The notes under the pieces: model-generated | Seen by the model: only the letters and a program-made list of their open reading frames with translations | What the model was told of the DNA's origin: nothing | Databases searched by the model: none | Made by a program: the position numbers and the translations under genes | From: Lachnoclostridium sp. An196 | GTDB lineage: Bacteria > Bacillota > Clostridia > Lachnospirales > Lachnospiraceae | Length of the DNA stretch: 64,000 nt | Reading direction: 5' to 3' | NCBI RefSeq assembly: GCF_002160135.1 | Contig: NZ_NFJZ01000012.1 | Coordinates: 1 to 64,000 of the forward strand | In this document: piece after piece, positions 1 through 64,000 of the stretch | How positions within the stretch are numbered: position 1 is the first letter of the stretch | How the letters are laid out: the number at the start of each line of letters is the position of its first letter

Positions 1-396
1 AGACACCGCAGAAAATCTGGAACTGCATTGTAGGAGCCGTGACGCAGGTAGCCACATGGGGCGCGAATATGCAGGCGAAAGCCAGCGAAGTAATGAACAC
101 AATGATTACGGGCATTGTGAATATCGTAACGCAGACACCGCAGAAGATATGGAACTGCATTGTAGGAGCCGTGACGCAGGTAGCCACATGGGGCGCGAAT
201 ATGCAGGCGAAAGCCCGCGAGGTAATGAACACCATGCTTACGAATATCGTAAGTATCGTTACACAGGTGCCGCAGAAGATTTACAACAGTATTTCCGGGG
301 CTATTTCCAAAGTAGCGCAGTGGGGCACAGAGGTTAAAAATAAGGCCGTGGAGGGTATGAACATGGTACTTAACGGTATCACGGGCGTATTTTCCA
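1..396 (+). repeat. 132-bp tandem repeats in tape measure gene
   Basis: A 132-bp unit (44 codons) begins at about 1, 133 and 265. The first two units are nearly identical; the third is diverged but keeps the register. The array probably continues upstream of the window. Unit-number change would alter tape measure length in whole 44-residue steps. Confidence 0.85.
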
Positions 397-863
397 ATAT
401 CGGCAGCACGTTTGCAGACATTGGCAGCAACATTGTAAGCGGTATCTGGAACGGAATAAGTGGCGGCTGGGACTGGCTGAAAAATAAGGTATCAAACCTT
501 GCAAACAGCCTGCTTGACGCGGCAAAGGACGCGCTGGGGATTGAAAGCCCATCGAAGCGTTTCCGGGACGAGGTAGGCGTATATATGGCGCAGGGTATCG
601 GCGTAGGATTTGAAAAAGAAATGCCTGCCATAGCCAAGAGGATAGAAAAAGCCATACCGACAGAGTTTGACATTGGAACAAAGGTAAACGTAGGCAGCAA
701 CGCTGTATATGACACCAGAGGGAACCGCAGGGCATACGGTAGCGGAGCGCTTGCGGGAGGCTTTACCGTTATCCAGAACATTTACGCCAACACTACGGAC
801 TACGCAAAGCAGCAGAAAGAAGCTGCGCGGCAATTCCGAATGATAGCAAGGACGGTGGGGTAA
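3..863 (+). CDS. Phage tail tape measure protein, C-terminal part (5' end outside window)
   Basis: This frame is open from the window edge, so only the last ~287 residues are present. Tape measure proteins set tail length and help DNA entry. The visible part starts with 44-residue tandem units (QVATWGANMQAKA... and QTPQKIWNC...) typical of siphovirus tape measures. A Gly/Ser-rich segment (SNIVSGIWNGISGGW) follows, and then the tail-end motif ALGIESPSKRFRDEVGVYMAQG that recurs at the C-terminus of Firmicutes tape measures. It is followed 4 bp later by a distal tail protein gene, the expected order. Identification rests on repeat style, the SPSKRFRDEVG motif and synteny. Confidence 0.88.
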   Translation, partial: TPQKIWNCIVGAVTQVATWGANMQAKASEVMNTMITGIVNIVTQTPQKIWNCIVGAVTQVATWGANMQAKAREVMNTMLTNIVSIVTQVPQKIYNSISGAISKVAQWGTEVKNKAVEGMNMVLNGITGVFSNIGSTFADIGSNIVSGIWNGISGGWDWLKNKVSNLANSLLDAAKDALGIESPSKRFRDEVGVYMAQGIGVGFEKEMPAIAKRIEKAIPTEFDIGTKVNVGSNAVYDTRGNRRAYGSGALAGGFTVIQNIYANTTDYAKQQKEAARQFRMIARTVG

Positions 864-867
864 GCCT

Positions 868-1755
868 ATGGAATACGAAAAGTTGATTTACACCAATGAG
901 AGAGGCGAAAGCGTAGAGTTTAGCACAGCCAGTATCTACCATTGTAACGTGAGCAAGGACGTTGACGGCATAGCGGGCGTTACGAATGTGCTTTACAGCA
1001 CAAACAGTATGGGGCAGCATGGCGATACTTACGTAGGGCAGAGGATAGAGGCAAGGGATATTGATATAACGGGACATATCAACGCCAAGGACAAGGCGCA
1101 GGCATACGAACTGCGACGGAGCCTCTTAAAAGTCCTTAACCCGGAGCTTTCCGGCACGTTGGCCTACGAGTTTGGAGGCTTTAAGCGCGTCATTAACTGC
1201 CGCCTGCATGGAGAGCCGAAATTAGAGCGCAAAAGCGTTTTGATAGAGTTTACAATACCGCTTGACTGCCTTAACCCGTTCTGGCGGGAGGAGGACGAAC
1301 AGAAAGAGGATATTGCGAGCTGGGTAGCGGCGTGGGAGTTTCCCTGTGAGATAGAAAAGGATAACCCGGAAAGCATGATTTTTGGATACCGGGCAGAAAG
1401 CGTTATTGTGGACTGCTATAACGAGGGCGACGTATCAACAGGAATGAGGGTAAGATTTACCGCGTTGGGGACAGTGACGAACCCTATACTTTTGAATGTG
1501 GATACAGGAGAGTTTTTAAAGCTCAATGTTACCATGCAGACAGGCGACGTAATAGAGATAAACACCCAGTACGGGAGCAAGGGAGCAACGCTGACGCGGG
1601 ACGGGGAGAAAACCGATTATTTCCGCTATGTGGACGTTGACAGTACCTTTATGCAGCTGGAAATAGGGGACAACAATTTCCGTTATGACGCGGAGAGCGG
1701 CGTAAACTCTATGGAAGTCTCTATATTCTACAACAAGGAGTATCTGGGGGTATGA
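868..1755 (+). CDS. Siphovirus distal tail (Dit)-like protein
   Basis: The 295-residue product resembles the Sipho_tail/Dit family: an N-terminal beta-rich half (EKLIYTNERGESVEFS..., GQHGDTYVGQRIEARDIDITGHI) and a C-terminal galectin-like half (VDVDSTFMQLEIGDNNFRYDAESG). Dit forms the hub that joins tail tube and baseplate. The ATG follows a GGTGGGG ribosome site. The gene lies directly after the tape measure and overlaps the next gene by four bases (ATGA), as usual in this module. Family assignment is from remembered motifs and synteny. Confidence 0.8.
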   Translation: MEYEKLIYTNERGESVEFSTASIYHCNVSKDVDGIAGVTNVLYSTNSMGQHGDTYVGQRIEARDIDITGHINAKDKAQAYELRRSLLKVLNPELSGTLAYEFGGFKRVINCRLHGEPKLERKSVLIEFTIPLDCLNPFWREEDEQKEDIASWVAAWEFPCEIEKDNPESMIFGYRAESVIVDCYNEGDVSTGMRVRFTALGTVTNPILLNVDTGEFLKLNVTMQTGDVIEINTQYGSKGATLTRDGEKTDYFRYVDVDSTFMQLEIGDNNFRYDAESGVNSMEVSIFYNKEYLGV

Positions 1756-2912
1756 GTATGGAGCTTAGAGTATTTGACAAGGCCATAGAGCCGCTGGGGG
1801 CAATCGACGAGCTGGCAAGCCTGATATGGCGCATGAAATACTTTGATGTGGGAACATTCAGCCTGCTTGCCCCCATTACGGACAATAACAGTAAATTGCT
1901 GATTGAGGGCAATATTATTGTGAAGCACGACGGGAAAAAGGAAGTGACGGACGCAGCGGGCGGTATCTGGCGGCGGGCGGCACAGATTACCTACGTGCAT
2001 ATCACAAAAGACGAAAACGGCTTAGAGCAGATAGAGGCACAGGGGAAAATGCTTAGCTGGTGGCTCAATAAGCGCTGTATCAGCCCGCAGATTGTGGAGA
2101 CAGATACAAACCAGAACCTTATAAATTCCATGATACAGAAGAACTGCGGGAGCGCGGCGACAGCAAAGCGCCAGTTTCCGCAGTTTACCATATTGGAGCA
2201 GGCGGATATGGGAGGCAGCAGCGTTGAGTATGCAAACGAGGTATACGCGAAGCTGGGCGACGAGGTAAAGGCGCGGGCACAGGCCGGGAAACTGGGCTAT
2301 GACATTCTGATTAACGAAAGAGAAAAGAAATACGGGTTTTATCTCTATAAGGGAAACGACCTTACAGCAAAGAATAATGACGGAAATACGCCCTGCATAT
2401 TTTCCCGTGATTTTGATAACGTCAATGAGCAGGAATATACGGCCAGCATTGAAAACTGCGGGAATTTTATCTATGTGCAGGGGGCAGCTGATGAAAACGG
2501 AAATCAGCCAGTAACGACCGTAGACGGAGAGGGCGCAGAGGGGCTGGAACTGGTAGAGGTTTTCTGTGAGGCTACGGATATTGCAAGGAAATACCAGAGC
2601 GGGGAGACAGAGGTAACGATACCGCTTGATACCTACATAGAAATGCTTAAGACGCGGGGAGCGGCGGAGCTGGAAAACTACGGGGAAACCATAAACTTTG
2701 TGAGTACCATAAACACAAATTCAAACCTGCGTTTTAAGGAGGATTTTAATTTAGGCGACCGTATAACCTGCAAAGAAAATAAATGGGGGATACAGATTGA
2801 CGCAAGGATAACAGAAGTAACAGAGACATACCAGAAAGGCGCGGAGGAAATCGAGGCGACGTTTGGGGACAGCTTACCCACTCTGGTAGACCAAATAAGG
2901 AAAGTGAGGTAA
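1752..2912 (+). CDS. Tail protein, ReqiPepy6 Gp37-like (tail-associated hub)
   Basis: The 386-residue product starts MELRVFDKAIEPLGAID and carries the pattern MKYFDVGTFSLLAPI, followed by long beta-rich stretches (EQEYTASIENCGNFIYVQG). It ends with a region in which NLGDRITCKENKWGIQIDARITEV is followed by ETYQKGAEEIEATFG. This matches the Siphovirus ReqiPepy6 Gp37-like family, which occupies the Tal/hub position after Dit. The ATG overlaps the stop of the Dit gene, suggesting translational coupling. No separate peptidase or lysozyme domain is recognisable. Confidence 0.75.
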   Translation: MSMELRVFDKAIEPLGAIDELASLIWRMKYFDVGTFSLLAPITDNNSKLLIEGNIIVKHDGKKEVTDAAGGIWRRAAQITYVHITKDENGLEQIEAQGKMLSWWLNKRCISPQIVETDTNQNLINSMIQKNCGSAATAKRQFPQFTILEQADMGGSSVEYANEVYAKLGDEVKARAQAGKLGYDILINEREKKYGFYLYKGNDLTAKNNDGNTPCIFSRDFDNVNEQEYTASIENCGNFIYVQGAADENGNQPVTTVDGEGAEGLELVEVFCEATDIARKYQSGETEVTIPLDTYIEMLKTRGAAELENYGETINFVSTINTNSNLRFKEDFNLGDRITCKENKWGIQIDARITEVTETYQKGAEEIEATFGDSLPTLVDQIRKVR

Positions 2913-2917
2913 GGGGA

Positions 2918-4042
2918 ATGGCAAATTGCTTACCATTCAATGCGATAGAGCATGACAGGGTATATAAAGCCGAGGATTGGGCGTGGTATTTTGCCACGTT
3001 CATAGCAAACGGGGTATTTCCAAAGCCCAGCGACGGACTGCAAGTGATAGCCTACAGCGGAATGGAAATAAAGGTAAATGCGGGATACGCCTTTATCAAT
3101 GGCTATGCGTTCCGAAACCCGGCCAGCGCCAGCATTACTCTTGATACGGCAGAGGGAGCCTTAAACCGTATCGACCGGGTAATAGTACGCTGGGATTTAA
3201 CGCAAAGGGATATGTACTTAGCTGTTTTAAAGGGTACACCGTCTGCACAGCCAGCAGCAGTTAGCTTAACCAGAAATACAGAAATATGGGAGCTGGCGCT
3301 TGCGGATATTTACGTAGGAAAAGGCGTTACCAGCATTAAAACCCAGAATATCACGGACAGGCGCTTTAATTCTGCCCTGTGCGGGATTGTAACGGGGACA
3401 GTGGAAGAAATCGACGCAAGCGTACTGACGAAGCAGTTTGATGATTTTTTCAGTACATACAGCCAAGCGGTACTTGACGAGTTTAGCGTTTATAAGCAGA
3501 GCATGGAGGCTTATTTAACGGAAATCGGCGGGATTTACGACAGTTATGTAAGCAAAACAGAGAGCCTGTTTAATCAGTATAAGTCCCATTTTGAGGAGCG
3601 GTATACAGAATTTGAAAGTACATTAAGCCAGTGGGACGACGAGCTTTTAGCAGCTTATACGCAGTTTATGGCAAATATGGCGACTTTCCAGACCGAGGCA
3701 GAGAGCCAGTTTAATACATGGTTTGAGAGCATAAAGGATAAGCTGGGAGAGGACGCAGCCGGGCAGCTGGCTTTAGAAATTGAGGAGCTGACAGAAAGCG
3801 TAGAAGAACTGCGGCAGCAGGTACAGACGGGAAATGCGGCCATGCAGGAGGCGCTTGACGGGCTGGACGCGAGGCTTACAGCAGTAGAAAACGGCTGGGG
3901 CATTAACTATAACCATGACGCAGTATTAGGGCTGTGCTATATGGGCGCAGCGTGGATGTCCCAGTATTACGAAAGAACAGTAGAAACGGCAGTGTTAGGA
4001 GTTGGCTATATCGGCAATTCTTACCTTGCAAATACATTTTAA
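2918..4042 (+). CDS. Phage structural protein, baseplate/fibre-like with coiled coil
   Basis: The 374-residue product has an N-terminal domain (residues ~1-165) with FNAIEHDRVYKAEDWA and a beta-rich segment with the pattern INGYAFRN...NRIDRVIVRWDL, often annotated 'phage structural protein' or BppU-like in clostridial siphophages. A long polar helical segment follows (~180-310: SQAVLDEFSVYKQSMEAYL..., LEIEELTESVEELRQQVQ) that looks coiled coil. The C-terminus ends in a short repeat (AVLGLCYMGAAW / AVLGVGYIGNSY). It probably links the baseplate to the receptor-binding DGR protein encoded two genes downstream; that link is inference. Confidence 0.7.
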   Translation: MANCLPFNAIEHDRVYKAEDWAWYFATFIANGVFPKPSDGLQVIAYSGMEIKVNAGYAFINGYAFRNPASASITLDTAEGALNRIDRVIVRWDLTQRDMYLAVLKGTPSAQPAAVSLTRNTEIWELALADIYVGKGVTSIKTQNITDRRFNSALCGIVTGTVEEIDASVLTKQFDDFFSTYSQAVLDEFSVYKQSMEAYLTEIGGIYDSYVSKTESLFNQYKSHFEERYTEFESTLSQWDDELLAAYTQFMANMATFQTEAESQFNTWFESIKDKLGEDAAGQLALEIEELTESVEELRQQVQTGNAAMQEALDGLDARLTAVENGWGINYNHDAVLGLCYMGAAWMSQYYERTVETAVLGVGYIGNSYLANTF

Positions 4043-4056
4043 GAAAGGGGCATACC

Positions 4057-4494
4057 ATGAAAGGGTTTCCAAAAACGCTTAAGACAAAAGATGATTATTA
4101 CAACTGCCTTGCTATGGTGGCGGCAGGAGAGCTGAAAGCAGCAGACCTGCTGGCAAAGATTGAGGGGCTGGAAAAGCAGCGCTACATACAGTGCGCCGTT
4201 GTAAAGGCAGAGGAGGCAAAGAAAGCCGTAACAATTTATTACTGCGACGAGGCAGCAGAGGGCATGGCTTTTGTGTCCGGAGACGTAAGCGGCACAGTAA
4301 CGGCAGTTACCCACACAAAGAGCGAGGAGGCAGAGGTGGCAGGCGAGGAGATGAACGACAGAACCGTTTTAACCCTGTCTAAAGGAATTGCCGCAGGAAG
4401 TACCGTTATTGCGCTGGAACACGCGGAAAAGGTAGCGGGAATGGATACAAACGATATTGCAGCGCTGAAAGGAGTTTTAAAGAAGTATGAGTAG
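4057..4494 (+). CDS. Phage protein of unknown function between baseplate and DGR target genes
   Basis: I chose the ATG at 4057, which follows AGAAAGGGG, over an upstream in-frame start that would lie inside the previous gene. The 145-residue product has a helical N-terminus (KTKDDYYNCLAMVAAGELKA, KIEGLEKQRYI) and a beta-rich middle (VTIYYCDEAAEGMAFVSGDV). It overlaps the variable-protein gene by eight bases, so the two are probably co-translated. Position suggests a tail-tip or chaperone role for the variable protein, but no family is recognised. Confidence 0.6.
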   Translation: MKGFPKTLKTKDDYYNCLAMVAAGELKAADLLAKIEGLEKQRYIQCAVVKAEEAKKAVTIYYCDEAAEGMAFVSGDVSGTVTAVTHTKSEEAEVAGEEMNDRTVLTLSKGIAAGSTVIALEHAEKVAGMDTNDIAALKGVLKKYE

Positions 4495-5629
4495 ATTATT
4501 GGTTGACGACGTAACGAAAACAGACAGCCGGGCGCTTCTGAATGTAAGCAAAATGGCGACTATCAGCGACATTGTGACACCGACGAACCAGTATTTATAT
4601 GCCAGCGGAGCCAATGAGCTTACCTTAGTGGAAAACTGCGTAATTTCCGTAGGGGCAGCGGGAGTATTCAAAACAGGAAATACCGTTTTAAATGCCGCGA
4701 ATTTGGACGTAGGCAGTGCTTTTACCGTGGGCTGTGATTACTACGTTTATATCTGTGACAGCAGGGTAGACGCGCAGGACGAGCAGTATGTCATTTCTCT
4801 TAATTCCACATATCCTACAGGCTGGAACGCCAGCAACAGCAGGAAGATTGGAGGCTTTCATTACGGGCGCTGCCGTAAGGTGGACGGGAATTTACAGCCC
4901 ACAAACAGCAGCGGCGTGATTTTTGGCACAGGCTGGGAGAGCGCCGTAAGCAACGGCATTGTGCCGCGCAGCGTATGGACGCTGGGACACCGCCCGAAAT
5001 GTAACCCGGAGGGCATGGTATATATCGGAGGCGGCACATGGGTAGACATTTACCTTAATTCTGACGACGGAGAAATGGGGCTGAAATCGGAGTACAACTG
5101 TGCGCCCATGACAGGAACGGAGGGCATGAACTGGTATAATTTTGTGGAGCGGCTGGCAAAGAGCGGTAAGCGCCTGCCGGATTACGCGGAGTTTTGCGCT
5201 TATGCTTTTGGCAGCCCTGCGGGACTGGACGACGCGAACACAAACGCATGGAGTGCAACGACAAATAGCGGCAGAGACGTAACGGGCAGCGTAGTTAATG
5301 CTGTATCTGCTGTAGGCTGCGTGGACGCTGTAGGCCGTGTATGGGAATGGCTGAATGATTTGATTACCAGAGCCGAACACGCCAAGAATACGGAAAACCA
5401 CCCTAACGAGGCGTGGGGCTGGGATACCAATACACCGCTGAAAACAGGAGAAAAGAACTACGACGTTGGTAATATCTATCAGTATTACTATAATTCTCTG
5501 GCGGCGCTGATGGCGGGCGGCGGCTGGGGCAGTGGCGCGCGGTGCGGCGCGCGTGCGGTGAGTTGCAACGATTACCCGTGGGATGTCAGCGCGTACACCG
5601 GGGCGCGCGGGGCGTGTGACAGTCTGTAG
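4487..5629 (+). CDS. DGR target: variable phage receptor-binding-type protein (C-type lectin/FGE-like fold)
   Basis: The 380-residue product is the diversified protein of the retroelement. The N-terminal third is beta-rich and phage-like. From about residue 200 it shows features of the formylglycine-generating-enzyme/C-type-lectin class used by DGR targets: GMNWYNFVERLAKSGKRLPDYAEF, NAWSATTNSGRD, and VGRVWEWLNDL. The C-terminus (about residues 337-378) is the VR. Its variable positions are at codons that are mostly Asn in the template and read here as G, G, S, R, S, D, D, S, A and Y. By analogy with Mtd of phage BPP-1 it should display a mutable ligand-binding face at the tail tip. It overlaps the preceding gene by eight bases and is followed by hairpin, Avd, TR and RT. 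Confidence 0.93.
   Translation: MSRLLVDDVTKTDSRALLNVSKMATISDIVTPTNQYLYASGANELTLVENCVISVGAAGVFKTGNTVLNAANLDVGSAFTVGCDYYVYICDSRVDAQDEQYVISLNSTYPTGWNASNSRKIGGFHYGRCRKVDGNLQPTNSSGVIFGTGWESAVSNGIVPRSVWTLGHRPKCNPEGMVYIGGGTWVDIYLNSDDGEMGLKSEYNCAPMTGTEGMNWYNFVERLAKSGKRLPDYAEFCAYAFGSPAGLDDANTNAWSATTNSGRDVTGSVVNAVSAVGCVDAVGRVWEWLNDLITRAEHAKNTENHPNEAWGWDTNTPLKTGEKNYDVGNIYQYYYNSLAALMAGGGWGSGARCGARAVSCNDYPWDVSAYTGARGACDSL
5496..5620 (+). repeat. DGR variable repeat (VR)
   Basis: This 125-bp segment aligns without gaps to the TR at 6065-6189 (offset 569). There are 13 mismatches, every one at an adenine of the TR: 12 read G in VR and one (5594) reads T. VR mismatch positions are 5512, 5522, 5523, 5528, 5529, 5532, 5541, 5562, 5570, 5582, 5589, 5591 and 5594. 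TR has 25 adenines in this span, so about half are changed, and no non-adenine differs. The last 26 bp are identical and GC-rich, the expected initiation-of-mutagenic-homing (IMH) segment. The frame ends nine bases later. Confidence 0.98.
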
Positions 5630-5630
5630 A

Positions 5631-5651
5631 CGGCGGGCGAAAGCCCAGCCG
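5631..5651 (+). promoter_or_regulatory. DGR hairpin/cruciform with GAAA loop downstream of VR
   Basis: Arms 5631-5638 and 5643-5651 form an eight-base-pair GC stem with a single bulged A (5647) and the tetraloop GAAA. It starts ten bases after the VR end, just behind the stop codon of the variable protein. Phage DGRs such as BPP-1 carry an eight-pair hairpin with a GRNA-type loop at this place, which raises homing efficiency; the match in stem length, loop and position supports the same role here. Confidence 0.85.
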
Positions 5652-5675
5652 CAAGTAGTGGGAGGATAAAAAAGC

Positions 5676-6032
5676 ATGACGACGAGAGACAAAAGCGATA
5701 GGCTACACCAGAAAATATATGATTTTCTGCTTTATATCTATCCGCTGCTTAGCAAGTATCCGAAATATGAGAAATTCAGCTTACAGACAGCGACCAGAAA
5801 CGCCATACTGGAAATGCTGCAAGAGGTAATAAAGTGGCAGAAAACAGCCACGAAAAGCCATTTATACGCAGCGGATACGGCATTACAGCAGAGTAAGGAG
5901 CTTCTGCGGCTGGCAAATGATTTGAAGTATAGCGCTATGAACGCCCAGCACTACGGCCAGTGCTGCAAACGGCTTGCCGAGTTGGGCGTTATGCTGGGAG
6001 AAATCATAGACGAAGTAAAGGCTACGAGATAG
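5676..6032 (+). CDS. avd: DGR accessory variability determinant (Avd-like four-helix protein)
   Basis: The 118-residue, fully helical, basic product lies between VR and TR. It shows the Avd/four-helix-bundle pattern: an N-terminal helix (DRLHQKIYDFLLYIYPLLSK), KYEKFSLQTATRNAILEMLQ, then a central helix with LLRLANDLKYSAMNAQHY and a final helix (KRLAELGVMLGEIIDEVKA). Avd forms a pentameric barrel that binds the reverse transcriptase and TR RNA and is needed for mutagenic homing. A GGGAGGA ribosome site precedes the ATG. Position and pattern together make the assignment firm, though similarity was judged by eye. Confidence 0.9.
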   Translation: MTTRDKSDRLHQKIYDFLLYIYPLLSKYPKYEKFSLQTATRNAILEMLQEVIKWQKTATKSHLYAADTALQQSKELLRLANDLKYSAMNAQHYGQCCKRLAELGVMLGEIIDEVKATR

Positions 6033-6064
6033 CCGGAATATGGGGCAGCTGCTTACTTACAGCC

Positions 6065-6189
6065 CTCTGGCGGCGCTGATAGCGGGCGGCAACTGGAACA
6101 ATGGCGCGCAGTGCGGCGCGCGTGCGGTGAATTGCAACAATTACCCGTGGAATGTCAACACGAACACCGGGGCGCGCGGGGCGTGTGAC
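6065..6189 (+). other. DGR template repeat (TR) with downstream RNA spacer
   Basis: This is the invariant donor copy of VR, lying between avd and the reverse transcriptase gene. Asn codons (AAC/AAT) are concentrated at the mutable positions, the usual design that lets adenine mutagenesis reach many residues without stops. It sits in a 76-codon open frame that starts at 6040 but needs no protein product. The 165 bp from 6190 to the RT start hold no convincing gene; in known DGRs this stretch is part of the TR RNA and is required for priming and cDNA synthesis. Confidence 0.97.
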
Positions 6190-6354
6190 TTAGTGAGAGC
6201 ATTACAGGCGCAGTGTTTTACGAAATGCTGGCAAGGACTTTTAATTAAGCAAATGCTTAATATCCTATAGTCAGAGCGGCTGTCCCGCCGTAAGGCAAAG
6301 AGAAAAAGCAGGGCTGCTGGTTAGTAGCTGCGGCGAAAGGCAGGAGCTTTTTAA

Positions 6355-7425
6355 TTGAAGCGTATTTCACACGTTAAGAACCGAAACGGCCAGCTGGTAA
6401 CGCTTATAGAGGCTATGGCCGATTACGGAAATATCCAGATTGCCTACAATAAGGCCAGAAAGTGCAAGCGATACCGCAAGGACGTTTTGATATTTACGAA
6501 AGAGAAAGAGGAGAATTTAGAGCGTGTAAGGCGGGAACTGCTGGAACTGTCCTATGAGCCGGGAGAGTACCGATATTTTAAGGTATATGAGCCAAAGGAA
6601 AGGCAGATAATGGCGTTGCCGTTTTATGACAGGGTGGTACAGCACGCCATAAACAACGTGATAGAGCCGATTTTCAGTAGGCGCTTTCTTTACCACTCTT
6701 ACGCCTGCCGGAAAGAAAAGGGTATGCACAGGGCTTCTGCCACGCTGAAAAGCTGGCTTTACAGCTGGGAAAAGCATAACCCGGATAAACCGCTTTATGC
6801 AATTAAGGCAGACATACACCATTATTTTCAAAGTATCGACCACGAAACGCTTAAGGCGGAAATAAGGAGCCTGATAAAAGACGAGGGAGCGATTGCACTT
6901 ATTGAAAGGATTATAGACCATAACGGCACAATGCCGGACGGGGTGGGGATACCTGTAGGAAACCTTACCAGTCAACTATTTGCCAATACATATCTGAACA
7001 TCTTAGACCAGTACATAAAGCACACGCTGGGAGCAAAGTATTACGTCCGGTATATGGACGATTTTATAATACTTAGCCCGGACAAGAACCAACTGCGGGA
7101 ATGGCTGGCAGAGATTGAGAGATTTTTAAGGGAACGGCTGAAACTGGAGCTTAACCCGAAAACAGCGATTTTATCAGCGAAGAACGGAATAGATTTTGTG
7201 GGATATAAGCATAGGGCGACACACAAGAAAGTAAGGCGCGACAGCATAAAGCGTATAAAGAAAACAATCCGAAAGCACCAAAGAGGGGACATTACAAAAG
7301 AGCGGTTACAAAAGAGTATTGCAAGCTGGACGGGACACGCAGGCCACGCCGACAGCTACAATTTACGAAAGAAAATAGTAACGCTTGCGGCAGCGGCGGA
7401 AAAGAAAGGGGGCGGCGGCTTGTAA
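6355..7425 (+). CDS. DGR reverse transcriptase
   Basis: The 356-residue product is a retroelement RT of the DGR clade. Residues 198-207 read GIPVGNLTSQ, the DGR-type motif 4 (SQ where most RTs have SP), and the catalytic box YMDD is at 233-236. Earlier motifs include YEPGEYRYFKVYEPKERQI, YACRKEKGMHRA and the pattern IKADIHHYFQSIDH with the first catalytic Asp. There is no maturase or endonuclease extension, and the length fits DGR RTs. The start is TTG at 6355 with CAGGAGC seven to eight bases upstream; no ATG gives a better N-terminus. It copies TR RNA with errors at adenines. Confidence 0.97.
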   Translation: MKRISHVKNRNGQLVTLIEAMADYGNIQIAYNKARKCKRYRKDVLIFTKEKEENLERVRRELLELSYEPGEYRYFKVYEPKERQIMALPFYDRVVQHAINNVIEPIFSRRFLYHSYACRKEKGMHRASATLKSWLYSWEKHNPDKPLYAIKADIHHYFQSIDHETLKAEIRSLIKDEGAIALIERIIDHNGTMPDGVGIPVGNLTSQLFANTYLNILDQYIKHTLGAKYYVRYMDDFIILSPDKNQLREWLAEIERFLRERLKLELNPKTAILSAKNGIDFVGYKHRATHKKVRRDSIKRIKKTIRKHQRGDITKERLQKSIASWTGHAGHADSYNLRKKIVTLAAAAEKKGGGGL

Positions 7426-7614
7426 ATGGCAAGGAAAGCGCTGCTTAAGGTACTGGAAGAACAGCAGGAAATTATACAGCAGCAAAGCAGGCTGATTGTG
7501 GAACTGGTGGATACAATCGAGAGCTGGGAGCAGACGGCAGGCTATGACGGAGAAGAACTGAAAGAAAGGGCAAGAGCGTTGTGCGAAAGTGGCATAGAAA
7601 CAGAGATTTACTGA
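7426..7614 (+). CDS. Small helical phage protein behind the DGR
   Basis: The ATG follows the RT stop codon directly, so translation is probably coupled. The 62-residue product is largely one Gln/Glu-rich helix (LKVLEEQQEIIQQQSRLIVEL) and an acidic tail. No family is recognised. It could be a small partner of the RT or the first gene of the lysis module; the sequence does not decide. Confidence 0.6.
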   Translation: MARKALLKVLEEQQEIIQQQSRLIVELVDTIESWEQTAGYDGEELKERARALCESGIETEIY

Positions 7615-7934
7615 ATTTGCGTAGCAACGAGGCTTTCGTAGTGGAATTGGAGCGGATTAGAGACGAGGACGACAGGCAGAACAAGCGTATTGCCTTAATC
7701 GAGGAGGATACAAAGGCAATCCACAGGCTGACGACCTCTATTGAAAAGCTGGTAATTCAAATGCAGGATATGTTAGCAGAGCAGAAAGAGCAAAGTAAGC
7801 GTATCCAGCGGTTAGAGGAGGAGCCGGGCGACGCATGGAGAGAATTAAAGAAAAAGGCGCTGGATACCGTTGTGGGTATCGTAGTAGGCGCGCTGGCAAC
7901 GGGGCTTATCTATATGATAGCCCAGAATATTTAA
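7581..7934 (+). CDS. Small coiled-coil protein with C-terminal membrane segment (XhlA/hemolysin-like)
   Basis: The frame opens with GTG at 7581 (GAAAGGG upstream), with TTG 7617 and GTG 7641 as alternatives that avoid overlap with the preceding gene. The core is a charged coiled coil (ELERIRDEDDRQNKRIALIE, TSIEKLVIQMQDMLAEQKEQ). It ends in one transmembrane helix (VVGIVVGALATGLIYMIAQ). This layout is that of XhlA-type proteins that sit next to holins in Firmicutes prophages. Start choice is uncertain. Confidence 0.65.
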   Translation: MRKWHRNRDLLNLRSNEAFVVELERIRDEDDRQNKRIALIEEDTKAIHRLTTSIEKLVIQMQDMLAEQKEQSKRIQRLEEEPGDAWRELKKKALDTVVGIVVGALATGLIYMIAQNI

Positions 7935-7951
7935 GAAAGGATTGAAAGAAC

Positions 7952-8194
7952 ATGAAAGGTATTAACTGGGTAAGAAAGCTGACAAGTAGAAAACTGTGGA
8001 CGGCGGTAGCGTCCTTTGTATCCATGATGATTGTAGCCATGGGAGGAGCGGAAAACACCGCGACACAGGTAACGGCGCTGATTATGGCCGGGGCTTCTGT
8101 GGTGGCCTACATAATCGGAGAGGGGCTGACAGACAGCGCCAATATCGGCGTTGAGGTGGAAACAGAGGTAGAAATGGACGACACAGAGGAGTAA
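7952..8194 (+). CDS. Phage holin
   Basis: The 80-residue product has a basic N-terminus, two membrane segments (LWTAVASFVSMMIVAMGG and VTALIMAGASVVAYIIGEGL) and an acidic tail (VEVETEVEMDDTEE), the size and layout of phi-LC3-type/phage_holin_1 holins. It would release the endolysin encoded downstream. An AGAAAGG ribosome site precedes the ATG and a strong terminator follows. Confidence 0.85.
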   Translation: MKGINWVRKLTSRKLWTAVASFVSMMIVAMGGAENTATQVTALIMAGASVVAYIIGEGLTDSANIGVEVETEVEMDDTEE

Positions 8195-8207
8195 GACAAA
8201 GAACCGG

Positions 8208-8237
8208 GCGCTTGCGGGAAACCGCAGGCGCTTTTTT
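8208..8237 (+). terminator. Rho-independent terminator after holin
   Basis: A ten-pair stem (arms 8208-8217 and 8222-8231, one G-U pair) with a GAAA loop is followed by six T. It separates the holin gene from the small ORF and endolysin, so the latter need read-through or their own promoter. Confidence 0.75.
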
Positions 8238-8262
8238 GAATGAAGAAAAGCGAGGTAATAGC

Positions 8263-8421
8263 ATGGCGGAAATCAAAAGCGAAAGCACTAAGGAAATGAC
8301 GCAGGAAGAAATTAAGAGCCTGCGGGAAAAGGTGGCGAAAATGACACCAGAGGAGCTGCGGGAGTTTAGAAATTCTCATAATGCAGACGAAATGGGCTTT
8401 TGGGGAGAGGAGAGCGTATAA
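8263..8421 (+). CDS. Small acidic/basic helical phage protein
   Basis: I take ATG 8263 (AAGCGAGG upstream) rather than the in-frame start at 8212, which lies inside the terminator. The 52-residue product is helical (EMTQEEIKSLREKVAKMTPEELREFRNSHN). It ends two bases before the endolysin ATG and is probably co-translated. No family recognised; small upstream genes of this kind often accompany lysins. Confidence 0.55.
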   Translation: MAEIKSESTKEMTQEEIKSLREKVAKMTPEELREFRNSHNADEMGFWGEESV

Positions 8422-8422
8422 T

Positions 8423-9976
8423 ATGCAGATAAATAAACTGCTTACACCATACAATTTTACAGACGCAAACGATACAGGCAGGATAAAATATATTGTTATC
8501 CACTATGTCGGAGCGTTGGGAGGAGCAAAGGCAAACTGCCAGTATTACGCGGGGCAGTATATAGGAGCTTCTGCGCATTACTACGTTGGATTTTCCGGGG
8601 AAATATGGCAGAGCGTGCCGGACGAAGATATAGCATGGCATTGTGGAGCAAAGAGCTACAAACATGCGGAGTGCCGGAATACAAACAGCATAGGTATTGA
8701 GCTGTGCGTAAGAAAGAAAAATACGGCACATCTGGGGGCGGAAGATAAAGACTGGTATTTTGAGGACGCGACCGTAAGGGCGGCAGCGGAGCTTACGAGG
8801 TACTTAATGGATAAGTACGGCGTTCCTGCGTCCCATGTTATCCGGCATTATGATGTTACCGGGAAGATTTGCCCTAATCCGTATGTCTATAACGCCACGG
8901 CGCACAAATGGGACGAGTTTAGAGGGCTGATTAGCGGAGCGGAAGTTACCGAGCCGCAGCAGAACCAGCAGGGCGCAGGCTCATATAAAGTAAAGGTTGA
9001 AATTGACGACCTTAACATAAGAGTAGGAGCAGGCACTAATTATGCCAAGACTGGGGGATATACCGGGAAAGGTGTATTCACGATTGTAGAGGAGAAAGCC
9101 GGGCAGGGCAGCACCGCAGGCTGGGGCAGGCTGAAAAGCGGCGCAGGCTGGGTATCTCTGGATTACTGCATAAAGATTGAAGGGAGCGAGACGGGAACGG
9201 CCGAAACCGGAACGGCAGACGGAGGAGACACAGAAAGCACAATCTGGGAGTTTCTGACTGGAAAAGGGCTAAATGCTTATGCCGCTGCCGGGCTTATGGG
9301 GAACCTGTACGCAGAAAGCGGGCTTGCAGCAAATAACCTGCAAAATTCCTACAGTACAAAGCTGGGAATGAGTGACGAGGAGTATACAGCTGCGGTAGAT
9401 AATGGCAGCTATACTAATTTTGCGCATGACAGCGCAGGCTACGGGCTGGCGCAGTGGACGTACTACAGCCGGAAACAGGCTTTATATGACTATGCAAAGG
9501 CGGCGGGCACGTCTATCGGAAATCTGGATATGCAGCTTGATTTTCTATGGCAGGAATTGCAGGGGTACAAGTCTGTTATGGAAAAGCTGACGGCGGCAAC
9601 GTCTGTGCGGGCGGCTTCTGACGCTGTGCTTTTAGGATACGAAAAACCAGCAGACCAGAGCGAAGCAGTCCAGAAAAAGCGGGCAGAGTACGGCCAGAAC
9701 TTTTACAATATATATGCAGGAAAGAAAAACGAGGAGGCAGAACCAGAGCCGCAGAAACCGGCGGCAGCAGTGCCTTATACTGTGAAAATAGATATTTCAG
9801 ATTTGAATATCAGAACAGGAGCGGGCACAAACTATGCAAAGACCGGGGAATATACCGGGAAAGGCGTATTTACGATTGTAGAGGAGAAAGCCGGACAGGG
9901 AAGTACCGCAGGCTGGGGCAGGCTGAAAAGCGGCGCAGGCTGGGTATCTCTGGATTACTGTACTAAGCTGGCATAA
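8423..9976 (+). CDS. Modular endolysin: amidase_2, SH3, tail-lysozyme-like domain, SH3
   Basis: From ATG 8423 (GGAGAGGAG upstream) the product has 517 residues. Residues ~15-165 are an N-acetylmuramoyl-L-alanine amidase of the PGRP/amidase_2 type, with zinc ligands H27, H142 and C150 and the patterns IVIHYVG, AHYYVGFSGEIWQSVPDEDI and RHYDVTGKICPNP. An SH3 cell-wall-binding domain follows (~188-250). Next is a domain with WEFLTGKGLNAYAAAGLMG and NLYAESG, matching phage tail lysozyme (glucosaminidase/lysozyme-like). A second, nearly duplicated SH3 closes the protein. It degrades host peptidoglycan at lysis, cutting both peptide and probably glycan bonds. No signal peptide is seen, so it relies on the holin. 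Confidence 0.92.
   Translation: MQINKLLTPYNFTDANDTGRIKYIVIHYVGALGGAKANCQYYAGQYIGASAHYYVGFSGEIWQSVPDEDIAWHCGAKSYKHAECRNTNSIGIELCVRKKNTAHLGAEDKDWYFEDATVRAAAELTRYLMDKYGVPASHVIRHYDVTGKICPNPYVYNATAHKWDEFRGLISGAEVTEPQQNQQGAGSYKVKVEIDDLNIRVGAGTNYAKTGGYTGKGVFTIVEEKAGQGSTAGWGRLKSGAGWVSLDYCIKIEGSETGTAETGTADGGDTESTIWEFLTGKGLNAYAAAGLMGNLYAESGLAANNLQNSYSTKLGMSDEEYTAAVDNGSYTNFAHDSAGYGLAQWTYYSRKQALYDYAKAAGTSIGNLDMQLDFLWQELQGYKSVMEKLTAATSVRAASDAVLLGYEKPADQSEAVQKKRAEYGQNFYNIYAGKKNEEAEPEPQKPAAAVPYTVKIDISDLNIRTGAGTNYAKTGEYTGKGVFTIVEEKAGQGSTAGWGRLKSGAGWVSLDYCTKLA
9853..9961 (+). repeat. Recent duplication of SH3-coding DNA (other copy 9061-9169)
   Basis: The 109 bp here match 9061-9169 with only five differences and no gaps; flanking SH3 codons are more diverged. 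The pattern suggests recent duplication or gene conversion within the endolysin gene. Confidence 0.85.
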
Positions 9977-9980
9977 GCGC

Positions 9981-10021
9981 GGGCGTGTCGTTCATAAGAG
10001 GGCGGCACGCCCTTATTTTTT
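9981..10021 (+). terminator. Terminator after endolysin
   Basis: Arms 9981-9987 and 10006-10012 (GGGCGTG/CACGCCC) form a seven-pair stem followed by a T-rich tract. It closes the late lysis operon just before the promoter at 10043. Confidence 0.75.
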
Positions 10022-10042
10022 GTCTGAAAGTGCAAAAACACG

Positions 10043-10071
10043 TTGACAATATACCAAAGTTGGTATATAAT
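10043..10071 (+). promoter_or_regulatory. Consensus promoter with a dyad operator between -35 and -10
   Basis: TTGACA at 10043-10048 and TATAAT at 10066-10071 are perfect hexamers at 17-bp spacing. The spacer carries a perfect seven-base dyad (ATACCAA, AG, TTGGTAT; 10051-10066) that reaches the first base of the -10. A repressor bound there would block polymerase. The nearby XRE gene (10418) is the obvious candidate. Confidence 0.85.
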
Positions 10072-10134
10072 AAAGAACATAGAGAGGAGGACAAAACAAA
10101 TAAGTGCAAAGCACTGGAAAGGAGAAACGGCACG

Positions 10135-10254
10135 TTGGGTAAGAAAAAGAAACATAAGAAAAAGCCTATCAAGTGGCAAGATTTAGCGGTCAATGCACTG
10201 ATAGACTTAATCGTAGGAACGGTACTTATCATAATAGGAAAGCTGTTAGAATAA
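10135..10254 (+). CDS. 39-residue basic single-pass membrane peptide
   Basis: TTG 10135 is preferred because AAAGGAGAA lies nine bases upstream; the longer open frame from 9985 would start before the promoter. The product has a Lys-rich N-terminus (GKKKKHKKKP) and one hydrophobic helix (ALIDLIVGTVLIIIGKLL). The format is that of small holin-like or type I toxin-like peptides, but no family is certain. It is the first product of the operator-controlled promoter at 10043. Confidence 0.6.
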   Translation: MGKKKKHKKKPIKWQDLAVNALIDLIVGTVLIIIGKLLE

Positions 10255-10261
10255 GCACCAA

Positions 10262-10279
10262 GGCGGGCGAAAGCCCGCC
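10262..10279 (+). other. GAAA-loop hairpin sharing its core with the DGR hairpin
   Basis: A perfect seven-pair stem (10262-10268/10273-10279) with loop GAAA lies just after the stop of the small membrane peptide. Fifteen bases (GGCGGGCGAAAGCCC) are identical to 5632-5646 of the DGR hairpin. No T-tract follows, so it is not a clear terminator. Confidence 0.6.
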
Positions 10280-10322
10280 GCCTATAGAAAATATACCACA
10301 AACGGAAAGCCGAGTAAAGAGC

Positions 10323-10421
10323 ATGATTTTAAAGTTGGGTATCTTTTTGGTGACTGCGGGAGCCATAAAGCTATGCGTAGCGCTTATAATCAGAGCGCGA
10401 GAGAAAAGAGGGAAAACATGA
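10323..10421 (+). CDS. 32-residue membrane peptide coupled to the XRE gene
   Basis: ATG 10323 gives MILKLGIFLVTAGAIKLCVA and a basic tail (RAREKRGKT). Its stop TGA overlaps the ATG of the XRE gene (ATGA), a coupling arrangement. The ribosome site is weak (AAAGAG). It may be a leader that sets repressor translation, or a small membrane protein. Confidence 0.45.
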   Translation: MILKLGIFLVTAGAIKLCVALIIRAREKRGKT

Positions 10422-10612
10422 TAGGCGAGAATATCAGAAAGGCAAGAAAAGCGGCGGGCGTTTCTCAAAAAGAACTTGCGGAACGCCTGCAAGTCCACCA
10501 AAAGGATATAAGTCGATGGGAGAATGGGGCGCACGTCCCTACACTGGAAATATTTACAAAGATATGCAGGGAGCTTAACGCTTCTGCTGATGAAATTTTA
10601 GAATTGAAATAA
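10418..10612 (+). CDS. XRE/cI-type repressor, minimal HTH
   Basis: The 64-residue product is a single HTH_3 domain: IRKARKAAGVSQKELAERL, then VHQKDISRWENG (recognition helix) and PTLEIFTKICRELN. Such one-domain proteins act as phage or plasmid-type repressors. ATG 10418 is preferred over the upstream start at 10373 because AAAGAGGG lies directly upstream. It probably binds the dyad at 10051-10066 and so controls its own transcription; that is inference. Confidence 0.82.
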   Translation: MIGENIRKARKAAGVSQKELAERLQVHQKDISRWENGAHVPTLEIFTKICRELNASADEILELK

Positions 10613-10633
10613 AGGCGAAAGAGAGGGCTTATT

Positions 10634-11323
10634 ATGGCAAAGAAAAAAATTGTACTTTATGGAGTTGCGGCGCTGTTTGCCGTAAGCGGTATTGTGGCGC
10701 TGCCGTCTGGGAATATAGCCGGAGGCGTGGGCTGCATTGTGATTGCAGCAGTATGCGCTTTTTTAGGAAAAAAGAGCGCAGATAAAGAAACGGAGACGGG
10801 AAAGCCAGCAAGAGAGGCTACGCGCCCGGTATCCGGCAGCAGGATTGCGGAGACAATAAGGACAAAAGTAGTAGGAGTTACGTACTGCAACGACGACGGA
10901 GAAAGCAGACAGGATATTTTAAGCAGAATGACAGGGGACGAGGAAATACAGATAGAAAAAACCGTATACAATGGAGAGCCTGCTGCGTATGTAAAATGGG
11001 GCGATAAGGTTTTAGGCTATCTGTCTGCGGAATTGTCTAAAGATTTAGCAAATAGATACCCAAACGCCAGATATGAAGCGAAATTGTTAGAAATTTCTGG
11101 GGAGGAGGTACATACGTTTGGGTGCAATATAGAGCTTGATATTATCGTAGACGAACAGAGAGGCAGCGCACAGGAGCCAGCCGGGGAAACAGTCGTATAC
11201 GTAGACCGCAGCAGTAAAAAGTACCATATTAAGCCTGATTGTTCAGGGATGAAGAACCCGAAAGCAATACCATTAAGCCAAGCAAAAAAGAAATACGCGC
11301 CTTGTAGGAAATGCTGCAAGTAA
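10634..11323 (+). CDS. Membrane-anchored HIRAN-domain protein with C-terminal Cys/His motif
   Basis: The 229-residue product starts with two hydrophobic segments (IVLYGVAALFAVSGIVALPSG and GGVGCIVIAAVCAFLG). Residues ~75-175 match a HIRAN domain (VVGVTYCNDDGESRQDILSRM, a conserved Tyr/Gly region VKWGDKVLGYLSAELSKDLA). The end has YHIKPDCSGMKNPKA...YAPCRKCCK, an Ada-like CxxC metal or nucleic-acid-binding motif seen at the ends of small nuclease-associated proteins. HIRAN domains recognise DNA 3' ends or stalled forks. A membrane-tethered version beside a prophage repressor suggests superinfection or entry control, which is inference. AGAGAGGG precedes the ATG. Confidence 0.75.
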   Translation: MAKKKIVLYGVAALFAVSGIVALPSGNIAGGVGCIVIAAVCAFLGKKSADKETETGKPAREATRPVSGSRIAETIRTKVVGVTYCNDDGESRQDILSRMTGDEEIQIEKTVYNGEPAAYVKWGDKVLGYLSAELSKDLANRYPNARYEAKLLEISGEEVHTFGCNIELDIIVDEQRGSAQEPAGETVVYVDRSSKKYHIKPDCSGMKNPKAIPLSQAKKKYAPCRKCCK

Positions 11324-11336
11324 GTAAGACCACGGG

Positions 11337-11370
11337 AGCCGCAGACTTGTAAAAGAGCCTGCGGCTTTTG
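11337..11370 (+). terminator. Terminator after HIRAN gene
   Basis: AGCCGCAG (11337-11344) and CTGCGGCT (11359-11366) form an eight-pair stem followed by TTTTG. It closes the repressor/HIRAN operon before the transposase gene. Confidence 0.65.
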
Positions 11371-11404
11371 TCGTGCAAAATTTACCAAAGAGAGGGATAC
11401 CAGA

Positions 11405-12460
11405 ATGGCAAATAAGAAAGGGAGCAGGCAGCTTACAAAAGCTGACAGGATAAAAATAGAGGCATTATTAAAAGCGGGGCATAGCAAAAGGGAAATTGCC
11501 GCGCAGCTGCACGTACACCGCAGTACGATTTACAACGAGCTTAAGAGGGGCAGATACATACACCGCAATAGTGACTGGACGGAGGAAGAACGGTATAGCC
11601 CGGATATAGCCCAGAAACGCTGCGAGGAAAATTTAAAAGTGCGTGGCACACAGCTTAAAATAGGCAACGATATAGCCTATGCAAATTACATAGAGGATAA
11701 GATAGTAAACGAGGATTACAGCCCGGCTGCCGTTCTGGGAGAATTGAAAGCGCAGGGGAAAGAGGGGGAGTTTTCAACTACAATATGCGTCACTACGCTT
11801 TACAGTTACATTGATAAAGGGATTTTCCTTAAGCTGACAAATAAGGATTTGCCAGTAAAGAAGAATAAAAAGCGGGGCTATCATAAAGTAAAGAAACAGC
11901 AGGCCAGAGCCAACGCCGGAGAGAGTATAGAGAAGCGCCCGGAGGAGATAGACAAAAGGGAAGAATTTGGGCACTGGGAAATGGATAGTGTCATAGGAAA
12001 GCGCGGAAAGTCTAAAAATACTCTGCTGGTGCTGACGGAGCGAAAGACGCGGGACGAGATAATATTTAAACTACCAGACCACACAGCAGAGGCGGTAGTA
12101 GCCGCAGTGGATAGGTTAGAAAGGAAATGGGGAGAACTTTTTAAACAGGTATTCAAGACCATTACCGTAGATAACGGCAGCGAGTTTGCATATTGTGAGG
12201 CGCTGGAAAAGTCTGTATTGGGGGAGGGCAACAGAACAAAGCTATATTACTGCCACCCGTATAGTAGCTGGGAGAGAGGGACGAACGAAGTAACAAATAA
12301 AATGGTGCGCCGGAAAGTACCAAAGGGGACGGATTTTGACGAAAAGACGGAGGAGGAGGTGCAGAGCATTGAGGACTGGATAAACAATTACCCGCGCCGT
12401 ATTCATGGATACCATACGGCGGCAGAACGGTTTACAGAGGAGGTAGAGAAACTGGCATAA
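11405..12460 (+). CDS. IS30-family transposase (phage-terminal)
   Basis: The 351-residue product has an N-terminal IS30 HTH (LTKADRIKIEALLKAGHSKREI, HVHRSTIYNELKRG) and a DDE integrase core: D194 in HWEMDSVIG, D256 in TVDNGSEF and E290 in SSWERGTNE, a D-E spacing of 33 typical of IS30. It ends with IHGYHTAAERF. Length is normal and there is no frameshift. I see no terminal inverted repeats around the gene, and its stop overlaps the ATG of another small gene (TAATG). It therefore looks like a resident phage gene in the place where an integrase is expected, not a simple IS copy. Confidence 0.9.
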   Translation: MANKKGSRQLTKADRIKIEALLKAGHSKREIAAQLHVHRSTIYNELKRGRYIHRNSDWTEEERYSPDIAQKRCEENLKVRGTQLKIGNDIAYANYIEDKIVNEDYSPAAVLGELKAQGKEGEFSTTICVTTLYSYIDKGIFLKLTNKDLPVKKNKKRGYHKVKKQQARANAGESIEKRPEEIDKREEFGHWEMDSVIGKRGKSKNTLLVLTERKTRDEIIFKLPDHTAEAVVAAVDRLERKWGELFKQVFKTITVDNGSEFAYCEALEKSVLGEGNRTKLYYCHPYSSWERGTNEVTNKMVRRKVPKGTDFDEKTEEEVQSIEDWINNYPRRIHGYHTAAERFTEEVEKLA

Positions 12461-12639
12461 TGGCAGCAGGAGGCAGATACAAGGCGCAAAGGCTGGCGGA
12501 AACGGCAGCTTTAAAGGCGAGCCGGAATAAAGAGACGGAAACACAGCGCTTTCTTAGTATGATGTGCATTATATATAAAAACAGCAGAATGAAATTATAC
12601 AAAATGCTGAAACTGATTTTTTGTCGAAAAAAAGGTTGA
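12460..12639 (+). CDS. Small basic protein coupled to the transposase; last prophage ORF
   Basis: ATG 12460 overlaps the TAA of the transposase gene. The 59-residue product begins GGRYKAQRLAETAALKASRN and turns into a Lys/Met-rich end (NSRMKLYKMLKLIFCRKKG) in AT-richer DNA. The codon style changes around 12545, so the frame may run out of the phage into host DNA and its 3' half be accidental. No family recognised. The prophage/host border probably lies between about 12540 and 12670. Confidence 0.45.
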   Translation: MAAGGRYKAQRLAETAALKASRNKETETQRFLSMMCIIYKNSRMKLYKMLKLIFCRKKG

Positions 12640-12673
12640 AATTTTTAATGTTATTCTAGTTTATCAAATTTTG

Positions 12674-12702
12674 TTGTCATCGGCATTTCTGAATGCTATA
12701 AT
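12674..12702 (+). promoter_or_regulatory. Promoter for the GH13-like gene
   Basis: TTGTCA (12674-12679) and TATAAT (12697-12702) are spaced by 17 bp, about 50 bp upstream of the ATG at 12752. It marks host sequence after the prophage. Confidence 0.7.
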
Positions 12703-12751
12703 ACTTATAATTGGGTTAACTATAGACTGTTGAAGGGAAAAGGTATCGTGT

Positions 12752-14602
12752 ATGTTTGAATATCAGGTGGAGGCCGGAAGACCGGAGCGGCTGGGCGTGA
12801 CAAAAGAGGGAAAAGACATCAATTTTGCGGTGACGGTGAGAGACGGCGGGGCATGCAGCCTGCTTCTTTATCCCAGAGGAGAGAAGGAGCCGGAAGCGGA
12901 ACTGGAGTTTTCAGAGGACATGCAGTACGGGGATCTGTATGCCATGAAGATCCGCCAATTTCCCATGGACCGGTATGAATACAATTACCGGATCAACGGA
13001 ACGGTTGTCCAGGATCCCTATGCGGATGCGGTTGCAGGCCGGGAGGTATGGGGGAACTGTCCGGACAGTCCTCATGAGGTTCGCTGCAGGGCGGATTTCG
13101 CGCCGTTTCCCTGGCAGGGAGACCAGCCGCTGGAGCTGCCTTATGAAAAGTGTGTTCTGTACATGACGCATCCCAGGGGATTTACGATGGATCCGTCATC
13201 CCGGGTACGTCATCCGGGAACGTTCGCCGGGATAAAGGAAAAGATCCCGTATCTGAAGAACCTGGGGATCACGCAGCTGGAGCTGATGCCGGTCTATGAA
13301 TTTGCAGAAGCAGAGGCGGAGGAGACGCCGAAGAAGCATATGCCGGTGAAGAAGCGCAAGATGGAAATGCTGAATTACTGGGGGTATGGGAAAGCGTGTT
13401 TCTTTGCGCCCAAAGCGTCTTACAGCGCGTCTGGGAATCCGGTGCGTGAGATGAAAGAGCTGGTGAGAGAACTTCATAAAAACGGGATTGAATTGATCCT
13501 GGAATTTTATTTTCCGTATATGACCAGCCCGGCGCTGGTTCGGGACTGTGTAAAACACTGGGTATCGGAGTACCATATTGACGGCGTTCACGTAAATGCG
13601 CAGGACACGCCGCTGATCTGTCTGTCATGGGAGCCTCTGCTGTCCAGAACGAAGATTATGAGTGAATATTTTCCCCTGGAAAGGATCTATGAATCAGATT
13701 ATCAGCCGACATTCCGGCGGCTGGCGGAGTATAACGATGATTTTATGATCAAAGCGCGCCGCTTCCTGAAAGGAGATGAGGATACACTGTGGCAGATCTC
13801 CGAGAGTATGAGACGAAATCCGGCGCAGCAGGCGGTGATCAATTACATAGCCTGCCACAATGGATTTACCCTGGCGGACGCGGTTTCTTACGATGTGAAG
13901 CACAATGAAGACAACGGGGAAGACAACCGGGACGGGACAGACTGCAATCACAGCTGCAATTACGGTGAAGAGGGACCTACGTCCAAAAAAGCGCTGCAGT
14001 CTCTCCGAAGACGTCAGATGCGCAATGCGTTCCTGATCCTGCTGCTGTCCCAGGGAGTTCCGGCTGTCTATGGCGGAGATGAGATGGGAAATTCCCAGAG
14101 AGGCAATAATAATGCCTACTGCCAGGACAACGAAATCTCCTGGATACAGTGGAGCAGAAAGAAATATGACCGCCAGATGCAGGAATTTGTCCGGGAGGCG
14201 ATCGCTTTCCGCGGCCGTCATGCAGCGTTCGGACGAAGAAAGCCATATGTGATGAGCGACTATCTGTCAAAAGGCATGCCGGATCTGTCCTATCACGGAA
14301 CCCGGGCCTGGTACGGGGAGTTTGAAAGCTACAACCGGCAGATGGGTATCCTGTATGCCGGCGAATATACGGGAGACCGCACTTTGTATGTTCTCTACAA
14401 TATGCATATGATTGAACATGAGATCGCGCTTCCTACGCTCCCCGCAGGTCAGAGCTGGTATCTGCTGGCAGACACCGGCAGGGAAGGGGCATCGACCTTT
14501 TTGAAGGAAGAGGAAAAGATACTGCTGGAAGACCAGAAGATGGCGGCGGTTCCTCCCAGAACTATATGGATACTGACAGGTGAGACACATGAAAATGATT
14601 AA
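12752..14602 (+). CDS. GH13 glycogen-debranching-like protein, catalytic residues lost
   Basis: The 616-residue product has an N-terminal CBM48-like domain (residues ~10-105) and a (beta/alpha)8 GH13 barrel of the GlgX/isoamylase type; LPYEKCVLYMTHPRGFTMDPSS, LNYWGYGKACFFAPKASYSA and QGVPAVYGGDEMGNSQRGNN are all recognisable. The signature regions are altered. Region II, normally GFRFDLA, reads GVHVNAQ with N282 at the nucleophile. Region IV, normally HDG, reads HNG with N370. The region I stretch normally ending in NH is ILEFYFPYMTS. It is probably a non-catalytic glycan-binding or regulatory protein. The next gene overlaps its end. Confidence 0.85.
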   Translation: MFEYQVEAGRPERLGVTKEGKDINFAVTVRDGGACSLLLYPRGEKEPEAELEFSEDMQYGDLYAMKIRQFPMDRYEYNYRINGTVVQDPYADAVAGREVWGNCPDSPHEVRCRADFAPFPWQGDQPLELPYEKCVLYMTHPRGFTMDPSSRVRHPGTFAGIKEKIPYLKNLGITQLELMPVYEFAEAEAEETPKKHMPVKKRKMEMLNYWGYGKACFFAPKASYSASGNPVREMKELVRELHKNGIELILEFYFPYMTSPALVRDCVKHWVSEYHIDGVHVNAQDTPLICLSWEPLLSRTKIMSEYFPLERIYESDYQPTFRRLAEYNDDFMIKARRFLKGDEDTLWQISESMRRNPAQQAVINYIACHNGFTLADAVSYDVKHNEDNGEDNRDGTDCNHSCNYGEEGPTSKKALQSLRRRQMRNAFLILLLSQGVPAVYGGDEMGNSQRGNNNAYCQDNEISWIQWSRKKYDRQMQEFVREAIAFRGRHAAFGRRKPYVMSDYLSKGMPDLSYHGTRAWYGEFESYNRQMGILYAGEYTGDRTLYVLYNMHMIEHEIALPTLPAGQSWYLLADTGREGASTFLKEEEKILLEDQKMAAVPPRTIWILTGETHEND

Positions 14603-15155
14603 TATCTGGAGACATTTCCATACGATCACAGAGCACAAGATCGTGGTGGCGCGGCATTGTTTCCAGGTGGGGATGTATTGGCAGGGGCTGACCCATGATC
14701 TGTCAAAATATTCTCCGGCAGAATTCTGGCCGGGATGTAAATATTATCAGGGCTACCGCAGCCCAAACAATGCAGAAAGGGAGCAGAAAGGGTATTCTTC
14801 TGCCTGGCTGCATCACAAAGGCCGCAATAAACATCATTATGAATACTGGATCGATTACAGTACAGGTCCGGTGAAAGGCATGGCAGGCATGAAGATGCCG
14901 CTTCGGTATGTCAATGAGATGATCATGGACCGGATTGCCGCTTCCAAAGTGTATGAAGGAAAGAAATATACACAGCATTCCCCGCTGATGTATTATGAAA
15001 AAGGGAAGGACGGCTATATGATCCATGAGGAAACCAGGGCTCTTCTGGAATATATCCTGCGTATGCTGGACGCGAAGGGAGAAGATTATACATTTGCCTA
15101 TATGAAAAAATATATGGTAGGAAAGAAAGAATATCCCCGGATTAAAAAAATTTGA
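14589..15155 (+). CDS. DUF5662-family protein
   Basis: ATG 14589 overlaps the end of the GH13-like gene; a GTG nine bases upstream is the alternative. The 188-residue product has the Clostridia-conserved pattern TEHKIVVARHCFQVGMYWQG, THDLSKYSPAEFW, then SAWLHHKGRNKHHYEYWID. The many conserved His and Asp residues suggest an HD-like metal site. Function is unknown. Coupled translation with the GH13-like gene is a lineage habit I infer only from the overlap. Confidence 0.7.
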   Translation: MKMINIWRHFHTITEHKIVVARHCFQVGMYWQGLTHDLSKYSPAEFWPGCKYYQGYRSPNNAEREQKGYSSAWLHHKGRNKHHYEYWIDYSTGPVKGMAGMKMPLRYVNEMIMDRIAASKVYEGKKYTQHSPLMYYEKGKDGYMIHEETRALLEYILRMLDAKGEDYTFAYMKKYMVGKKEYPRIKKI

Positions 15156-15169
15156 AAAAAGAAGGATTT

Positions 15170-15198
15170 TTGCATTTTATATGGAATAGATATATAAT
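15170..15198 (+). promoter_or_regulatory. Promoter of the dgt-dnaG-rpoD operon
   Basis: TTGCAT (15170-15175) and TATAAT (15193-15198) at 17-bp spacing lie about 30 bp upstream of the dgt start. Confidence 0.7.
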
Positions 15199-15228
15199 AA
15201 AAGGAATTTTTGCGAGGAGGGATGAAAG

Positions 15229-16236
15229 TTGACGATTCGTGAAAACGTGGAAAACTGGGAAAAAGAATTTCTGAGTCCTTATGCGTCCCTGAGCTGCAAT
15301 TCCAGAGGAAGAGACATGGACGAGCCGCCTTGTGATATCCGTCCGGTTTACCAAAGAGACAGGGATCGGATCCTGCACTGTAAATCGTTCCGCAGGCTGA
15401 AGCACAAGACACAGGTGTTTCTGACGCCCAAAGGAGATCATTACCGGACCAGACTGACCCATACTCTGGAAGTGTCGCAGAATGCCAGGACAATCGCCAG
15501 AGCGCTTCGGCTGAACGAGGATCTGACGGAGGCCATCGCGCTGGGACACGATCTGGGGCATACGCCGTTTGGACATGCCGGCGAGCGGGCGCTGAATGAG
15601 GTCTGCAGCGAAGGGTTTGCCCACAACCGGCAGAGCGTGCGGATCGTGGAGCGGCTGGAAAAAGAAGGAAGAGGACTGAATCTGACCTGGGAAGTGAGAG
15701 ACGGGATCCTCAATCATCAGACGGCCGGTCATCCATCCACGCTGGAAGGGAAGATTGTCCGTTATTCAGACAAGATCGCTTATATTAACCATGACGCGGA
15801 CGACGCGATCCGGGGAGGGATTATCCGGGAGGATGAACTGCCCCGTACATATACAGATATTCTGGGACACAGTACCCGGGAAAGACTGAATACGCTGATT
15901 CACGATATTGTGGGGCAGAGCAGCGGCGTGCCGGATATCCGGATGTCGGAAGAAGTAGAATTCGCTTTTCATGGATTGCGTAAATTTATGTTTGAGCATG
16001 TGTATACCAACCCTAAGGCAAAAGGAGAAGAAAAAAAGGCGATTCATATAGTGAAGGAGCTGTTCCGCTACTATATGGATCATCCGGAACTGCTTCCCAA
16101 CGAATATGTGGAGCGCATGTGGCAGTCCGGGGAGACCCAGGAACGAAGCGTGTGCGATTATATATCGGGTATGACGGATCAGTACGCCATAGCCAAATTC
16201 CAGGAATTCTTTATTCCGGCTTCCTGGAGATACTAA
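15229..16236 (+). CDS. dgt: Deoxyguanosinetriphosphate triphosphohydrolase-like protein
   Basis: The 335-residue HD-superfamily product carries CKSFRRLKHKTQVF, TRLTHTLEVSQNARTIARAL and the metal-binding GHDLGHTPFGHAGE, plus the later Asp in YINHDADDAIRGG. These enzymes cleave dNTPs to nucleoside and triphosphate and tune the dNTP pool. The start is TTG 15229 with GAGGAGG upstream; the ATG at 15222 is out of frame and stops at once. It heads the dnaG-rpoD cluster, a common clostridial order. Confidence 0.92.
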   Translation: MTIRENVENWEKEFLSPYASLSCNSRGRDMDEPPCDIRPVYQRDRDRILHCKSFRRLKHKTQVFLTPKGDHYRTRLTHTLEVSQNARTIARALRLNEDLTEAIALGHDLGHTPFGHAGERALNEVCSEGFAHNRQSVRIVERLEKEGRGLNLTWEVRDGILNHQTAGHPSTLEGKIVRYSDKIAYINHDADDAIRGGIIREDELPRTYTDILGHSTRERLNTLIHDIVGQSSGVPDIRMSEEVEFAFHGLRKFMFEHVYTNPKAKGEEKKAIHIVKELFRYYMDHPELLPNEYVERMWQSGETQERSVCDYISGMTDQYAIAKFQEFFIPASWRY

Positions 16237-16254
16237 GAGAAATCAGGTGATTTC

Positions 16255-18027
16255 ATGAACTACTATTCACAGGATCTGGTAGAGGAGATCCGGTCGAGAA
16301 GCGATATCGTGGACGTGATATCCGGGTATATCAGGCTGCAGAGAAAAGGCAGCAATTATGTGGGAATCTGTCCGTTTCACAATGACCGCAATCCATCCAT
16401 GTCAGTCAATCAGTCCCGTCAGATCTATCATTGTTTCAGCTGCGGGGCTGGAGGGGACGTCTTTAAATTCGTTATGGAATACGAGAATCTGACATTCCCG
16501 GAAGCTCTGAAGACATTGGCGGACCGGGCGGGCGTAGAGCTGCCAGACCGGGAAGTATCCCCCGAAGAAAGAAAACAAGCCGATCTGAAGGCACAGATTC
16601 TGGAAGTGAACAAACTGGCAGCCAGTTATTATTATTACCTTCTGCGCAAACCGGCAGGCAAACTGGGAATGGATTATCTGACCGGAAGAGGGCTTTCTGC
16701 AAAGACCATGCAGCAATTCGGCCTTGGATACGCCGGAAAAAGCGGCAGTGAACTGTACCGGTATCTGAAGGGCAAAGGCTATTCGGATTACCTGTTGAAA
16801 GAGTCCGGGCTGTTTCAGGCGGATGAAAAGCATGGCATGTATGACAAGTTCTGGAACCGGGTGATATTTCCTATTATGGATATCCGCAGCAGGGTTATCG
16901 GGTTTGGCGGCCGTGTGATGGGCGATGGAAAACCTAAATATCTCAACTCCCCGGAGACGAGGGCTTTTGACAAGAGCCGCAATCTTTACGGGTTGAATCT
17001 GGCGAGGGTTTCCAGAAAATCCAATCTCATCCTGTGCGAAGGATATATGGATGTAATTGCCATGCACCAGGCGGGATTCAATCAGGCTGTGGCATCGCTG
17101 GGGACTGCCTTCACCCAGCAGCAGTCAGTACTGCTGAAGCGTTATACCAATGAAGTCCTGCTTACCTATGACAGCGATGACGCGGGAGTACGGGCGGCCA
17201 TGCGGGCTATCCCTATCCTGAAGGACGCGGGACTGACCGCAAAGGTCATTAATATGGAGCCATATAAGGATCCGGATGAATTCATCAAGGCCTTGGGCGC
17301 CGATGAGTTCCAGAAGCGGATAGATCAGGCGGAGAGCAGCTTCTTTTTCGAGCTGCGCATCCTGGAGCGACAATATAATTTCCGGGAACCGGAGAGCAAG
17401 ACGGCATTCTTCAGGGAGGTTTCAAAAAAACTCCTGGAATTTGAAGCGGGGATTGAGCGGAATAATTATATTGAAGCGGTGGCGGAACGCTATCATCTGA
17501 CCTATCAGGAGCTGACGCGGATGGTCAGCCAGGTGGGAGAGCATCTGGGTGAGATCCGGAGGGAGGACAAGCCGCTTGCTCCTCTTAGCCAGCGGCGTAA
17601 AAAAACGGAGGACAGAAGCCTCCGTCCGCAGAAATTACTGCTCAGCTGGATGAGTTCTGATCTGAAGCTGTACCGGAACATTGTCCGCTATGTGGAACCG
17701 GAGGATTTTACCGATCCTTTCTGCCGGAGAGTGGCCGAGCTGCTGTCCGTGCAGGCCGGGGAAGGAAAGCTGAATCCGGCGGCGCTTTTCCAGCAGTTTA
17801 CAGAAGAAGAGGACCAGCAGAAGCTGGCAGAGCTTTTGGAGCAGTCGATCCCATCCCTGTCCGGCAGAGGGGGAGAAGAGAAGGCATTACAGGAAACGAT
17901 CCTGAGAGTAAAGCAGAACAGCATTTCCTGGCAGACGGAGCATATGGATCCGGGCGATATGGACAAGCTTCGGGAAATCGTGCAGAAGCGCCGGGATATG
18001 GAGAAATTGCATATTTCTTTGGATTAA
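16255..18027 (+). CDS. dnaG: DNA primase
   Basis: The 590-residue primase makes RNA primers at the replication fork. It has the CHC2 zinc finger (CPFHNDRNPS from C39, then HCFSCGAGGD), the primase core, and a Toprim domain (ILCEGYMDVIAMHQAG, TYDSDDAG, YKDPDEFIK). The C-terminal helicase-binding part is normal in length. It lies 18 bp after dgt and just before rpoD, the classic macromolecular-synthesis operon order. Confidence 0.98.
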   Translation: MNYYSQDLVEEIRSRSDIVDVISGYIRLQRKGSNYVGICPFHNDRNPSMSVNQSRQIYHCFSCGAGGDVFKFVMEYENLTFPEALKTLADRAGVELPDREVSPEERKQADLKAQILEVNKLAASYYYYLLRKPAGKLGMDYLTGRGLSAKTMQQFGLGYAGKSGSELYRYLKGKGYSDYLLKESGLFQADEKHGMYDKFWNRVIFPIMDIRSRVIGFGGRVMGDGKPKYLNSPETRAFDKSRNLYGLNLARVSRKSNLILCEGYMDVIAMHQAGFNQAVASLGTAFTQQQSVLLKRYTNEVLLTYDSDDAGVRAAMRAIPILKDAGLTAKVINMEPYKDPDEFIKALGADEFQKRIDQAESSFFFELRILERQYNFREPESKTAFFREVSKKLLEFEAGIERNNYIEAVAERYHLTYQELTRMVSQVGEHLGEIRREDKPLAPLSQRRKKTEDRSLRPQKLLLSWMSSDLKLYRNIVRYVEPEDFTDPFCRRVAELLSVQAGEGKLNPAALFQQFTEEEDQQKLAELLEQSIPSLSGRGGEEKALQETILRVKQNSISWQTEHMDPGDMDKLREIVQKRRDMEKLHISLD

Positions 18028-18064
18028 GGATAAAATATGAACAATTATGGAAGGAAGAACCAAT

Positions 18065-19168
18065 ATGGAAGAAAATGTAACCAAATTCAGCGATAAACTG
18101 AAAGAATTACTTGCACTGGCAAAAAAGAAAAAGAATGTGCTGGAGTATCAGGAGATCAGTGATTTTTTCAGCGATATGAATCTGGATGCAGAACAGTTTG
18201 AAAAGATTCTGGATTTTCTGGAACACAACAATATTGACGTGCTTCGGATCACGGATGACGATGACGACGCCAATATCATCCTGACGGATGAAGATGAAGT
18301 GGATATGGAACAGATCGATCTGTCCGTGCCGGATGGCGTCAGCATCGAGGATCCGGTTCGTATGTATCTGAAGGAGATCGGCAAAGTGCCGCTTCTGAGC
18401 GCGGAAGAAGAGATCGAGCTGGCGAAACGGATGGAGCAGGGAGACGAGGAAGCCAAAAAACGTCTGGCGGAGGCGAATCTGCGTCTTGTAGTCAGCATCG
18501 CGAAGCGTTATGTGGGCCGCGGCATGCTGTTTCTGGATTTGATCCAGGAGGGCAATCTGGGTCTGATCAAAGCGGTGGAAAAATTCGATTACCGCAAAGG
18601 CTATAAATTCAGTACTTACGCGACCTGGTGGATCCGTCAGGCAATCACCAGGGCCATCGCAGACCAGGCACGTACGATCCGTATCCCGGTGCACATGGTG
18701 GAAACCATCAATAAACTGATCCGCGTGTCCCGCCAGCTTCTTCAGGAACTGGGAAGAGAGCCGCAGCCGGAGGAGATCGCGGCAGAGATGAATATGCCGG
18801 TGGAACGGGTGCGCGAAATCCTGAAGATCTCCCAGGAGCCGGTGTCTCTGGAAACACCGATCGGAGAAGAAGAGGACAGCCATCTGGGCGATTTTATCCA
18901 GGACGACAATGTTCCGGTACCGGCAGAGGCAGCGGCGTTTACGCTTCTGAAGGAACAGCTGGTGGAGGTTTTGAGCACGCTGACTGAGAGGGAACAGAAA
19001 GTGCTCCGCCTGCGTTTCGGACTGGATGACGGACGGGCACGGACCCTGGAAGAAGTGGGCAAGGAGTTCAACGTCACCCGCGAGCGTATCCGTCAGATCG
19101 AGGCGAAAGCTCTGCGCAAACTCCGTCATCCCAGCCGCAGCCGGAAATTAAAGGACTTTCTGGAGTAA
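18065..19168 (+). CDS. rpoD: Primary sigma factor RpoD (sigma A)
   Basis: ATG 18065 is preferred over the in-frame ATG at 18047 because GGAAGGAAG lies between them at good distance. The 367-residue product has region 1.1, region 1.2 ([21 protein letters not shown]), region 2 ([36 protein letters not shown]), region 3 and region 4.2 ([20 protein letters not shown]). It is the housekeeping sigma factor, which fits the sigma-A-type promoters seen across the window. Confidence 0.98.
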
Positions 19169-19171
19169 GCC

Positions 19172-19897
19172 ATGCAGCTTTCCGCAAGGATGGAGCGGCT
19201 GGCCTCCAAAGTCCCGTATGGGAGCCGGCTTGCAGATGTGGGAACGGATCATGGATATATACCGATCGCTCTGGTGCTCGGGGGAAGGATCTCCTTCGCA
19301 GTGGCCATGGATGTGAATCCGGGACCTCTGAAGAGAGCAGAAGAGCATATCCGCGGGCAGAAGCTTTCTGCATACATAGAAACCAGGCTGTCGGATGGAT
19401 TGACTGCGCTGCGGGCAGGAGAAGCAGACACGGTGCTGATTGCAGGTATGGGAGGAGCATTAACTGTAAGGATCCTGAAGGGCGGAGCGCACTGTCTGTG
19501 CGACGTGAAGGAGCTGATCCTGCAGCCGCAGTCAGAGATTCATCTGGTGAGAAAATGGCTCTGTGAAAATGGATACCGGATCACAGAGGAAGACATGGTA
19601 CAGGACGCGGGAAAGTTTTATCCTATAATGAAAGCGGTTCACGGAGAACAGCAGACACCGGGAGAAGTGGAACTGTATTATGGGAGTACGGATCGGCAGA
19701 AATCTCCGGCGGTCTTTGAAGCCTATATACGGAACGAATTGAGGAAAAATGAAAATATCCGGAGGCGGCTGAAAGAGCACGGACAGGAAAATTCTGTCCG
19801 TATGGGAGAACTGGAAAAAGAAAAGCGCCGGCTGGAAGAAGCGCTGTACGGAATCTCCCGGCAGAAGAGAGGGGAAACAGAATATGAAATGCAGTGA
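19172..19897 (+). CDS. trmK: tRNA (adenine22-N1)-methyltransferase
   Basis: The 241-residue Rossmann methyltransferase has the SAM motif RLADVGTDHGYIPIAL, the VLIAGMGG motif and QPQSEIHLVRKWL, all typical of TrmK (YqfN). It methylates N1 of A22 in tRNAs. It starts three bases after the rpoD stop and overlaps nif3, the usual rpoD-trmK-nif3 order of Firmicutes. Confidence 0.92.
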   Translation: MQLSARMERLASKVPYGSRLADVGTDHGYIPIALVLGGRISFAVAMDVNPGPLKRAEEHIRGQKLSAYIETRLSDGLTALRAGEADTVLIAGMGGALTVRILKGGAHCLCDVKELILQPQSEIHLVRKWLCENGYRITEEDMVQDAGKFYPIMKAVHGEQQTPGEVELYYGSTDRQKSPAVFEAYIRNELRKNENIRRRLKEHGQENSVRMGELEKEKRRLEEALYGISRQKRGETEYEMQ

Positions 19898-20654
19898 GAT
19901 TTGCTGTGCAATAGAGCGGGAGTATTCACCGGAATACGCCTGTGAGTGGGATAACGTGGGGCTGCTGGCAGGAAGGCGCGATAAAGAAGTGAAAAGGATC
20001 CTGCTGGCGTTGGATGCCACAGATGAGACAGTACAGACGGCTGTGGAGCAGGAGGCCGACATGCTGATTACCCATCATCCCATGCTTTTCTCCGCAATCA
20101 AAAGAGTGACGGATGAAGATATGAATGGCCGCAGGCTTCTCGCCCTGATCCGTCATGACATTTCTTATTATGCCATGCATACAAATTATGATACCAGAGG
20201 GATGGCGGATCTGGCGGCCAGGATGATGGATCTGCAGGAATGCACGGTGCTGGAGGAAGTCAAAGACGGAGAAGGCATCGGCAGAGTCGGCGTGCTGCCG
20301 GAGAGGATGACTCTGAGAGCATGCGCGGAGAAAGTCAAGGAGGCTTACGGGATACCGAACGTGAAGATTTTCGGAGATTTGAATAAGGAAGTTTATTCAG
20401 CGGCGATCTGTCCGGGAGCAGGAAAGAGCACGATGAAGGAGGTTCTTCGTTTCGGATGCGACGTCTATATTACCGGGGATATTGACCACCATACAGGGAT
20501 TGACGCGGTGGATCAGGGGCTGTGTATCATCGATGCGGGACATTACGGGATCGAGCATATTTTTATGGAGGACGTTAAGGCATATCTGGAGAAGACTTTA
20601 AGCGGAGTCCGTATCTCCTGCGTGCCGGTCCGCCATCCTTTTGCGGTAATTTAA
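19884..20654 (+). CDS. Nif3-like dinuclear metal-centre protein (YqfO)
   Basis: The 256-residue product shows the NIF3 pattern: ECDNVG-like start (YACEWDNVGLLAG), THHPMLFSAIKRV, YAMHTNYD, and the C-terminal GHYGIEHIFMEDVK. The His and Glu residues bind two metals in a hexameric toroid. It may act as GTP cyclohydrolase I type 2-like enzyme or be a conserved protein of unclear role. It overlaps trmK by 14 bases. Confidence 0.9.
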   Translation: MKCSEICCAIEREYSPEYACEWDNVGLLAGRRDKEVKRILLALDATDETVQTAVEQEADMLITHHPMLFSAIKRVTDEDMNGRRLLALIRHDISYYAMHTNYDTRGMADLAARMMDLQECTVLEEVKDGEGIGRVGVLPERMTLRACAEKVKEAYGIPNVKIFGDLNKEVYSAAICPGAGKSTMKEVLRFGCDVYITGDIDHHTGIDAVDQGLCIIDAGHYGIEHIFMEDVKAYLEKTLSGVRISCVPVRHPFAVI

Positions 20655-20682
20655 AAACAGACTTATAAGGAAGGTGCAGGAG

Positions 20683-22341
20683 ATGAAGCGCATATTCGTT
20701 GCAGGTCAGAAAGTTGATGTCAGGGACGATATGACATACAGAGAACTGGCCGATGCGTATCAGAAAGATTATGAATATCCTATTGTGCTGGTTCTGGAAA
20801 AAGAGAGGCATAAAATGAGAGAACTGTTCCGCACGGCAGAGGACGGCTGCAGTGTGGAATTTCTGACCATCAGCGATAAGGCGGGATATGAGACGTATAA
20901 GAGAAGCGCCGTACTCCTTATGTTGAAAGCGGTATCCGATGTGGCAGGCATGGAAGCGGCGCGAAGCATCCGTGTTCATTTCACAGTCAGCGAAGGATTT
21001 TACTGTACGGCACAGGACATGAAAGTGGATGAGCGTTTTCTGACATCTGTAAAAGAGCGGATGGAGGAGCTGGCCGCGCAGGCAGTGCCTATTGAAAAGA
21101 AAAGCCTTCCGGTGGAAAAAGCCATCGAACATTTTGAACGGCACGGCATGAAGGATAAGGCGCGTCTGTTCCGTTTCCGGAGAAGTTCAACAGTCAATGT
21201 ATACTGCCTGGACGGATTCGAGGATTATTATTATGGATATATGGTGCCCGATACCGGATACCTGAAATGTTTTGACCTGATTCCGTTTGACGAAGGATTT
21301 GTGTTGGAGTTCCCGCCCATGAAAGATCCGGGTAAACTGGCTCTTTTCGCGCCGGAGTATAAAGTATTTACCGCGCTGAAAAATTCCGGGAAATGGAGCA
21401 CGGTACTGGGTGCAGGTACGGTCGGGGCGCTGAACGAGAAGATTGTGGACGGGGAGATCGGCAATATCATTCTCGCCCAGGAAGCCATGATGGAGAAAGA
21501 ACTGGGAAACATCGCGGCGCAGATCGCATCCCGGGAGGATAAGAAACTGATCATGATCGCCGGTCCGTCTTCTTCCGGCAAGACAACTTTTTCCCACAGG
21601 CTGTCTATCCAGCTGATGGCGCACGGACTGAAACCGCATCCTATCGCTGTGGACAATTATTTTGTGGAACGGGAAGACACGCCGCGGGATGAAAACGGCG
21701 ACTATAATTTTGAATGTCTGGGAGCCATGGACATTGAGCTGTTCAACAGCCAGATGCAGGCGCTTCTGCGGGGAGAGAAAGTAGCCCTGCCCACATTCAA
21801 TTTTCTGACCGGAAAGAAAGAGTATAAGGGCAACGAACTTAAGCTGGGGCACGACGATGTGCTGGTGATCGAAGGAATCCACTGTCTGAACGACGCATTA
21901 TCCTATTCTTTGCCGAAGGAGAATAAATTCAAAATTTATCTGAGCGCGCTTACGCAGCTGAACGTGGATGAGCATAACAGGATTCCGACGACGGACGGAC
22001 GCCTGCTCCGCCGGATCGTGCGGGACGCCAGGACACGGGGATCCTCTGCCCGGCGGACTATCGCCATGTGGCCGTCTGTGCGCAGGGGAGAGGATGAAAA
22101 TATCTTCCCCTATCAGGAGACTGCCGACGTGGTGTTCAATTCCGCGCTGGTCTACGAGCTGGCGGTGCTGAAACAGTACGCGGAACCGCTTCTGTTCAGT
22201 ATCCGCCCGGAAGATCCGGAATATCCGGAGGCAAAACGCCTTCTGAAATTCCTGGATTACTTCCTGGGGATCGACAGCGAGCGGGTTCCGAATAATTCCA
22301 TTCTTCGGGAATTTATCGGCGGAAGCTATTTTCATGTGTAG
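20683..22341 (+). CDS. Nucleoside kinase with TGS/ThrRS-like N-terminus (uridine kinase family)
   Basis: ATG 20683 follows AAGGAAGG. The 552-residue protein has an N-terminal TGS-like domain (FVAGQKVDVRDDMTYRELAD), a ThrRS second-additional-domain-like region (VHFTVSEGFYCTAQDM), and a C-terminal P-loop kinase: GPSSSGKTTFSHRLS (Walker A), the ribose-binding region DNYFVEREDTPRDENGDYNF, and VLVIEGIHCLND. These fused proteins are common in Clostridia and annotated as nucleoside or uridine kinases; the true substrate is not proven. A terminator follows. Confidence 0.88.
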   Translation: MKRIFVAGQKVDVRDDMTYRELADAYQKDYEYPIVLVLEKERHKMRELFRTAEDGCSVEFLTISDKAGYETYKRSAVLLMLKAVSDVAGMEAARSIRVHFTVSEGFYCTAQDMKVDERFLTSVKERMEELAAQAVPIEKKSLPVEKAIEHFERHGMKDKARLFRFRRSSTVNVYCLDGFEDYYYGYMVPDTGYLKCFDLIPFDEGFVLEFPPMKDPGKLALFAPEYKVFTALKNSGKWSTVLGAGTVGALNEKIVDGEIGNIILAQEAMMEKELGNIAAQIASREDKKLIMIAGPSSSGKTTFSHRLSIQLMAHGLKPHPIAVDNYFVEREDTPRDENGDYNFECLGAMDIELFNSQMQALLRGEKVALPTFNFLTGKKEYKGNELKLGHDDVLVIEGIHCLNDALSYSLPKENKFKIYLSALTQLNVDEHNRIPTTDGRLLRRIVRDARTRGSSARRTIAMWPSVRRGEDENIFPYQETADVVFNSALVYELAVLKQYAEPLLFSIRPEDPEYPEAKRLLKFLDYFLGIDSERVPNNSILREFIGGSYFHV

Positions 22342-22368
22342 GAATTAATTGCATATAGAGGTATGAAA

Positions 22369-22398
22369 AATCCGGGAGATATGGCTCCTGGATTTTTT
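22369..22398 (+). terminator. Terminator after the nucleoside kinase
   Basis: Arms 22369-22378 and 22385-22394 (one G-U pair) form a stem with a six-base loop, running into six T. Confidence 0.8.
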
Positions 22399-22555
22399 AT
22401 GCCTTTTCAAACCTCATAAAAAATCCTGAGGAGGAGGCACCTATCAGGCATACAAAATGTTTCATATAGCTTCCTCCTATAATAAAAACATAGCAGAGGA
22501 AGCTTACACACAGATGAATACAGAGTTACAGATCTGTAAGCTGCACCGGGGATTT

Positions 22556-23920
22556 CTATTTTACTTTATTCTGCGGAAGCCAGCGGCCTTTCCACGCGTA
22601 CAGAACCATCAGGATCACGCCCAGCAGCCAGGAGACCGGGTAGAGGACGAAGACGCCGTCAATTGCCGGAAAAAACGGAAGGATCCATTGAATCCAGACG
22701 ATGCGGAACAGGCACAGGGAAACCAGAAGAATCACCATCGGAGGGATGCTTTTTCCGGTGCCTCTTACCGTTCCCGCAAGCCCGTGCAGGATACTCAGCA
22801 GAAAATAGAACGGGCAGAAATACCGCATCGTGAGTTCGCCGTAGGCGATTGCGGCCGTGTTGTCAGTGAACATACGCATCAGAGGATCAGAAAAGAGAAG
22901 CAGCAGCGCTCCTGTGGCGACGGTATAAAGAAATCCCATGGCAAGAGTCGCCCACATGCCTTTTTTGACCCGGTCAATCTTCCCTGCGCCGTAATTCTGA
23001 CCGGTAAATGTCGTGACAGCCATACTGAAGCTTGTGACCGGCAGAATATTAAAGCCGTCGATTTTCATGTAAGCGCCGAAGCCGGCCATGGCATCGGCGC
23101 CGAACCTGTTTACGCTGGATTGAACCAGAACATTGGAGAAAGAGATGACCATGTTCTGGATGCCGGTAGGAAGACCGATCCGGATAATGCGGGACGCCAT
23201 TTTCTTCTGGATGCGGATCTGGCGGAGACTGATCCGGTAGGAAGTCGGAACGCGCATCAGAAATCCAATTGCGAGGACACTGGAGACAAGCTGGCTGATA
23301 TCGGTGGCGATAGCGGCTCCTGCGACACCCATATGGAATCCTCTTACCAGAAGAAGGTCAAGTACAATATTCGTGATGGAAGCAGAACCCAGATAGAGCA
23401 GGGAACGCTTGGAATTGCCGACGGCGTTCAGAATGCCGGAAGCCATATTGTAGAGAACATTAAACACGACGCCGCCGAAATAGATCTGCAGATAGGCGAC
23501 GGAATCTGCCAGGACATCCTGGGGCGTATGCATCCATAAAAGCAGAGGCCGGCTTAAAAATACGCCTCCGATAGTCAGCGCGATTCCCAGAATCAGCGCG
23601 ATAGCCATGGAAGTGTGTACAGCGTCGCGGATTCCTTTGCGGTCATCTGCGCCCAGATATTGAGAGACAACAACGCCCGCTCCGACGGCTGCGCCCTGAC
23701 TGAAAGCAATCAGCAGATTGATCAGCGAAGTGCTGGACCCTACGGCGGCAAGCGCATTGCTTCCCACAAAATTTCCAACGATGATGGAATCTGCGGTATT
23801 GTAAAGCTGCTGCAGCAGATTTCCAAGAATCAGCGGAACAGAGAAAAAGATAATTTTTTTCAATATATTTCCATCCGTCATAAGCCCGTTTTGGCTGACG
23901 GTTTCTGTCTGCATATTCAC
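22556..23920 (-). CDS. MATE-family efflux transporter
   Basis: The 454-residue protein has about twelve membrane helices and the MATE hallmarks: IIFFSVPLILGNLLQQLYNT, DSIIVGNFVGSNALAAVG, a repeated half starting IRIGLPTGIQNMVISFSN, and MAVTTFTGQNYGAGK. It exports cationic drugs or metabolites with Na+ or H+ coupling. It is read away from the PAP2 gene; long frames on the opposite strand (for example 22457-23539) are shadows. Confidence 0.95.
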   Translation of the reverse strand: MNMQTETVSQNGLMTDGNILKKIIFFSVPLILGNLLQQLYNTADSIIVGNFVGSNALAAVGSSTSLINLLIAFSQGAAVGAGVVVSQYLGADDRKGIRDAVHTSMAIALILGIALTIGGVFLSRPLLLWMHTPQDVLADSVAYLQIYFGGVVFNVLYNMASGILNAVGNSKRSLLYLGSASITNIVLDLLLVRGFHMGVAGAAIATDISQLVSSVLAIGFLMRVPTSYRISLRQIRIQKKMASRIIRIGLPTGIQNMVISFSNVLVQSSVNRFGADAMAGFGAYMKIDGFNILPVTSFSMAVTTFTGQNYGAGKIDRVKKGMWATLAMGFLYTVATGALLLLFSDPLMRMFTDNTAAIAYGELTMRYFCPFYFLLSILHGLAGTVRGTGKSIPPMVILLVSLCLFRIVWIQWILPFFPAIDGVFVLYPVSWLLGVILMVLYAWKGRWLPQNKVK

Positions 23921-24000
23921 GATGATTCCTCCTCATACAAATATTCCGTCCCTCAGTATAGGAGCATGTTTAGAAGTTGTAAAGAGAAAATGAAGTTTTC

Positions 24001-24029
24001 TTGACAAAACAGGACAAGACAGCTAGACT
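24001..24029 (+). promoter_or_regulatory. Promoter for PAP2 gene
   Basis: TTGACA (24001-24006) and TAGACT (24024-24029) at 17-bp spacing lie 47 bp before the ATG. Confidence 0.65.
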
Positions 24030-24075
24030 AGAAGCGCATTCAGAAAATGTTTCAAAGTGAAATGGGGCTATAGAA

Positions 24076-24738
24076 ATGAAAGAATTTATCAGAAAGAAGC
24101 ATCTGGTTTTGCTGGCGGTCTGGTTTGCGGTTTATATGTCGCTGTTCGTGTACCAGGAGATTTTTCCGCCGGAGCAGGTGACGATTATTCACTGCCGGCT
24201 GGATGATGTAATCCCGCATGTGCCGGCGTTTATTTTCCCGTATCTGAGCTGGTTCCCGTATATCATTGTCTGCGCGGTGCTGGCGGTCAGGAACCTGGAT
24301 GGGGAAGACTATACGAAAGCGCTTCTGATCCTGACCATGGGTATGAACATTTTCCTGCTGATCACTTATCTGTGGCCGACGGGCCTTGATTTCCGGGAGA
24401 GTATTACCTATGATACGGCGACGCTCAGCGGCTGGCTGATGAAGTTTGTACAGTCTGTGGATACGCCGAAAGCGGTATTCCCAAGCATGCACGCGTATGT
24501 GACCCTGGCTCTGCAGTATACGCTGGAGCTTCAGAGAGACCGGCTTCCAAAGGCAGGCATCTGGGTCGGCAGATTTTTCGCTGCGGCGATCATTCTCTCC
24601 ACTATGTTCACCAAACAACATTCCGCGTTGGATGTGATCGGAGCGGTGGTGCTGTTTGGCGTATTGTGGGCTGTATTTGAGACTGTATTTGCGAAACATG
24701 AGGAAAAAATACAGATCCGGAGGGAACAGACAGAATAA
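24076..24738 (+). CDS. PAP2-superfamily membrane phosphatase
   Basis: The 220-residue protein has five to six membrane helices. The PAP2 active-site order is partly visible: PSMHAYVTLAL (motif with catalytic His) and KQHSALDVIGAVV (second His/Asp motif). It would hydrolyse lipid phosphates such as undecaprenyl pyrophosphate or phosphatidic acid; the substrate cannot be told. The first, Lys/Arg-rich motif is not clear, so catalysis is less sure. Confidence 0.85.
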   Translation: MKEFIRKKHLVLLAVWFAVYMSLFVYQEIFPPEQVTIIHCRLDDVIPHVPAFIFPYLSWFPYIIVCAVLAVRNLDGEDYTKALLILTMGMNIFLLITYLWPTGLDFRESITYDTATLSGWLMKFVQSVDTPKAVFPSMHAYVTLALQYTLELQRDRLPKAGIWVGRFFAAAIILSTMFTKQHSALDVIGAVVLFGVLWAVFETVFAKHEEKIQIRREQTE

Positions 24739-24756
24739 GCGGCAGGACTTCGGCGC

Positions 24757-24785
24757 TTGACAGAGGTATTTCAGTAGGATAGAAT
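24757..24785 (+). promoter_or_regulatory. Promoter of RNase P RNA
   Basis: TTGACA (24757-24762) and TAGAAT (24780-24785) at 17-bp spacing end nine bases before the RNA 5' end. Confidence 0.8.
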
Positions 24786-24793
24786 ATAGAAAC

Positions 24794-25133
24794 GGCAAGT
24801 AGGACAGGCAATCGCGGCTGATGTATATCAGGTGAGGAAAGTCCGGGCTTCACAGGGCAGGATGCCGGATAACGTCCGGTGGAGGTGACTCCAAGGCCAG
24901 TGCAACAGAAATAAACCGCCAGGATTATTCCTGGTAAGGGTGGAAAGGCAGTGTAAGAGACTACCGCCCGGCTGGTAACAGACGGGGCACATGTAAACCC
25001 CATCCGAAGCAAGACCAAGCAGAAGCATATGGCGGCCCGTCAGCTTCAGGTAGGTCGCTGGAGCGTGCTGGCAACAGCACGTCTAGATAGATGATTGCTC
25101 AACGACATAACCCGGCTTATCGTCCTGCTTGCC
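24794..25133 (+). ncRNA. rnpB: RNase P RNA (M1 RNA), bacterial type
   Basis: The catalytic RNA of RNase P trims tRNA 5' leaders. The P1 stem is formed by GGCAAGTAGGAC at the 5' end (24794-24805) and GTCCTGCTTGCC at the 3' end (25122-25133). Universal core segments are visible: GAGGAAAGTCCGGGC near the start, ACAGAAA and AACCCGGCTTAT near the end, and the loop motif GGTAAGGGTGGAAAGGCAG. About 340 nt is the normal length. A T-rich stretch follows. Confidence 0.97.
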
Positions 25134-25154
25134 ATTTTTATAAAGGAGAATACC

Positions 25155-25913
25155 ATGAAGAAACTCTATTCCTGGAATGTGAACGGTCTGCGGGCCTGCA
25201 TGACGAAAGGATTTATGGATTTTGTAGAGCGGGAGCAGCCGGATGTGCTGTGCCTGCAGGAGACCAAGATGCAGCCGGATCAGGCTGATTTTGATTTTGG
25301 AGATTATACGGTGTATTGGAACAGCGCTCAGAAAAAGGGCTATTCAGGAACAGCGGTCCTGACGAAAGAAGTGCCGCTGAATGTGTCCTATGATCTGGGA
25401 CTGGACCGTCACAATACGGAAGGCAGGACGATCACCCTGGAATATCCCGGATATTATCTGGTCAATGTCTATGTGCCTAATGCACAGCAGGGACTGGCGC
25501 GTATTGATTACCGGATGGAGTGGGAGGACGACTTCCGCGCGTATCTGGGAGCCCTGAAGGAGAAAAAACCGGTGATCGTCACCGGGGATTTTAATGTGGC
25601 GAAGGAAGAGATCGATCTGAAGAATCCAAAGACCAACCGCGGCAATGCCGGATTTTCGGATGAGGAGCGTCAGAAAATGAGAGACCTGCTGGCGTCCGGA
25701 TTTGTGGATTCTTTCCGCTATCTGTATCCGGATCTGGAAGGGGTCTACAGCTGGTGGTCTTACCGCTTTAAGGCCAGAGAGAAGAATGCGGGGTGGCGTA
25801 TCGATTATTTTCTGGTGTCAGAGGGATATGAAGATCACATCGAAGACAGCAGGATTCTGACACAGCAGATGGGCAGCGATCATTGCCCGGTGGAACTGAT
25901 ATTAAAAGATTGA
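25155..25913 (+). CDS. xth: Exodeoxyribonuclease III
   Basis: ATG 25155 (AAAGGAGAA upstream) gives 252 residues; the longer frame would run into the RNase P RNA. The Exo III/AP endonuclease motifs are complete: YSWNVNGLRA, QETKMQ, NVYVPNAQQG, TGDFNVA, RIDYFLVS and SDHCPVELIL. It cuts abasic sites and resects 3' ends in base excision repair. A bidirectional terminator follows. Confidence 0.97.
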   Translation: MKKLYSWNVNGLRACMTKGFMDFVEREQPDVLCLQETKMQPDQADFDFGDYTVYWNSAQKKGYSGTAVLTKEVPLNVSYDLGLDRHNTEGRTITLEYPGYYLVNVYVPNAQQGLARIDYRMEWEDDFRAYLGALKEKKPVIVTGDFNVAKEEIDLKNPKTNRGNAGFSDEERQKMRDLLASGFVDSFRYLYPDLEGVYSWWSYRFKAREKNAGWRIDYFLVSEGYEDHIEDSRILTQQMGSDHCPVELILKD

Positions 25914-25930
25914 ATGAGTCTGATATGAGG

Positions 25931-25975
25931 CAGGCCGTCTGTTTCGGAAAGAGAACAGACGGCCTGGTATTTTTT
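25931..25975. terminator. Bidirectional terminator between xth and the convergent membrane-protein gene
   Basis: A perfect 13-pair stem (25931-25943/25954-25966) with a ten-base loop is followed by T on the plus strand. It can end transcription from both convergent genes. Confidence 0.85.
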
Positions 25976-26942
25976 AATCGATCCGGGTGATTGTCCCCTG
26001 GATTTTTTTGTTTTTTAAAGTGCTGATAATAGTGGGCACGGCTCCAAGAAGAAGAAATACATAAACCATTGCCAGATTGCCCCAGTAGACAGACGGCTCA
26101 ATGATAAATTCCTGAAGAAGCCATGGGATTGCCTGGTAGGAAGTAAAGACATCCCATGCCAGTTCTCTGGCAACAACGATAGCCCAGTCAAGACGGTCCC
26201 CCGCGTAAGTCATGACAATCATAAGGATGCAGGAGATTATGATGCCTTTCTTCGAGAGCTTCCTGCCGAGCATCTCATATCCTTTCAGAGTGCAGACTGC
26301 CATAACAACTCCGGACAAGGCTGCCACGTATCCGAGCTGGCTCAGAATAATAATACAGACAACCCCGATAAGCGTGCCAAGAAGCGCGCCTACAATGCCG
26401 CCGATGACATTTTCGCCCGCAGCCCTGGATTCCTGCTGGGCAAGTATGGCGCTTTGACTTACATTTTGAAAGCAGTCAGAGCAAAGCTGCGCGTAAAAGC
26501 CGGATATGGTGCAGGGAGAAGTATCCTCTCCGGTTTTTCCGCAGAGCTGACAGCAGTTTTCGTATCCCTTTAAGCGAAGATAAGAAGTCAGATTCTGAAG
26601 TTCCTCTAAAAAGACAGCGCGTAATTTTTCCTGGTTCGATGTACTTTTCAAAGTCATGGTAATCAGATTTTGATTCTGCGCCAGAGAGGATACATTGCGG
26701 TGTTCCTTTTTGTAAATCTTGCAGTCCTGTTTTGTGAGCGAAGAATCCCGCGCCTGAGCGGCAATCTCCACGGTCAGCATGTAAAAATATGCTCTGGAAC
26801 CGGAAACAAATGGATGGACAAGCATCTGGTAGCCGCCGTAGGTTCCGTACATTGTGCCTTCTTCTTCGTTCAGCCGCAATCCGGCAGCCTCGGCAAGCTG
26901 TTGGTAACAGTTCAGTAATTTCCCGGCAATTCTTTTGTTCAT
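25974..26942 (-). CDS. Membrane protein with a CxxC/CxxC cysteine cluster, unknown function
   Basis: ATG 26942 has AAGGGAGA upstream; an in-frame ATG 24 bases further up is possible. The 322-residue product has a cytosolic N-terminal half with a zinc-finger-like group (CCQLCGKTG...CSDCF, residues ~135-160). About five membrane helices follow, including GGIVGALLGTLIGVVCIIIL and GNLAMVYVFLLLGAVPTIIS. No family is recognised. The Cys group could bind zinc. It stands alone between convergent xth and trxA. Confidence 0.7.
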   Translation of the reverse strand: MNKRIAGKLLNCYQQLAEAAGLRLNEEEGTMYGTYGGYQMLVHPFVSGSRAYFYMLTVEIAAQARDSSLTKQDCKIYKKEHRNVSSLAQNQNLITMTLKSTSNQEKLRAVFLEELQNLTSYLRLKGYENCCQLCGKTGEDTSPCTISGFYAQLCSDCFQNVSQSAILAQQESRAAGENVIGGIVGALLGTLIGVVCIIILSQLGYVAALSGVVMAVCTLKGYEMLGRKLSKKGIIISCILMIVMTYAGDRLDWAIVVARELAWDVFTSYQAIPWLLQEFIIEPSVYWGNLAMVYVFLLLGAVPTIISTLKNKKIQGTITRID

Positions 26943-27035
26943 TCTTGAATATCTCCCTTCCGACACTGGTATGAATGTCTGTTTATATAATGGGAGAATC
27001 TGTATTATCTGTCAAGAATAAGATTTTCTTCGGTC

Positions 27036-27341
27036 TCAGATCATTGCGAGGATAGCTGCCTTAGGTCTGGCCCCCATGACCTGATTCACAATTTTGCCGT
27101 TTTTCATCACCACTAATGTAGGGATACTCATTACATGAAATTGACTGGCCAGTTCCGGCTGCTCATCCACATTGATTTTTCCGACTTTGATGTCGGGGCG
27201 TTCGTCGGCGATCTCTTCTATGATGGGAACAACCATACGGCATGGAGCGCACCACGGAGCCCAGAAGTCCAGCAGAACAGGTTTGTCAGAGCGGGTTACT
27301 TCTTCCTGAAAATTGGTTTTATTAATGTTGACAGCAGACAT
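27036..27341 (-). CDS. trxA: Thioredoxin
   Basis: The 101-residue product is a classical thioredoxin: DFWAPWCAPCRM with the redox pair C31/C34, VGKINVDEQPELA, and the cis-Pro motif SIPTLVV. A GGAGG-type site precedes the ATG. It reduces protein disulfides. The 315 bp between this gene and glgC hold the glgC promoter and no further gene that I can see. Confidence 0.95.
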   Translation of the reverse strand: MSAVNINKTNFQEEVTRSDKPVLLDFWAPWCAPCRMVVPIIEEIADERPDIKVGKINVDEQPELASQFHVMSIPTLVVMKNGKIVNQVMGARPKAAILAMI

Positions 27342-27593
27342 TTTTTGTCCTCCTTTTCTTGTTTTGTTTTATGAGCTGATAATAACGGTTTTACGGAAAT
27401 ACTTCTGTGACAAAATCACTTACGGGTGAAGCCGGGAACCATGGTTACGGAGAAAAAAGGCAAAAAAGGGGAACAAAAGCGGAAAATGGAAGAATACACG
27501 ATTGACATATGGTCAAAATGCACAAAGTTGGCTCTGTAATAGCTGGGTTTTGTTGAGATAATTGTGCAAAAACGAAAAAAATTAAAGCAGAAA

Positions 27594-27622
27594 TTGCTTT
27601 CTTTTTCATAAAATTGTATAAT
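27594..27622 (+). promoter_or_regulatory. Promoter of glgCD
   Basis: TTGCTT (27594-27599) and TATAAT (27617-27622) at 17-bp spacing lie 36 bp before the glgC ATG. Confidence 0.75.
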
Positions 27623-27657
27623 AATAAAGTATTTAAATGAAAGTGAGGATCTTTCTT

Positions 27658-28800
27658 ATGAAACAGAATAGCATGTTGGCAATGATTCTGGCCGGTGGGC
27701 GAGGCTCCCGTCTGCACGATCTTACCAATAAGGTCGCAAAACCGGCTGTGGCGTATGGCGGAAAGTATAAGATTATCGATTTTCCGCTGAGTAACTGTGC
27801 GAACAGCGGCATTGATGTTGTCGGTGTTCTGACGCAGTATGAATCTGTGCTCCTGAACAGTTATGTGGCAGGAGGAAGCAGTTGGGGTCTGGATGCCCGT
27901 GACAGCGGCGTATTCGTGCTGCCGCCCCGTGAAAAATCGGATGTGAATCTGAATGTATACCGGGGAACAGCGGACGCGATCTCCCAGAATATTGATTTTG
28001 TAGACAGTTATGAGCCGGAGTATATTCTGATTCTGTCCGGCGACCATATTTACAAAATGAATTATGCGAAGATGCTGAAGTATCATAAAGAAAATAATGC
28101 GGACGCGACGATCGCCGTAATCGAAGTGCCTATGAAAGAGGCAAGCCGTTTTGGTATCATGAATACAGATACGGAGACCGGCCAGATTGTAGAATTTGAG
28201 GAAAAACCGGAACATCCGAAGAGCAATCTTGCTTCTATGGGCATCTATATTTTTAACTGGAAGCTGCTGCGTAAGATGCTGGTGGCAGATATGAAGAATG
28301 AGTCTTCGAACCATGACTTTGGAAAAGACATCATTCCGACGCTTCTGAATGACGGAAAGAGACTGTTTGCGTATAAATTCAAAGGATACTGGAAAGACGT
28401 GGGAACGATCGATTCCCTTTGGGAAGCCAATATGGATCTGCTGGACAAGAAGAGCGGCCTGAATCTGGACGACCGTACCTGGAAGATTTATACGGAAGAT
28501 ACCCCCACATTCCCGCAGTACATTTCTGAAACAGCGGATGTAAAGAACGCGTATATTACTCAGGGATGTGCGGTAGAAGGGAAAGTACATAATTCTGTGC
28601 TGTTTACCGGCGCTCAGGTAGGCGAAGGCGCACAGGTTCTGGACAGCGTACTGATGCCGGGAGCTATTGTAGAGGCAGGAGCGGTTGTACAGCGCGCCCT
28701 GGTAGCGGACGGAGTAAAAATTGGCAGTCAGGCAGTGGTGGGCGACGCGAACAGCGAACACATCGAACTGATAGCGAAAAATGTAAAAGGGGTAGGTTGA
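27658..28800 (+). CDS. glgC: Glucose-1-phosphate adenylyltransferase, catalytic subunit
   Basis: ATG 27658 with GTGAGGA upstream gives 380 residues. The nucleotidyltransferase motif [21 protein letters not shown] is intact, with [25 protein letters not shown] and a C-terminal left-handed beta helix. It makes ADP-glucose, the committed step of glycogen synthesis. It is read together with glgD two bases downstream. Confidence 0.96.
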
Positions 28801-28802
28801 CT

Positions 28803-29918
28803 ATGGCAAGAGCATTAGGAATTGTAAGCTTTTCTGAAAACCATATTTGGGTAGACGGGATGGAGAATTATCGTTCAATAGGAGCGTTTTCTTTCCTTGG
28901 AAGATATCGGGTGATAGATTTTCCGATTTCCAACTTTTCCAACAGCGGTATCGACCGGATCCAGGTATATGTAAGAAGAAGACCTCAGTCTTTAGTACAG
29001 CATATCGGAACCGGACGTCATTTTAATATTAATTCCAAGAGCGGATACGTGCAGATCATGTTTACGGATTCCCAGGAGGAAAATGATTACTACAATACGG
29101 ATGTAAAAGCATATATGGCAAATCTGGAGCATATTGAGAATACCTCCAATACGCATGTGGTGATCGCTCCGGCGTACATGGTTTACACGCAGGATTTTGA
29201 TGCGCTGCTGAAGACTCACATTGAGTCCGAGGCGGACATCACGGTGCTGTACCATTCCGTAGACAACGCAAAAGAGGCATATCAGAACTGCTACTGCGTG
29301 AATCTGAACCGCCAGAAAGGCGTAGAGTCCTTCGAGCGGAACAACGGAAAGCTGAAAAACCGCAATATTTTCATGGATACCTATGTTATGAAAAAAGAGG
29401 TGTTCATTGAACTCCTGAAAGAGGCGCAGAAGACGTCTTCCATGTACACGCTCCGTATGATTATCAATGATAAATGCAGCGAGATGGATATCCGCGGAGT
29501 GGCGCACAGAGGATTTTTCGCGCCGATCACCGATTTCAAGAGTTATTATGACGGAAATATGTCTCTGTTGGATCTGAAGACGGCAAAAGCGGTGTTTAAC
29601 GATTCCTGGCCGATTTATACCAGGACCAATGATTCTTGTCCTACCCAGTATTTTGAGACGGCTGATGTGAAGAGATCGTTTGTGGCAAACGGCTGCACCA
29701 TCGAGGGAACCGTGGAAAATTCCGTGGTTGGACGTGAGTGCGTGATCAAACCGGGGGCAGTGGTGAAGAACTGTATTCTTCTCACCAATGTAGTGATCGG
29801 AGAAGGCGTACATATCGAAGGACAGGTCGTGGATAAGAACGCGAGAGTCACGAAGATGAAAGAGATCATCGCCGATCCGAAGACGCCGGGATATATCAGA
29901 AGAAACGATATGGTATAA
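28803..29918 (+). CDS. glgD: GlgD, regulatory paralogue of ADP-glucose pyrophosphorylase
   Basis: The 371-residue product is homologous to GlgC but lacks the G-rich catalytic loop (its start reads ALGIVSFSENHIWVDG), as in all GlgD. It keeps RYRVIDFPISNFSNSGI and the C-terminal beta helix. It pairs with GlgC to form the Firmicutes heterotetramer. ATG 28803 follows GGGGTAGG. A strong terminator ends the operon. Confidence 0.95.
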   Translation: MARALGIVSFSENHIWVDGMENYRSIGAFSFLGRYRVIDFPISNFSNSGIDRIQVYVRRRPQSLVQHIGTGRHFNINSKSGYVQIMFTDSQEENDYYNTDVKAYMANLEHIENTSNTHVVIAPAYMVYTQDFDALLKTHIESEADITVLYHSVDNAKEAYQNCYCVNLNRQKGVESFERNNGKLKNRNIFMDTYVMKKEVFIELLKEAQKTSSMYTLRMIINDKCSEMDIRGVAHRGFFAPITDFKSYYDGNMSLLDLKTAKAVFNDSWPIYTRTNDSCPTQYFETADVKRSFVANGCTIEGTVENSVVGRECVIKPGAVVKNCILLTNVVIGEGVHIEGQVVDKNARVTKMKEIIADPKTPGYIRRNDMV

Positions 29919-29942
29919 AAATCATAGACAGAGCAAAAGTTA

Positions 29943-29976
29943 CGCCGCCGGATGCAGATGCATCCGGCGGCGTTTT
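29943..29976 (+). terminator. Terminator after glgD
   Basis: A perfect 13-pair GC stem (29943-29955/29960-29972) with a four-base loop is followed by TTTT. Confidence 0.9.
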
Positions 29977-30020
29977 CACGGCATATGCCGATTTTTAGCG
30001 GATATTATGCAGATCGGAAA

Positions 30021-31142
30021 TTAACTGAGCAGAGACTTGCAGATCTCTTCCAGATGATCCCGGATCTTAATATGCTGCGGACAGACTTCCTCACATTTAC
30101 CGCATTTGATACATTCTGTGGCGGAAGCTTTGCTGTGTCCGCCGACCAGCCATGACTCCTGTCCTTTGGCGGTCTCTTTGTTCCCGTACAGGGTCAGCAG
30201 GTTCCTTGCGGTGAAAGAACCGGAGATACCGATGTTCTGCGGACAGACTTTCGCGCAGTAATTACAGGTGGTGCACGGGATCAGGGGAATCGCTGCAAGG
30301 GCTTCCTGCGCCTGTTTCAGCGTCTCCTTTTCTTTGTCGCTCAGACCGGAAAAGTCTTTCATGTAGGAAAGATTGTCCTCCATCTGCTCCACGCTGCTCA
30401 TGCCGGACAGAACGGTGATGATTCCTTCCAGGTCAGCGGCAAAACGGATGCCCCAGGATGCGGGAGAAGAATCCGGTTCAGCGGCTTTCAGAATATCCTC
30501 CACCGGTTTCGGAGGCGTTGCCAGCATACCCCCTTTGACGGGTTCCATGATGATAACCGGTTTGCCGTGCTTTCTGGCCACTTCATAGCATGCTCTGGAC
30601 TGGATGGCCGGATTTTCCCAGTCCGCGTAATTGATCTGGAGCTGAACGAACTCCATCTCCGGATGGGCAGTCAGAATCGCATCCAGTTCCTCCGGGGTAG
30701 AATGGAAGGAAAATCCTGCGTGTTTGATCAGTCCTTCCTGCTTTTTCTCCTGAATCCAGCTCCACATGTCAAAATCGTCAAAGTATTTGGTCCTGGACTC
30801 GCCCAGATTATGCAGCAGATAAAAGTCGAAATATCCGGCGCCAGTCTTTTTCAGGGAAGTATCAAACTGTGCCATTGCCTCTTCTTTGGTTTTGCAGTTG
30901 ATCCATGCGGCGTTTTTTGTGGCGAGTTGGAAGCGGTCTCTGGGATAGCGCTCCACCAGAGCCTGACGGATCGCTTCTTCACTGCCTGCGTACGCCCATG
31001 CGGTGTCAAAATAAGTAAATCCTGCAGCCAGGAAAAGATCGACCATCTTCCTTACCTGTTCTACGTCGATCTGGCCGTCTTTCTGCGGCAGACGCATAAG
31101 GCCGAATCCCAGTTTTTTGATGTCCTCTCCTAAGTATGACAT
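30021..31142 (-). CDS. Aldo/keto reductase with C-terminal 2x[4Fe-4S] domain
   Basis: The 373-residue product has an AKR barrel with Tyr in FDTAWAYAGSEE, Lys in LATKNAAW and His in YLLHNLGE. A ferredoxin-like end follows: CTTCNYCAKVCP and CIKCGKCEEVCPQH, enough for two [4Fe-4S] clusters. This fusion is typical of anaerobic Clostridia and is thought to couple NADPH or ferredoxin electrons to carbonyl reduction; the substrate is unknown. Confidence 0.92.
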   Translation of the reverse strand: MSYLGEDIKKLGFGLMRLPQKDGQIDVEQVRKMVDLFLAAGFTYFDTAWAYAGSEEAIRQALVERYPRDRFQLATKNAAWINCKTKEEAMAQFDTSLKKTGAGYFDFYLLHNLGESRTKYFDDFDMWSWIQEKKQEGLIKHAGFSFHSTPEELDAILTAHPEMEFVQLQINYADWENPAIQSRACYEVARKHGKPVIIMEPVKGGMLATPPKPVEDILKAAEPDSSPASWGIRFAADLEGIITVLSGMSSVEQMEDNLSYMKDFSGLSDKEKETLKQAQEALAAIPLIPCTTCNYCAKVCPQNIGISGSFTARNLLTLYGNKETAKGQESWLVGGHSKASATECIKCGKCEEVCPQHIKIRDHLEEICKSLLS

Positions 31143-31294
31143 AGTTGCAGTCTCCTTTCTTCCCGCCGGTCCAGCGGGCCTTTTTCCTTATTGTAATGCT
31201 TTCCCGGATACCTGTCTAATGCCTAGTAAAAATGAAGGTTCATGCCTGCAGGTTATAGCCGTTTATTCCGGGCGCGCAGTGTATCCTGCATATG

Positions 31295-31894
31295 TTAGTC
31301 GACGCCCATGGCGCGCAGCAGGATCCGGGCGCATTCTTCTGAGGACAAGGTGGATGTGTTCAGCTCCATATCATAGTTGCTGCGGTCTTTCCAGTTTTTT
31401 TCTGTCCAGTATTTGAAATAATCACTTCGCTGGCGGTCTTTGCGTTCCAGCATCTTCTTTGCTTCCGCCTCTGTCACCGATTCGGTCCTCATGATCCGGT
31501 CAATTCGTTTGGCCTGATCGGAGGAATATATGTATACGCTGACTGCCTTGGAATCCTCCTTCAGGATTTCGGTGGAACACCTGCCCACAAATACAGCCGG
31601 GCCGGATTTTGCCAGATCTTTAATGGCTTTCTGTACTTCGTAGTACAACTCGTAGATTTTAGACTGGTTCCCGCCCTGGTTATAGCTGGCGAAAAGAGCG
31701 ATATTATAGAGAAAACTGCCTGTATTTTTTTCATCGTATTCTTTCAGCAGGTCGAGAGAAATTCCTTTCTCTTTTGCCACCTTGACCATAAGATTTCCGT
31801 CATAGTAAGGAATTCCGGCCATCTCAGAGACCATTTTCCCGATCTCACGTCCACCGCTTCCAAATTCTCTTTCAATTGCCAATGATTTCGTCAT
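31295..31894 (-). CDS. Cytidylate kinase-like protein
   Basis: ATG at 31894 has AAAGGAGAG upstream, better than the longer in-frame start at 31963. The 199-residue product starts SLAIEREFGSGGREIGKMV, the P-loop of the cytidylate-kinase-like family, with IPYYDGNLM and VFVGRCSTEIL following. Substrate is unproven. The start lies inside the MarR gene (23 bp overlap), so both are co-expressed. Confidence 0.85.
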   Translation of the reverse strand: MTKSLAIEREFGSGGREIGKMVSEMAGIPYYDGNLMVKVAKEKGISLDLLKEYDEKNTGSFLYNIALFASYNQGGNQSKIYELYYEVQKAIKDLAKSGPAVFVGRCSTEILKEDSKAVSVYIYSSDQAKRIDRIMRTESVTEAEAKKMLERKDRQRSDYFKYWTEKNWKDRSNYDMELNTSTLSSEECARILLRAMGVD

Positions 31895-32327
31895 GATATT
31901 CACTCTCCTTTTTTTGACTTCGGGTGACCGCGTCCCGGACAATGCGGATAAATTCTTCCGCATCCTCGGGGCCGAGCATTTCCAGAAACGCAGCCGTATG
32001 CTCGATGCCTTCGCTGCTCTTTTCGTCGACGACAGTCCGTCCTTCCTCTGTGATGGAGACGAGTACGCGCCGCCGGTCGGAGGGATCCGCGCTGCGCAGT
32101 GCGTAGCCTTTCTTTTCCAGTGCGTTCAGGATCGCTGCGGTCCGGGAACTCCGGATGCCGAAGGCGCTCGTCAGTTCTCCGGCTGAGACGCTGTCGTTCT
32201 GAAGACTCAGATAATGCAGCACTGCCTGCTCGCCGAAGGACATACCGCTTAGATTCCTGATCATAGGCATCTGATTCAGTTTTTTCATATAATAGAGAAA
32301 ATCTTTCGCTTTTTCCCGATAATCCAT
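31872..32327 (-). CDS. MarR-family regulator
   Basis: The 151-residue winged-helix product has LSGMSFGEQAVLHYLSL, the recognition helix region AFGIRSSRTAAILNALEKKGY and the wing SADPSDRRRVLVSITEEG. It overlaps the cytidylate-kinase-like gene downstream and probably regulates the pair. A palindromic stretch CTCATGCTATGAG at 32344-32356 just upstream is a possible operator. Confidence 0.9.
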   Translation of the reverse strand: MDYREKAKDFLYYMKKLNQMPMIRNLSGMSFGEQAVLHYLSLQNDSVSAGELTSAFGIRSSRTAAILNALEKKGYALRSADPSDRRRVLVSITEEGRTVVDEKSSEGIEHTAAFLEMLGPEDAEEFIRIVRDAVTRSQKKESEYHDEIIGN

Positions 32328-32404
32328 ATCGCACCCGCTTTATCTCATGCTATGAGATATTTATATCATGGCTACACGTGAATGTCAATATGGGGGATCA
32401 GGCG

Positions 32405-32968
32405 TCAATGAGGCATATGCTCCAGGAAACATCCCTTTTCGTGGGAATATATTATGCCCACCGCCTGCAGATAGGCATAGATGATCGTAGTTCCGACGAA
32501 TTTCATTCCTCTTTTTTTCAGATCTGCGGAGATCGCGTCCGACAGATCGGAACGGGTTTTCCCTGTTTCATAAATGGTCTTTCCGTCGGTCCATTTCCAG
32601 AGATAATTGGAAAAACTCTGGTACTCTTTCTGAATATCCTGGAAGATACGCGCATTGTTTACTGCCGCTTCAATTTTCCGGCGGTTGCGTACGATACCCG
32701 GGTCCTGGCAGAGCGCATTTATCTTTTCTTCTCCGTATCTGCAGACTTTTTCCAGATCGAAATCATCGAATGCAGCCCGGAAACGTTCCCTTTTATTGAG
32801 AATGCATTCCCAGGACAGTCCGGCCTGGAAAGACTCCAGGATCAGCATTTCAAACAAATGCTGGTCGTCATGTACCGGAACGCCCCACTCTTCATCGTGA
32901 TAGCGGATGTACCGTTCGTTTTTCGGATTGGCCCAGAAGCACCTGGTTTTCTGGTCTGTCCATTCCAT
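32405..32968 (-). CDS. tag: DNA-3-methyladenine glycosylase I
   Basis: The 187-residue product has the Tag pattern RCFWANPKNERYIRYHDEEWGVP, ILESFQAGLSWECIL, and the C-terminal YLQAVGIIYSHEKGC; Cys and His residues at both ends bind structural zinc. It removes 3-methyladenine from DNA. It lies 32 bp downstream of ogt on the same strand, forming an alkylation-repair pair. Confidence 0.95.
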   Translation of the reverse strand: MEWTDQKTRCFWANPKNERYIRYHDEEWGVPVHDDQHLFEMLILESFQAGLSWECILNKRERFRAAFDDFDLEKVCRYGEEKINALCQDPGIVRNRRKIEAAVNNARIFQDIQKEYQSFSNYLWKWTDGKTIYETGKTRSDLSDAISADLKKRGMKFVGTTIIYAYLQAVGIIYSHEKGCFLEHMPH

Positions 32969-33000
32969 AGTAAAAACTCCTTTCTGCTTTGCCGCCGCGG

Positions 33001-33540
33001 TCAGGGAGCAGAGCTGCTTTTCGGAACGTAGAGTCCGGAAAGATCTGCCCCTTCCAGTTTCAGAAGGTGGATCTTGAGATCAATGCCGCCGGCATATCCG
33101 GTCAGACTGCCGTCGGATCCTATAACCCGGTGGCAGGGAATGATGATGCTGATGGGATTGTGGGCGACTGCCCCGCCCACCGCCTGGGCCGACATGGTAC
33201 TGCGATTCAACTGTTTCGCCGCTTCCCGGGCGAGTGTGCCGTATGTAGTCATTTCTCCGTAGGGAATCCGGCAGAGCAGCTTCCAGATCTCCTGACGAAA
33301 TGGACTCCCGGAAGGACGCAGCGGGAGTTCTCCGATATCCGGTTTTTTGCCGGAAAAATACCGTTTCAGCCAGCCGCGGGCAGACTGGAAGACCGCAAGA
33401 TCTCCGTTTTCTTCTGCTGCATCCCGGAGTGTGGACAGAAAATATTTCTGGCCTTCGATCCACAGCCCGGTCAGCGCTTCGCCATCAGAGGCCAGAGTCA
33501 GCATTCCGACGGGAGACGGACAGGTGGTAATATAGTTCAT
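33001..33540 (-). CDS. ogt: Methylated-DNA-protein-cysteine methyltransferase
   Basis: The 179-residue product has the acceptor Cys in IIPCHRVIGSDGSLTGYAGG, preceded by the HTH region PYGEMTTYGTLARE and MSAQAVGGAVAHNP. It transfers methyl from O6-methylguanine to itself. There is no Ada regulatory domain. It is upstream of tag and divergent from carB. Confidence 0.95.
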   Translation of the reverse strand: MNYITTCPSPVGMLTLASDGEALTGLWIEGQKYFLSTLRDAAEENGDLAVFQSARGWLKRYFSGKKPDIGELPLRPSGSPFRQEIWKLLCRIPYGEMTTYGTLAREAAKQLNRSTMSAQAVGGAVAHNPISIIIPCHRVIGSDGSLTGYAGGIDLKIHLLKLEGADLSGLYVPKSSSAP

Positions 33541-33737
33541 ATTGATATCCCTTCTTCGGCGTTCTGCGGTAAAACAGAACGGTTGTTTGTGATTTATTTT
33601 ACCACACAGAGACCGGCATGGGAACTGTTTGACAGAAATACGAAAAGGGCGATTTCCGGAAGAAAATATTCTTTCCCTTTTATCCGTTCTCTATTATAAT
33701 GGCAATAGAGAGATTAATACCATATCAGGAGGGAACT

Positions 33738-36700
33738 ATGCCAAAGAGAACAGATATTCACAAAGTACTGATCATAGGATCCGGACCGATCATCATCGGA
33801 CAGGCCTGTGAGTTTGACTATTCCGGCACTCAGGCGTGCAAGGCGCTGCGGAAACTGGGATATGAAATTGTACTGGTTAATTCCAATCCGGCCACGATCA
33901 TGACGGATCCAGAGACAGCGGATGTGACCTATATAGAGCCGTTGAATGTGGAACGGCTGGAACAGATCATTGCCAAAGAACGCCCGGACGCGCTGCTGCC
34001 GAATCTGGGAGGACAGTCCGGACTGAACCTGTGCGCAGAACTGGCGAAGGCAGGCATCCTGGAAAAATATCAGGTACAGGTGATCGGGGTCCAGGTGGAC
34101 GCCATCGAGCGGGGCGAGGACCGGATCGAGTTTAAGAATTCCATGAATGCGCTGGGGGTCGAGATGGCGAGAAGCGAAGTGGCGTACAGTGTGGACGAAG
34201 CGCTTGCCATCGCTGAGAAACTGGGCTATCCGGTGGTGCTGCGTCCGGCCTATACCATGGGCGGCGCCGGCGGCGGACTGGTGTACAACCGGGAAGAACT
34301 GAAGACGGTCTGCGCCAGAGGCCTGCAGGCCAGTCTGGTGGGACAGGTGCTTGTGGAAGAATCGATCCTTGGCTGGGAAGAACTGGAACTGGAGATCGTC
34401 CGTGATGCGGACAACAATATGATCACGGTCTGCTTTATTGAGAACATTGATCCCATGGGCGTCCATACAGGAGATTCGTTCTGCTCCGCACCTATGCTGA
34501 CCATTTCAGAGGAAGTCCAGAAGCGTCTGCAGGAGCAGGCATACAAGATTGTGGAATCGGTGCAGGTGATCGGAGGAACGAACGTACAGTTCGCTCACGA
34601 CCCGGTCAGCGACCGGATTGTGGTGATCGAGATCAATCCGCGTACTTCACGTTCTTCCGCCCTGGCTTCAAAGGCAACGGGATTCCCTATCGCGCTGGTA
34701 TCGGCGATGCTGGCGGCAGGGCTGACGCTGAAAGACATCCCCTGCGGAAAATACGGCACACTGGACAAATATGTGCCGGACGGCGACTATGTGGTGATCA
34801 AATTTGCCCGCTGGGCATTTGAAAAATTTAAAGGCGTGGAAGACAAGCTGGGAACACAGATGCGCGCGGTCGGCGAAGTCATGAGTATCGGAAAAACATA
34901 TAAGGAAGCATTCCAGAAAGCGGTGCGAAGTCTGGAAACGGGACGCTACGGTCTGGGCTATGCCAGGAATTATCATGAAATGACGAAGGAGGATCTGCTG
35001 CGTCTTCTGATCACGCCGTGCAGCGACCGTCATTTTATCATGTACGAGGCGCTGCGCAAGGGGGCGTCGGTGGAAGAGATCCATCAGCTGACCAAGGTAA
35101 AAGTCTGGTTCATCCAGCAGATGAAAGAACTGGTAGAAGAGGAGGAAGCGCTGCTTAAATACAAAGGCGGACTTCCCACGGACGAGATGCTTACGGCAGC
35201 CAAAAAGGACGGATTTTCGGATAAATATCTGAGCCGGATTCTGGAGATCCCGGAGGACCGGGTACGGGAGCGCCGCATCGCCATCGGAGTGGAAGAAAAC
35301 TGGGAAGGCGTCCATGTGAGCGGGACGCCGGACAGTGCATATTATTATTCCACTTACAACGGAACGGACAAAAATCCGATCCGCACCGACAAGCCGAAAG
35401 TCATGATTCTGGGCGGAGGCCCCAACCGGATCGGGCAGGGCATCGAGTTCGACTACTGCTGTGTTCATGCAGCGCTGTCCCTGAAAAAGCTGGGATTTGA
35501 GACGATCATCGTGAACTGCAATCCGGAGACGGTATCCACCGATTATGATACTTCGGACAAACTGTATTTTGAGCCGCTGACACTGGAAGACGTGCTGAGC
35601 ATTTATAAGAAAGAGAAGCCTGTGGGTGTGATCGCACAGTTCGGAGGGCAGACCCCGCTGAACCTGGCTTCGGAACTGGAGAAAAATGGCGTCAAGATTC
35701 TGGGAACGCCGCCCGCCGTCATTGATCTTGCGGAGGACCGGGATCTGTTCCGGGAGATGATGGAAAAGCTGGAGATCCCCATGCCCGAATCCGGCATGGC
35801 GACGACGGTGGACGAAGCGCTGGCGATCGCCAGAAGAATCGGATATCCGGTGATGGTGCGTCCTTCTTACGTATTGGGCGGACGCGGCATGGAAGTGGTC
35901 TATGATGATGAAAGCATGACAGAATACATGAAGGCGGCCGTGGGCGTGACGCCGGACCGTCCGATCCTGATCGACCGATTCCTGAACCATGCGCTGGAGT
36001 GCGAGGCGGATGCCATCAGCGACGGCACGCATGCGTTCGTCCCGGCCGTGATGGAACATATCGAGCTGGCAGGGATCCATTCGGGAGATTCCGCGTGCAT
36101 CATTCCTTCGGTGCATATTTCCGCAGAAAATGTGGAGACGATCAAAGAATACACGAGGAAGATCGCTGAGGAAATGCATGTCAGAGGCCTCATGAACATG
36201 CAGTACGCGATTGAGAACGGAAAAGTGTACGTGCTGGAAGCCAATCCCAGGGCGTCCCGTACGGTTCCGCTGGTTTCCAAAGTCTGCAACATCCGCATGG
36301 TGCCGCTGGCAGTAGATATTATTACATCGGAGCTGACCGGAAGACCATCGCCGGTACCGGGGCTGAAAGAGCAGGATATTCCATATTATGGCGTAAAGGA
36401 AGCCGTATTCCCATTTAATATGTTCCCGGAGGTGGATCCGATCCTGGGACCGGAAATGCGTTCCACCGGAGAAGTCCTGGGACTTTCGCCGTACTACGGG
36501 GAAGCGTTTTTCAAGGCTCAGGAGGCGACTCAGACGAAACTGCCGCTTGGCGGGACTGTGCTGATATCGGTGAACCGCAGAGACAAAGCGGAAGTGGTGG
36601 AGATCGCCAGAGGATTTGCGGACTGCGGGTTCCGGATTGTGTCTACGGGAGAGACCTGCAGACTGATCCAGGAGGCGGGAATCCCGGCGGAGCGGGTAAA

Positions 36701-36965
36701 CAAGCTGTATGAAGGACGTCCGAATATCCTGGATATGATTACCAACGGTCAGATCGACCTGATCGTCAACTCGCCGTCCGGAAAAGAAAGCGTCCACGAC
36801 GACAGCTATCTGCGGAAAGCGGCGATTAAAGCGAAGATCCCGTACATGACCACGATCGCGGCGGCACGCGCCACATTCAAAGGAATTCATTACGTACAGC
36901 AGCACGGCAACGGAGAAGTAAAATCCCTGCAGCAGCTGCACAGCGAAATTCGGGTGAAAGAATGA
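33738..36965 (+). CDS. carB: Carbamoyl-phosphate synthase, large subunit
   Basis: ATG 33738 (CAGGAGGG upstream) gives 1075 residues. Both ATP-grasp halves are present: IIGSGPIIIGQACEFDYSGT in the first and LGGGPNRIGQGIEFDYCCVH in the second, with matching ENIDPMGVHTGDS and HIELAGIHSGDS, and the C-terminal MGS-like domain (ISVNRRDKAEVVEIARGF). It makes carbamoyl phosphate for pyrimidines and arginine. carA is not adjacent within this window, which is unusual. Confidence 0.98.
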   Translation: MPKRTDIHKVLIIGSGPIIIGQACEFDYSGTQACKALRKLGYEIVLVNSNPATIMTDPETADVTYIEPLNVERLEQIIAKERPDALLPNLGGQSGLNLCAELAKAGILEKYQVQVIGVQVDAIERGEDRIEFKNSMNALGVEMARSEVAYSVDEALAIAEKLGYPVVLRPAYTMGGAGGGLVYNREELKTVCARGLQASLVGQVLVEESILGWEELELEIVRDADNNMITVCFIENIDPMGVHTGDSFCSAPMLTISEEVQKRLQEQAYKIVESVQVIGGTNVQFAHDPVSDRIVVIEINPRTSRSSALASKATGFPIALVSAMLAAGLTLKDIPCGKYGTLDKYVPDGDYVVIKFARWAFEKFKGVEDKLGTQMRAVGEVMSIGKTYKEAFQKAVRSLETGRYGLGYARNYHEMTKEDLLRLLITPCSDRHFIMYEALRKGASVEEIHQLTKVKVWFIQQMKELVEEEEALLKYKGGLPTDEMLTAAKKDGFSDKYLSRILEIPEDRVRERRIAIGVEENWEGVHVSGTPDSAYYYSTYNGTDKNPIRTDKPKVMILGGGPNRIGQGIEFDYCCVHAALSLKKLGFETIIVNCNPETVSTDYDTSDKLYFEPLTLEDVLSIYKKEKPVGVIAQFGGQTPLNLASELEKNGVKILGTPPAVIDLAEDRDLFREMMEKLEIPMPESGMATTVDEALAIARRIGYPVMVRPSYVLGGRGMEVVYDDESMTEYMKAAVGVTPDRPILIDRFLNHALECEADAISDGTHAFVPAVMEHIELAGIHSGDSACIIPSVHISAENVETIKEYTRKIAEEMHVRGLMNMQYAIENGKVYVLEANPRASRTVPLVSKVCNIRMVPLAVDIITSELTGRPSPVPGLKEQDIPYYGVKEAVFPFNMFPEVDPILGPEMRSTGEVLGLSPYYGEAFFKAQEATQTKLPLGGTVLISVNRRDKAEVVEIARGFADCGFRIVSTGETCRLIQEAGIPAERVNKLYEGRPNILDMITNGQIDLIVNSPSGKESVHDDSYLRKAAIKAKIPYMTTIAAARATFKGIHYVQQHGNGEVKSLQQLHSEIRVKE

Positions 36966-37420
36966 TTGTGGATATAGAAAAAAGGAGAAAAAGAGTTTAC
37001 CATTTTTCCGCAGAAGATAAATGGGATCTCATTCCTGGTTCTTCAAAGATTGCAAATATACCGGAAGATTCTATATTGGCATACGGAAAATTAAGAAGCC
37101 TTTTCGGAGAACCAGTATATGAGACGAAAAACATGGAGGACCAGTATCTTTATAGTCTCCGGGGACAAGACGAAAAGGGACAAGAGGTTTTTATTTATGC
37201 GTATAGCGGACCAAGTGGCCCAGCTATAGGCGGATTAAATGACCGGGACAGCCTGGAAGCGGCAGAGCAGTTAATTGAATTAATTAAAAATGCAGCACCT
37301 GCAGATTATGATTATACTGGCTATTATACAGATTTTTTTCTGAAGATACATGAAGGAATTAAAGACGGAATACCGTTTTGTAAAGAAACGCCAGTGGATC
37401 CGAAAGAGATAGAATTCTGA
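36962..37420 (+). CDS. Small acidic protein of unknown function
   Basis: The 152-residue product overlaps the carB stop by four bases (ATGA). It is acidic with no membrane helix; the core reads LRSLFGEPVYETKNMEDQYL and FIYAYSGPSGPAIGGLND. DNA is AT-richer than carB. No family is recognised; it has the feel of an immunity-type or accessory protein, which is only a guess. Confidence 0.6.
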   Translation: MIVDIEKRRKRVYHFSAEDKWDLIPGSSKIANIPEDSILAYGKLRSLFGEPVYETKNMEDQYLYSLRGQDEKGQEVFIYAYSGPSGPAIGGLNDRDSLEAAEQLIELIKNAAPADYDYTGYYTDFFLKIHEGIKDGIPFCKETPVDPKEIEF

Positions 37421-37438
37421 ATTGTTGGTGAGAAAATT

Positions 37439-37473
37439 GCTGCCCGGCAGGCGGAAATGGCCTGCCGGGCAGC
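37439..37473. terminator. Strong hairpin after the carB operon
   Basis: A perfect 14-pair stem (37439-37452/37460-37473) with a seven-base loop. It lacks a real T-tract, so it may act as an RNA stabiliser or a weak terminator. Confidence 0.6.
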
Positions 37474-37494
37474 ATTCTCGATTCAAGATAAAAA

Positions 37495-37535
37495 CGTGTA
37501 GCATTTAACTGGATTTACGCAGTAAATGCTACACG
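37495..37535. repeat. 13-bp perfect inverted repeat with 15-bp loop
   Basis: Arms 37495-37507 and 37523-37535 (CGTGTAGCATTTA and its complement) flank ACTGGATTTACGCAG. A related run GATTTTACGCAAAAATG follows at 37578-37594. The hairpin sits between carB and a putative mobile or TA-like locus; it could be an element end, terminator or binding site. Confidence 0.6.
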
Positions 37536-37591
37536 TCGCTTTCAATAATAGCATTTTCAGCTGTTTTTTCAAAGGTGATTTTACGCAAAAA

Positions 37592-37635
37592 TGTTCATAA
37601 AATTGTTGATTAAATGAACATAAACGGGATATAAT
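37592..37635 (+). promoter_or_regulatory. Promoter with overlapping inverted repeat
   Basis: TTGATT (37607-37612) and TATAAT (37630-37635) are spaced by 17 bp. The inverted repeat TGTTCAT (37592-37598) / ATGAACA (37614-37620) spans the -35. It fits autoregulation by the HTH protein encoded directly downstream. Confidence 0.6.
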
Positions 37636-37663
37636 GGGAAAAAAGGTAAAAGGAGAGGACACC

Positions 37664-38380
37664 TTGACGCAGAAAGAAATGGAACAGCAAAAGGAAATAG
37701 AGCGTCTTCAAAATAAAATCCGTTCCTTGTTAGACGCATATGAACGTGTTTCTCTGGAGTTGGAGCAGTTAAAGACAGAACAAAAACCACAGAAGCAAAA
37801 GGGACGTCCTCCTGTAAAGAGAGAAGTAAAAGAAAGGATTCTGGCGCGATATCGTAAAAGGGATACCATGCGTGTAATCTCAAAAGAGGAAGGGATTGCG
37901 TTGAGCACGGTGCAAAAAATCATAAAAGAAGCATCGGAACAGTCACGCATCGTATATGTTTATGCGGATAAAGAGATTCCCACAACGATTATCGATGCCA
38001 GCGCTCTGACACAAAGAGTAGAGATTGAGAATCTGACAGATGATATGCTCAGCAGAGCATTTGGTATCCAGGAACATCCGAGCTGGGAAGATTATGAAAC
38101 ATTTCTGGAGACACGTTGTATGCCCCGGACAAGGTATGGAATTAAAGCGGAATTGCACAGGATGGGAATTGACAGTTATGATCCGTTTCAGATTTTGGAA
38201 AAGACGGCGGGAAGGGTTTGTGGTGATCATCAATATCTGATTCGGATGGGGAAAGACTGGATATTGCGATATGATCAGGTGAGGAAAGGATCCAGGAAAG
38301 GGACGGACAGGAGGAAAAAGCTGCTGACGTTTATGGCGGAAACAGAAAGGGAGTGGAAGCTGGATGAAAGTAAATATTGA
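37664..38380 (+). CDS. Coiled-coil HTH protein, possible regulator of a TA-like or mobile locus
   Basis: TTG 37664 with AAAGGAGAGG upstream is preferred; ATG 37634 lies in the -10 box. The 238-residue product has a coiled coil (EMEQQKEIERLQNKIRSLLD), a basic resolvase-like HTH (GRPPVKREVKERILARYRK, ALSTVQKIIKEA), and a C-terminal domain with DDMLSRAFGIQEHPSWEDYE, RCMPRTR, YDPFQILEKTAGR and DHQYLI. I recall similar C-terminal patterns near toxin-antitoxin-like loci of gut Firmicutes; this is unverified. What follows looks broken. Confidence 0.6.
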   Translation: MTQKEMEQQKEIERLQNKIRSLLDAYERVSLELEQLKTEQKPQKQKGRPPVKREVKERILARYRKRDTMRVISKEEGIALSTVQKIIKEASEQSRIVYVYADKEIPTTIIDASALTQRVEIENLTDDMLSRAFGIQEHPSWEDYETFLETRCMPRTRYGIKAELHRMGIDSYDPFQILEKTAGRVCGDHQYLIRMGKDWILRYDQVRKGSRKGTDRRKKLLTFMAETEREWKLDESKY

Positions 38381-38574
38381 CGAAATGCAGAAAGAGATGC
38401 ATTATGGCTGGACTTCCTCAAAAGGGAATCAGAATAAATGGCGCATAGATGGAGGATGTAGAAAAAATTCTGCAGGAGTTTCAGGGTGTTTATGAAGACA
38501 GAATTTTGATAAGAGTACAGGAGACGATTCGTATGCAGATGCGAAAATACGCATATCTGTTTTTAGCCTTGTAA
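38364..38574 (+). pseudogene. Two overlapping short ORFs, probable decayed partner gene
   Basis: ATG 38364 (overlapping the HTH gene end) reads 43 codons to 38495; ATG 38449 in another frame reads 41 codons to 38574 with a helical DVEKILQEFQGVYEDRILI pattern. The two together look like one frameshifted gene of about 65-70 codons. No family recognised. The remaining ~95 bp up to gltX hold no gene that I see. Confidence 0.4.
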
Positions 38575-38669
38575 ATCATCCGGTGATCGTTTATAATCGG
38601 ATGAAGAGCCTTGAAAAGGTACAATTATAGGCAGTATGCCGGTATTTTAGATAGAAGGAGATACAAGTG

Positions 38670-40118
38670 ATGAAGAGAGTACGGACAAGATTCGCGCCGA
38701 GTCCTACCGGACGTATGCACGTGGGAAACCTGCGTACGGCGCTGTATGCATATCTGATCGCGAAACATGAAGGGGGAGATTTTCTGCTGCGTATCGAGGA
38801 TACGGACCAGGAGCGCTATGTGGAAGGCGCGGTGGATATCATTTACCGCACGCTGGAGAAAACCGGCCTGATCCATGATGAAGGTCCGGATAAGGACGGC
38901 GGTGTAGGTCCCTATGTACAGAGCGAACGCCAGGCGGCGGGGATCTATCTGGAATATGCAAAGAAACTGATCGAAAAAGGAGAAGCATATTACTGCTTCT
39001 GTGATAAAGAGCGTCTGGAAGGGCTGAAGCAGGAAGTGGCCGGCAAGGAGATCATGGTCTATGACAAGCACTGCCTGCATTTGAGCAAAGAAGAGGTAGA
39101 GGCGAAACTGGCAGCGGGCGTGCCCTATGTGATCCGGCAGAACAATCCGCAGACCGGGACGACCACGTTCCACGACGAGATTTACGGAGATATTACGGTG
39201 GATAATTCCGAGCTGGACGATATGATCCTGATCAAATCCGACGGATATCCTACTTACAATTTCGCCAATGTGGTAGACGACCATCTGATGGGCATCACCC
39301 ATGTGGTGAGAGGAAATGAATATCTGTCCTCTTCGCCAAAATACAACCGTCTCTATGAGGCGTTCGGATGGGAAGTGCCGGTGTATGTACACTGTCCGCT
39401 GATCACAGACGAGAATCATAAGAAATTAAGCAAACGCTGCGGACATTCTTCCTATGAAGATTTGATCGAACAGGGATTCCTGACAGAGGCAGTGGTGAAC
39501 TTTGTGGCGCTTCTGGGGTGGTCGCCGGAGGACAACCAGGAGATCATGTCCCTGCAGGAACTGATTGAAAAATTTGACTATCACCATATGAGCAAATCTC
39601 CGGCGGTGTTCGACTACGGAAAGCTGAAATGGATGAACGGCGAATACATCAAAGCCATGGATTTTGAAGCGTTTTATGAGCAGGCGCTCCCGATCATGAA
39701 AGAAGTGATCACGAAAGATTATGATTTCCGCAAGATCGCCCAGATGGTGAAAACACGCATCGAGATCTTCCCGGACATCAAGGAGCTGATCGATTTCTTC
39801 GAGGAAGTGCCGGAGTATGACGTGTCCATGTATACACATAAAAAGATGAAGACCACACAGGAAACTTCCCTGACGGTTCTGAAAGAGGTGCTGCCGCTTT
39901 TGGAGGCGCAGGAAGATTACAGCAACGACGCGCTGTATTCCATGTTGAGCGCTTTTGTTGCGGAGAAAGGCTATAAGAATGGTTATGTGATGTGGCCGAT
40001 CCGTACCGCCGCATCCGGGAAGCAGATGACGCCCTGCGGAGCAACTGAGATCCTGGAAATTATCGGCAAGGAGGAATCCATTGCCCGCATCAAGAAAGCG
40101 ATCGAGAAATTGAGCTGA
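38670..40118 (+). CDS. gltX: Glutamyl-tRNA synthetase
   Basis: ATG 38670, three bases after an in-frame GTG, follows AAGGAGA. The 482-residue class I synthetase has [19 protein letters not shown] (HIGH motif as HVGN), [12 protein letters not shown], and [15 protein letters not shown] (KMSKS motif as KLSKR). The C-terminal anticodon-binding part ([20 protein letters not shown]) is complete. It charges tRNA-Glu, and probably tRNA-Gln for amidation. No T-box is seen upstream. Confidence 0.96.
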
Positions 40119-40125
40119 ATTGTCT

Positions 40126-42033
40126 ATGAGTTCTTTTACAAAATCACAGAGCATGGCGGTCCGTCATAAGGATGGACCGCTGCTCGTCCTTGCAGGCCCG
40201 GGTTCGGGCAAAACCACTGTCGTTACAAGAAGAGTGCAGTACCTTGTACAGGACTGCGGCATTTCTCCTTCCTCCATCCTGGTCATTACGTTTACCAAAG
40301 CGGCTGCAGGTGAGATGAAGGAGCGCTTTCTGCGCCTGATGGGAGAAGATCATACGACTGTGTCGTTCGGCACGTTCCACGCCGTTTTTTTCAGCATCCT
40401 GAAGCTTTCCTACGGATTTACGGCGGGAAATATCCTCCGGGAGGAGACCCGTTATCAGTATCTGAAGGAGACGGTGGAACGGCTGCGTCTGGAGATCGAT
40501 GATGAAAATGAGTTTCTGTCGGGAATTTCGGCGGAGATCAGCCTTTTGAAGAATGAACGAATCTCGCCGGAGCATTATTTCTCTAAAAACTGCTCGGAGG
40601 AAATATTCCGAAAGATTTACGATGAGTTTGAAGAACGGAAGCGCAGGGCCAGGCTGATCGATTTTGACGATATGCTGGTCTATACCTGGGAACTGTTGTC
40701 CCAAAGACCGGATATCCTGTCCGCATGGCAGAAAAAATTTCAATACATTCTGGTGGACGAATTTCAGGATATTAACCAGATCCAGTATGATATTCTGAAA
40801 CTGCTGGCAAAACCGGAGGACAATCTGTTTATTGTGGGAGACGACGACCAGTCGATTTATCGTTTCCGCGGTGCGAAGCCGGAGATCATGCTGAATTTCC
40901 AGAAAGATTATCCTTCGGCGGGGCAGGTGATCCTGAACGATAATTTCCGTTCTACGAAACAGATCGTGGAGTCGGCGGGACAGGTGATTCGCTGGAATAA
41001 AGCCAGATTTGCCAAAGAAATTCATGCCCGGGGAGGGGACGGACCTCCGGTGAAGACGCTGGAATTCCCGGATCAGCAGCAGGAGTGTCTCTTTCTTTTA
41101 CGGGAACTGCAGCGGGCGAGGCAGAATGGCGGAAAGTGGTCAGACACCGCAGTTTTGTACCGGACCAATACGCAGCCCCGGCTTCTGATTCAGAAATTGA
41201 TGGAATACAATGTGCCTTTCCGGGTGCGGGACCAGATGCCGAATCTGTTTGAACACTGGATCGCCAAAAATCTGTTCTGCTATATCCGGCTGGCTATGGG
41301 ATCCAACCTGCGCAGGGATCTTCTGCCGGTGCTGAACCGTCCCAAACGGTATCTGAACCGGGAATGCCTGGACGACGAGGTGATCTCCTGGGAACATATG
41401 CTGATGTATTACGAGGATAAAGGTTACGTGTGCGACCGGATCGAGAAACTTTGTTATGACTTGAAAATGCTGGGCAGGATGGGGCCGTTTGCGGCGGTCA
41501 GTTATATCCGCCATGTAATCGGCTATGACGATTATCTGAGAGAGTACGCCCAGTTCCGCCGGATGAACGAGGAAGATCTGCTGGAAACGGCGAATGAGCT
41601 GCAGGAGAGCGCGCGGCCGTTCAAGACTTACGACGAATGGTTTGATTACATAGAGAAATATAAAGAAGAGATGGAACAGATGCGCCGGCAGCAGAAGGAG
41701 GTCCGGGACGGCGTTCAGCTTGCCACCATGCACAGCAGCAAGGGCCTGGAGTACGAACGGGTATTTATCCTGGACGCTGCGGAAGGGATCACGCCATATA
41801 AGAAGGCGGTGCTGGATGCAGATCTGGAAGAGGAACGGCGGATGTTCTATGTGGCCATGACCAGGGCGAAGAAAGAACTGACCATCTGTTATGCGAAGAA
41901 ACAGTTCAGCCATGAGCTGAAGCCGTCCCGATTCCTGAGAGAACTGCGGGGCGAAGAGCCGGATGCTGCAGCGTCTGGAAAAACCCGAAAAAATCCCCTG
42001 GAAGATGAGATGGGAAGGATAAGGAGGAAATGA
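40126..42033 (+). CDS. UvrD/PcrA-like ATP-dependent DNA helicase
   Basis: ATG 40126 gives 635 residues; the ribosome site is poor and translation may depend on gltX just upstream. Superfamily 1 motifs are complete: LAGPGSGKTTVVTRR, ILVDEFQDINQIQYD, DDDQSIYRFRGA, ATMHSSKGLEYERVF and YVAMTRAKKELTI. It is shorter than PcrA (~740), as in the clostridial helicase paralogues. It likely acts in DNA repair. Confidence 0.92.
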   Translation: MSSFTKSQSMAVRHKDGPLLVLAGPGSGKTTVVTRRVQYLVQDCGISPSSILVITFTKAAAGEMKERFLRLMGEDHTTVSFGTFHAVFFSILKLSYGFTAGNILREETRYQYLKETVERLRLEIDDENEFLSGISAEISLLKNERISPEHYFSKNCSEEIFRKIYDEFEERKRRARLIDFDDMLVYTWELLSQRPDILSAWQKKFQYILVDEFQDINQIQYDILKLLAKPEDNLFIVGDDDQSIYRFRGAKPEIMLNFQKDYPSAGQVILNDNFRSTKQIVESAGQVIRWNKARFAKEIHARGGDGPPVKTLEFPDQQQECLFLLRELQRARQNGGKWSDTAVLYRTNTQPRLLIQKLMEYNVPFRVRDQMPNLFEHWIAKNLFCYIRLAMGSNLRRDLLPVLNRPKRYLNRECLDDEVISWEHMLMYYEDKGYVCDRIEKLCYDLKMLGRMGPFAAVSYIRHVIGYDDYLREYAQFRRMNEEDLLETANELQESARPFKTYDEWFDYIEKYKEEMEQMRRQQKEVRDGVQLATMHSSKGLEYERVFILDAAEGITPYKKAVLDADLEEERRMFYVAMTRAKKELTICYAKKQFSHELKPSRFLRELRGEEPDAAASGKTRKNPLEDEMGRIRRK

Positions 42034-42683
42034 TGGTAGAGCAGTATAAGACCGTATATGAAGGCGGTACCGGAGAGATCGTGGAGAAAAAATCCCGATT
42101 TATTGCCAATGTGCGTCCGGTGGAAACAGAGGAAGAAGCGCTTGCTTTTATCGAAGAAATGAAGAAAAAATACTGGGATGCCCGCCACAATTGTTCCGCC
42201 TATATCCTTGGAGAACGCCAGGAACAGATGCGCTGCAGTGATGACGGGGAGCCGTCCCAGACGGCGGGAAAACCCATGATGGATGTGCTGGACGGAGCGG
42301 GCCTTACCAATACGGCAGTGGTTGTCACCCGTTATTTTGGAGGGACCCTTCTGGGGACCGGCGGATTGGTGCGCGCATATTCTGCGGCAGTCCAGGAAGG
42401 GCTGAAGAACAGCCGGATTATCACGAAATACTGGGGTACGGAACTCCTGGTGGGCACGGACTACAACGGAATCGGAAAACTGCAGTACCTGTTCGGGCAG
42501 CGGCAGATTCCGATTCTGGACGCCGAGTATACGGACCAGGTGCAGTTTACTGTGCTGGTCCCGGTTTCCCGTGTGCAGGAAATCCGCAAGGCTGTAACGG
42601 AAGCCACCAGCGGACAGGCATCTATGGAAGAAAAAAGGAGCCTGTATTACGCGGAGGTGGATGGAAAGTATGTGAGGTTTTGA
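42030..42683 (+). CDS. YigZ/IMPACT family protein
   Basis: The 217-residue product has an N-terminal UPF0029/IMPACT domain: GEIVEKKSRFIANVRPVETE, HNCSAYILG, CSDDGEPSQTAGKPMMDVL and VVVTRYFGGTLLGTGGLVRA. A C-terminal DUF1949-type domain (TDYNGIGKLQYLFGQ) follows. Its role is uncertain, possibly in translation control. It overlaps the helicase stop by four bases. Confidence 0.92.
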   Translation: MMVEQYKTVYEGGTGEIVEKKSRFIANVRPVETEEEALAFIEEMKKKYWDARHNCSAYILGERQEQMRCSDDGEPSQTAGKPMMDVLDGAGLTNTAVVVTRYFGGTLLGTGGLVRAYSAAVQEGLKNSRIITKYWGTELLVGTDYNGIGKLQYLFGQRQIPILDAEYTDQVQFTVLVPVSRVQEIRKAVTEATSGQASMEEKRSLYYAEVDGKYVRF

Positions 42684-42736
42684 AAAACCATTTGGTGAAG
42701 ATAAGTTCAGATTGCGCTCCATGGGTTTTGTTAATT

Positions 42737-43069
42737 TTACTGCAAGATGGAAAAAATTTCTTGAAAAATTTTTTCCATCTTTTTTTGTTTTTCTAGAGGT
42801 AGTTTTATGAGTTGCTGATATATTCGAAATGGTATGTTGTCCGTACTATTTTCGTACTGTTCAATGTTTTCAAATAATTGGCTTAGGGAAATGTTGAGAC
42901 TTTGCGCTACTTTGTAAATGCTTTCAAGAGTGGCGTTTTTTTCGCCCCGTTCCAACTGCCCTATGTAGGTAGGGTGAAAATTGCAGAGTTCCGCAAGCTG
43001 TTCCTGTGTCAGATGCTTTTTCTTTCGGTAAAAGCGAATTCGTTGTCCAATCTCAAATGCAATAGACAT
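42737..43069 (-). CDS. XRE-family regulator
   Basis: The start at 43069 has GAAAGGGGGA upstream. The 110-residue product has an N-terminal HTH_3 (IGQRIRFYRKKKHLTQEQLAEL, NFHPTYIGQLERGEKNATLESI) and a helical tail (KLPLEKQKKMEKIFQEIFSI). It faces away from the zinc-ribbon island; the AT-rich repeats upstream are likely its operators. Confidence 0.88.
   Translation of the reverse strand: MSIAFEIGQRIRFYRKKKHLTQEQLAELCNFHPTYIGQLERGEKNATLESIYKVAQSLNISLSQLFENIEQYENSTDNIPFRIYQQLIKLPLEKQKKMEKIFQEIFSILQ
42745..42786 (+). terminator. Terminator after yigZ, inside the 3' end of the XRE gene
   Basis: A perfect 15-pair stem (42745-42759/42766-42780) with a six-base loop is followed by six T. It ends the gltX operon and at the same time encodes the last residues of the convergent XRE gene. 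Confidence 0.8.
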
Positions 43070-43091
43070 GTCGTCCCCCTTTCTTTTTGAA

Positions 43092-43256
43092 TATAGACTA
43101 TAAATATTGAGAAATATAAACAATAGATCATAAATATTAAATTTTGAAAAATGTATACTATAAATACTAAATATATTTTATTAGATGGTAGAGATAATAA
43201 CGATTTTAATGGTATAGTTGACAGTACTAAAGCAAAAATATATACTATGAATATGA
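43092..43256. repeat. Array of AT-rich ~16-bp repeats upstream of the XRE gene
   Basis: Four related runs are seen: TATAGACTATAAATATT (43092-43108), CAATAGATCATAAATATT (43121-43138), TGTATACTATAAATACT (43152-43168) and TATACTATGAATATG (43241-43255). The shared core is ATA-n-CTATAAATA-t. They cover the start region of the divergent XRE gene and look like operator copies. Confidence 0.55.
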
Positions 43257-43336
43257 AAAAAATATAAAAGATATCAAAAGTATAGTTTGTAGGAATGGAA
43301 GATGAAGAAAGTTTTCGCGTAATCATAGTATTAGGC

Positions 43337-43692
43337 GGAATTCTGACAAGTAGAGTAATCCGGAAAGAGAAACTCATGAGATATACGACTGGGTGGATAA
43401 ACTACTACCGGTATGCAGACATGAAAAACTTAATGGAGGACATGGACGAATAGCTCCGTCACAGAATCTGTGCGGTGTATTAGAAACAATGGAAGAGAGT
43501 GTGGATGAGGTATAAAATATTTCGGGTACTTTATCTGCCGGAGGAGCAAGTGCATAAGATGGCAAACCATCGCAAGGAAACATGGAGAGTGTCGGAAATG
43601 CTGAACACTGTGCTTATCAGTATAATAATAGTGGACAGACTCGGATAACCATCCATGGCTGTCCGCTATCTAAAAGTACATGTAAACTATTG
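43337..43692 (+). pseudogene. Group II intron reverse transcriptase/maturase, decayed C-terminal remnant
   Basis: One frame reads GWINYYRYADMKNLMEDMDE, stop, LRHRICAVY, stop, then KQWKR...WMRYKIFRVLYLPEEQVHKMANHRKETWR...EMLNTVL, and after a third stop PSMAVRYLKVHVNY and the true end at 43692. This is the maturase (domain X) C-terminus of group II intron proteins. Two of the stops are TAG where the family has Trp (TGG), and the third is TAA where the family has Tyr. Right behind it, 43693-43735 has ACCGAACGGTAC in a stem, as in the domain V/VI region at the intron 3' end. The RT part is gone, so the intron is dead. The 700 bp between the XRE gene and 43779 hold this remnant and the repeat array only. 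Confidence 0.88.
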
Positions 43693-43778
43693 AAGCGCAC
43701 AGTACCGAACGGTACACTGCGTGGTTTGGAAGGGAGGATCAAATTTCCCTTATCTGGTGGTATGGGGAGCGTACGAAA

Positions 43779-46040
43779 ATGAAATGTCCGAAATGCAAAA
43801 AAGAAATTTCTCATAATACAAGCTTCTGTCCTTATTGTGGCACTCTAGTTAGAAGAGACAGTGAAGAAAAACCTATTTTAAAACGTTGTAAAAAAGCGCG
43901 GAAGATGAGAATCATTCTGAGCATGTTAATAGCGCTTTCAGTTTCGGGAATTGGTTTTTTCTGGATATTAGGGATTATCAATGACAGATACAGCATCTTT
44001 CCTTTTTTTTATAGACAGTCGGAGTTATTGGTGGATCTGGAATCAGAAACGGTCTATCTCCCAGTGAAGGAGGAAGAAGAAAGCCGTTTTACGGTACGGG
44101 CACTGACCGATATGGGAGAGATTCATCTCTGTGAAGATAAGAACACCGTGGTCAGTGAAATGTATGATGACGGGACTCATGGAGACGAACAGGCAGGAGA
44201 TAATATTTATACGTGTTACATAGAACTGGAATCAGAAGAAACTGGTACTGTCCGATATTATGCAAAAGCGGACGGGGAAACTTCAAATTCTGTAGATGTT
44301 TATTATTTTTCAGTTCCGACAGAGGAAATAATAAATGAGATGAAATCGATAGAGGGAGAACTGTCGGAGATAGAAAGCGGATATGCGGATGAGAATGGTT
44401 ACGTGCCGGATGAAAAGCTCCCGGATGTGATGAGTGAAATATCAGACTATGTACGGGAATTATATGAAAGGAAACAGATACTTGATTATGAAATAAACGA
44501 TGGAAATGTTTTGTTCCGTTTTCACAGCGGCATACCGTATTTATATAGTCCTTCAGTGGAAGGAACAGATGAGGAAGGAGAAGAACTTTCTCTGTCAGTG
44601 ATTACCTGTCAGCCATATGAGGGAACTTATCCCGGCTGGTTAGATCCATATCTGGAATTACCGGATCAAACGGCAGAAAAACTGGACGGCGTTTTTGGTA
44701 ATTGTTCATTTTCTTCAGAAACTGATTATGACGGAGAAGAAGTTACGCTGTCTTTGATTCGGTCATTTTCCTCAGATGAGATCATTTTGTGGCATGGCCA
44801 TGGAGGCTACAGCGCCGAATACCATTCCATACTAGGGACAGGAGAAATGTTCGATTGGATACATCACTTTGGAGATGCTGTACGTGGACAGATTGTGTGG
44901 TTGTCGGATGGGCGTGCCGGTATCACTTCCAAATACATTGACGAATACTGCGGAGATCTTTCCAGAAGCTTTTTCTATCTGGGAACCTGCAAGAGCGGAA
45001 TGGATGATGTGTTGGCAAATTCGTTTTTAAATAAAGGGGCAGCGGCAGTCACAGCAAATTCAGATACGATATTTACAGTGTACGATTTATTGATGATTCA
45101 GTCCGTTATGAATAATATGACGATTCTGAACCAAGATACGGAAAACTATCATACGCTGGGCGAAGCGCTGGAACTGGCAAAAGAGCAGTACGGTGAAGAC
45201 GACAGAGGATATGGTATAAAGGACAGCATTGCAGAAGTGCTTATTTTTGGAGGCGAACAGGCAGAAAACTATCGGATCGCCGAATATGAAAAAGTGGACG
45301 AAGAGAGCCTGCGGAAAATATTGAGCGAGTATACCTCAGAGCCAGTTTTGAATTTTATCTATGATGATTTTGACAATAATGATTCTCATGAGGCGATTGC
45401 GTTTTGCGGAAGAGAGGATGAAGTTGATGGAAGTTATGTAGGAATCTTTTATCTGGTTACGGGAAACGGAGTACAAGCTATCAGGGATTTTGGCGGATAT
45501 TGGGATACCGGAAAAGTCTTTGATTTTGGAACGGAAAAAATATTTGCCGTCACACAATATTTTACCACAGGAGGCATTACTTTCTACTATCAGATAGACG
45601 AAGATACGATCCGTGAGGTGGATGGGTCAGGCATAGGAGAGGGTTTATATCAGGATGAGCAGGGGCGTATGTGTATGACGGACTCCCAATATGACGCCAG
45701 TGTAGATGGGAGCGGGCATACGTGGAATGTATACTATTTTTACTGGGATGATGGTTTGAAGGAATATGGAGGGACAGCGATTACAACGGATGAGTTCCGG
45801 CAATACAATGGAGCGGATGATATACTGGCGCAGATAGCAGCGGATGGATATGAAGTCACGTCCATTTATCAAAGAAAAAATGGAATTATCAATATCAACT
45901 GTTGTGATGGAATATGGAATAAGAATGTAAGAGTTGCCTATACAGATGAAAACGTGGAAGTGTCACCAGTGACAGAAGGATATTTTTATGAAGAAGGAAT
46001 CATAAAACCGGCGTTGAATACGGAGATTGCGACTTATTAA
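43779..46040 (+). CDS. Zinc-ribbon, membrane-anchored protein with clan-CD (caspase/gingipain-like) peptidase candidate domain
   Basis: The 753-residue product begins with a Cys4 ribbon (CPKCKKEISHNTSFCPYCGT), then a basic stretch and one membrane helix (~43-65). Outside is a beta-rich Ig-like region (ETVYLPVKEEEESRFTVRAL, ~85-180), a helical linker, and at ~300-500 a domain with LWHGHGGYSAEY (H341) and FYLGTCKSGMDDVLANSFLN then KGAAAVTANSD (C404). A His-Gly motif, then a hydrophobic strand ending in Cys and a GAxAV strand about 60 residues later is the clan-CD arrangement of C25/CHAT peptidases. The C-terminal ~250 residues are beta-rich. It heads the island. Peptidase activity is inferred. 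Confidence 0.72.
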   Translation: MKCPKCKKEISHNTSFCPYCGTLVRRDSEEKPILKRCKKARKMRIILSMLIALSVSGIGFFWILGIINDRYSIFPFFYRQSELLVDLESETVYLPVKEEEESRFTVRALTDMGEIHLCEDKNTVVSEMYDDGTHGDEQAGDNIYTCYIELESEETGTVRYYAKADGETSNSVDVYYFSVPTEEIINEMKSIEGELSEIESGYADENGYVPDEKLPDVMSEISDYVRELYERKQILDYEINDGNVLFRFHSGIPYLYSPSVEGTDEEGEELSLSVITCQPYEGTYPGWLDPYLELPDQTAEKLDGVFGNCSFSSETDYDGEEVTLSLIRSFSSDEIILWHGHGGYSAEYHSILGTGEMFDWIHHFGDAVRGQIVWLSDGRAGITSKYIDEYCGDLSRSFFYLGTCKSGMDDVLANSFLNKGAAAVTANSDTIFTVYDLLMIQSVMNNMTILNQDTENYHTLGEALELAKEQYGEDDRGYGIKDSIAEVLIFGGEQAENYRIAEYEKVDEESLRKILSEYTSEPVLNFIYDDFDNNDSHEAIAFCGREDEVDGSYVGIFYLVTGNGVQAIRDFGGYWDTGKVFDFGTEKIFAVTQYFTTGGITFYYQIDEDTIREVDGSGIGEGLYQDEQGRMCMTDSQYDASVDGSGHTWNVYYFYWDDGLKEYGGTAITTDEFRQYNGADDILAQIAADGYEVTSIYQRKNGIININCCDGIWNKNVRVAYTDENVEVSPVTEGYFYEEGIIKPALNTEIATY

Positions 46041-46099
46041 AAACTGTAAGAAATATACTTAACCAATGAATAAATAATAATTATCAGGAGGATAAAAGA

Positions 46100-46537
46100 A
46101 TGTCAATATTTGATAAGATCGGAAACGGAGTAACAGAGGCGAGCAATAACCTTTCCATGAAAGCGAAGGAAATCAGCGAGCAGTCCCGTTTAAACGGAGA
46201 GATCGCAAAAAGGGAAGCGAGGAAAAAAGAGTGTTTTGCAATCATGGGAGAGATGCATTATATCTCCGTGAAAGAACAAACGGAACCGGACTATTCGGCA
46301 TTGGTTTCGGAGATAGACACACTGTCGGGAGAGATGGAAGAATTAAAAACAGATCTGAGGAAATTGAAAGGGGTGTTCCTGTGCCCCAACTGTAATATGG
46401 AAATCCCTAATTCCAGCTTATTCTGCCCGAACTGCGGACAACAGTTAAAAAGAAACGATATCTGCTCCAATTGTGGGGCGCCGTTGGAATCTGGAGCAAA
46501 ATTCTGCGTGAAATGTGGGACCAGAGTGGCTGAATGA
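46100..46537 (+). CDS. Double zinc-ribbon protein with coiled coil
   Basis: The 145-residue soluble product has an N-terminal helical region (GNGVTEASNNLSMKAKEIS, then LVSEIDTLSGEMEELKTDL) and two Cys4 ribbons: CPNCNMEIPNSSLFCPNCG and CSNCGAPLESGAKFCVKCG. AGGAGG precedes the ATG. It is the only clearly cytosolic member of the island and could link the ribbons of its membrane neighbours. Confidence 0.75.
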   Translation: MSIFDKIGNGVTEASNNLSMKAKEISEQSRLNGEIAKREARKKECFAIMGEMHYISVKEQTEPDYSALVSEIDTLSGEMEELKTDLRKLKGVFLCPNCNMEIPNSSLFCPNCGQQLKRNDICSNCGAPLESGAKFCVKCGTRVAE

Positions 46538-46589
46538 CAGAGGCGGCATGGAAAACTGACAAGTAAAATACAGCAGAGAGGGTGTATGA

Positions 46590-48143
46590 ATGTACTGTAA
46601 GAATTGTGGCCATGAATTGAAGCCTGGGACCCAATTTTGTCCGGCATGCGGTACAAAAACAGAAAATACAAAGTCTAAAAACTCGTCATTTAGAGGGCGG
46701 AAAGTATTGTTTTTTATAGCATCTCTGATATTGGCCGCAGGGGCATCTATTGGCGCATTTAAGATTGCAAGCGTCATTGTAAAAGATGATCCCAGAGAAA
46801 ACTGGGTGGCGATAGTCGAGGAATACGGAGACTGGTATGTCATTGATGGAAGGAATGAAAAGCTTGCAGAAATCCAATTGGATAACGTTAATCGGATCGG
46901 AGATTTTAATAGATATGGAATTGCCTATGTATATCTAAATGATGAAAGCATTGCTTATATTAATACCGAAGGCGATGTATTGCCAAAACGTTTTAAACCA
47001 TGTGAGGAAAACTATTTTAATTATTTATTTAATTTGTATGAACCCATTCCGGAGTCAAATTGGTATCTAGGATTGGGAGCTTTTGAAGAGAACGGGAAGT
47101 ACGGGTTTGTAGATGCAGAAGGAAACACGGTGGTATATCCCGTTTATGATGAAGTGTACGGATTTGCCTCTAATGGACTTGCGAAAGTCCGGGTCGGCGA
47201 AAAATGGGGATATGTTAATACGAAAGGAGAAATAGTAATTGAACCTGTATACGCCTATACCGTCGGATTTGGCAGTGGAGAACTGGCGGCGGTGAAAACG
47301 GAGGCTGGAGATCGCTATTTTATTGATGAAAATGGAGATATTAAGATTAACATGTACCAATACGTGGATATGGATGTCCGTTTTGATGAACGCGGATTAT
47401 GCGGAGCAGAGATAGATGGGAAATGGGGGTGTATAAATACCAAGGGCGAGATTGTAATTGATCCTGTATATAGTCAAATAACTATTGGTGATGATTACAT
47501 ATTGGCATGGGATGAAAATATAGTGTGGATGTTAGATGAGCAAGGGGAAATAACGGGCGGGCCGTTTGACAGCACTCAAATTTTCTTAAGTTCTAGGGCG
47601 GGTACTGCATGGCTTGCCCGAGATAACGGAACTGAAAAGTGGGGGATTGTTAATGATAATAATGAGGTGATCATGGATTTTATTTATGACATTGTTTACG
47701 ATGATATATTTTATTTTGGGGAAGCAGGGTTTATCGCACTTTCAGAAGACAATTCCAAAGTACAGCTTTTTGGAGAGGACGGAGAGTTAAAAGGAGAATG
47801 GCAGCAAGAGTACGATGATGAAGAATGGTTTCGCAAAATCTATAACAATGAGACAGGTGAAGTGGAAATGTGTGCGATTAAGATGGACGGCGAATGGAAT
47901 CTCATGGATACCCGGTGGGAAGTTTCTATGAAAGCAAAGAGAGGGACTTATGCAAGTTATAACGGTGAAATCCATGCTTCTGAAATCGATGATATTTCCA
48001 ATGAAATGGGCTTTATAGGTTCGCCGCTTGCTGTGGCAGTAGAGAATGAATGGGGTTATATCGATTCCGAAGGAAAGATGATGATTCCCTGCCAATACAC
48101 AAGTGCGGGAGCTTTTTTTGATAAAAGTGCTTTAGAAGCGTGA
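46590..48143 (+). CDS. Zinc-ribbon membrane protein with WG-repeat ectodomain
   Basis: The 517-residue product has a Cys4 ribbon (CKNCGHELKPGTQFCPACG), one membrane helix (VLFFIASLILAAGASIGAF) and then WG repeats: KYGFVDAEGNTVVYPVYDE, KWGYVNTKGEIVIEPVYA, KWGCINTKGEIVIDPVYS and EWGYIDSEGKMMIPCQYTS. WG repeats form beta-propeller-like binding domains. Ribbon inside, propeller outside is the inferred topology. Confidence 0.82.
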   Translation: MYCKNCGHELKPGTQFCPACGTKTENTKSKNSSFRGRKVLFFIASLILAAGASIGAFKIASVIVKDDPRENWVAIVEEYGDWYVIDGRNEKLAEIQLDNVNRIGDFNRYGIAYVYLNDESIAYINTEGDVLPKRFKPCEENYFNYLFNLYEPIPESNWYLGLGAFEENGKYGFVDAEGNTVVYPVYDEVYGFASNGLAKVRVGEKWGYVNTKGEIVIEPVYAYTVGFGSGELAAVKTEAGDRYFIDENGDIKINMYQYVDMDVRFDERGLCGAEIDGKWGCINTKGEIVIDPVYSQITIGDDYILAWDENIVWMLDEQGEITGGPFDSTQIFLSSRAGTAWLARDNGTEKWGIVNDNNEVIMDFIYDIVYDDIFYFGEAGFIALSEDNSKVQLFGEDGELKGEWQQEYDDEEWFRKIYNNETGEVEMCAIKMDGEWNLMDTRWEVSMKAKRGTYASYNGEIHASEIDDISNEMGFIGSPLAVAVENEWGYIDSEGKMMIPCQYTSAGAFFDKSALEA

Positions 48144-48165
48144 AAAACGAAAGGAGATTAACCAC

Positions 48166-48576
48166 ATGAATAAGACAAAACTTGGAATTACCATAGGCTT
48201 AGCCGGAGCGGCAGTGTACTTTCTGGGACTTTACAGTTCGGTACTGGCATTTTTGTTTGCAGTGTACATACTTGCTTTTGAAGAAAATGGCTGGCTGAAA
48301 AAACAGGCGGTGAAGATGACTGCTCTGATTTTAGGGTTTGCCATTTTGCAAACGGGACTGGGATGCGTGGACAAAATTGTAAGTATTATTAATTACATAC
48401 TAAGATGGTTTCCTGTTCCGTGGCAGATGTCGGTGCCGCTGAATCTCACTTCTTTATTGTCAACTGCGTTGAGTTTGGTGGAGGACGTGCTGCTGATCGT
48501 GATGGGATGGAGTGCGTGGAGGTTCCAGAACGTTAATATCCGATTCCTGGATAATATAGTGGATAAGAATCTATAG
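48166..48576 (+). CDS. Small multi-pass membrane protein
   Basis: The 136-residue product has about four membrane helices (LGITIGLAGAAVYFLGLYSS, VKMTALILGFAILQTGLG, LLSTALSLVEDVLLIVMGW). It stands between two zinc-ribbon genes with ~20 bp gaps. No family is recognised. Confidence 0.65.
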   Translation: MNKTKLGITIGLAGAAVYFLGLYSSVLAFLFAVYILAFEENGWLKKQAVKMTALILGFAILQTGLGCVDKIVSIINYILRWFPVPWQMSVPLNLTSLLSTALSLVEDVLLIVMGWSAWRFQNVNIRFLDNIVDKNL

Positions 48577-48590
48577 ATGGAGAAAACACT

Positions 48591-49775
48591 ATGTATTGTA
48601 TGAAATGTGGGAGACAACTGGTTCCCGATGCGAAATATTGCAAATACTGCGGTGCGAAAACTCTTTATGGACTGAAGATCGAAGAGGCAGCCGTGGAAAG
48701 TACGGAGCCTCCTGCATTATTGGAAGAGAACAAAGAAAAGGCTGTTCTCGGAAAGAAAGGGCGGATTGCCGCGATAACGGCAGCAGTTATTTTGGTTCTG
48801 GGAACAGGATTCTTTCTGGTATGGAGATTTAAAAACAATCCTCAAGAAGGAATGGGAAGGAATATACCCACAGGACCTGCATTAAATGAACTTGCGGAAG
48901 AAGAGGAATCTTTGCCGGAGGAAGAACCGGTGCAGTCTTTGGAGAAGCTGGAAAAGCAGGAAGAAAAAGTGGAGGGAAATTTTGAGTATAGAAAAACCAG
49001 TCAGATATATCGAAATATGAACGGCAAAGAAGTTTCAAGAATGGATTTTTCGTATGATGAAGGAGGAAATATTTCGCATGCGGTAAGGTCTTATCCGGAC
49101 GGTACGACGGAAAATATATATTATGAATATGAGTACGATGAAAACGGCGCATTAGTCAAGGAAAACCAATACGATGAGAATGGAAGATTAAAATTAGAAA
49201 AATTTTATAATGTGGAAGATGGTGAACCCGACTGGATAGAATACTCATATTATGAAGATGGGCGTTTAGAAAGTAGTGTGGAATATGAAAATGGAAAAGG
49301 AATCTTGAGACAGACGTATCATCCAGAGGGTACTCAAAGTTTTCAGATCATGGAATATAAGAGAAATTCGGATGGAAACGTGACAACAGAAACGGAACAG
49401 GCTTACGATTCACAGGGAATATTAATTGGAACTTATATCTACGAATATTTTTATGATGATAATGGGAATTTATCTGGTTGGGAAAGTAATGAAGACATGC
49501 ATTCCTGGAGCGCTGATTTTTATGGAAATGATGAATGGTTGGGAACTATCAATTATAACGAAGATGGAACTGTGGATATGCAGCCGGCAGAAGGATATGA
49601 GCCGGCAGGGAACGGATTTGTAAAAATAGGAAGTCCTAGGGATACACTCTCCAGCTATTCGGAAGATACTTATGATGATGCGGGAAACGTGGTAAAAACT
49701 TCCTGGTTCAATAAATCGGGAGAACTATTGTATTCTTATGAGTACGAATATGAAAAACTGGAAGTAAATGACTGA
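48591..49775 (+). CDS. Zinc-ribbon membrane protein with YD/MORN-like repeat ectodomain
   Basis: The 394-residue product starts CMKCGRQLVPDAKYCKYCG, has a membrane helix (IAAITAAVILVLGTGFFLV) and a Glu-rich linker. Repeats follow of the type YEYDENGALVKENQYDENGR, YEDGRLESSVEYENGKG, YDDNGNLSGWESNED and YDDAGNVVKTSW. These resemble YD or YwqK/MORN-type repeats used in surface and toxin-related proteins. Same ribbon-TM-ectodomain plan as its neighbours. Confidence 0.8.
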   Translation: MYCMKCGRQLVPDAKYCKYCGAKTLYGLKIEEAAVESTEPPALLEENKEKAVLGKKGRIAAITAAVILVLGTGFFLVWRFKNNPQEGMGRNIPTGPALNELAEEEESLPEEEPVQSLEKLEKQEEKVEGNFEYRKTSQIYRNMNGKEVSRMDFSYDEGGNISHAVRSYPDGTTENIYYEYEYDENGALVKENQYDENGRLKLEKFYNVEDGEPDWIEYSYYEDGRLESSVEYENGKGILRQTYHPEGTQSFQIMEYKRNSDGNVTTETEQAYDSQGILIGTYIYEYFYDDNGNLSGWESNEDMHSWSADFYGNDEWLGTINYNEDGTVDMQPAEGYEPAGNGFVKIGSPRDTLSSYSEDTYDDAGNVVKTSWFNKSGELLYSYEYEYEKLEVND

Positions 49776-49801
49776 TCTTTGATAGAGGGGAGATTATATT
49801 T

Positions 49802-50905
49802 ATGAAAAAGGATATAGCAAAGATGTTCTGGATTACCGTACTGATCGTTGCCATACTTACAGGTTGCGGGAAATCATATGAAGAGCGTTTGATTGGGGCT
49901 TGGTATGGTGCTGGAGAGAATGAACCAGAATTTGTTTTGTATAGCGATGGTACCTGCGATATCGCAGAAACATCCGGAACCTGGGCAGTTGTGAATGATA
50001 ATATTTTTAAACTGGATTATACATATTATGGTTTGACGAAAACGTATACAATTACCAATCTGAAAGATGGTGTTTTGGAAATTGTAAACGACAATGAAGA
50101 AAGAACTTTGTACAATGAGCCGACGGAAGAAGTAAGTGTGGATGATACGATTACAAACGACGCGGAAATAAATAATGATCTAGAGGCCTCTGTAGTTGAA
50201 GATGCAGATGGCGCGAAAAGTTCAGTGCGGAAACTAGAAGGAGATGGATATTCTTCGCCGGAAGAATCCGTAGAAGCGTATATAAATGCTTTAAAAAATG
50301 GAGACATAGATGCTGCAGTCTCAACATTTGTTATAGAAAGTTATGTGGACAAATTTGAAACCAGGGCTTTTTTGGAAAGATTGGGCTCATGGTCGGCGAA
50401 GACAGGATGGGGAAGAGGTACTAAAATTACTGGGGACAGTTACGAACATCAGCTCCTGATTCAAGGCCGTGCGGCAGATATTACGCAAAATTTGTATACA
50501 CAATATGTAACGTATAGTGGATTTTTCTATGATGATACGGTAATTCCGTTGTTTGAGGAAAATTCTGTTGATGAATTTCTTGATGCATATCAGGGGGAAG
50601 GATTTACTTCTTCTATGGCAACGATGGAATTGAAGGAGTTTGTAGATCCCGGTTCCTTGACAGAAGTATATGAAACATTTATGGAGGCAAATTCTCAAAG
50701 ATCCACAGCCTATTTTGGATTCGATGAGTATCAGTATATCGCCGCTTGTATAGAGATAAACGGAGAGGACTGGCTGCTCGCTATGACCTGCTGCAAAGAT
50801 GGAGATAAATGGTATAACTTGGAGCAAGGGGGAGATCTTGGAAGTTTATTGGCAATTCCATTATCGAGTGCAGGACTAATTCCATATTCAGAACTTGATA
50901 TTTGA
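49802..50905 (+). CDS. Lipoprotein with lipocalin-like N-terminal region
   Basis: The 367-residue product has a signal peptide with lipobox ILTGC. A domain of ~90 residues (LIGAWYGAGENEPEFVLYSD, SGTWAVVNDN) resembles small lipocalin-like lipoproteins; an acidic linker and a C-terminal domain starting EESVEAYINALKNGDIDAAV follow, the latter common in DUF-type substrate-binding-like lipoproteins. It would sit on the outer face of the membrane. Confidence 0.72.
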   Translation: MKKDIAKMFWITVLIVAILTGCGKSYEERLIGAWYGAGENEPEFVLYSDGTCDIAETSGTWAVVNDNIFKLDYTYYGLTKTYTITNLKDGVLEIVNDNEERTLYNEPTEEVSVDDTITNDAEINNDLEASVVEDADGAKSSVRKLEGDGYSSPEESVEAYINALKNGDIDAAVSTFVIESYVDKFETRAFLERLGSWSAKTGWGRGTKITGDSYEHQLLIQGRAADITQNLYTQYVTYSGFFYDDTVIPLFEENSVDEFLDAYQGEGFTSSMATMELKEFVDPGSLTEVYETFMEANSQRSTAYFGFDEYQYIAACIEINGEDWLLAMTCCKDGDKWYNLEQGGDLGSLLAIPLSSAGLIPYSELDI

Positions 50906-50936
50906 GGAACAAAAGCAATAATAGGGAGGAAAAAGG

Positions 50937-51437
50937 ATGTTTTGCAGTAATTGCGGTACACAGAACAGCGACGGCGCTGTTTTTTGTAAGAATTGTGGGT
51001 TTTCTCTGGAAGAAGGGCTGGTAAAGGAAACGGAAAAAGAAATTCCTGATTCTCAGCAGCCGGTTTCGTTGGAACAAAAAGCAAGTACATACGCAGGACC
51101 TCAGAATAATGTGTTGGTATCACAGGCGAATGCGTATACACAGTCTTCGGTTGGCGATAATGATGCCTCGGCTTCAAAAAATCAAAATGCAATATATAAG
51201 CCTATTGGTATGTGGGGGTATTTTGGACTTCAGATTTTATTTGGGATTCCATTGATTGGATTTATTTTTCTTCTGGTTTTTGCGTTCGGAGGGACGAAGA
51301 ATATCAATGTGAGAAATTTTGCCCGTTCTTATTTTTGTGTATTGATATTGTGGATTGTTCTGATTCTGCTTTTCTTTACGATAGGACCTGGAAGAGCGCT
51401 TCTGGATATCTTGCTTTATAATTTGCGCTATTTATAA
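50937..51437 (+). CDS. Zinc-ribbon protein with two C-terminal membrane helices
   Basis: The 166-residue product has one Cys4 ribbon (CSNCGTQNSDGAVFCKNCG), a polar linker, then two helices (YFGLQILFGIPLIGFIFLLV and FCVLILWIVLILLFF). Both ends are probably cytosolic. GGGAGG precedes the ATG. Similar small proteins are common in Firmicutes and unstudied. Confidence 0.75.
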   Translation: MFCSNCGTQNSDGAVFCKNCGFSLEEGLVKETEKEIPDSQQPVSLEQKASTYAGPQNNVLVSQANAYTQSSVGDNDASASKNQNAIYKPIGMWGYFGLQILFGIPLIGFIFLLVFAFGGTKNINVRNFARSYFCVLILWIVLILLFFTIGPGRALLDILLYNLRYL

Positions 51438-51527
51438 GAATGGAAGGATAGGATGGAACGGTACAGGAATGCAGATGATTTCCTGTGCCGTTTTTTACAG
51501 AAAAATAGGAATTTTTGAGGTTACATA

Positions 51528-54278
51528 ATGAAAAAGAAAACGAAAATTATTATTTCGCTGATTTTGATTTTGGTTATATTGGCAGGAGTATTGTGGGGAA
51601 GAACCTATCAGCCTCCTTCCGCTACTTATGATATGACCAGGGCTCAGAATGAAGAGACAGCGGATGGAGAAACTGACCGGGAAGAAGAGAGAAAAGCAAT
51701 TTTGGACAGCATTGGATCGGGTACAGATGCAATAGGGATTATAAATCCTAACGTGACTTGTTTTACAGAGTTGGACTCAGAAACAATCTGTGATGCGGTT
51801 GAAACGGTACAGCTTATGGACGATGGATATGAAATCGTTCTCCAGGAGGAAGCGGCTCCATACTTTGAAAATCTGGGAAGCGGCGATATTTTTTTCTTGG
51901 ATGGAGGGGCGGATTCCCCTTTCGGGGAACCTTATTTTGGCAAGATTGTATCTGTGGATCAGGGGAATGAGATTGTTATTTATGCCGAAAATCCTGCGAT
52001 GGATGAGGTCTTTGACGATTTTCAGCTGGAAATAGAAGAATATCTTCTGGAAGAGAATATCCGGGAGATTCGAGCATTCGACGGTGTGAGCGTAGAAGTG
52101 GGGGCATCTTTGGACGATGTGGATCTGAACGAAGATTATCTGGACCCGGAAGGATTTCTTGTGACCTCAGAAACAGACGACACAGCTGCGGCTTCCGCTA
52201 TGGCATACAGGCAAACGGCAGCCAGTGACAGCGGAAATTCCTTTGTGTCTGAAGAAGCATCTTTTTTATTAAATATTGATTTTGATCTTGGAAAATATAT
52301 CAACGATATGGAAGGATATGAAAGGATAAGGGAGAATGAAGATGAAGAGACGAATCTGGCGATTAAAGGGGAAGTCGGCTTAGACAGGGTGCAGGTGAGG
52401 GCAAATGCGGATTTCGGCGTTTCCTACGATAATTTTATAAAAGAATTATCGGCAGGGGCGAGGGCTGATTATGTGACGAATGTGGCAGTCGGATGGAAAG
52501 CGGAGACCGATTTTGATAAGTTGGATGCGAAGGAAGCAAGGAAAATAGAGTTTGGAGATGCTGTTAAAATATCGGGTCTGGATAATAAACTTTTTCCGCT
52601 GGTGTACATAGATATCCTTACAGGAACGACCATACAGCTTGTCGCGTCGGGAGGAAATGACAACAGCACTTATAAAGCGCTGACCAATATTCCAGTGGCA
52701 GGCGGAATTATGGTGTATTCAGATATTAGTGGGAATATTTCATTGAAAACAGAACTGTTTTTCAAATACAGAGATGAGATTGATATGGGGGATTTTGTGT
52801 TTGTCAGGGACGGACAGTTAGTTATGCAGACAGAAGATACAGGGAAGACAGAAGAGAAAGATCCTGAATATGACTGGGGATTTCTTGCTGAAGTACAAGG
52901 AGATGTGGATGTAAATTTCTTAGGAGTTTCGGCGCTGATCTTTGTGGCCAATATCAATGTTGCGGATATTGCTCTGGCAAAAGTAGGGGCGGAGGCGGAA
53001 GGAGAATTGTCTCTGGAAATAGGAAAAGGAGGAGCCGATGCAGAGGCAGACGGATATTTGCGAATCTATCTGAAAATCTTAGATATCCGCATGAAGTTGA
53101 AAGCATCTTTAAAGCTCTTATACTTTACTTTTAGCCCTGAATTTTCACTGTCGTATACTTTGTGGGACGGCACGCTGTATGAATTGGGAGAGAAAAATTC
53201 GACGTATTTTGACGTGGGAAATATGAATGCGGGGCAATTGGCGGCGTATGACAAGCAGTATGTTTATTATAAAGACCAGAATGGGTGTCTGATCAGAACA
53301 GAAAAAAATGGAACAGGAAAATATACGGTTTCTGAAGATGAATTTTATATGATTTGCGGAATTGATCAGTCCTATATCTATCAACTGCGCTGTACAGAGG
53401 AACAAGGAATATATGATGTATATAGAGTGGCAAAAGACGGCGCCGGGAGCCGTTTGATTATAAGCAATGTGTCTTGGGTGCTGTACAATGATTCAGAAAC
53501 CCTCTTTTATGTTCCGGGAGATAATAGAAAACAAATCAGGAAACTAGACCGTCAAAGCCTGAATGAACAAAAATTTGCGGATTTTTCGGAGAATGTGGAA
53601 TTGATGGAATATCAGTCCGATAAAGATACTTACCTGGTGACCGGAAGCAAATCTGGCATTGCAGCGTTTTTGGGCAGAGGGAGTGAATACTATTCTGTGA
53701 CACAAGATGGAACGGTTACGGAGCTCGGAGGGAATCTGGAAATTCAGGACATGAATCTGAGGAAAGAGGGCGAGTACACATATCGGAACGAGCCTGTTTC
53801 CAGTGGATATTTGAGAAACAGTTCCGCGAGCTATTATGTGATGATTGAGGGTGGAGAGGCAATCAAGACGGACTGCTTGACCGGCTGGATGCCTACCAGA
53901 AAAGGAATGTTTACGACGCTGAAAAATGATCAGGAGGGAAGCAGTTATCCGTATAAAATTGTATGTTATACAAATCAGACGGAGCCATCCTATATTGTGG
54001 AAACGGAATCTGATCAAGCGTTTTTTACTTTGGTGCAGGATGAAAGAGGATATTGGTACTATTTCGATCAAAATGATTCGGAGCTTTTTCTTTACCGGCT
54101 GGACGAAAATTTTTCCAATAAGACTTTGCTGAAAAGTTTTCCGCGCTCGGAGGTTAATTATAATTTGACCGACTGCGCTACTGTCATTATAGATAATATT
54201 ATCTACTTTTATACGATCCCGGATGGAGAGAGCTCATCGATGATTTACAGATACTCGATTTATCAGGAGGCGGTATGA
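51528..54278 (+). CDS. Large membrane-anchored extracytoplasmic protein
   Basis: The 916-residue product has an N-terminal anchor (IIISLILILVILAGVLWG) and no zinc ribbon. Residues ~30-210 are acidic; the middle (~230-560) is beta-rich (FDLGKYINDMEGYERI, SLEIGKGGADAEADGYLRIY). The last ~340 residues have repeated Tyr-rich strands (YDKQYVYYKDQNGCLIRTEK, YICGI-type) resembling DUF5050/beta-propeller domains. It overlaps the next gene by four bases. Confidence 0.7.
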   Translation: MKKKTKIIISLILILVILAGVLWGRTYQPPSATYDMTRAQNEETADGETDREEERKAILDSIGSGTDAIGIINPNVTCFTELDSETICDAVETVQLMDDGYEIVLQEEAAPYFENLGSGDIFFLDGGADSPFGEPYFGKIVSVDQGNEIVIYAENPAMDEVFDDFQLEIEEYLLEENIREIRAFDGVSVEVGASLDDVDLNEDYLDPEGFLVTSETDDTAAASAMAYRQTAASDSGNSFVSEEASFLLNIDFDLGKYINDMEGYERIRENEDEETNLAIKGEVGLDRVQVRANADFGVSYDNFIKELSAGARADYVTNVAVGWKAETDFDKLDAKEARKIEFGDAVKISGLDNKLFPLVYIDILTGTTIQLVASGGNDNSTYKALTNIPVAGGIMVYSDISGNISLKTELFFKYRDEIDMGDFVFVRDGQLVMQTEDTGKTEEKDPEYDWGFLAEVQGDVDVNFLGVSALIFVANINVADIALAKVGAEAEGELSLEIGKGGADAEADGYLRIYLKILDIRMKLKASLKLLYFTFSPEFSLSYTLWDGTLYELGEKNSTYFDVGNMNAGQLAAYDKQYVYYKDQNGCLIRTEKNGTGKYTVSEDEFYMICGIDQSYIYQLRCTEEQGIYDVYRVAKDGAGSRLIISNVSWVLYNDSETLFYVPGDNRKQIRKLDRQSLNEQKFADFSENVELMEYQSDKDTYLVTGSKSGIAAFLGRGSEYYSVTQDGTVTELGGNLEIQDMNLRKEGEYTYRNEPVSSGYLRNSSASYYVMIEGGEAIKTDCLTGWMPTRKGMFTTLKNDQEGSSYPYKIVCYTNQTEPSYIVETESDQAFFTLVQDERGYWYYFDQNDSELFLYRLDENFSNKTLLKSFPRSEVNYNLTDCATVIIDNIIYFYTIPDGESSSMIYRYSIYQEAV

Positions 54279-55873
54279 AAAAGTGGATTTGGATATATAT
54301 GTTGGCTGTAAGTCTTATTTCTTATAAAAATGTAAGTTATGCCGTAGAAACAGAGGATGCAGAGTTTGAAGGAAACAGAAAATTATGTGTTGTAATATCC
54401 CAGTCAGATCTGGAAAATTATATTTCCGGAGGCCGGTATTCTCTGGAAATGCTGTTTCGGACCTGTGGATTTGACTGGCTTAATTATCGAATTTATACGT
54501 CGGACAGGGACACTTATGCGGAGATTTCTTATGAATTTGACAGTTTTAATGACTATGTGGACAAGACGGAGCAGCTTTTAGGATATGAACCGCTGATCGT
54601 ATATTTTACTGAGAATGGAATCGTCTATGAAGAAAGTTTTCCATCCGTGGAATTGATGAATTGGCTGTTTCAAGAATTGGCCGAAAAGGAATTGGTGAGC
54701 GAATATTCTGCAGAAGATTTGTTTGTGATTGAAGACAGCAGACTGTATTTATTTGGTGAAGATCATGTTTCATTTGAGAATATGGATCTGAGACAGGAAG
54801 AGCTCCCTTCGATTGTAGAACAATTAAGTATCCGCACAAGGAAAGCGGCGGACGGAAAAGTGGAGAGATCTATCAATTTTTCTATGGCAGAGGAAGTGTG
54901 GGAAACGAGGGGAAAACAGTATTTTGAAAAAAATGAAGAGTATGCAGGGCTTCTTCTGGCCGTAAATACGCAGAACGGACAGACAGATATTTCCTGTGAA
55001 ATGTCCGCATATTCATACAGGGAAATCGCAAATCAGACATTTGTCCTGTTGGGTGTCCCCGATGTGTTAAAACAGGAGCAAGAATGGGATGGATCGGGGC
55101 TGCAGACGCACATCAGGGAGATCATTGATTTTCAGAAACTAATGTCGGAAGACTGTGTGGCGGAGATTGTCTACGAACTGTCGGACAGGGAAGGGGAGAT
55201 TACGGTTTTATCTGAAGCGGGAGAAGTGGAAGAGGACCGAATATCGTATCAAAATATGGAACCGGCATGGATAGAGTACAGTTATCCGGATTTGCCCCAA
55301 TTTCAGGAAGTATCAATTCACACAAGGGTAGGCGGCCTGCTTGGAAGAAAAGAACGTGTCATTGTCTTTAAAATAAAGAAAAATCTGGCTGAGAATTTTC
55401 ATGAAGACATAAAAAGCATATTGGAAGAGCGTATGATACGCGGAACAGTGCTGAATATATATGATGAGGGAGAAGAGCGTAATTATGAGGTATGCTTTTC
55501 TTCTTATATGGACAGTCAGATTCTTGAATTTACAGAGCAGATTTTGGGAGCGGTCGGAACCCTGCAAATTGAAAATAATGGATATTTTTTTGATGAGAGC
55601 ACAATTCAGGAGAGTATAAGGGCGGCGGATTTTCTGAATGGTTATCAAAAGCCGGAAAATTTCAGGATAAGTTATGAACTTCCTGCGGGAAGCATTATAC
55701 AGGGTGGAAAGGAAAGCTTAGAAACGGATCTTTATGAGAACGGCAGAATAGATATCCGCTACCGTTATTTTGATTGGAAAATCTGGGCGGGAGCATACGG
55801 AATTATTTTTGTAACTTTCTTTTATATAAAAATTGTTTTTGGAAAATATGGGAAGGGGAATAGGAAACGCTGA
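54275..55873 (+). CDS. Secreted type I membrane protein, last gene of the island operon
   Basis: The 532-residue product has a signal peptide (WIWIYMLAVSLISYKNVSYA), a mostly beta-rich ectodomain, and a C-terminal membrane helix (WAGAYGIIFVTFFYIKIVFG) with a short basic tail. Its ATG overlaps the preceding stop. No family is recognised. Its stop lies directly next to the stop of the convergent gene. Confidence 0.68.
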   Translation: MKKWIWIYMLAVSLISYKNVSYAVETEDAEFEGNRKLCVVISQSDLENYISGGRYSLEMLFRTCGFDWLNYRIYTSDRDTYAEISYEFDSFNDYVDKTEQLLGYEPLIVYFTENGIVYEESFPSVELMNWLFQELAEKELVSEYSAEDLFVIEDSRLYLFGEDHVSFENMDLRQEELPSIVEQLSIRTRKAADGKVERSINFSMAEEVWETRGKQYFEKNEEYAGLLLAVNTQNGQTDISCEMSAYSYREIANQTFVLLGVPDVLKQEQEWDGSGLQTHIREIIDFQKLMSEDCVAEIVYELSDREGEITVLSEAGEVEEDRISYQNMEPAWIEYSYPDLPQFQEVSIHTRVGGLLGRKERVIVFKIKKNLAENFHEDIKSILEERMIRGTVLNIYDEGEERNYEVCFSSYMDSQILEFTEQILGAVGTLQIENNGYFFDESTIQESIRAADFLNGYQKPENFRISYELPAGSIIQGGKESLETDLYENGRIDIRYRYFDWKIWAGAYGIIFVTFFYIKIVFGKYGKGNRKR

Positions 55874-58237
55874 TCAAAAGTCCGGGAGATGCATGATCTC
55901 CCGGCACAATTCATAGGTTTCCCCGCTCAGATAATGGACCAGCAGCGCGTCGTCCGTCAGAAACGCGGCGTACGGCAGGACCGAAACTCCGGCAGCCACT
56001 GGGGAGAAGTCCCGTTCCAGCCGCCAGAAACCGTTTTCCGGCTCAAACATATCCTGTACAATCAGGGAGAGTTCCGAGCCGTTCTGATCCATGTAAGCGA
56101 TTCTGCGTCCCCGGACGGCGTTTACATTCCAGAACATCTCTGATTTCCGGCCGGTCTTCCGGTCAAAATACCAGTCCATCTTTGCCTCCGGTCCGGCGCT
56201 GATTTGCAGATGCACCAGATTTCCGGGCAGCTCTTCCAGATAAACATTGCCTGAAAGGTCTGCTTTCTCTTCCAGGACACCGCCCTGGAGGCTGAATATC
56301 CGGTAGGAATACGTATGGGTTTCTTCGTTATAACTGAGAGAAAACACATCGGAATTCTCCGGTTTCCCGGTGCCCGCATCTGCGGGGAGTTCTGCGGCGG
56401 CATCCGCATATTTCCCGATGATCCAGTCCCGGATCAGGGCCTGGTCTTCAAGGGCCTGCTCTTCCAGTTCCTGGGAAAATTCCTCTTCACTGTACACCGC
56501 TTCCCACACGAGCTGCTTCTCTTGCGCTTTCCCATTCCGATATTCCCACGCGAAAAATTCGTATTTGACAGTTTTGCCGAGCCGGTCTGTATGCTGGACG
56601 ATTTCCCCGGTTCTGCGCAGGGACCCCGGAAACCATTGGTAGAGATCCCATGATCTGTAACTGGCGCCCCCATAAATCCAGCACTGAATCGCATTTTGTT
56701 CCGCGTCGGCTGAAATGCCTCTGGAGTCGATCCCGATCACCGCGAAAGTTTTCAGACGTTCCTGCCAGACAAGGGTCGTAAATACTTCATTTTGGGCGAG
56801 GGTATGATGGTTGATGCGCAGATCCGGGATGTCGTCGAAATTAAAATCTGCAGTATTTATATAAACTTCGCTTATGGGATTGTAGAAATTAAGGTACATT
56901 TTTGCGGCCGGCTCTGCCTCTTTCTCGTCGGAGAATACTTCCATGAGATAAAACCACGCAGGGATATCCATGTTTTCGGAGTTTCTCCCGCATAGAGTGA
57001 AACGAATCAGGGGATGCGGCCATTCCGGGGTGGACCATTCCCGGTATTCCACCACCGGTTCGTAACCGTTTTCCATAAGCTGGACGTTCAGTTCTTCCAG
57101 TGTGTACCGGCTGGAGTTGTCCGGCGGCGTATCCGAAAGAGGCAGGGCATAGGGCGTCAGCAGAAACTGTCCGGCATCCGGGTCCCACAAATGTGCACGC
57201 AGTTCCAGCGGCTGACAGTGTGGATTCTGCCCTTCTTTTTCCACCAGATCCGTATAACCGTCGTCGTTCCGGTCCTGAAGAGAAATCCGGTAATCGTCCA
57301 GTTCAATGGTCTGTAGAATGGTACGGTCTGCGGACGTCAGTTTCATCTGATAAAAATGAATGGAGTCGGCCGGAGCGGCCGTGACGGTTCCGGTAACGGT
57401 TTGTCCGCCGAAAGGAATGTCCGTGTAAGTCCAGTCCAGGATCTCATCGCGGGTGCTGCGCCGCGTGCACCCGTGTTCTTCCAGTTCATCCGTTTTGATA
57501 TCCTGATAGAGGAAACAGGTTCGGTGAAGAAGATCCCTTCGAACGTCCTTTACTGTGTCGCAGGTTTCCCGCATGATGCGGTTCCACAGATCCTGCTGTG
57601 AAACCTGCGGGGTACCGGACGGCGGACAGCTGGAGACAAGGCGGGCGAGGTACGCCTGCTGTCCCTGACGGTACAGGAGAACCTGATCTCCGCCGTCGGA
57701 AAACGGAATCCTTTCATCGTTGCTTTCTTCTGCAAAACAGAGCAGAATAATGCGGCTGCTGCTCCGGCGGCCGGTGTAGTAATCACAGAAATAATCGTTC
57801 TTTCCTTCTTCTGTAATCAAATCGGCGGCCCACTCACAGGTTGCCTCGGGGGAGGAGGCGACGGTTTCCGGGACAGTATAAGCGGAAATCTCCAGAACGT
57901 CCTCAGAAAAAGATATGGAGACCGTCCAGTCTGCAGAGCGGACGGTTTCCAGAAGTGCGGCTGATCCGGTCCATCCGGTATCTGAGGAGGTATTGTCGGT
58001 ATCTGTGTCAACAGAGGTGTTTTCCGGTACATGGCCTGTGTGGTTTTCAGAATGATAGGTTTCCAGTGCCTGCCGGACGGCCAGGACGAAAGGATCCTGC
58101 CTGATTTGGGATAAAAGCTGGTTTGTCCCGCCGGTGGGTCGGAGGTGAGTATTCCCAATATTATTATGGGAAATAAACGCTGCACCGAAGAGTCCCAGGA
58201 TCGCGGCGGCTGCCGGAAACAAATGTTTTATTTTCAT
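55874..58237 (-). CDS. Large secreted/membrane-anchored protein of unknown function
   Basis: The 787-residue product has an N-terminal hydrophobic segment (HLFPAAAAILGLFGAAFISH), a Ser/Thr/Asp-rich linker and a long mixed alpha/beta part with no recognised family. The core shows DYRISLQDRNDDGYTDLVEK and STPEWPHPLIRFTLCGRNSE; the first resembles a Ca-binding DxNDDGxxD loop. GC is higher than in the island. It starts two bases after the lipoprotein gene on the same strand. Confidence 0.65.
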   Translation of the reverse strand: MKIKHLFPAAAAILGLFGAAFISHNNIGNTHLRPTGGTNQLLSQIRQDPFVLAVRQALETYHSENHTGHVPENTSVDTDTDNTSSDTGWTGSAALLETVRSADWTVSISFSEDVLEISAYTVPETVASSPEATCEWAADLITEEGKNDYFCDYYTGRRSSSRIILLCFAEESNDERIPFSDGGDQVLLYRQGQQAYLARLVSSCPPSGTPQVSQQDLWNRIMRETCDTVKDVRRDLLHRTCFLYQDIKTDELEEHGCTRRSTRDEILDWTYTDIPFGGQTVTGTVTAAPADSIHFYQMKLTSADRTILQTIELDDYRISLQDRNDDGYTDLVEKEGQNPHCQPLELRAHLWDPDAGQFLLTPYALPLSDTPPDNSSRYTLEELNVQLMENGYEPVVEYREWSTPEWPHPLIRFTLCGRNSENMDIPAWFYLMEVFSDEKEAEPAAKMYLNFYNPISEVYINTADFNFDDIPDLRINHHTLAQNEVFTTLVWQERLKTFAVIGIDSRGISADAEQNAIQCWIYGGASYRSWDLYQWFPGSLRRTGEIVQHTDRLGKTVKYEFFAWEYRNGKAQEKQLVWEAVYSEEEFSQELEEQALEDQALIRDWIIGKYADAAAELPADAGTGKPENSDVFSLSYNEETHTYSYRIFSLQGGVLEEKADLSGNVYLEELPGNLVHLQISAGPEAKMDWYFDRKTGRKSEMFWNVNAVRGRRIAYMDQNGSELSLIVQDMFEPENGFWRLERDFSPVAAGVSVLPYAAFLTDDALLVHYLSGETYELCREIMHLPDF

Positions 58238-58239
58238 AT

Positions 58240-59655
58240 CTATAAAATATCTGCCGGAGTCAGTTCCGCGGCATAACCGAAGGCTTCTCCCAGCGCTGCC
58301 GCAGAATCCGGTTCCGTGCCGCTGAAATCGGAGCGGATCACTGCCAGATAAGCGCCTTCAAATGGAGCAAAACCATAGTAGATATTGGCGCCTCCTCCGC
58401 TGAGCCAGTATCCGTCTACAGGACCGAAGGGGGTAGACACATTCTGGCTGTCCTGCCCGGACTGTACCTCTACGCCCAGCATTTCCAGGATACTGGTGTA
58501 CATAGATGAAATAGAGTCTGTATAAACGGACAGATTTGCCGCAGGTATCATGGCATAAGTGATTGTATCAAGGCCGGCATCATCCATGAAAGTAACGGTT
58601 TCTGCAGCGATTTCCGAAACTGTCATATTTTCCGGAGGAGCGATCCGGACAGCGTTCCCTGTGCTCTGGATGGCATAAGTTCCATCGCCCAGATCGGGGT
58701 CCAGCTCTGCCAGGGCTTCCTGGAAGGCGATGGCTTCATAGGCTTCTTCCGGTACTACAGGCAGTTCTTCCTGTTCAAAGGTAAGATTGGAGATAGTAAG
58801 CTGGTAGACCGGCACGTGAATACTCAGATTATCTATTTGAGCGTCTTCGATGGCGAGTCCCATCAACTCTTCCATCCAATCGGAATTCTGGCTGAAGAAC
58901 TCATCCATTCCCTCGATGGTACATTCCATCTGCACAGGCAAAAAGGTTTCCTGGTCTATGTACATTACAGTAGAGCCTTTGATACTGTCCAGGGATTCGG
59001 TGCTAAAGGAGCTGCCGAACTGCGGCAGTATAGATTCCATTGCAGTGAGAAAGGCTTCGCTGTCCGCCTGGGAAGAACTGTCCACATGCAGCACATAGAC
59101 GTCTCTGCCGTTCAGGGAGGCGCTTTCTTCATCCAGCGTGATTCCTTCTGTGGATTCTTCGGACTCGGAGGTCTCAGCAGCCTCGGTAATCAGCCGGAAC
59201 AAGCTGTCGATGACAGAAGAATCTATATCGGTTTTGCTCCACTGGCCGGAAGTGCCGCTGTGGCTGTAGATGGCAAAATTATCGTCTTCCTGGGCAGTGT
59301 ATATCTGCGTCTGGTCGCTGACAGATTCATTCTGAGTCTCGCCCCCGATATCCGCCTGTATATCCGTCTGGGTGCTGACATCGTAGTACAGTCCCAAAGG
59401 CTCGTAACTGCAAAGAATACGGCCTCCCATGTCCATATTCATATCGATGGCCATGGGGATCTCCATCATATCTACAGAGTAGGTCATGCCCAGGACAAGA
59501 TCCATATCACCGCCGAAAAATGTGCGTCCCTCCATCGCTTTGCCCATGTTTTCCATCAGTTTCTCTTCCGTCATTTTTCCGCAGCCGGTGCACGCAAAGC
59601 AGACGGCTGCCGCCAGTATGGCGGGCATCATCAGTTTTTTCTCATAACTTTTCAT
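58240..59655 (-). CDS. Lipoprotein, DUF6612-like
   Basis: The 471-residue product has a signal peptide ending in CFACTGC (lipobox). The body (DMDLVLGMTYSVDMMEIPMA, IYTAQEDDNFAIYSHSGTSG, VMYIDQETFLPVQMECTIEG) resembles LolA/DUF6612-type beta-sheet lipoproteins. It forms an operon with the next gene on this strand; AGGGGAA precedes the ATG. The role is unknown. Confidence 0.7.
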   Translation of the reverse strand: MKSYEKKLMMPAILAAAVCFACTGCGKMTEEKLMENMGKAMEGRTFFGGDMDLVLGMTYSVDMMEIPMAIDMNMDMGGRILCSYEPLGLYYDVSTQTDIQADIGGETQNESVSDQTQIYTAQEDDNFAIYSHSGTSGQWSKTDIDSSVIDSLFRLITEAAETSESEESTEGITLDEESASLNGRDVYVLHVDSSSQADSEAFLTAMESILPQFGSSFSTESLDSIKGSTVMYIDQETFLPVQMECTIEGMDEFFSQNSDWMEELMGLAIEDAQIDNLSIHVPVYQLTISNLTFEQEELPVVPEEAYEAIAFQEALAELDPDLGDGTYAIQSTGNAVRIAPPENMTVSEIAAETVTFMDDAGLDTITYAMIPAANLSVYTDSISSMYTSILEMLGVEVQSGQDSQNVSTPFGPVDGYWLSGGGANIYYGFAPFEGAYLAVIRSDFSGTEPDSAAALGEAFGYAAELTPADIL

Positions 59656-59738
59656 AAGTATTCCCCTTTCCCGGACAGAATATCTGTCAGTATATAATTA
59701 TTTTATCACGACTTATAAAGCTGTACCATAACCATGTA

Positions 59739-59839
59739 TGTAAAGAATATGTAAAATCTAAATGAAATAAATGTAATATGTAAAAAACACGTAAAAAACA
59801 GGTGAACTTTAATTGACAGGCGTGTAAAGGAAATGTTAA
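59739..59839 (+). promoter_or_regulatory. Pho-box-like array of 11-bp-spaced TGTAAA elements
   Basis: TGTAA(A/T)-like hexamers start at 59739, 59750, 59772 and again at 59779, 59790 (CGTAAA), 59801 (GGTGAA), 59823 and 59834 (TGTTAA), spaced 11 or 22 bp apart within each set. TTGACA at 59813 lies within. Direct repeats at 11-bp pitch are the hallmark of PhoB/PhoP binding. The downstream gene is a phosphate transporter. No other gene is seen in the 290 bp between the divergent genes besides the leader ORF. Confidence 0.65.
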
Positions 59840-59884
59840 ACTTTTTAAAGAACAGGCTTTTTATGTAGAGAACAGGAGATACAC

Positions 59885-59962
59885 ATGAAGAGCCTTTTTG
59901 CGCGGGAAAAAATATCCGCATTTTACGAAGGGATGGAGGACCTGAAAAATGAGTATTTTTAA
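59885..59962 (+). CDS. 25-residue leader ORF overlapping the transporter start
   Basis: ATG 59885 has a strong ribosome site (ACAGGAG). The frame reads 25 codons (MKSLFAREKISAFYEG...) and stops 14 bases inside the transporter gene, covering that gene's own ribosome site and start. Translation coupling or a regulatory peptide is likely. Confidence 0.45.
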   Translation: MKSLFAREKISAFYEGMEDLKNEYF

Positions 59963-61694
59963 TTTCCTGACATTATTCGGGGGCCTGGCGCTGTTCCTGT
60001 ATGGAATGGAACTGATGGGTGCCGGCCTGGAACGCGCGTCAGGAGGAAAACTGGAAAAGATACTGGAAAATCTGACTTCGAATATTTTTAAAGCGGTACT
60101 GCTCGGAATGGGAGTCACGGCAGTGATACAAAGTTCATCTGCCACAACGGTCATGGTGGTCGGTTTTGTAAACAGTGGAATCATGCCGTTGTCCAGAGCA
60201 GTCGGCATCATTATGGGGGCTAATATAGGAACGACTGTAACTGCCTGGATACTGTCGCTGGCAGGGATCGAAAGCAGCAACATGTTTATCCAGCTGCTTA
60301 ATCCCAATTCGTTTTCCCCGATTCTGGCAGTAATTGGTATCTGCCTGATTATGTTTTCCAAGAATGAAAAACATAAAGACATTGGAAATATTCTGATCGG
60401 CTTTACGATTCTGATGTTCGGCATGGACACTATGTCCGGCGCGGTGGAGCCCCTGGCAGATGTGCCTGCATTTACCAATATTTTGATCATGTTCTCCAAT
60501 CCGGTGTTAGGTGTGCTGGCCGGCGCTGCTTTAACGGCAATCATTCAAAGTTCCAGCGCGTCCGTGGGTATTCTGCAGGCTCTGTGCATGACGGGATCTG
60601 TGAAATACGGTACTGCTCTGCCGATTATTATGGGACAGAATATCGGCACCTGTATTACGGCGATCCTGTCTTCGATCGGAGCAAACCGGAACGCCAAAAG
60701 AGCGGCCTGCATCCATCTGCTGTTTAATCTGATCGGAACGGTGCTTTTCCTGTCCGTATTTTATACGGTTAATCTTTTCGTGGATTTTGCATTTCTGGAT
60801 CAAAGCGCAACTCCGGCCGGAATTGCAGTTATTCATACGACATTTAATGTGACGGTGACGCTGATACTGCTGCCGTTTAATAAAGTACTTGAGAAACTGG
60901 CGTATGTGATTATCCGGGTAACGGACGAAGAAAAGAATGAGACTCCGAAGCGGCTGGATATTCTGGACGAGCGTTTCCTGGAAATGCCGAATTACGCGCT
61001 GGAGCAGAGCAAGGTGGCATCCGTCACCATGTTCCGTGAAGCCAAAGAGTCTCTGGAGATGGCGGCGTCTCTGGTGGCGGAATACAGCCAGGAGGTGATG
61101 AACAAGGTCAGAAAGAGCGAGGATACGGTAGACGGCTATGAAGATCAGATCTGCAAATATCTTCTGACCATTTCCCGTAAGAACCTGGATGAAAGGGAAA
61201 GCCAGACTTTGTCGGTACTTCTTTATTCTGCAACAGATATTGAGACGATCAGCGATATGGCGTGCAATATCGCTCTGGCATGTAAAAATCTGGCGGCCAA
61301 AGACAGCGAATTTTCGAATAAGGCGAAGAAAGAACTGCAGGTGGAGCAGGACGCTGTGGACAATATGATCGAAGCGACGATCAATATGTTTGAAGAACGC
61401 AGGGCGCAGGATGTATATGCGTATTACCGCGTGGTGAGCGAACTGGCCGCGGAGATGCAGGAACGCCATGTAGAACGTCTGAGACATAACGAGTGTACGG
61501 TGGATATGGGGATTGTCCTGACAGATATTATCAGCAGCTATGAAAGAATTGCCGACAAATGTATCAAGATCGCGGGATACCTGTCTCAGATGGGGAGCAA
61601 AGAACTGGAGATCCATGACCATGAGCATTTGCAGGAAAGATCCGATTATCAGGAACTTTACCGCTCTTTAAGAGAAAGATATGCTCTTCCGTGA
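59949..61694 (+). CDS. Na+/phosphate symporter with PhoU-like C-terminal domain
   Basis: The 581-residue product has the NptA/PNaS family double QSSS signature: AVIQSSSATTVMVVGFVN and AIIQSSSASVGILQ, with GANIGTTVTAW and GQNIGTCITAI, in about nine membrane helices. From ~350 on it has a PhoU-type helical domain (AKESLEMAASLVAEYSQEVM, DIETISDMACNIALACKNL). It imports phosphate with sodium and senses or regulates via PhoU. GGAGG precedes ATG 59949. Confidence 0.95.
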   Translation: MSIFNFLTLFGGLALFLYGMELMGAGLERASGGKLEKILENLTSNIFKAVLLGMGVTAVIQSSSATTVMVVGFVNSGIMPLSRAVGIIMGANIGTTVTAWILSLAGIESSNMFIQLLNPNSFSPILAVIGICLIMFSKNEKHKDIGNILIGFTILMFGMDTMSGAVEPLADVPAFTNILIMFSNPVLGVLAGAALTAIIQSSSASVGILQALCMTGSVKYGTALPIIMGQNIGTCITAILSSIGANRNAKRAACIHLLFNLIGTVLFLSVFYTVNLFVDFAFLDQSATPAGIAVIHTTFNVTVTLILLPFNKVLEKLAYVIIRVTDEEKNETPKRLDILDERFLEMPNYALEQSKVASVTMFREAKESLEMAASLVAEYSQEVMNKVRKSEDTVDGYEDQICKYLLTISRKNLDERESQTLSVLLYSATDIETISDMACNIALACKNLAAKDSEFSNKAKKELQVEQDAVDNMIEATINMFEERRAQDVYAYYRVVSELAAEMQERHVERLRHNECTVDMGIVLTDIISSYERIADKCIKIAGYLSQMGSKELEIHDHEHLQERSDYQELYRSLRERYALP

Positions 61695-61811
61695 CAATTT
61701 GCCGGAAATGATAAAAAATCGCTGGACGAAATGTGTGATTTATGAGAGAATAAAAACATATAAGGCCTCCCCAAAGGTCTGATATGATATTTTGAAAGGA
61801 GTTTCAAACAA

Positions 61812-62504
61812 ATGATTTATTCACGTGAAGTAGAAGAAATGTGTCCGGTAGCTCAGGGCGTTCACCATGGCGCTGCTCCGATTCCGGAAGAAGCAAAGTG
61901 GGTACAGGCGAAAGAAGTGAAGGATATCTCCGGTTTCACTCATGGAATCGGCTGGTGTGCTCCGCAGCAGGGCGCATGTAAGCTCTCTCTGAACGTAAAA
62001 GAGGGTATTATTCAGGAGGCATTGGTTGAGACCATCGGATGCTCCGGCATGACACATTCCGCAGCTATGGCATCTGAGATTCTTCCGGGACTTACTGTGA
62101 TGGAAGCTCTGAACACGGACCTTGTCTGTGACGCGATTAATACTGCTATGAGAGAACTGTTTTTACAGATCGTTTATGGTCGTTCCCAGTCTGCGTTCTC
62201 TGAAGACGGACTTGCCGTAGGCGCAGGTCTTGAGGACCTTGGTAAAGGACTCCGCTCCCAGGTAGGTACCATGTATGGTACTCTGGCAAAAGGCCCCCGT
62301 TATCTGGAGATGGCAGAAGGTTATGTGACCGGTATCGCGCTGGATGCTGACGATCAGATCATCGGATATCAGTTCGTATCTCTTGGAAAAATGACCGATT
62401 TCATCAAAAATGGTGATGATCCGAATACTGCATGGGAAAAAGCAAAGGGTCAGTACGGCCGTGTGGCAGATGCAGTCAAGATCATTGATCCGCGTAAAGA
62501 GTAA
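61812..62504 (+). CDS. NifU-like iron-sulfur cluster scaffold protein (GGGtGRT partner)
   Basis: The 230-residue product has conserved Cys in MCPVAQGVHHG, GIGWCAPQQGACKLSL and TIGCSGMTHSAAM, consistent with an IscU/NifU-like Fe-S scaffold. It is always paired, as I recall, with a GGGtGRT protein, here 21 bp downstream. AAGGAG precedes the ATG. Codons are strongly biased to a small set, as in highly expressed genes. Confidence 0.85.
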   Translation: MIYSREVEEMCPVAQGVHHGAAPIPEEAKWVQAKEVKDISGFTHGIGWCAPQQGACKLSLNVKEGIIQEALVETIGCSGMTHSAAMASEILPGLTVMEALNTDLVCDAINTAMRELFLQIVYGRSQSAFSEDGLAVGAGLEDLGKGLRSQVGTMYGTLAKGPRYLEMAEGYVTGIALDADDQIIGYQFVSLGKMTDFIKNGDDPNTAWEKAKGQYGRVADAVKIIDPRKE

Positions 62505-62525
62505 TTATCCAGGAGGTAGATAAAA

Positions 62526-63536
62526 ATGGCATTATTTGAATCATATGAAAGACGTATTGATAAAATCAACGCTGTTCTGAACAGTTACGGCATCTCTTCC
62601 ATCGAAGAGGCAGAGAAGATTACCAAAGACGCAGGTCTGGACGTATATGCACAGATTAAAGGCATCCAGCCGATCTGCTTTGAAAATGCATGCTGGGCTT
62701 ACACTGTAGGTGCGGCTATTGCGATCAAGAAAGGCTGCAGAAAAGCGGCAGATGCGGCTGCAGCGATCGGTGAGGGACTTCAGGCATTCTGTATCCCGGG
62801 CTCCGTTGCAGATACCCGTAAAGTAGGTCTGGGACACGGCAACCTGGGCAAGATGCTTCTGGAAGAAGAGACCGAGTGCTTCGCATTCCTGGCAGGACAT
62901 GAATCCTTCGCGGCAGCAGAAGGCGCAATCGGTATCGCTGAGAAAGCAAACAAAGTCCGTCAGAAACCGCTCCGCGTATTCCTGAACGGTCTTGGAAAGG
63001 ACGCTGCCCAGATCATCTCCCGTATCAATGGTTTCACTTATGTAGAGACCGAGTATGATCCGTATACCAACGAAGTAAAAGAGGTATTCCGCAAATCCTA
63101 CTCTGAGGGACTCCGTGCGAAAGTAAACTGCTACGGTGCAAACAGCGTTCCGGAAGGCGTAGCGATCATGTGGAAAGAGAACGTAGATGTTTCCATCACC
63201 GGAAACTCCACGAACCCGACCCGTTTCCAGCATCCGGTAGCAGGTACATATAAGAAGGAGAGACTGGAAGCAGGCAAGAAGTACTTCTCCGTTGCATCCG
63301 GCGGCGGCACCGGACGTACGCTGCATCCGGACAACATGGCTGCAGGACCGGCTTCCTATGGTATGACCGATACCCTTGGCCGTATGCACTCCGACGCTCA
63401 GTTCGCAGGATCTTCCTCCGTACCGGCTCACGTAGAGATGATGGGTCTGATCGGCGCAGGAAACAACCCGATGGTTGGTATGACTGTGGCTGTGGCTGTT
63501 TCGATTGAAGAAGCGGCTAAGGCTGGAAAGTTCTAG
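62526..63536 (+). CDS. GGGtGRT protein
   Basis: The 336-residue product carries the name motif SGGGTGRTLHPDNMAAGP, with ASYGMTDTLGRMHSDAQF and MWKENVDVSITGNSTNP. The function is unknown; it is widespread in anaerobes next to the NifU-like scaffold. CCAGGAGG precedes the ATG. Codon bias is strong, suggesting high expression. Confidence 0.9.
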   Translation: MALFESYERRIDKINAVLNSYGISSIEEAEKITKDAGLDVYAQIKGIQPICFENACWAYTVGAAIAIKKGCRKAADAAAAIGEGLQAFCIPGSVADTRKVGLGHGNLGKMLLEEETECFAFLAGHESFAAAEGAIGIAEKANKVRQKPLRVFLNGLGKDAAQIISRINGFTYVETEYDPYTNEVKEVFRKSYSEGLRAKVNCYGANSVPEGVAIMWKENVDVSITGNSTNPTRFQHPVAGTYKKERLEAGKKYFSVASGGGTGRTLHPDNMAAGPASYGMTDTLGRMHSDAQFAGSSSVPAHVEMMGLIGAGNNPMVGMTVAVAVSIEEAAKAGKF

Positions 63537-63568
63537 GAGTGTCAATTTGTTTATAAGCTGATAGCTCA

Positions 63569-63601
63569 GGAAGCGTCGCAGCGAAAGGCTGCGGCGCTTC
63601 C
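63569..63601 (+). terminator. Terminator after the GGGtGRT gene
   Basis: A 14-pair stem (63569-63582/63588-63601) with one G-U pair and a GAAAG loop; only a short TTTA follows. Confidence 0.7.
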
Positions 63602-63744
63602 TTTATGCTGAAATGCAGTTATTCATGGAGGGCAAATTAATAAATGTAAAATAATAGTTGCCGTGAACACCCGTATTCCGTTATACTGTTTGGCAGGATT
63701 GCATACCGACGCATAGCTGCTGCGGTGAAAATAAAGGTAAGAAG

Positions 63745-64000
63745 GTGTTATATACGGCAAGTTTAATCTTTTATTACGGCGCCATGGGCAGTTCCAAGTC
63801 CGCGAATGCGCTGATGGCAAATTTTAATCATCATGAGGTGGGAAAGATACCCCTTTTGTGCAAACCGCGGACAGATACCAGGGACGGAGAACGGATCATA
63901 ACTTCCAGAATTGGTTTGTCCGCTCCTTGTGTGTATTTGGAAGAAGTAGTGGAATACCCGGAGGAAAGACTGCGCCAGTACGACTGCATTATAGTGGACG
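63745..64000 (+). CDS. tdk: Thymidine kinase, N-terminal part (3' end outside window)
   Basis: GTG 63745, with AAAGG seven bases upstream, opens a frame that runs off the window. It reads LYTASLIFYYGAMGSSKSAN, the P-loop of prokaryotic type II thymidine kinase, then CKPRTDTRDGERIITSRIGL and at the edge YDCIIVD, the Walker B region. It phosphorylates thymidine for salvage. About 85 of ~190 residues are present. Confidence 0.9.
   Translation, partial: MLYTASLIFYYGAMGSSKSANALMANFNHHEVGKIPLLCKPRTDTRDGERIITSRIGLSAPCVYLEEVVEYPEERLRQYDCIIVD

Follow-up and report, generated by a model that had tools for sequence, protein, structure and literature searches.

A diversity-generating retroelement of the BPP-1 type, intact in sequence, in a Lachnoclostridium prophage next to the tail genes and predicted to rewrite an Mtd-like receptor-binding protein

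Does the locus at 4487-7425 of a Lachnoclostridium sp. An196 contig hold an intact diversity-generating retroelement (DGR), and which phage protein would it rewrite? Here 'the window' refers to the whole stretch analysed, 64,000 nt long. Our reading, to which we give a probability of about 0.95, is that the locus is an intact DGR of the BPP-1 type, which is located next to tail genes in a temperate phage and would rewrite an Mtd-like receptor-binding protein, altering adsorption. Judged by the relatives of the phage, its hosts are likely Lachnospiraceae.

The original prediction named a complete DGR next to tail genes, and its parts were all found in place and in order, namely the target gene, VR, a hairpin, Avd, TR and reverse transcriptase (RT) (Table 1). 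The three genes agree with the ORF list, and PHROG matches identify the neighbors as tail genes.

Table 1 Positions of the DGR parts and of prophage features in the window
Feature	Position	Strand	Details
Target gene	4487-5629	+	380 aa; ORF list
VR	5496-5620	+	125 bp; 3′ end of target gene; TR alignment
Hairpin/cruciform after VR	5631-5651	+	8-bp stem, one bulged A, GAAA loop
Avd	5676-6032	+	118 aa; ORF list
TR	6065-6189	+	125 bp; alignment with VR
Structured DGR RNA 3′ of TR (predicted)	6186-6354	+	14-sequence alignment, covariation
RT	6355-7425	+	356 aa, TTG start; ORF list
Endolysin (amidase + tail lysozyme + SH3)	8381-9976	+	prophage gene outside the DGR
IS30-family transposase, probable prophage integration enzyme	11405-12460	+	NF033563, 243.6 bits (cut-off 80)
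Prophage right terminus, imperfect terminal inverted repeat	12623-12647	+	end comparison, G158 homology
15-bp target duplication	12648-12662	+	second copy at left end, contig C9
Predicted host sigma-A promoter, TTGTCA 17 TATAAT	12674-12702	+	26 bp from phage end, before ORF at 12752

Direct-repeat alignment pairs VR with TR over 125 nt with no gaps. All 13 mismatches fall on TR adenines, as had been claimed, and adenines make up 25 of the 125 TR bases (hypergeometric P = 3.4e-11). The VR changes are 12 A to G and one A to T, and they alter 11 codons relative to TR. Elsewhere in its own genome TR has no match apart from this VR. TR/VR-like pairs were seen in 181 of the 276 sequences scanned, a set in which some contigs recur and the window is also counted. 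The An196 genome holds two further DGRs.

A structured RNA 3′ of TR is known for BPP-1, and one is predicted here. The TR end UGACU (6186-6190) pairs with AGUCA (6269-6273), and helix 5 spans AGGAG at 6342-6346, the likely ribosome-binding site of the RT. In the alignment, 97.8% of the cells are paired and double changes occur in 13 of the 33 pairs. Double-change cells number 27, versus 5.1 in shuffles (0/500 as high) and 2 to 8 in slid controls; one covariation measure, which takes in further pair types, was reached by 5/500 shuffles. Rfam RT-14 matches the window RNA over its full length at 31.8 bits, below the gathering score of 48.1, which is passed by one of the 11 relatives scanned (L219, 63.9 bits) with a match beginning at the 3′ end of that relative's TR. 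This suggests that RT-14 represents the tail part of the template RNAs of DGRs.

The hairpin predicted downstream of VR is reproduced by DNA folding, 10 nt past VR, as CGGCGGGC-GAAA-GCCC(A)GCCG. In a 43-nt frame it has −9.9 kcal/mol and 0/200 shuffles are as stable (z −3.45), and in a longer 61-nt frame the fold is not significant (z −1.07, 27/200 shuffles as stable). Relatives have a hairpin of the same form with stem pairs changed. For phage DGRs, the available part of PMC3240598 gives a stem of 7-10 bp, a GRNA loop and a distance of 4-34 bp from VR, and the loop of the window hairpin has the GRNA form.

How the element would work can be proposed from the BPP-1 system, on which cDNA priming, homing and the effect on adsorption are modeled. 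First, TR RNA with its folded 3′ tail would be turned into cDNA by an RT-Avd complex, with copying errors arising opposite TR adenines. Second, the cDNA would replace VR, with the hairpin and the GC-rich 3′ end that is identical in VR and TR serving as guides. Third, the replacement would rewrite up to 15 codons in the C-type-lectin tip of the Mtd-like protein, and the rewritten tip would change the adsorption target of the virion. By the same analogy, the element may be active in this very prophage.

Comparison of VR and TR among relatives, the check proposed with the original prediction, came out in its favor, since sister phages that are otherwise nearly the same vary almost exclusively at VR sites that are adenines in TR. 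Between L201 and L209, VR differs at 15/26 TR-adenine sites and at 0/100 other sites, and differences outside VR are 0/900 in the RT, 0/126 in TR and 4/900 in the target upstream of VR. Three groups of sister phages gave 41 pairs, of which 40 show differences at 10 to 20 TR-adenine sites and one (L201-L205) has an identical VR, with other VR sites differing by 0 to 2.

Closer to the window, a near-match search of a phage collection with a 4.2-kb region gave no match. A single public contig, IMGVR 2788500604 (L038/L198), comes near-exactly to the window, with stretches of 12,285 and 11,483 bp that show no difference, VR included; because it is probably the same isolate, it is no test of VR variation. 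G158, a phage with 97% identity found in another genus, carries a VR that differs from the window's, but because gaps are needed to align this VR with its own TR, and gaps occur upstream of VR too, the sequence could be degenerate or misassembled.

The element could instead be a fossil, intact through recent descent, idle in this lysogen and with its VR frozen. The VR shared with the near-exact contig would agree with this, although that contig is probably the same isolate, and the prophage may not be inducible. However, the RT, Avd and target frames are open, the RNA helices are retained and the sister phages are hypervariable, making a frozen VR unlikely.

The target had been assigned to the receptor-binding type, and the assignment held in three comparisons. 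It matches Pfam mtd_2nd (2.1e-41), the tail protein family phrog_11262 (1.5e-95) and solved Mtd chains, namely 1yu4 with a single sequence (1.4e-21) and, with a profile, chains at 6.1e-33 with VR covered. The Mtd homology spans the middle and C-terminal domains with the variable residues in register. Five Mtd chains differ from one another at 11 positions, all of which map to TR-adenine codons of the window VR (P = 3e-7), and 9 of the 11 residues changed in the window VR fall on positions varying among these chains (P = 6e-6). These results support the target as an Mtd homologue and a predicted tail receptor-binding protein of the phage.

A target serving as virion decoration or as an enzyme of FGE-like fold, rather than in adsorption, is improbable. 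Part of the protein does match FGE-sulfatase, at 17.8 bits where the Pfam cut-off is 23.3, and capsid decorations occur among gut DGR targets according to the available part of PMC5883640. On the other hand, the layout is Mtd-like, the variable positions are common to Mtd, and the gene is placed after the tail genes.

Avd matches NF033474 (89.4 bits, cut-off 80), Pfam bAvd (1.5e-19) and phrog_3206. The RT translation contains both GNLTSQ and YMDD, the motifs reported originally. Its best solved relative is 8ub7 (7.2e-56), a Bordetella DGR RT, followed by 5hhj (6.4e-19), and it matches phrog_1423 at 9.6e-135. By solved structures and PHROGs, the enzyme classifies as a DGR-type RT, and the NCBIfam comparison gives a generic RT match. 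An RT from a defence system, a retron or a group II intron, with TR and VR a chance or duplicated repeat, is hardly credible. Generic RT profiles do match, but the best from NCBIfam, group_II_RT_mat (145.5 bits), is far under its 300-bit cut-off. PADLOC gives 75 families, led by a generic RT model (3.8e-52). Against this reading, the E-value of 8ub7 is 37 orders of magnitude below that of the next solved relative, Avd is present and the mismatches are at adenines only.

The 12/13 A-to-G skew of the window VR departs from the pooled spectrum (P = 0.0016; 0.004 once the 3′ base is corrected for). Spectra are overdispersed across 146 distinct TR/VR pairs (X2 312 versus a simulated maximum of 201 among 2000) and across 229 pairs (X2 457 versus a maximum of 310), where both sets omit duplicates, the repeat arrays L179, L191 and L176, and pairs that are shorter than 80 nt, have fewer than 4 changes at A, or whose non-A mismatches exceed 20% of the A changes. 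Within clusters in which TR similarity is 88% or more, A-to-G counts are more uneven than under permutation (3/2000; 2/1000 with more data). Because the unevenness is weak when TR similarity is set to 93% or more (70/1000 permutations) and gone at 97% or more (104/1000), the skew is judged to be mainly a property of the lineage. In the available part of PMC12875486, the error made most often by the BPP-1 enzyme in E. coli is likewise C misincorporation (A to G). A special mechanism with per-event mutation modes was rejected as the source of the skew, as the unevenness vanishes at 97%.

The BPP-1 DGR (mtd-avd-TR-brt) resembles that of the window in its Mtd-homologous target, Avd, DGR RT and GRNA-loop VR hairpin, and has the same gene order. 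The window target core is 28.8% identical to its BPP-1 counterpart over 65% of the query, and the phages differ, as do their host phylum and integration type. Clostridium clostridioforme LM41, also of the Lachnospiraceae, hosts prophage phi3. In the accessible text of PMC11318856, phi3 has Avd, RT and an FGE-like protein, so that it resembles the window as a prophage with Avd and RT.

The right end of the prophage bears on how it is inserted. Homology to G158 stops at 12647, and the transposase is in the same place in 16/22 related loci. Across 33 distinct insertions of related elements, the distance between the right end and the start of the best sigma-A −35 is exactly 26 bp in 24, and within 22-29 bp in 31 (shuffle maximum 10). 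The −35 was scored by simple consensus at right ends only, transposase matches below 57% identity were omitted and junctions sharing their first 40 host bases were merged. Beside the 33 there were 5 sequences with no recognised end motif, 6 circular-type joints and 11 of insufficient length. Plain ISs may be among the 33, as with L523, in which only ~2 kb separate the upstream 15-bp copy from the right end. A duplication search covered 8 elements, L523 among them. Five (G000, G158, G202, G336 and one of the two in G051) have a 15-bp copy ahead of a left end of phage type; the other G051 element has a 14-bp duplication, and L543 showed no copy within the 16-kb stretch searched. It is likely that an IS30-type DDE transposase inserts the prophage with 15-bp duplications, its right end exactly 26 bp upstream of a host sigma-A −35, and that the DGR rides on such gut phages.

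IS30-type phage integration is already published for Faecalibacterium phage FP_Lagaffe, whose integrase is an IS30-family transposase 59.6% identical to the window's. The part of PMC5883640 available describes its DGR with an FGE/MTD-superfamily target, VR variation in virion reads and direct repeats at the flanks, and that part names no promoter preference (0 occurrences of 'promoter'). Between the FP_Lagaffe and window targets there was no match within E 1e-5. Promoter targeting by IS30-type phage integration was not reported in the literature searched. TnGBS and p-MULT, as the available text of PMC3942029 describes them, are like the window in having a DDE transposase and inserting upstream of sigma-A promoters with constant spacing. 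Their transposase, however, belongs to the Mutator superfamily rather than IS30, the −35 lies at 15-17 bp rather than 26 bp, and in that text they are ICEs, transposons and ISs, not phages. The Pfam and NCBIfam matches of the window transposase include no Mutator-type family, and IS30 is the best.

As a DGR, the locus is a Gram-positive gut counterpart to BPP-1 that is clean and has well-defined bounds. Its many sister phages would help to test in what way variable receptor proteins track their hosts. If the promoter-targeted insertion is true, a second transposase family, here in phages, has a TnGBS-like landing site, and the phage would unite two wide-host-range devices, a self-mutating receptor protein and a housekeeping-promoter target present in every bacterium. 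The 97%-identical phage copies sitting in two genera are consistent with this, and such insertion would offer a ready explanation for how the phage settles in distant hosts after DGR-enabled entry.

The window's first bases already lie within the prophage, and the diversity-generating retroelement (DGR) follows the tail genes. Its variable repeat (VR) and template repeat (TR) are mismatched at 13 of 125 positions. At each of these TR has an adenine, where VR has G in 12 cases and T in one, and 11 codons, mainly AAC/AAT, are altered in VR relative to TR. The original prediction of a complete DGR is borne out, and its reading of the system is correct in essence. When the whole genome is searched with TR, only TR itself and the window VR are matched. 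The endolysin gene contains an internal duplication (9025-9168 versus 9817-9960, 92% identical).

Features of the window prophage and of the further DGRs in the same genome
Feature	Position	Remark
Putative tape-measure gene, 3′ end	window start	inferred from DNA match to part of a C30 gene called tape measure by PHROGs
Dit, minor tail, virion structural genes		between putative tape-measure end and target
Target	4487-5629	downstream of Dit/minor tail/virion structural genes
VR	5496-5620	125 nt
Avd	5676-6032	downstream of target
TR	6065-6189	between Avd and RT
RT	6355-7425	downstream of TR
Hemolysin/holin-like genes and endolysin gene		3′ of RT
IS30-family transposase	11405-12460	right edge of prophage
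C30 DGRs (L279, L280)	about 4715-5664 and 140190-141000	contig C30

The target matches the second domain of Mtd, and a target profile built from 50 sequences aligns with solved Mtd chains at its positions 37-361, a span that takes in VR. The variable residues of Mtd together make one receptor-binding face. Five Mtd chains vary at 11 columns of the last 42 residues; all 11 coincide with TR-adenine codons of the window VR, of which there are 15 (P = 3e-7), and 9 of the 11 changed residues of this VR sit on those variable columns. The accessory protein Avd scores above the NCBI curated cut-off. The best solved relative of the reverse transcriptase (RT) is 8ub7, the Bordetella DGR enzyme, whose annotation reads simply reverse transcriptase.

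Contig C30 of the same genome carries two further DGR RTs, each with its own TR/VR pair; 12/28 adenines and no other site are changed in one pair, 11/24 adenines and one other site in the second. Both have a DUF6273-like target (matches below the Pfam cut-off) with an endolysin gene 3′ of it. The first adjoins a second IS30-family transposase of the window kind (C30:11828). The remaining RT in the genome, of 606 aa, is on contig C22.

VR variation was checked in public relatives: sister phages in three groups, of 7, 5, and 5 loci, give 41 within-group pairs, and the backbone stretches compared are 0 to about 7.5% different (for the 4 pairs with L042, these lack upstream target sequence). In 40 of the 41 pairs, VR differs at 10-20 TR-adenine sites and at 0-2 others; L201 and L205 have identical VRs. 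DGR 2 of the genome (L279) and its twin in genome G051 (L458) are the same in the upstream part of the target gene (0/986 differences), TR (0/94), and from TR end to RT (0/1381), with VR differing at 10/28 TR-adenine sites and 0/66 others. The two share a 10-kb phage stretch, 99% identical, and differ in right-end host DNA. For the window phage itself, an identical contig (L038/L198) is uninformative on VR variation, and a 97.3% identical phage from another genus (G158) has a different but gapped VR. For Faecalibacterium phage FP_Lagaffe, VR variation in virion reads has been described (PMC5883640).

A to G makes up half of the changes in 146 TR/VR pairs (919/1845). Spectra vary from lineage to lineage, and within near-identical TRs no difference is detectable (104/1000 permutations). 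Seven sister VRs of the L201 cluster sum to 64 G, 10 C, and 16 T. At this rate, taken from a cluster outside which the window lies at 97% TR identity, at least 12 of 13 A to G has a chance of about 0.07; therefore, the window's skew is mild for its clade.

At 10 nt 3′ of VR lies a GAAA-loop hairpin whose 8-bp stem has one bulged A. The published rule for DGR hairpins is a 7-10 bp stem and a GRNA loop at 4-34 bp from VR (PMC3240598). Hairpins of at least 7 pairs with a GAAA loop are the commonest class (26) in 129 distinct post-VR stretches, and L041 has a swapped stem pair. Between TR end and RT start, six helices show double changes at 13/33 pairs in a 14-sequence alignment; shuffling gives 4.0 such pairs and sliding 2 to 6, the slid control being too favourable as the structure was built from the alignment used to test it. 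UGACU at TR end pairs with AGUCA ~80 nt downstream, by standard pairs in 14/14 sequences. The 3′ arm of helix 5 contains AGGAG (6342-6346), 8 nt before the RT TTG, a likely RT ribosome-binding site within a conserved helix; RT translation may therefore require opening of helix 5. Rfam RT-14 spans this stretch, scoring below threshold in the window and above it in 1/11 relatives (L219).

A relative of the transposase (59-82% identity) is in the same position in 16/22 related loci; in the other six, judged by spacing, the compared stretch probably ends at or before that position. Tyrosine (PF00589) and serine (PF07508) recombinase families have no match on C4, the window's contig, or C9, while other contigs match. 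C9 carries head, protease, portal, terminase, tail, and ParA/ParB-like genes, the last at C9:14178-16477 (L281). Homology between the window and the G158 copy ends at 12647. The 15 bases right after it, ATGTTATTCTAGTTT, are repeated on C9 immediately before a left end near C9:24219, in support of a single prophage, split at repeats in the assembly, with one side on C9 and the other on C4. Target duplications were found for six prophage copies in five genomes (15 bp in five copies, 14 bp in one). The two ends form an imperfect inverted repeat around TTGTCG. Apart from the transposase, there is on C9, by visual inspection, a gene for a small helix-turn-helix protein of IS30-like type, some 350-640 nt inward of the left end. 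In L041, L043, L481, L484, L487, and L492, the right end continues into an apparent left end, as circular-type joints; in L043 and L484 an end TTGACA/TTGAAA is joined to a following TAGAAT-like box, perhaps a junction promoter. The closest eleven relatives are, by title, mostly from Lachnospiraceae, and G202 falls in the window's family.

Host DNA beyond the right end was scored simply, by the best TTGACA-N16-18-TATAAT match within the first 55 offsets of 33 distinct junctions, against 500 mononucleotide shuffles, which keep composition but not intergenic context. The -35 of the best predicted promoter is at +26 in 24/33 junctions and at 25-29 in 31/33; shuffles place it in 22-29 for a mean of 4.7 junctions (maximum 10). 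Scores of at least 9/12 are reached by 25/33 junctions (shuffles: mean 6.3, maximum 13). Against promoter targeting, L477 and L128 are off-peak at +39 and +6, and 8/33 junctions score only 8, near the shuffle mean of 7.8, among them L118, L121, and L123 without a convincing -10.

This DGR phage family combines a right-end IS30-family transposase and 15-bp target duplications with predicted host sigma-A promoters downstream, their -35 lying 26 bp from the right end in 24/33 junctions (window 11405-12702). In searches of the open-access literature in PMC, we found no case of promoter targeting by an IS30-type enzyme or a phage. TnGBS-type elements insert 15-17 bp upstream of promoters by a Mutator-superfamily enzyme (PMC3942029); the phage family would do likewise, mostly at 26 bp and probably by its IS30-family enzyme. 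The window DGR is ordinary in kind; the surprise is its vehicle.
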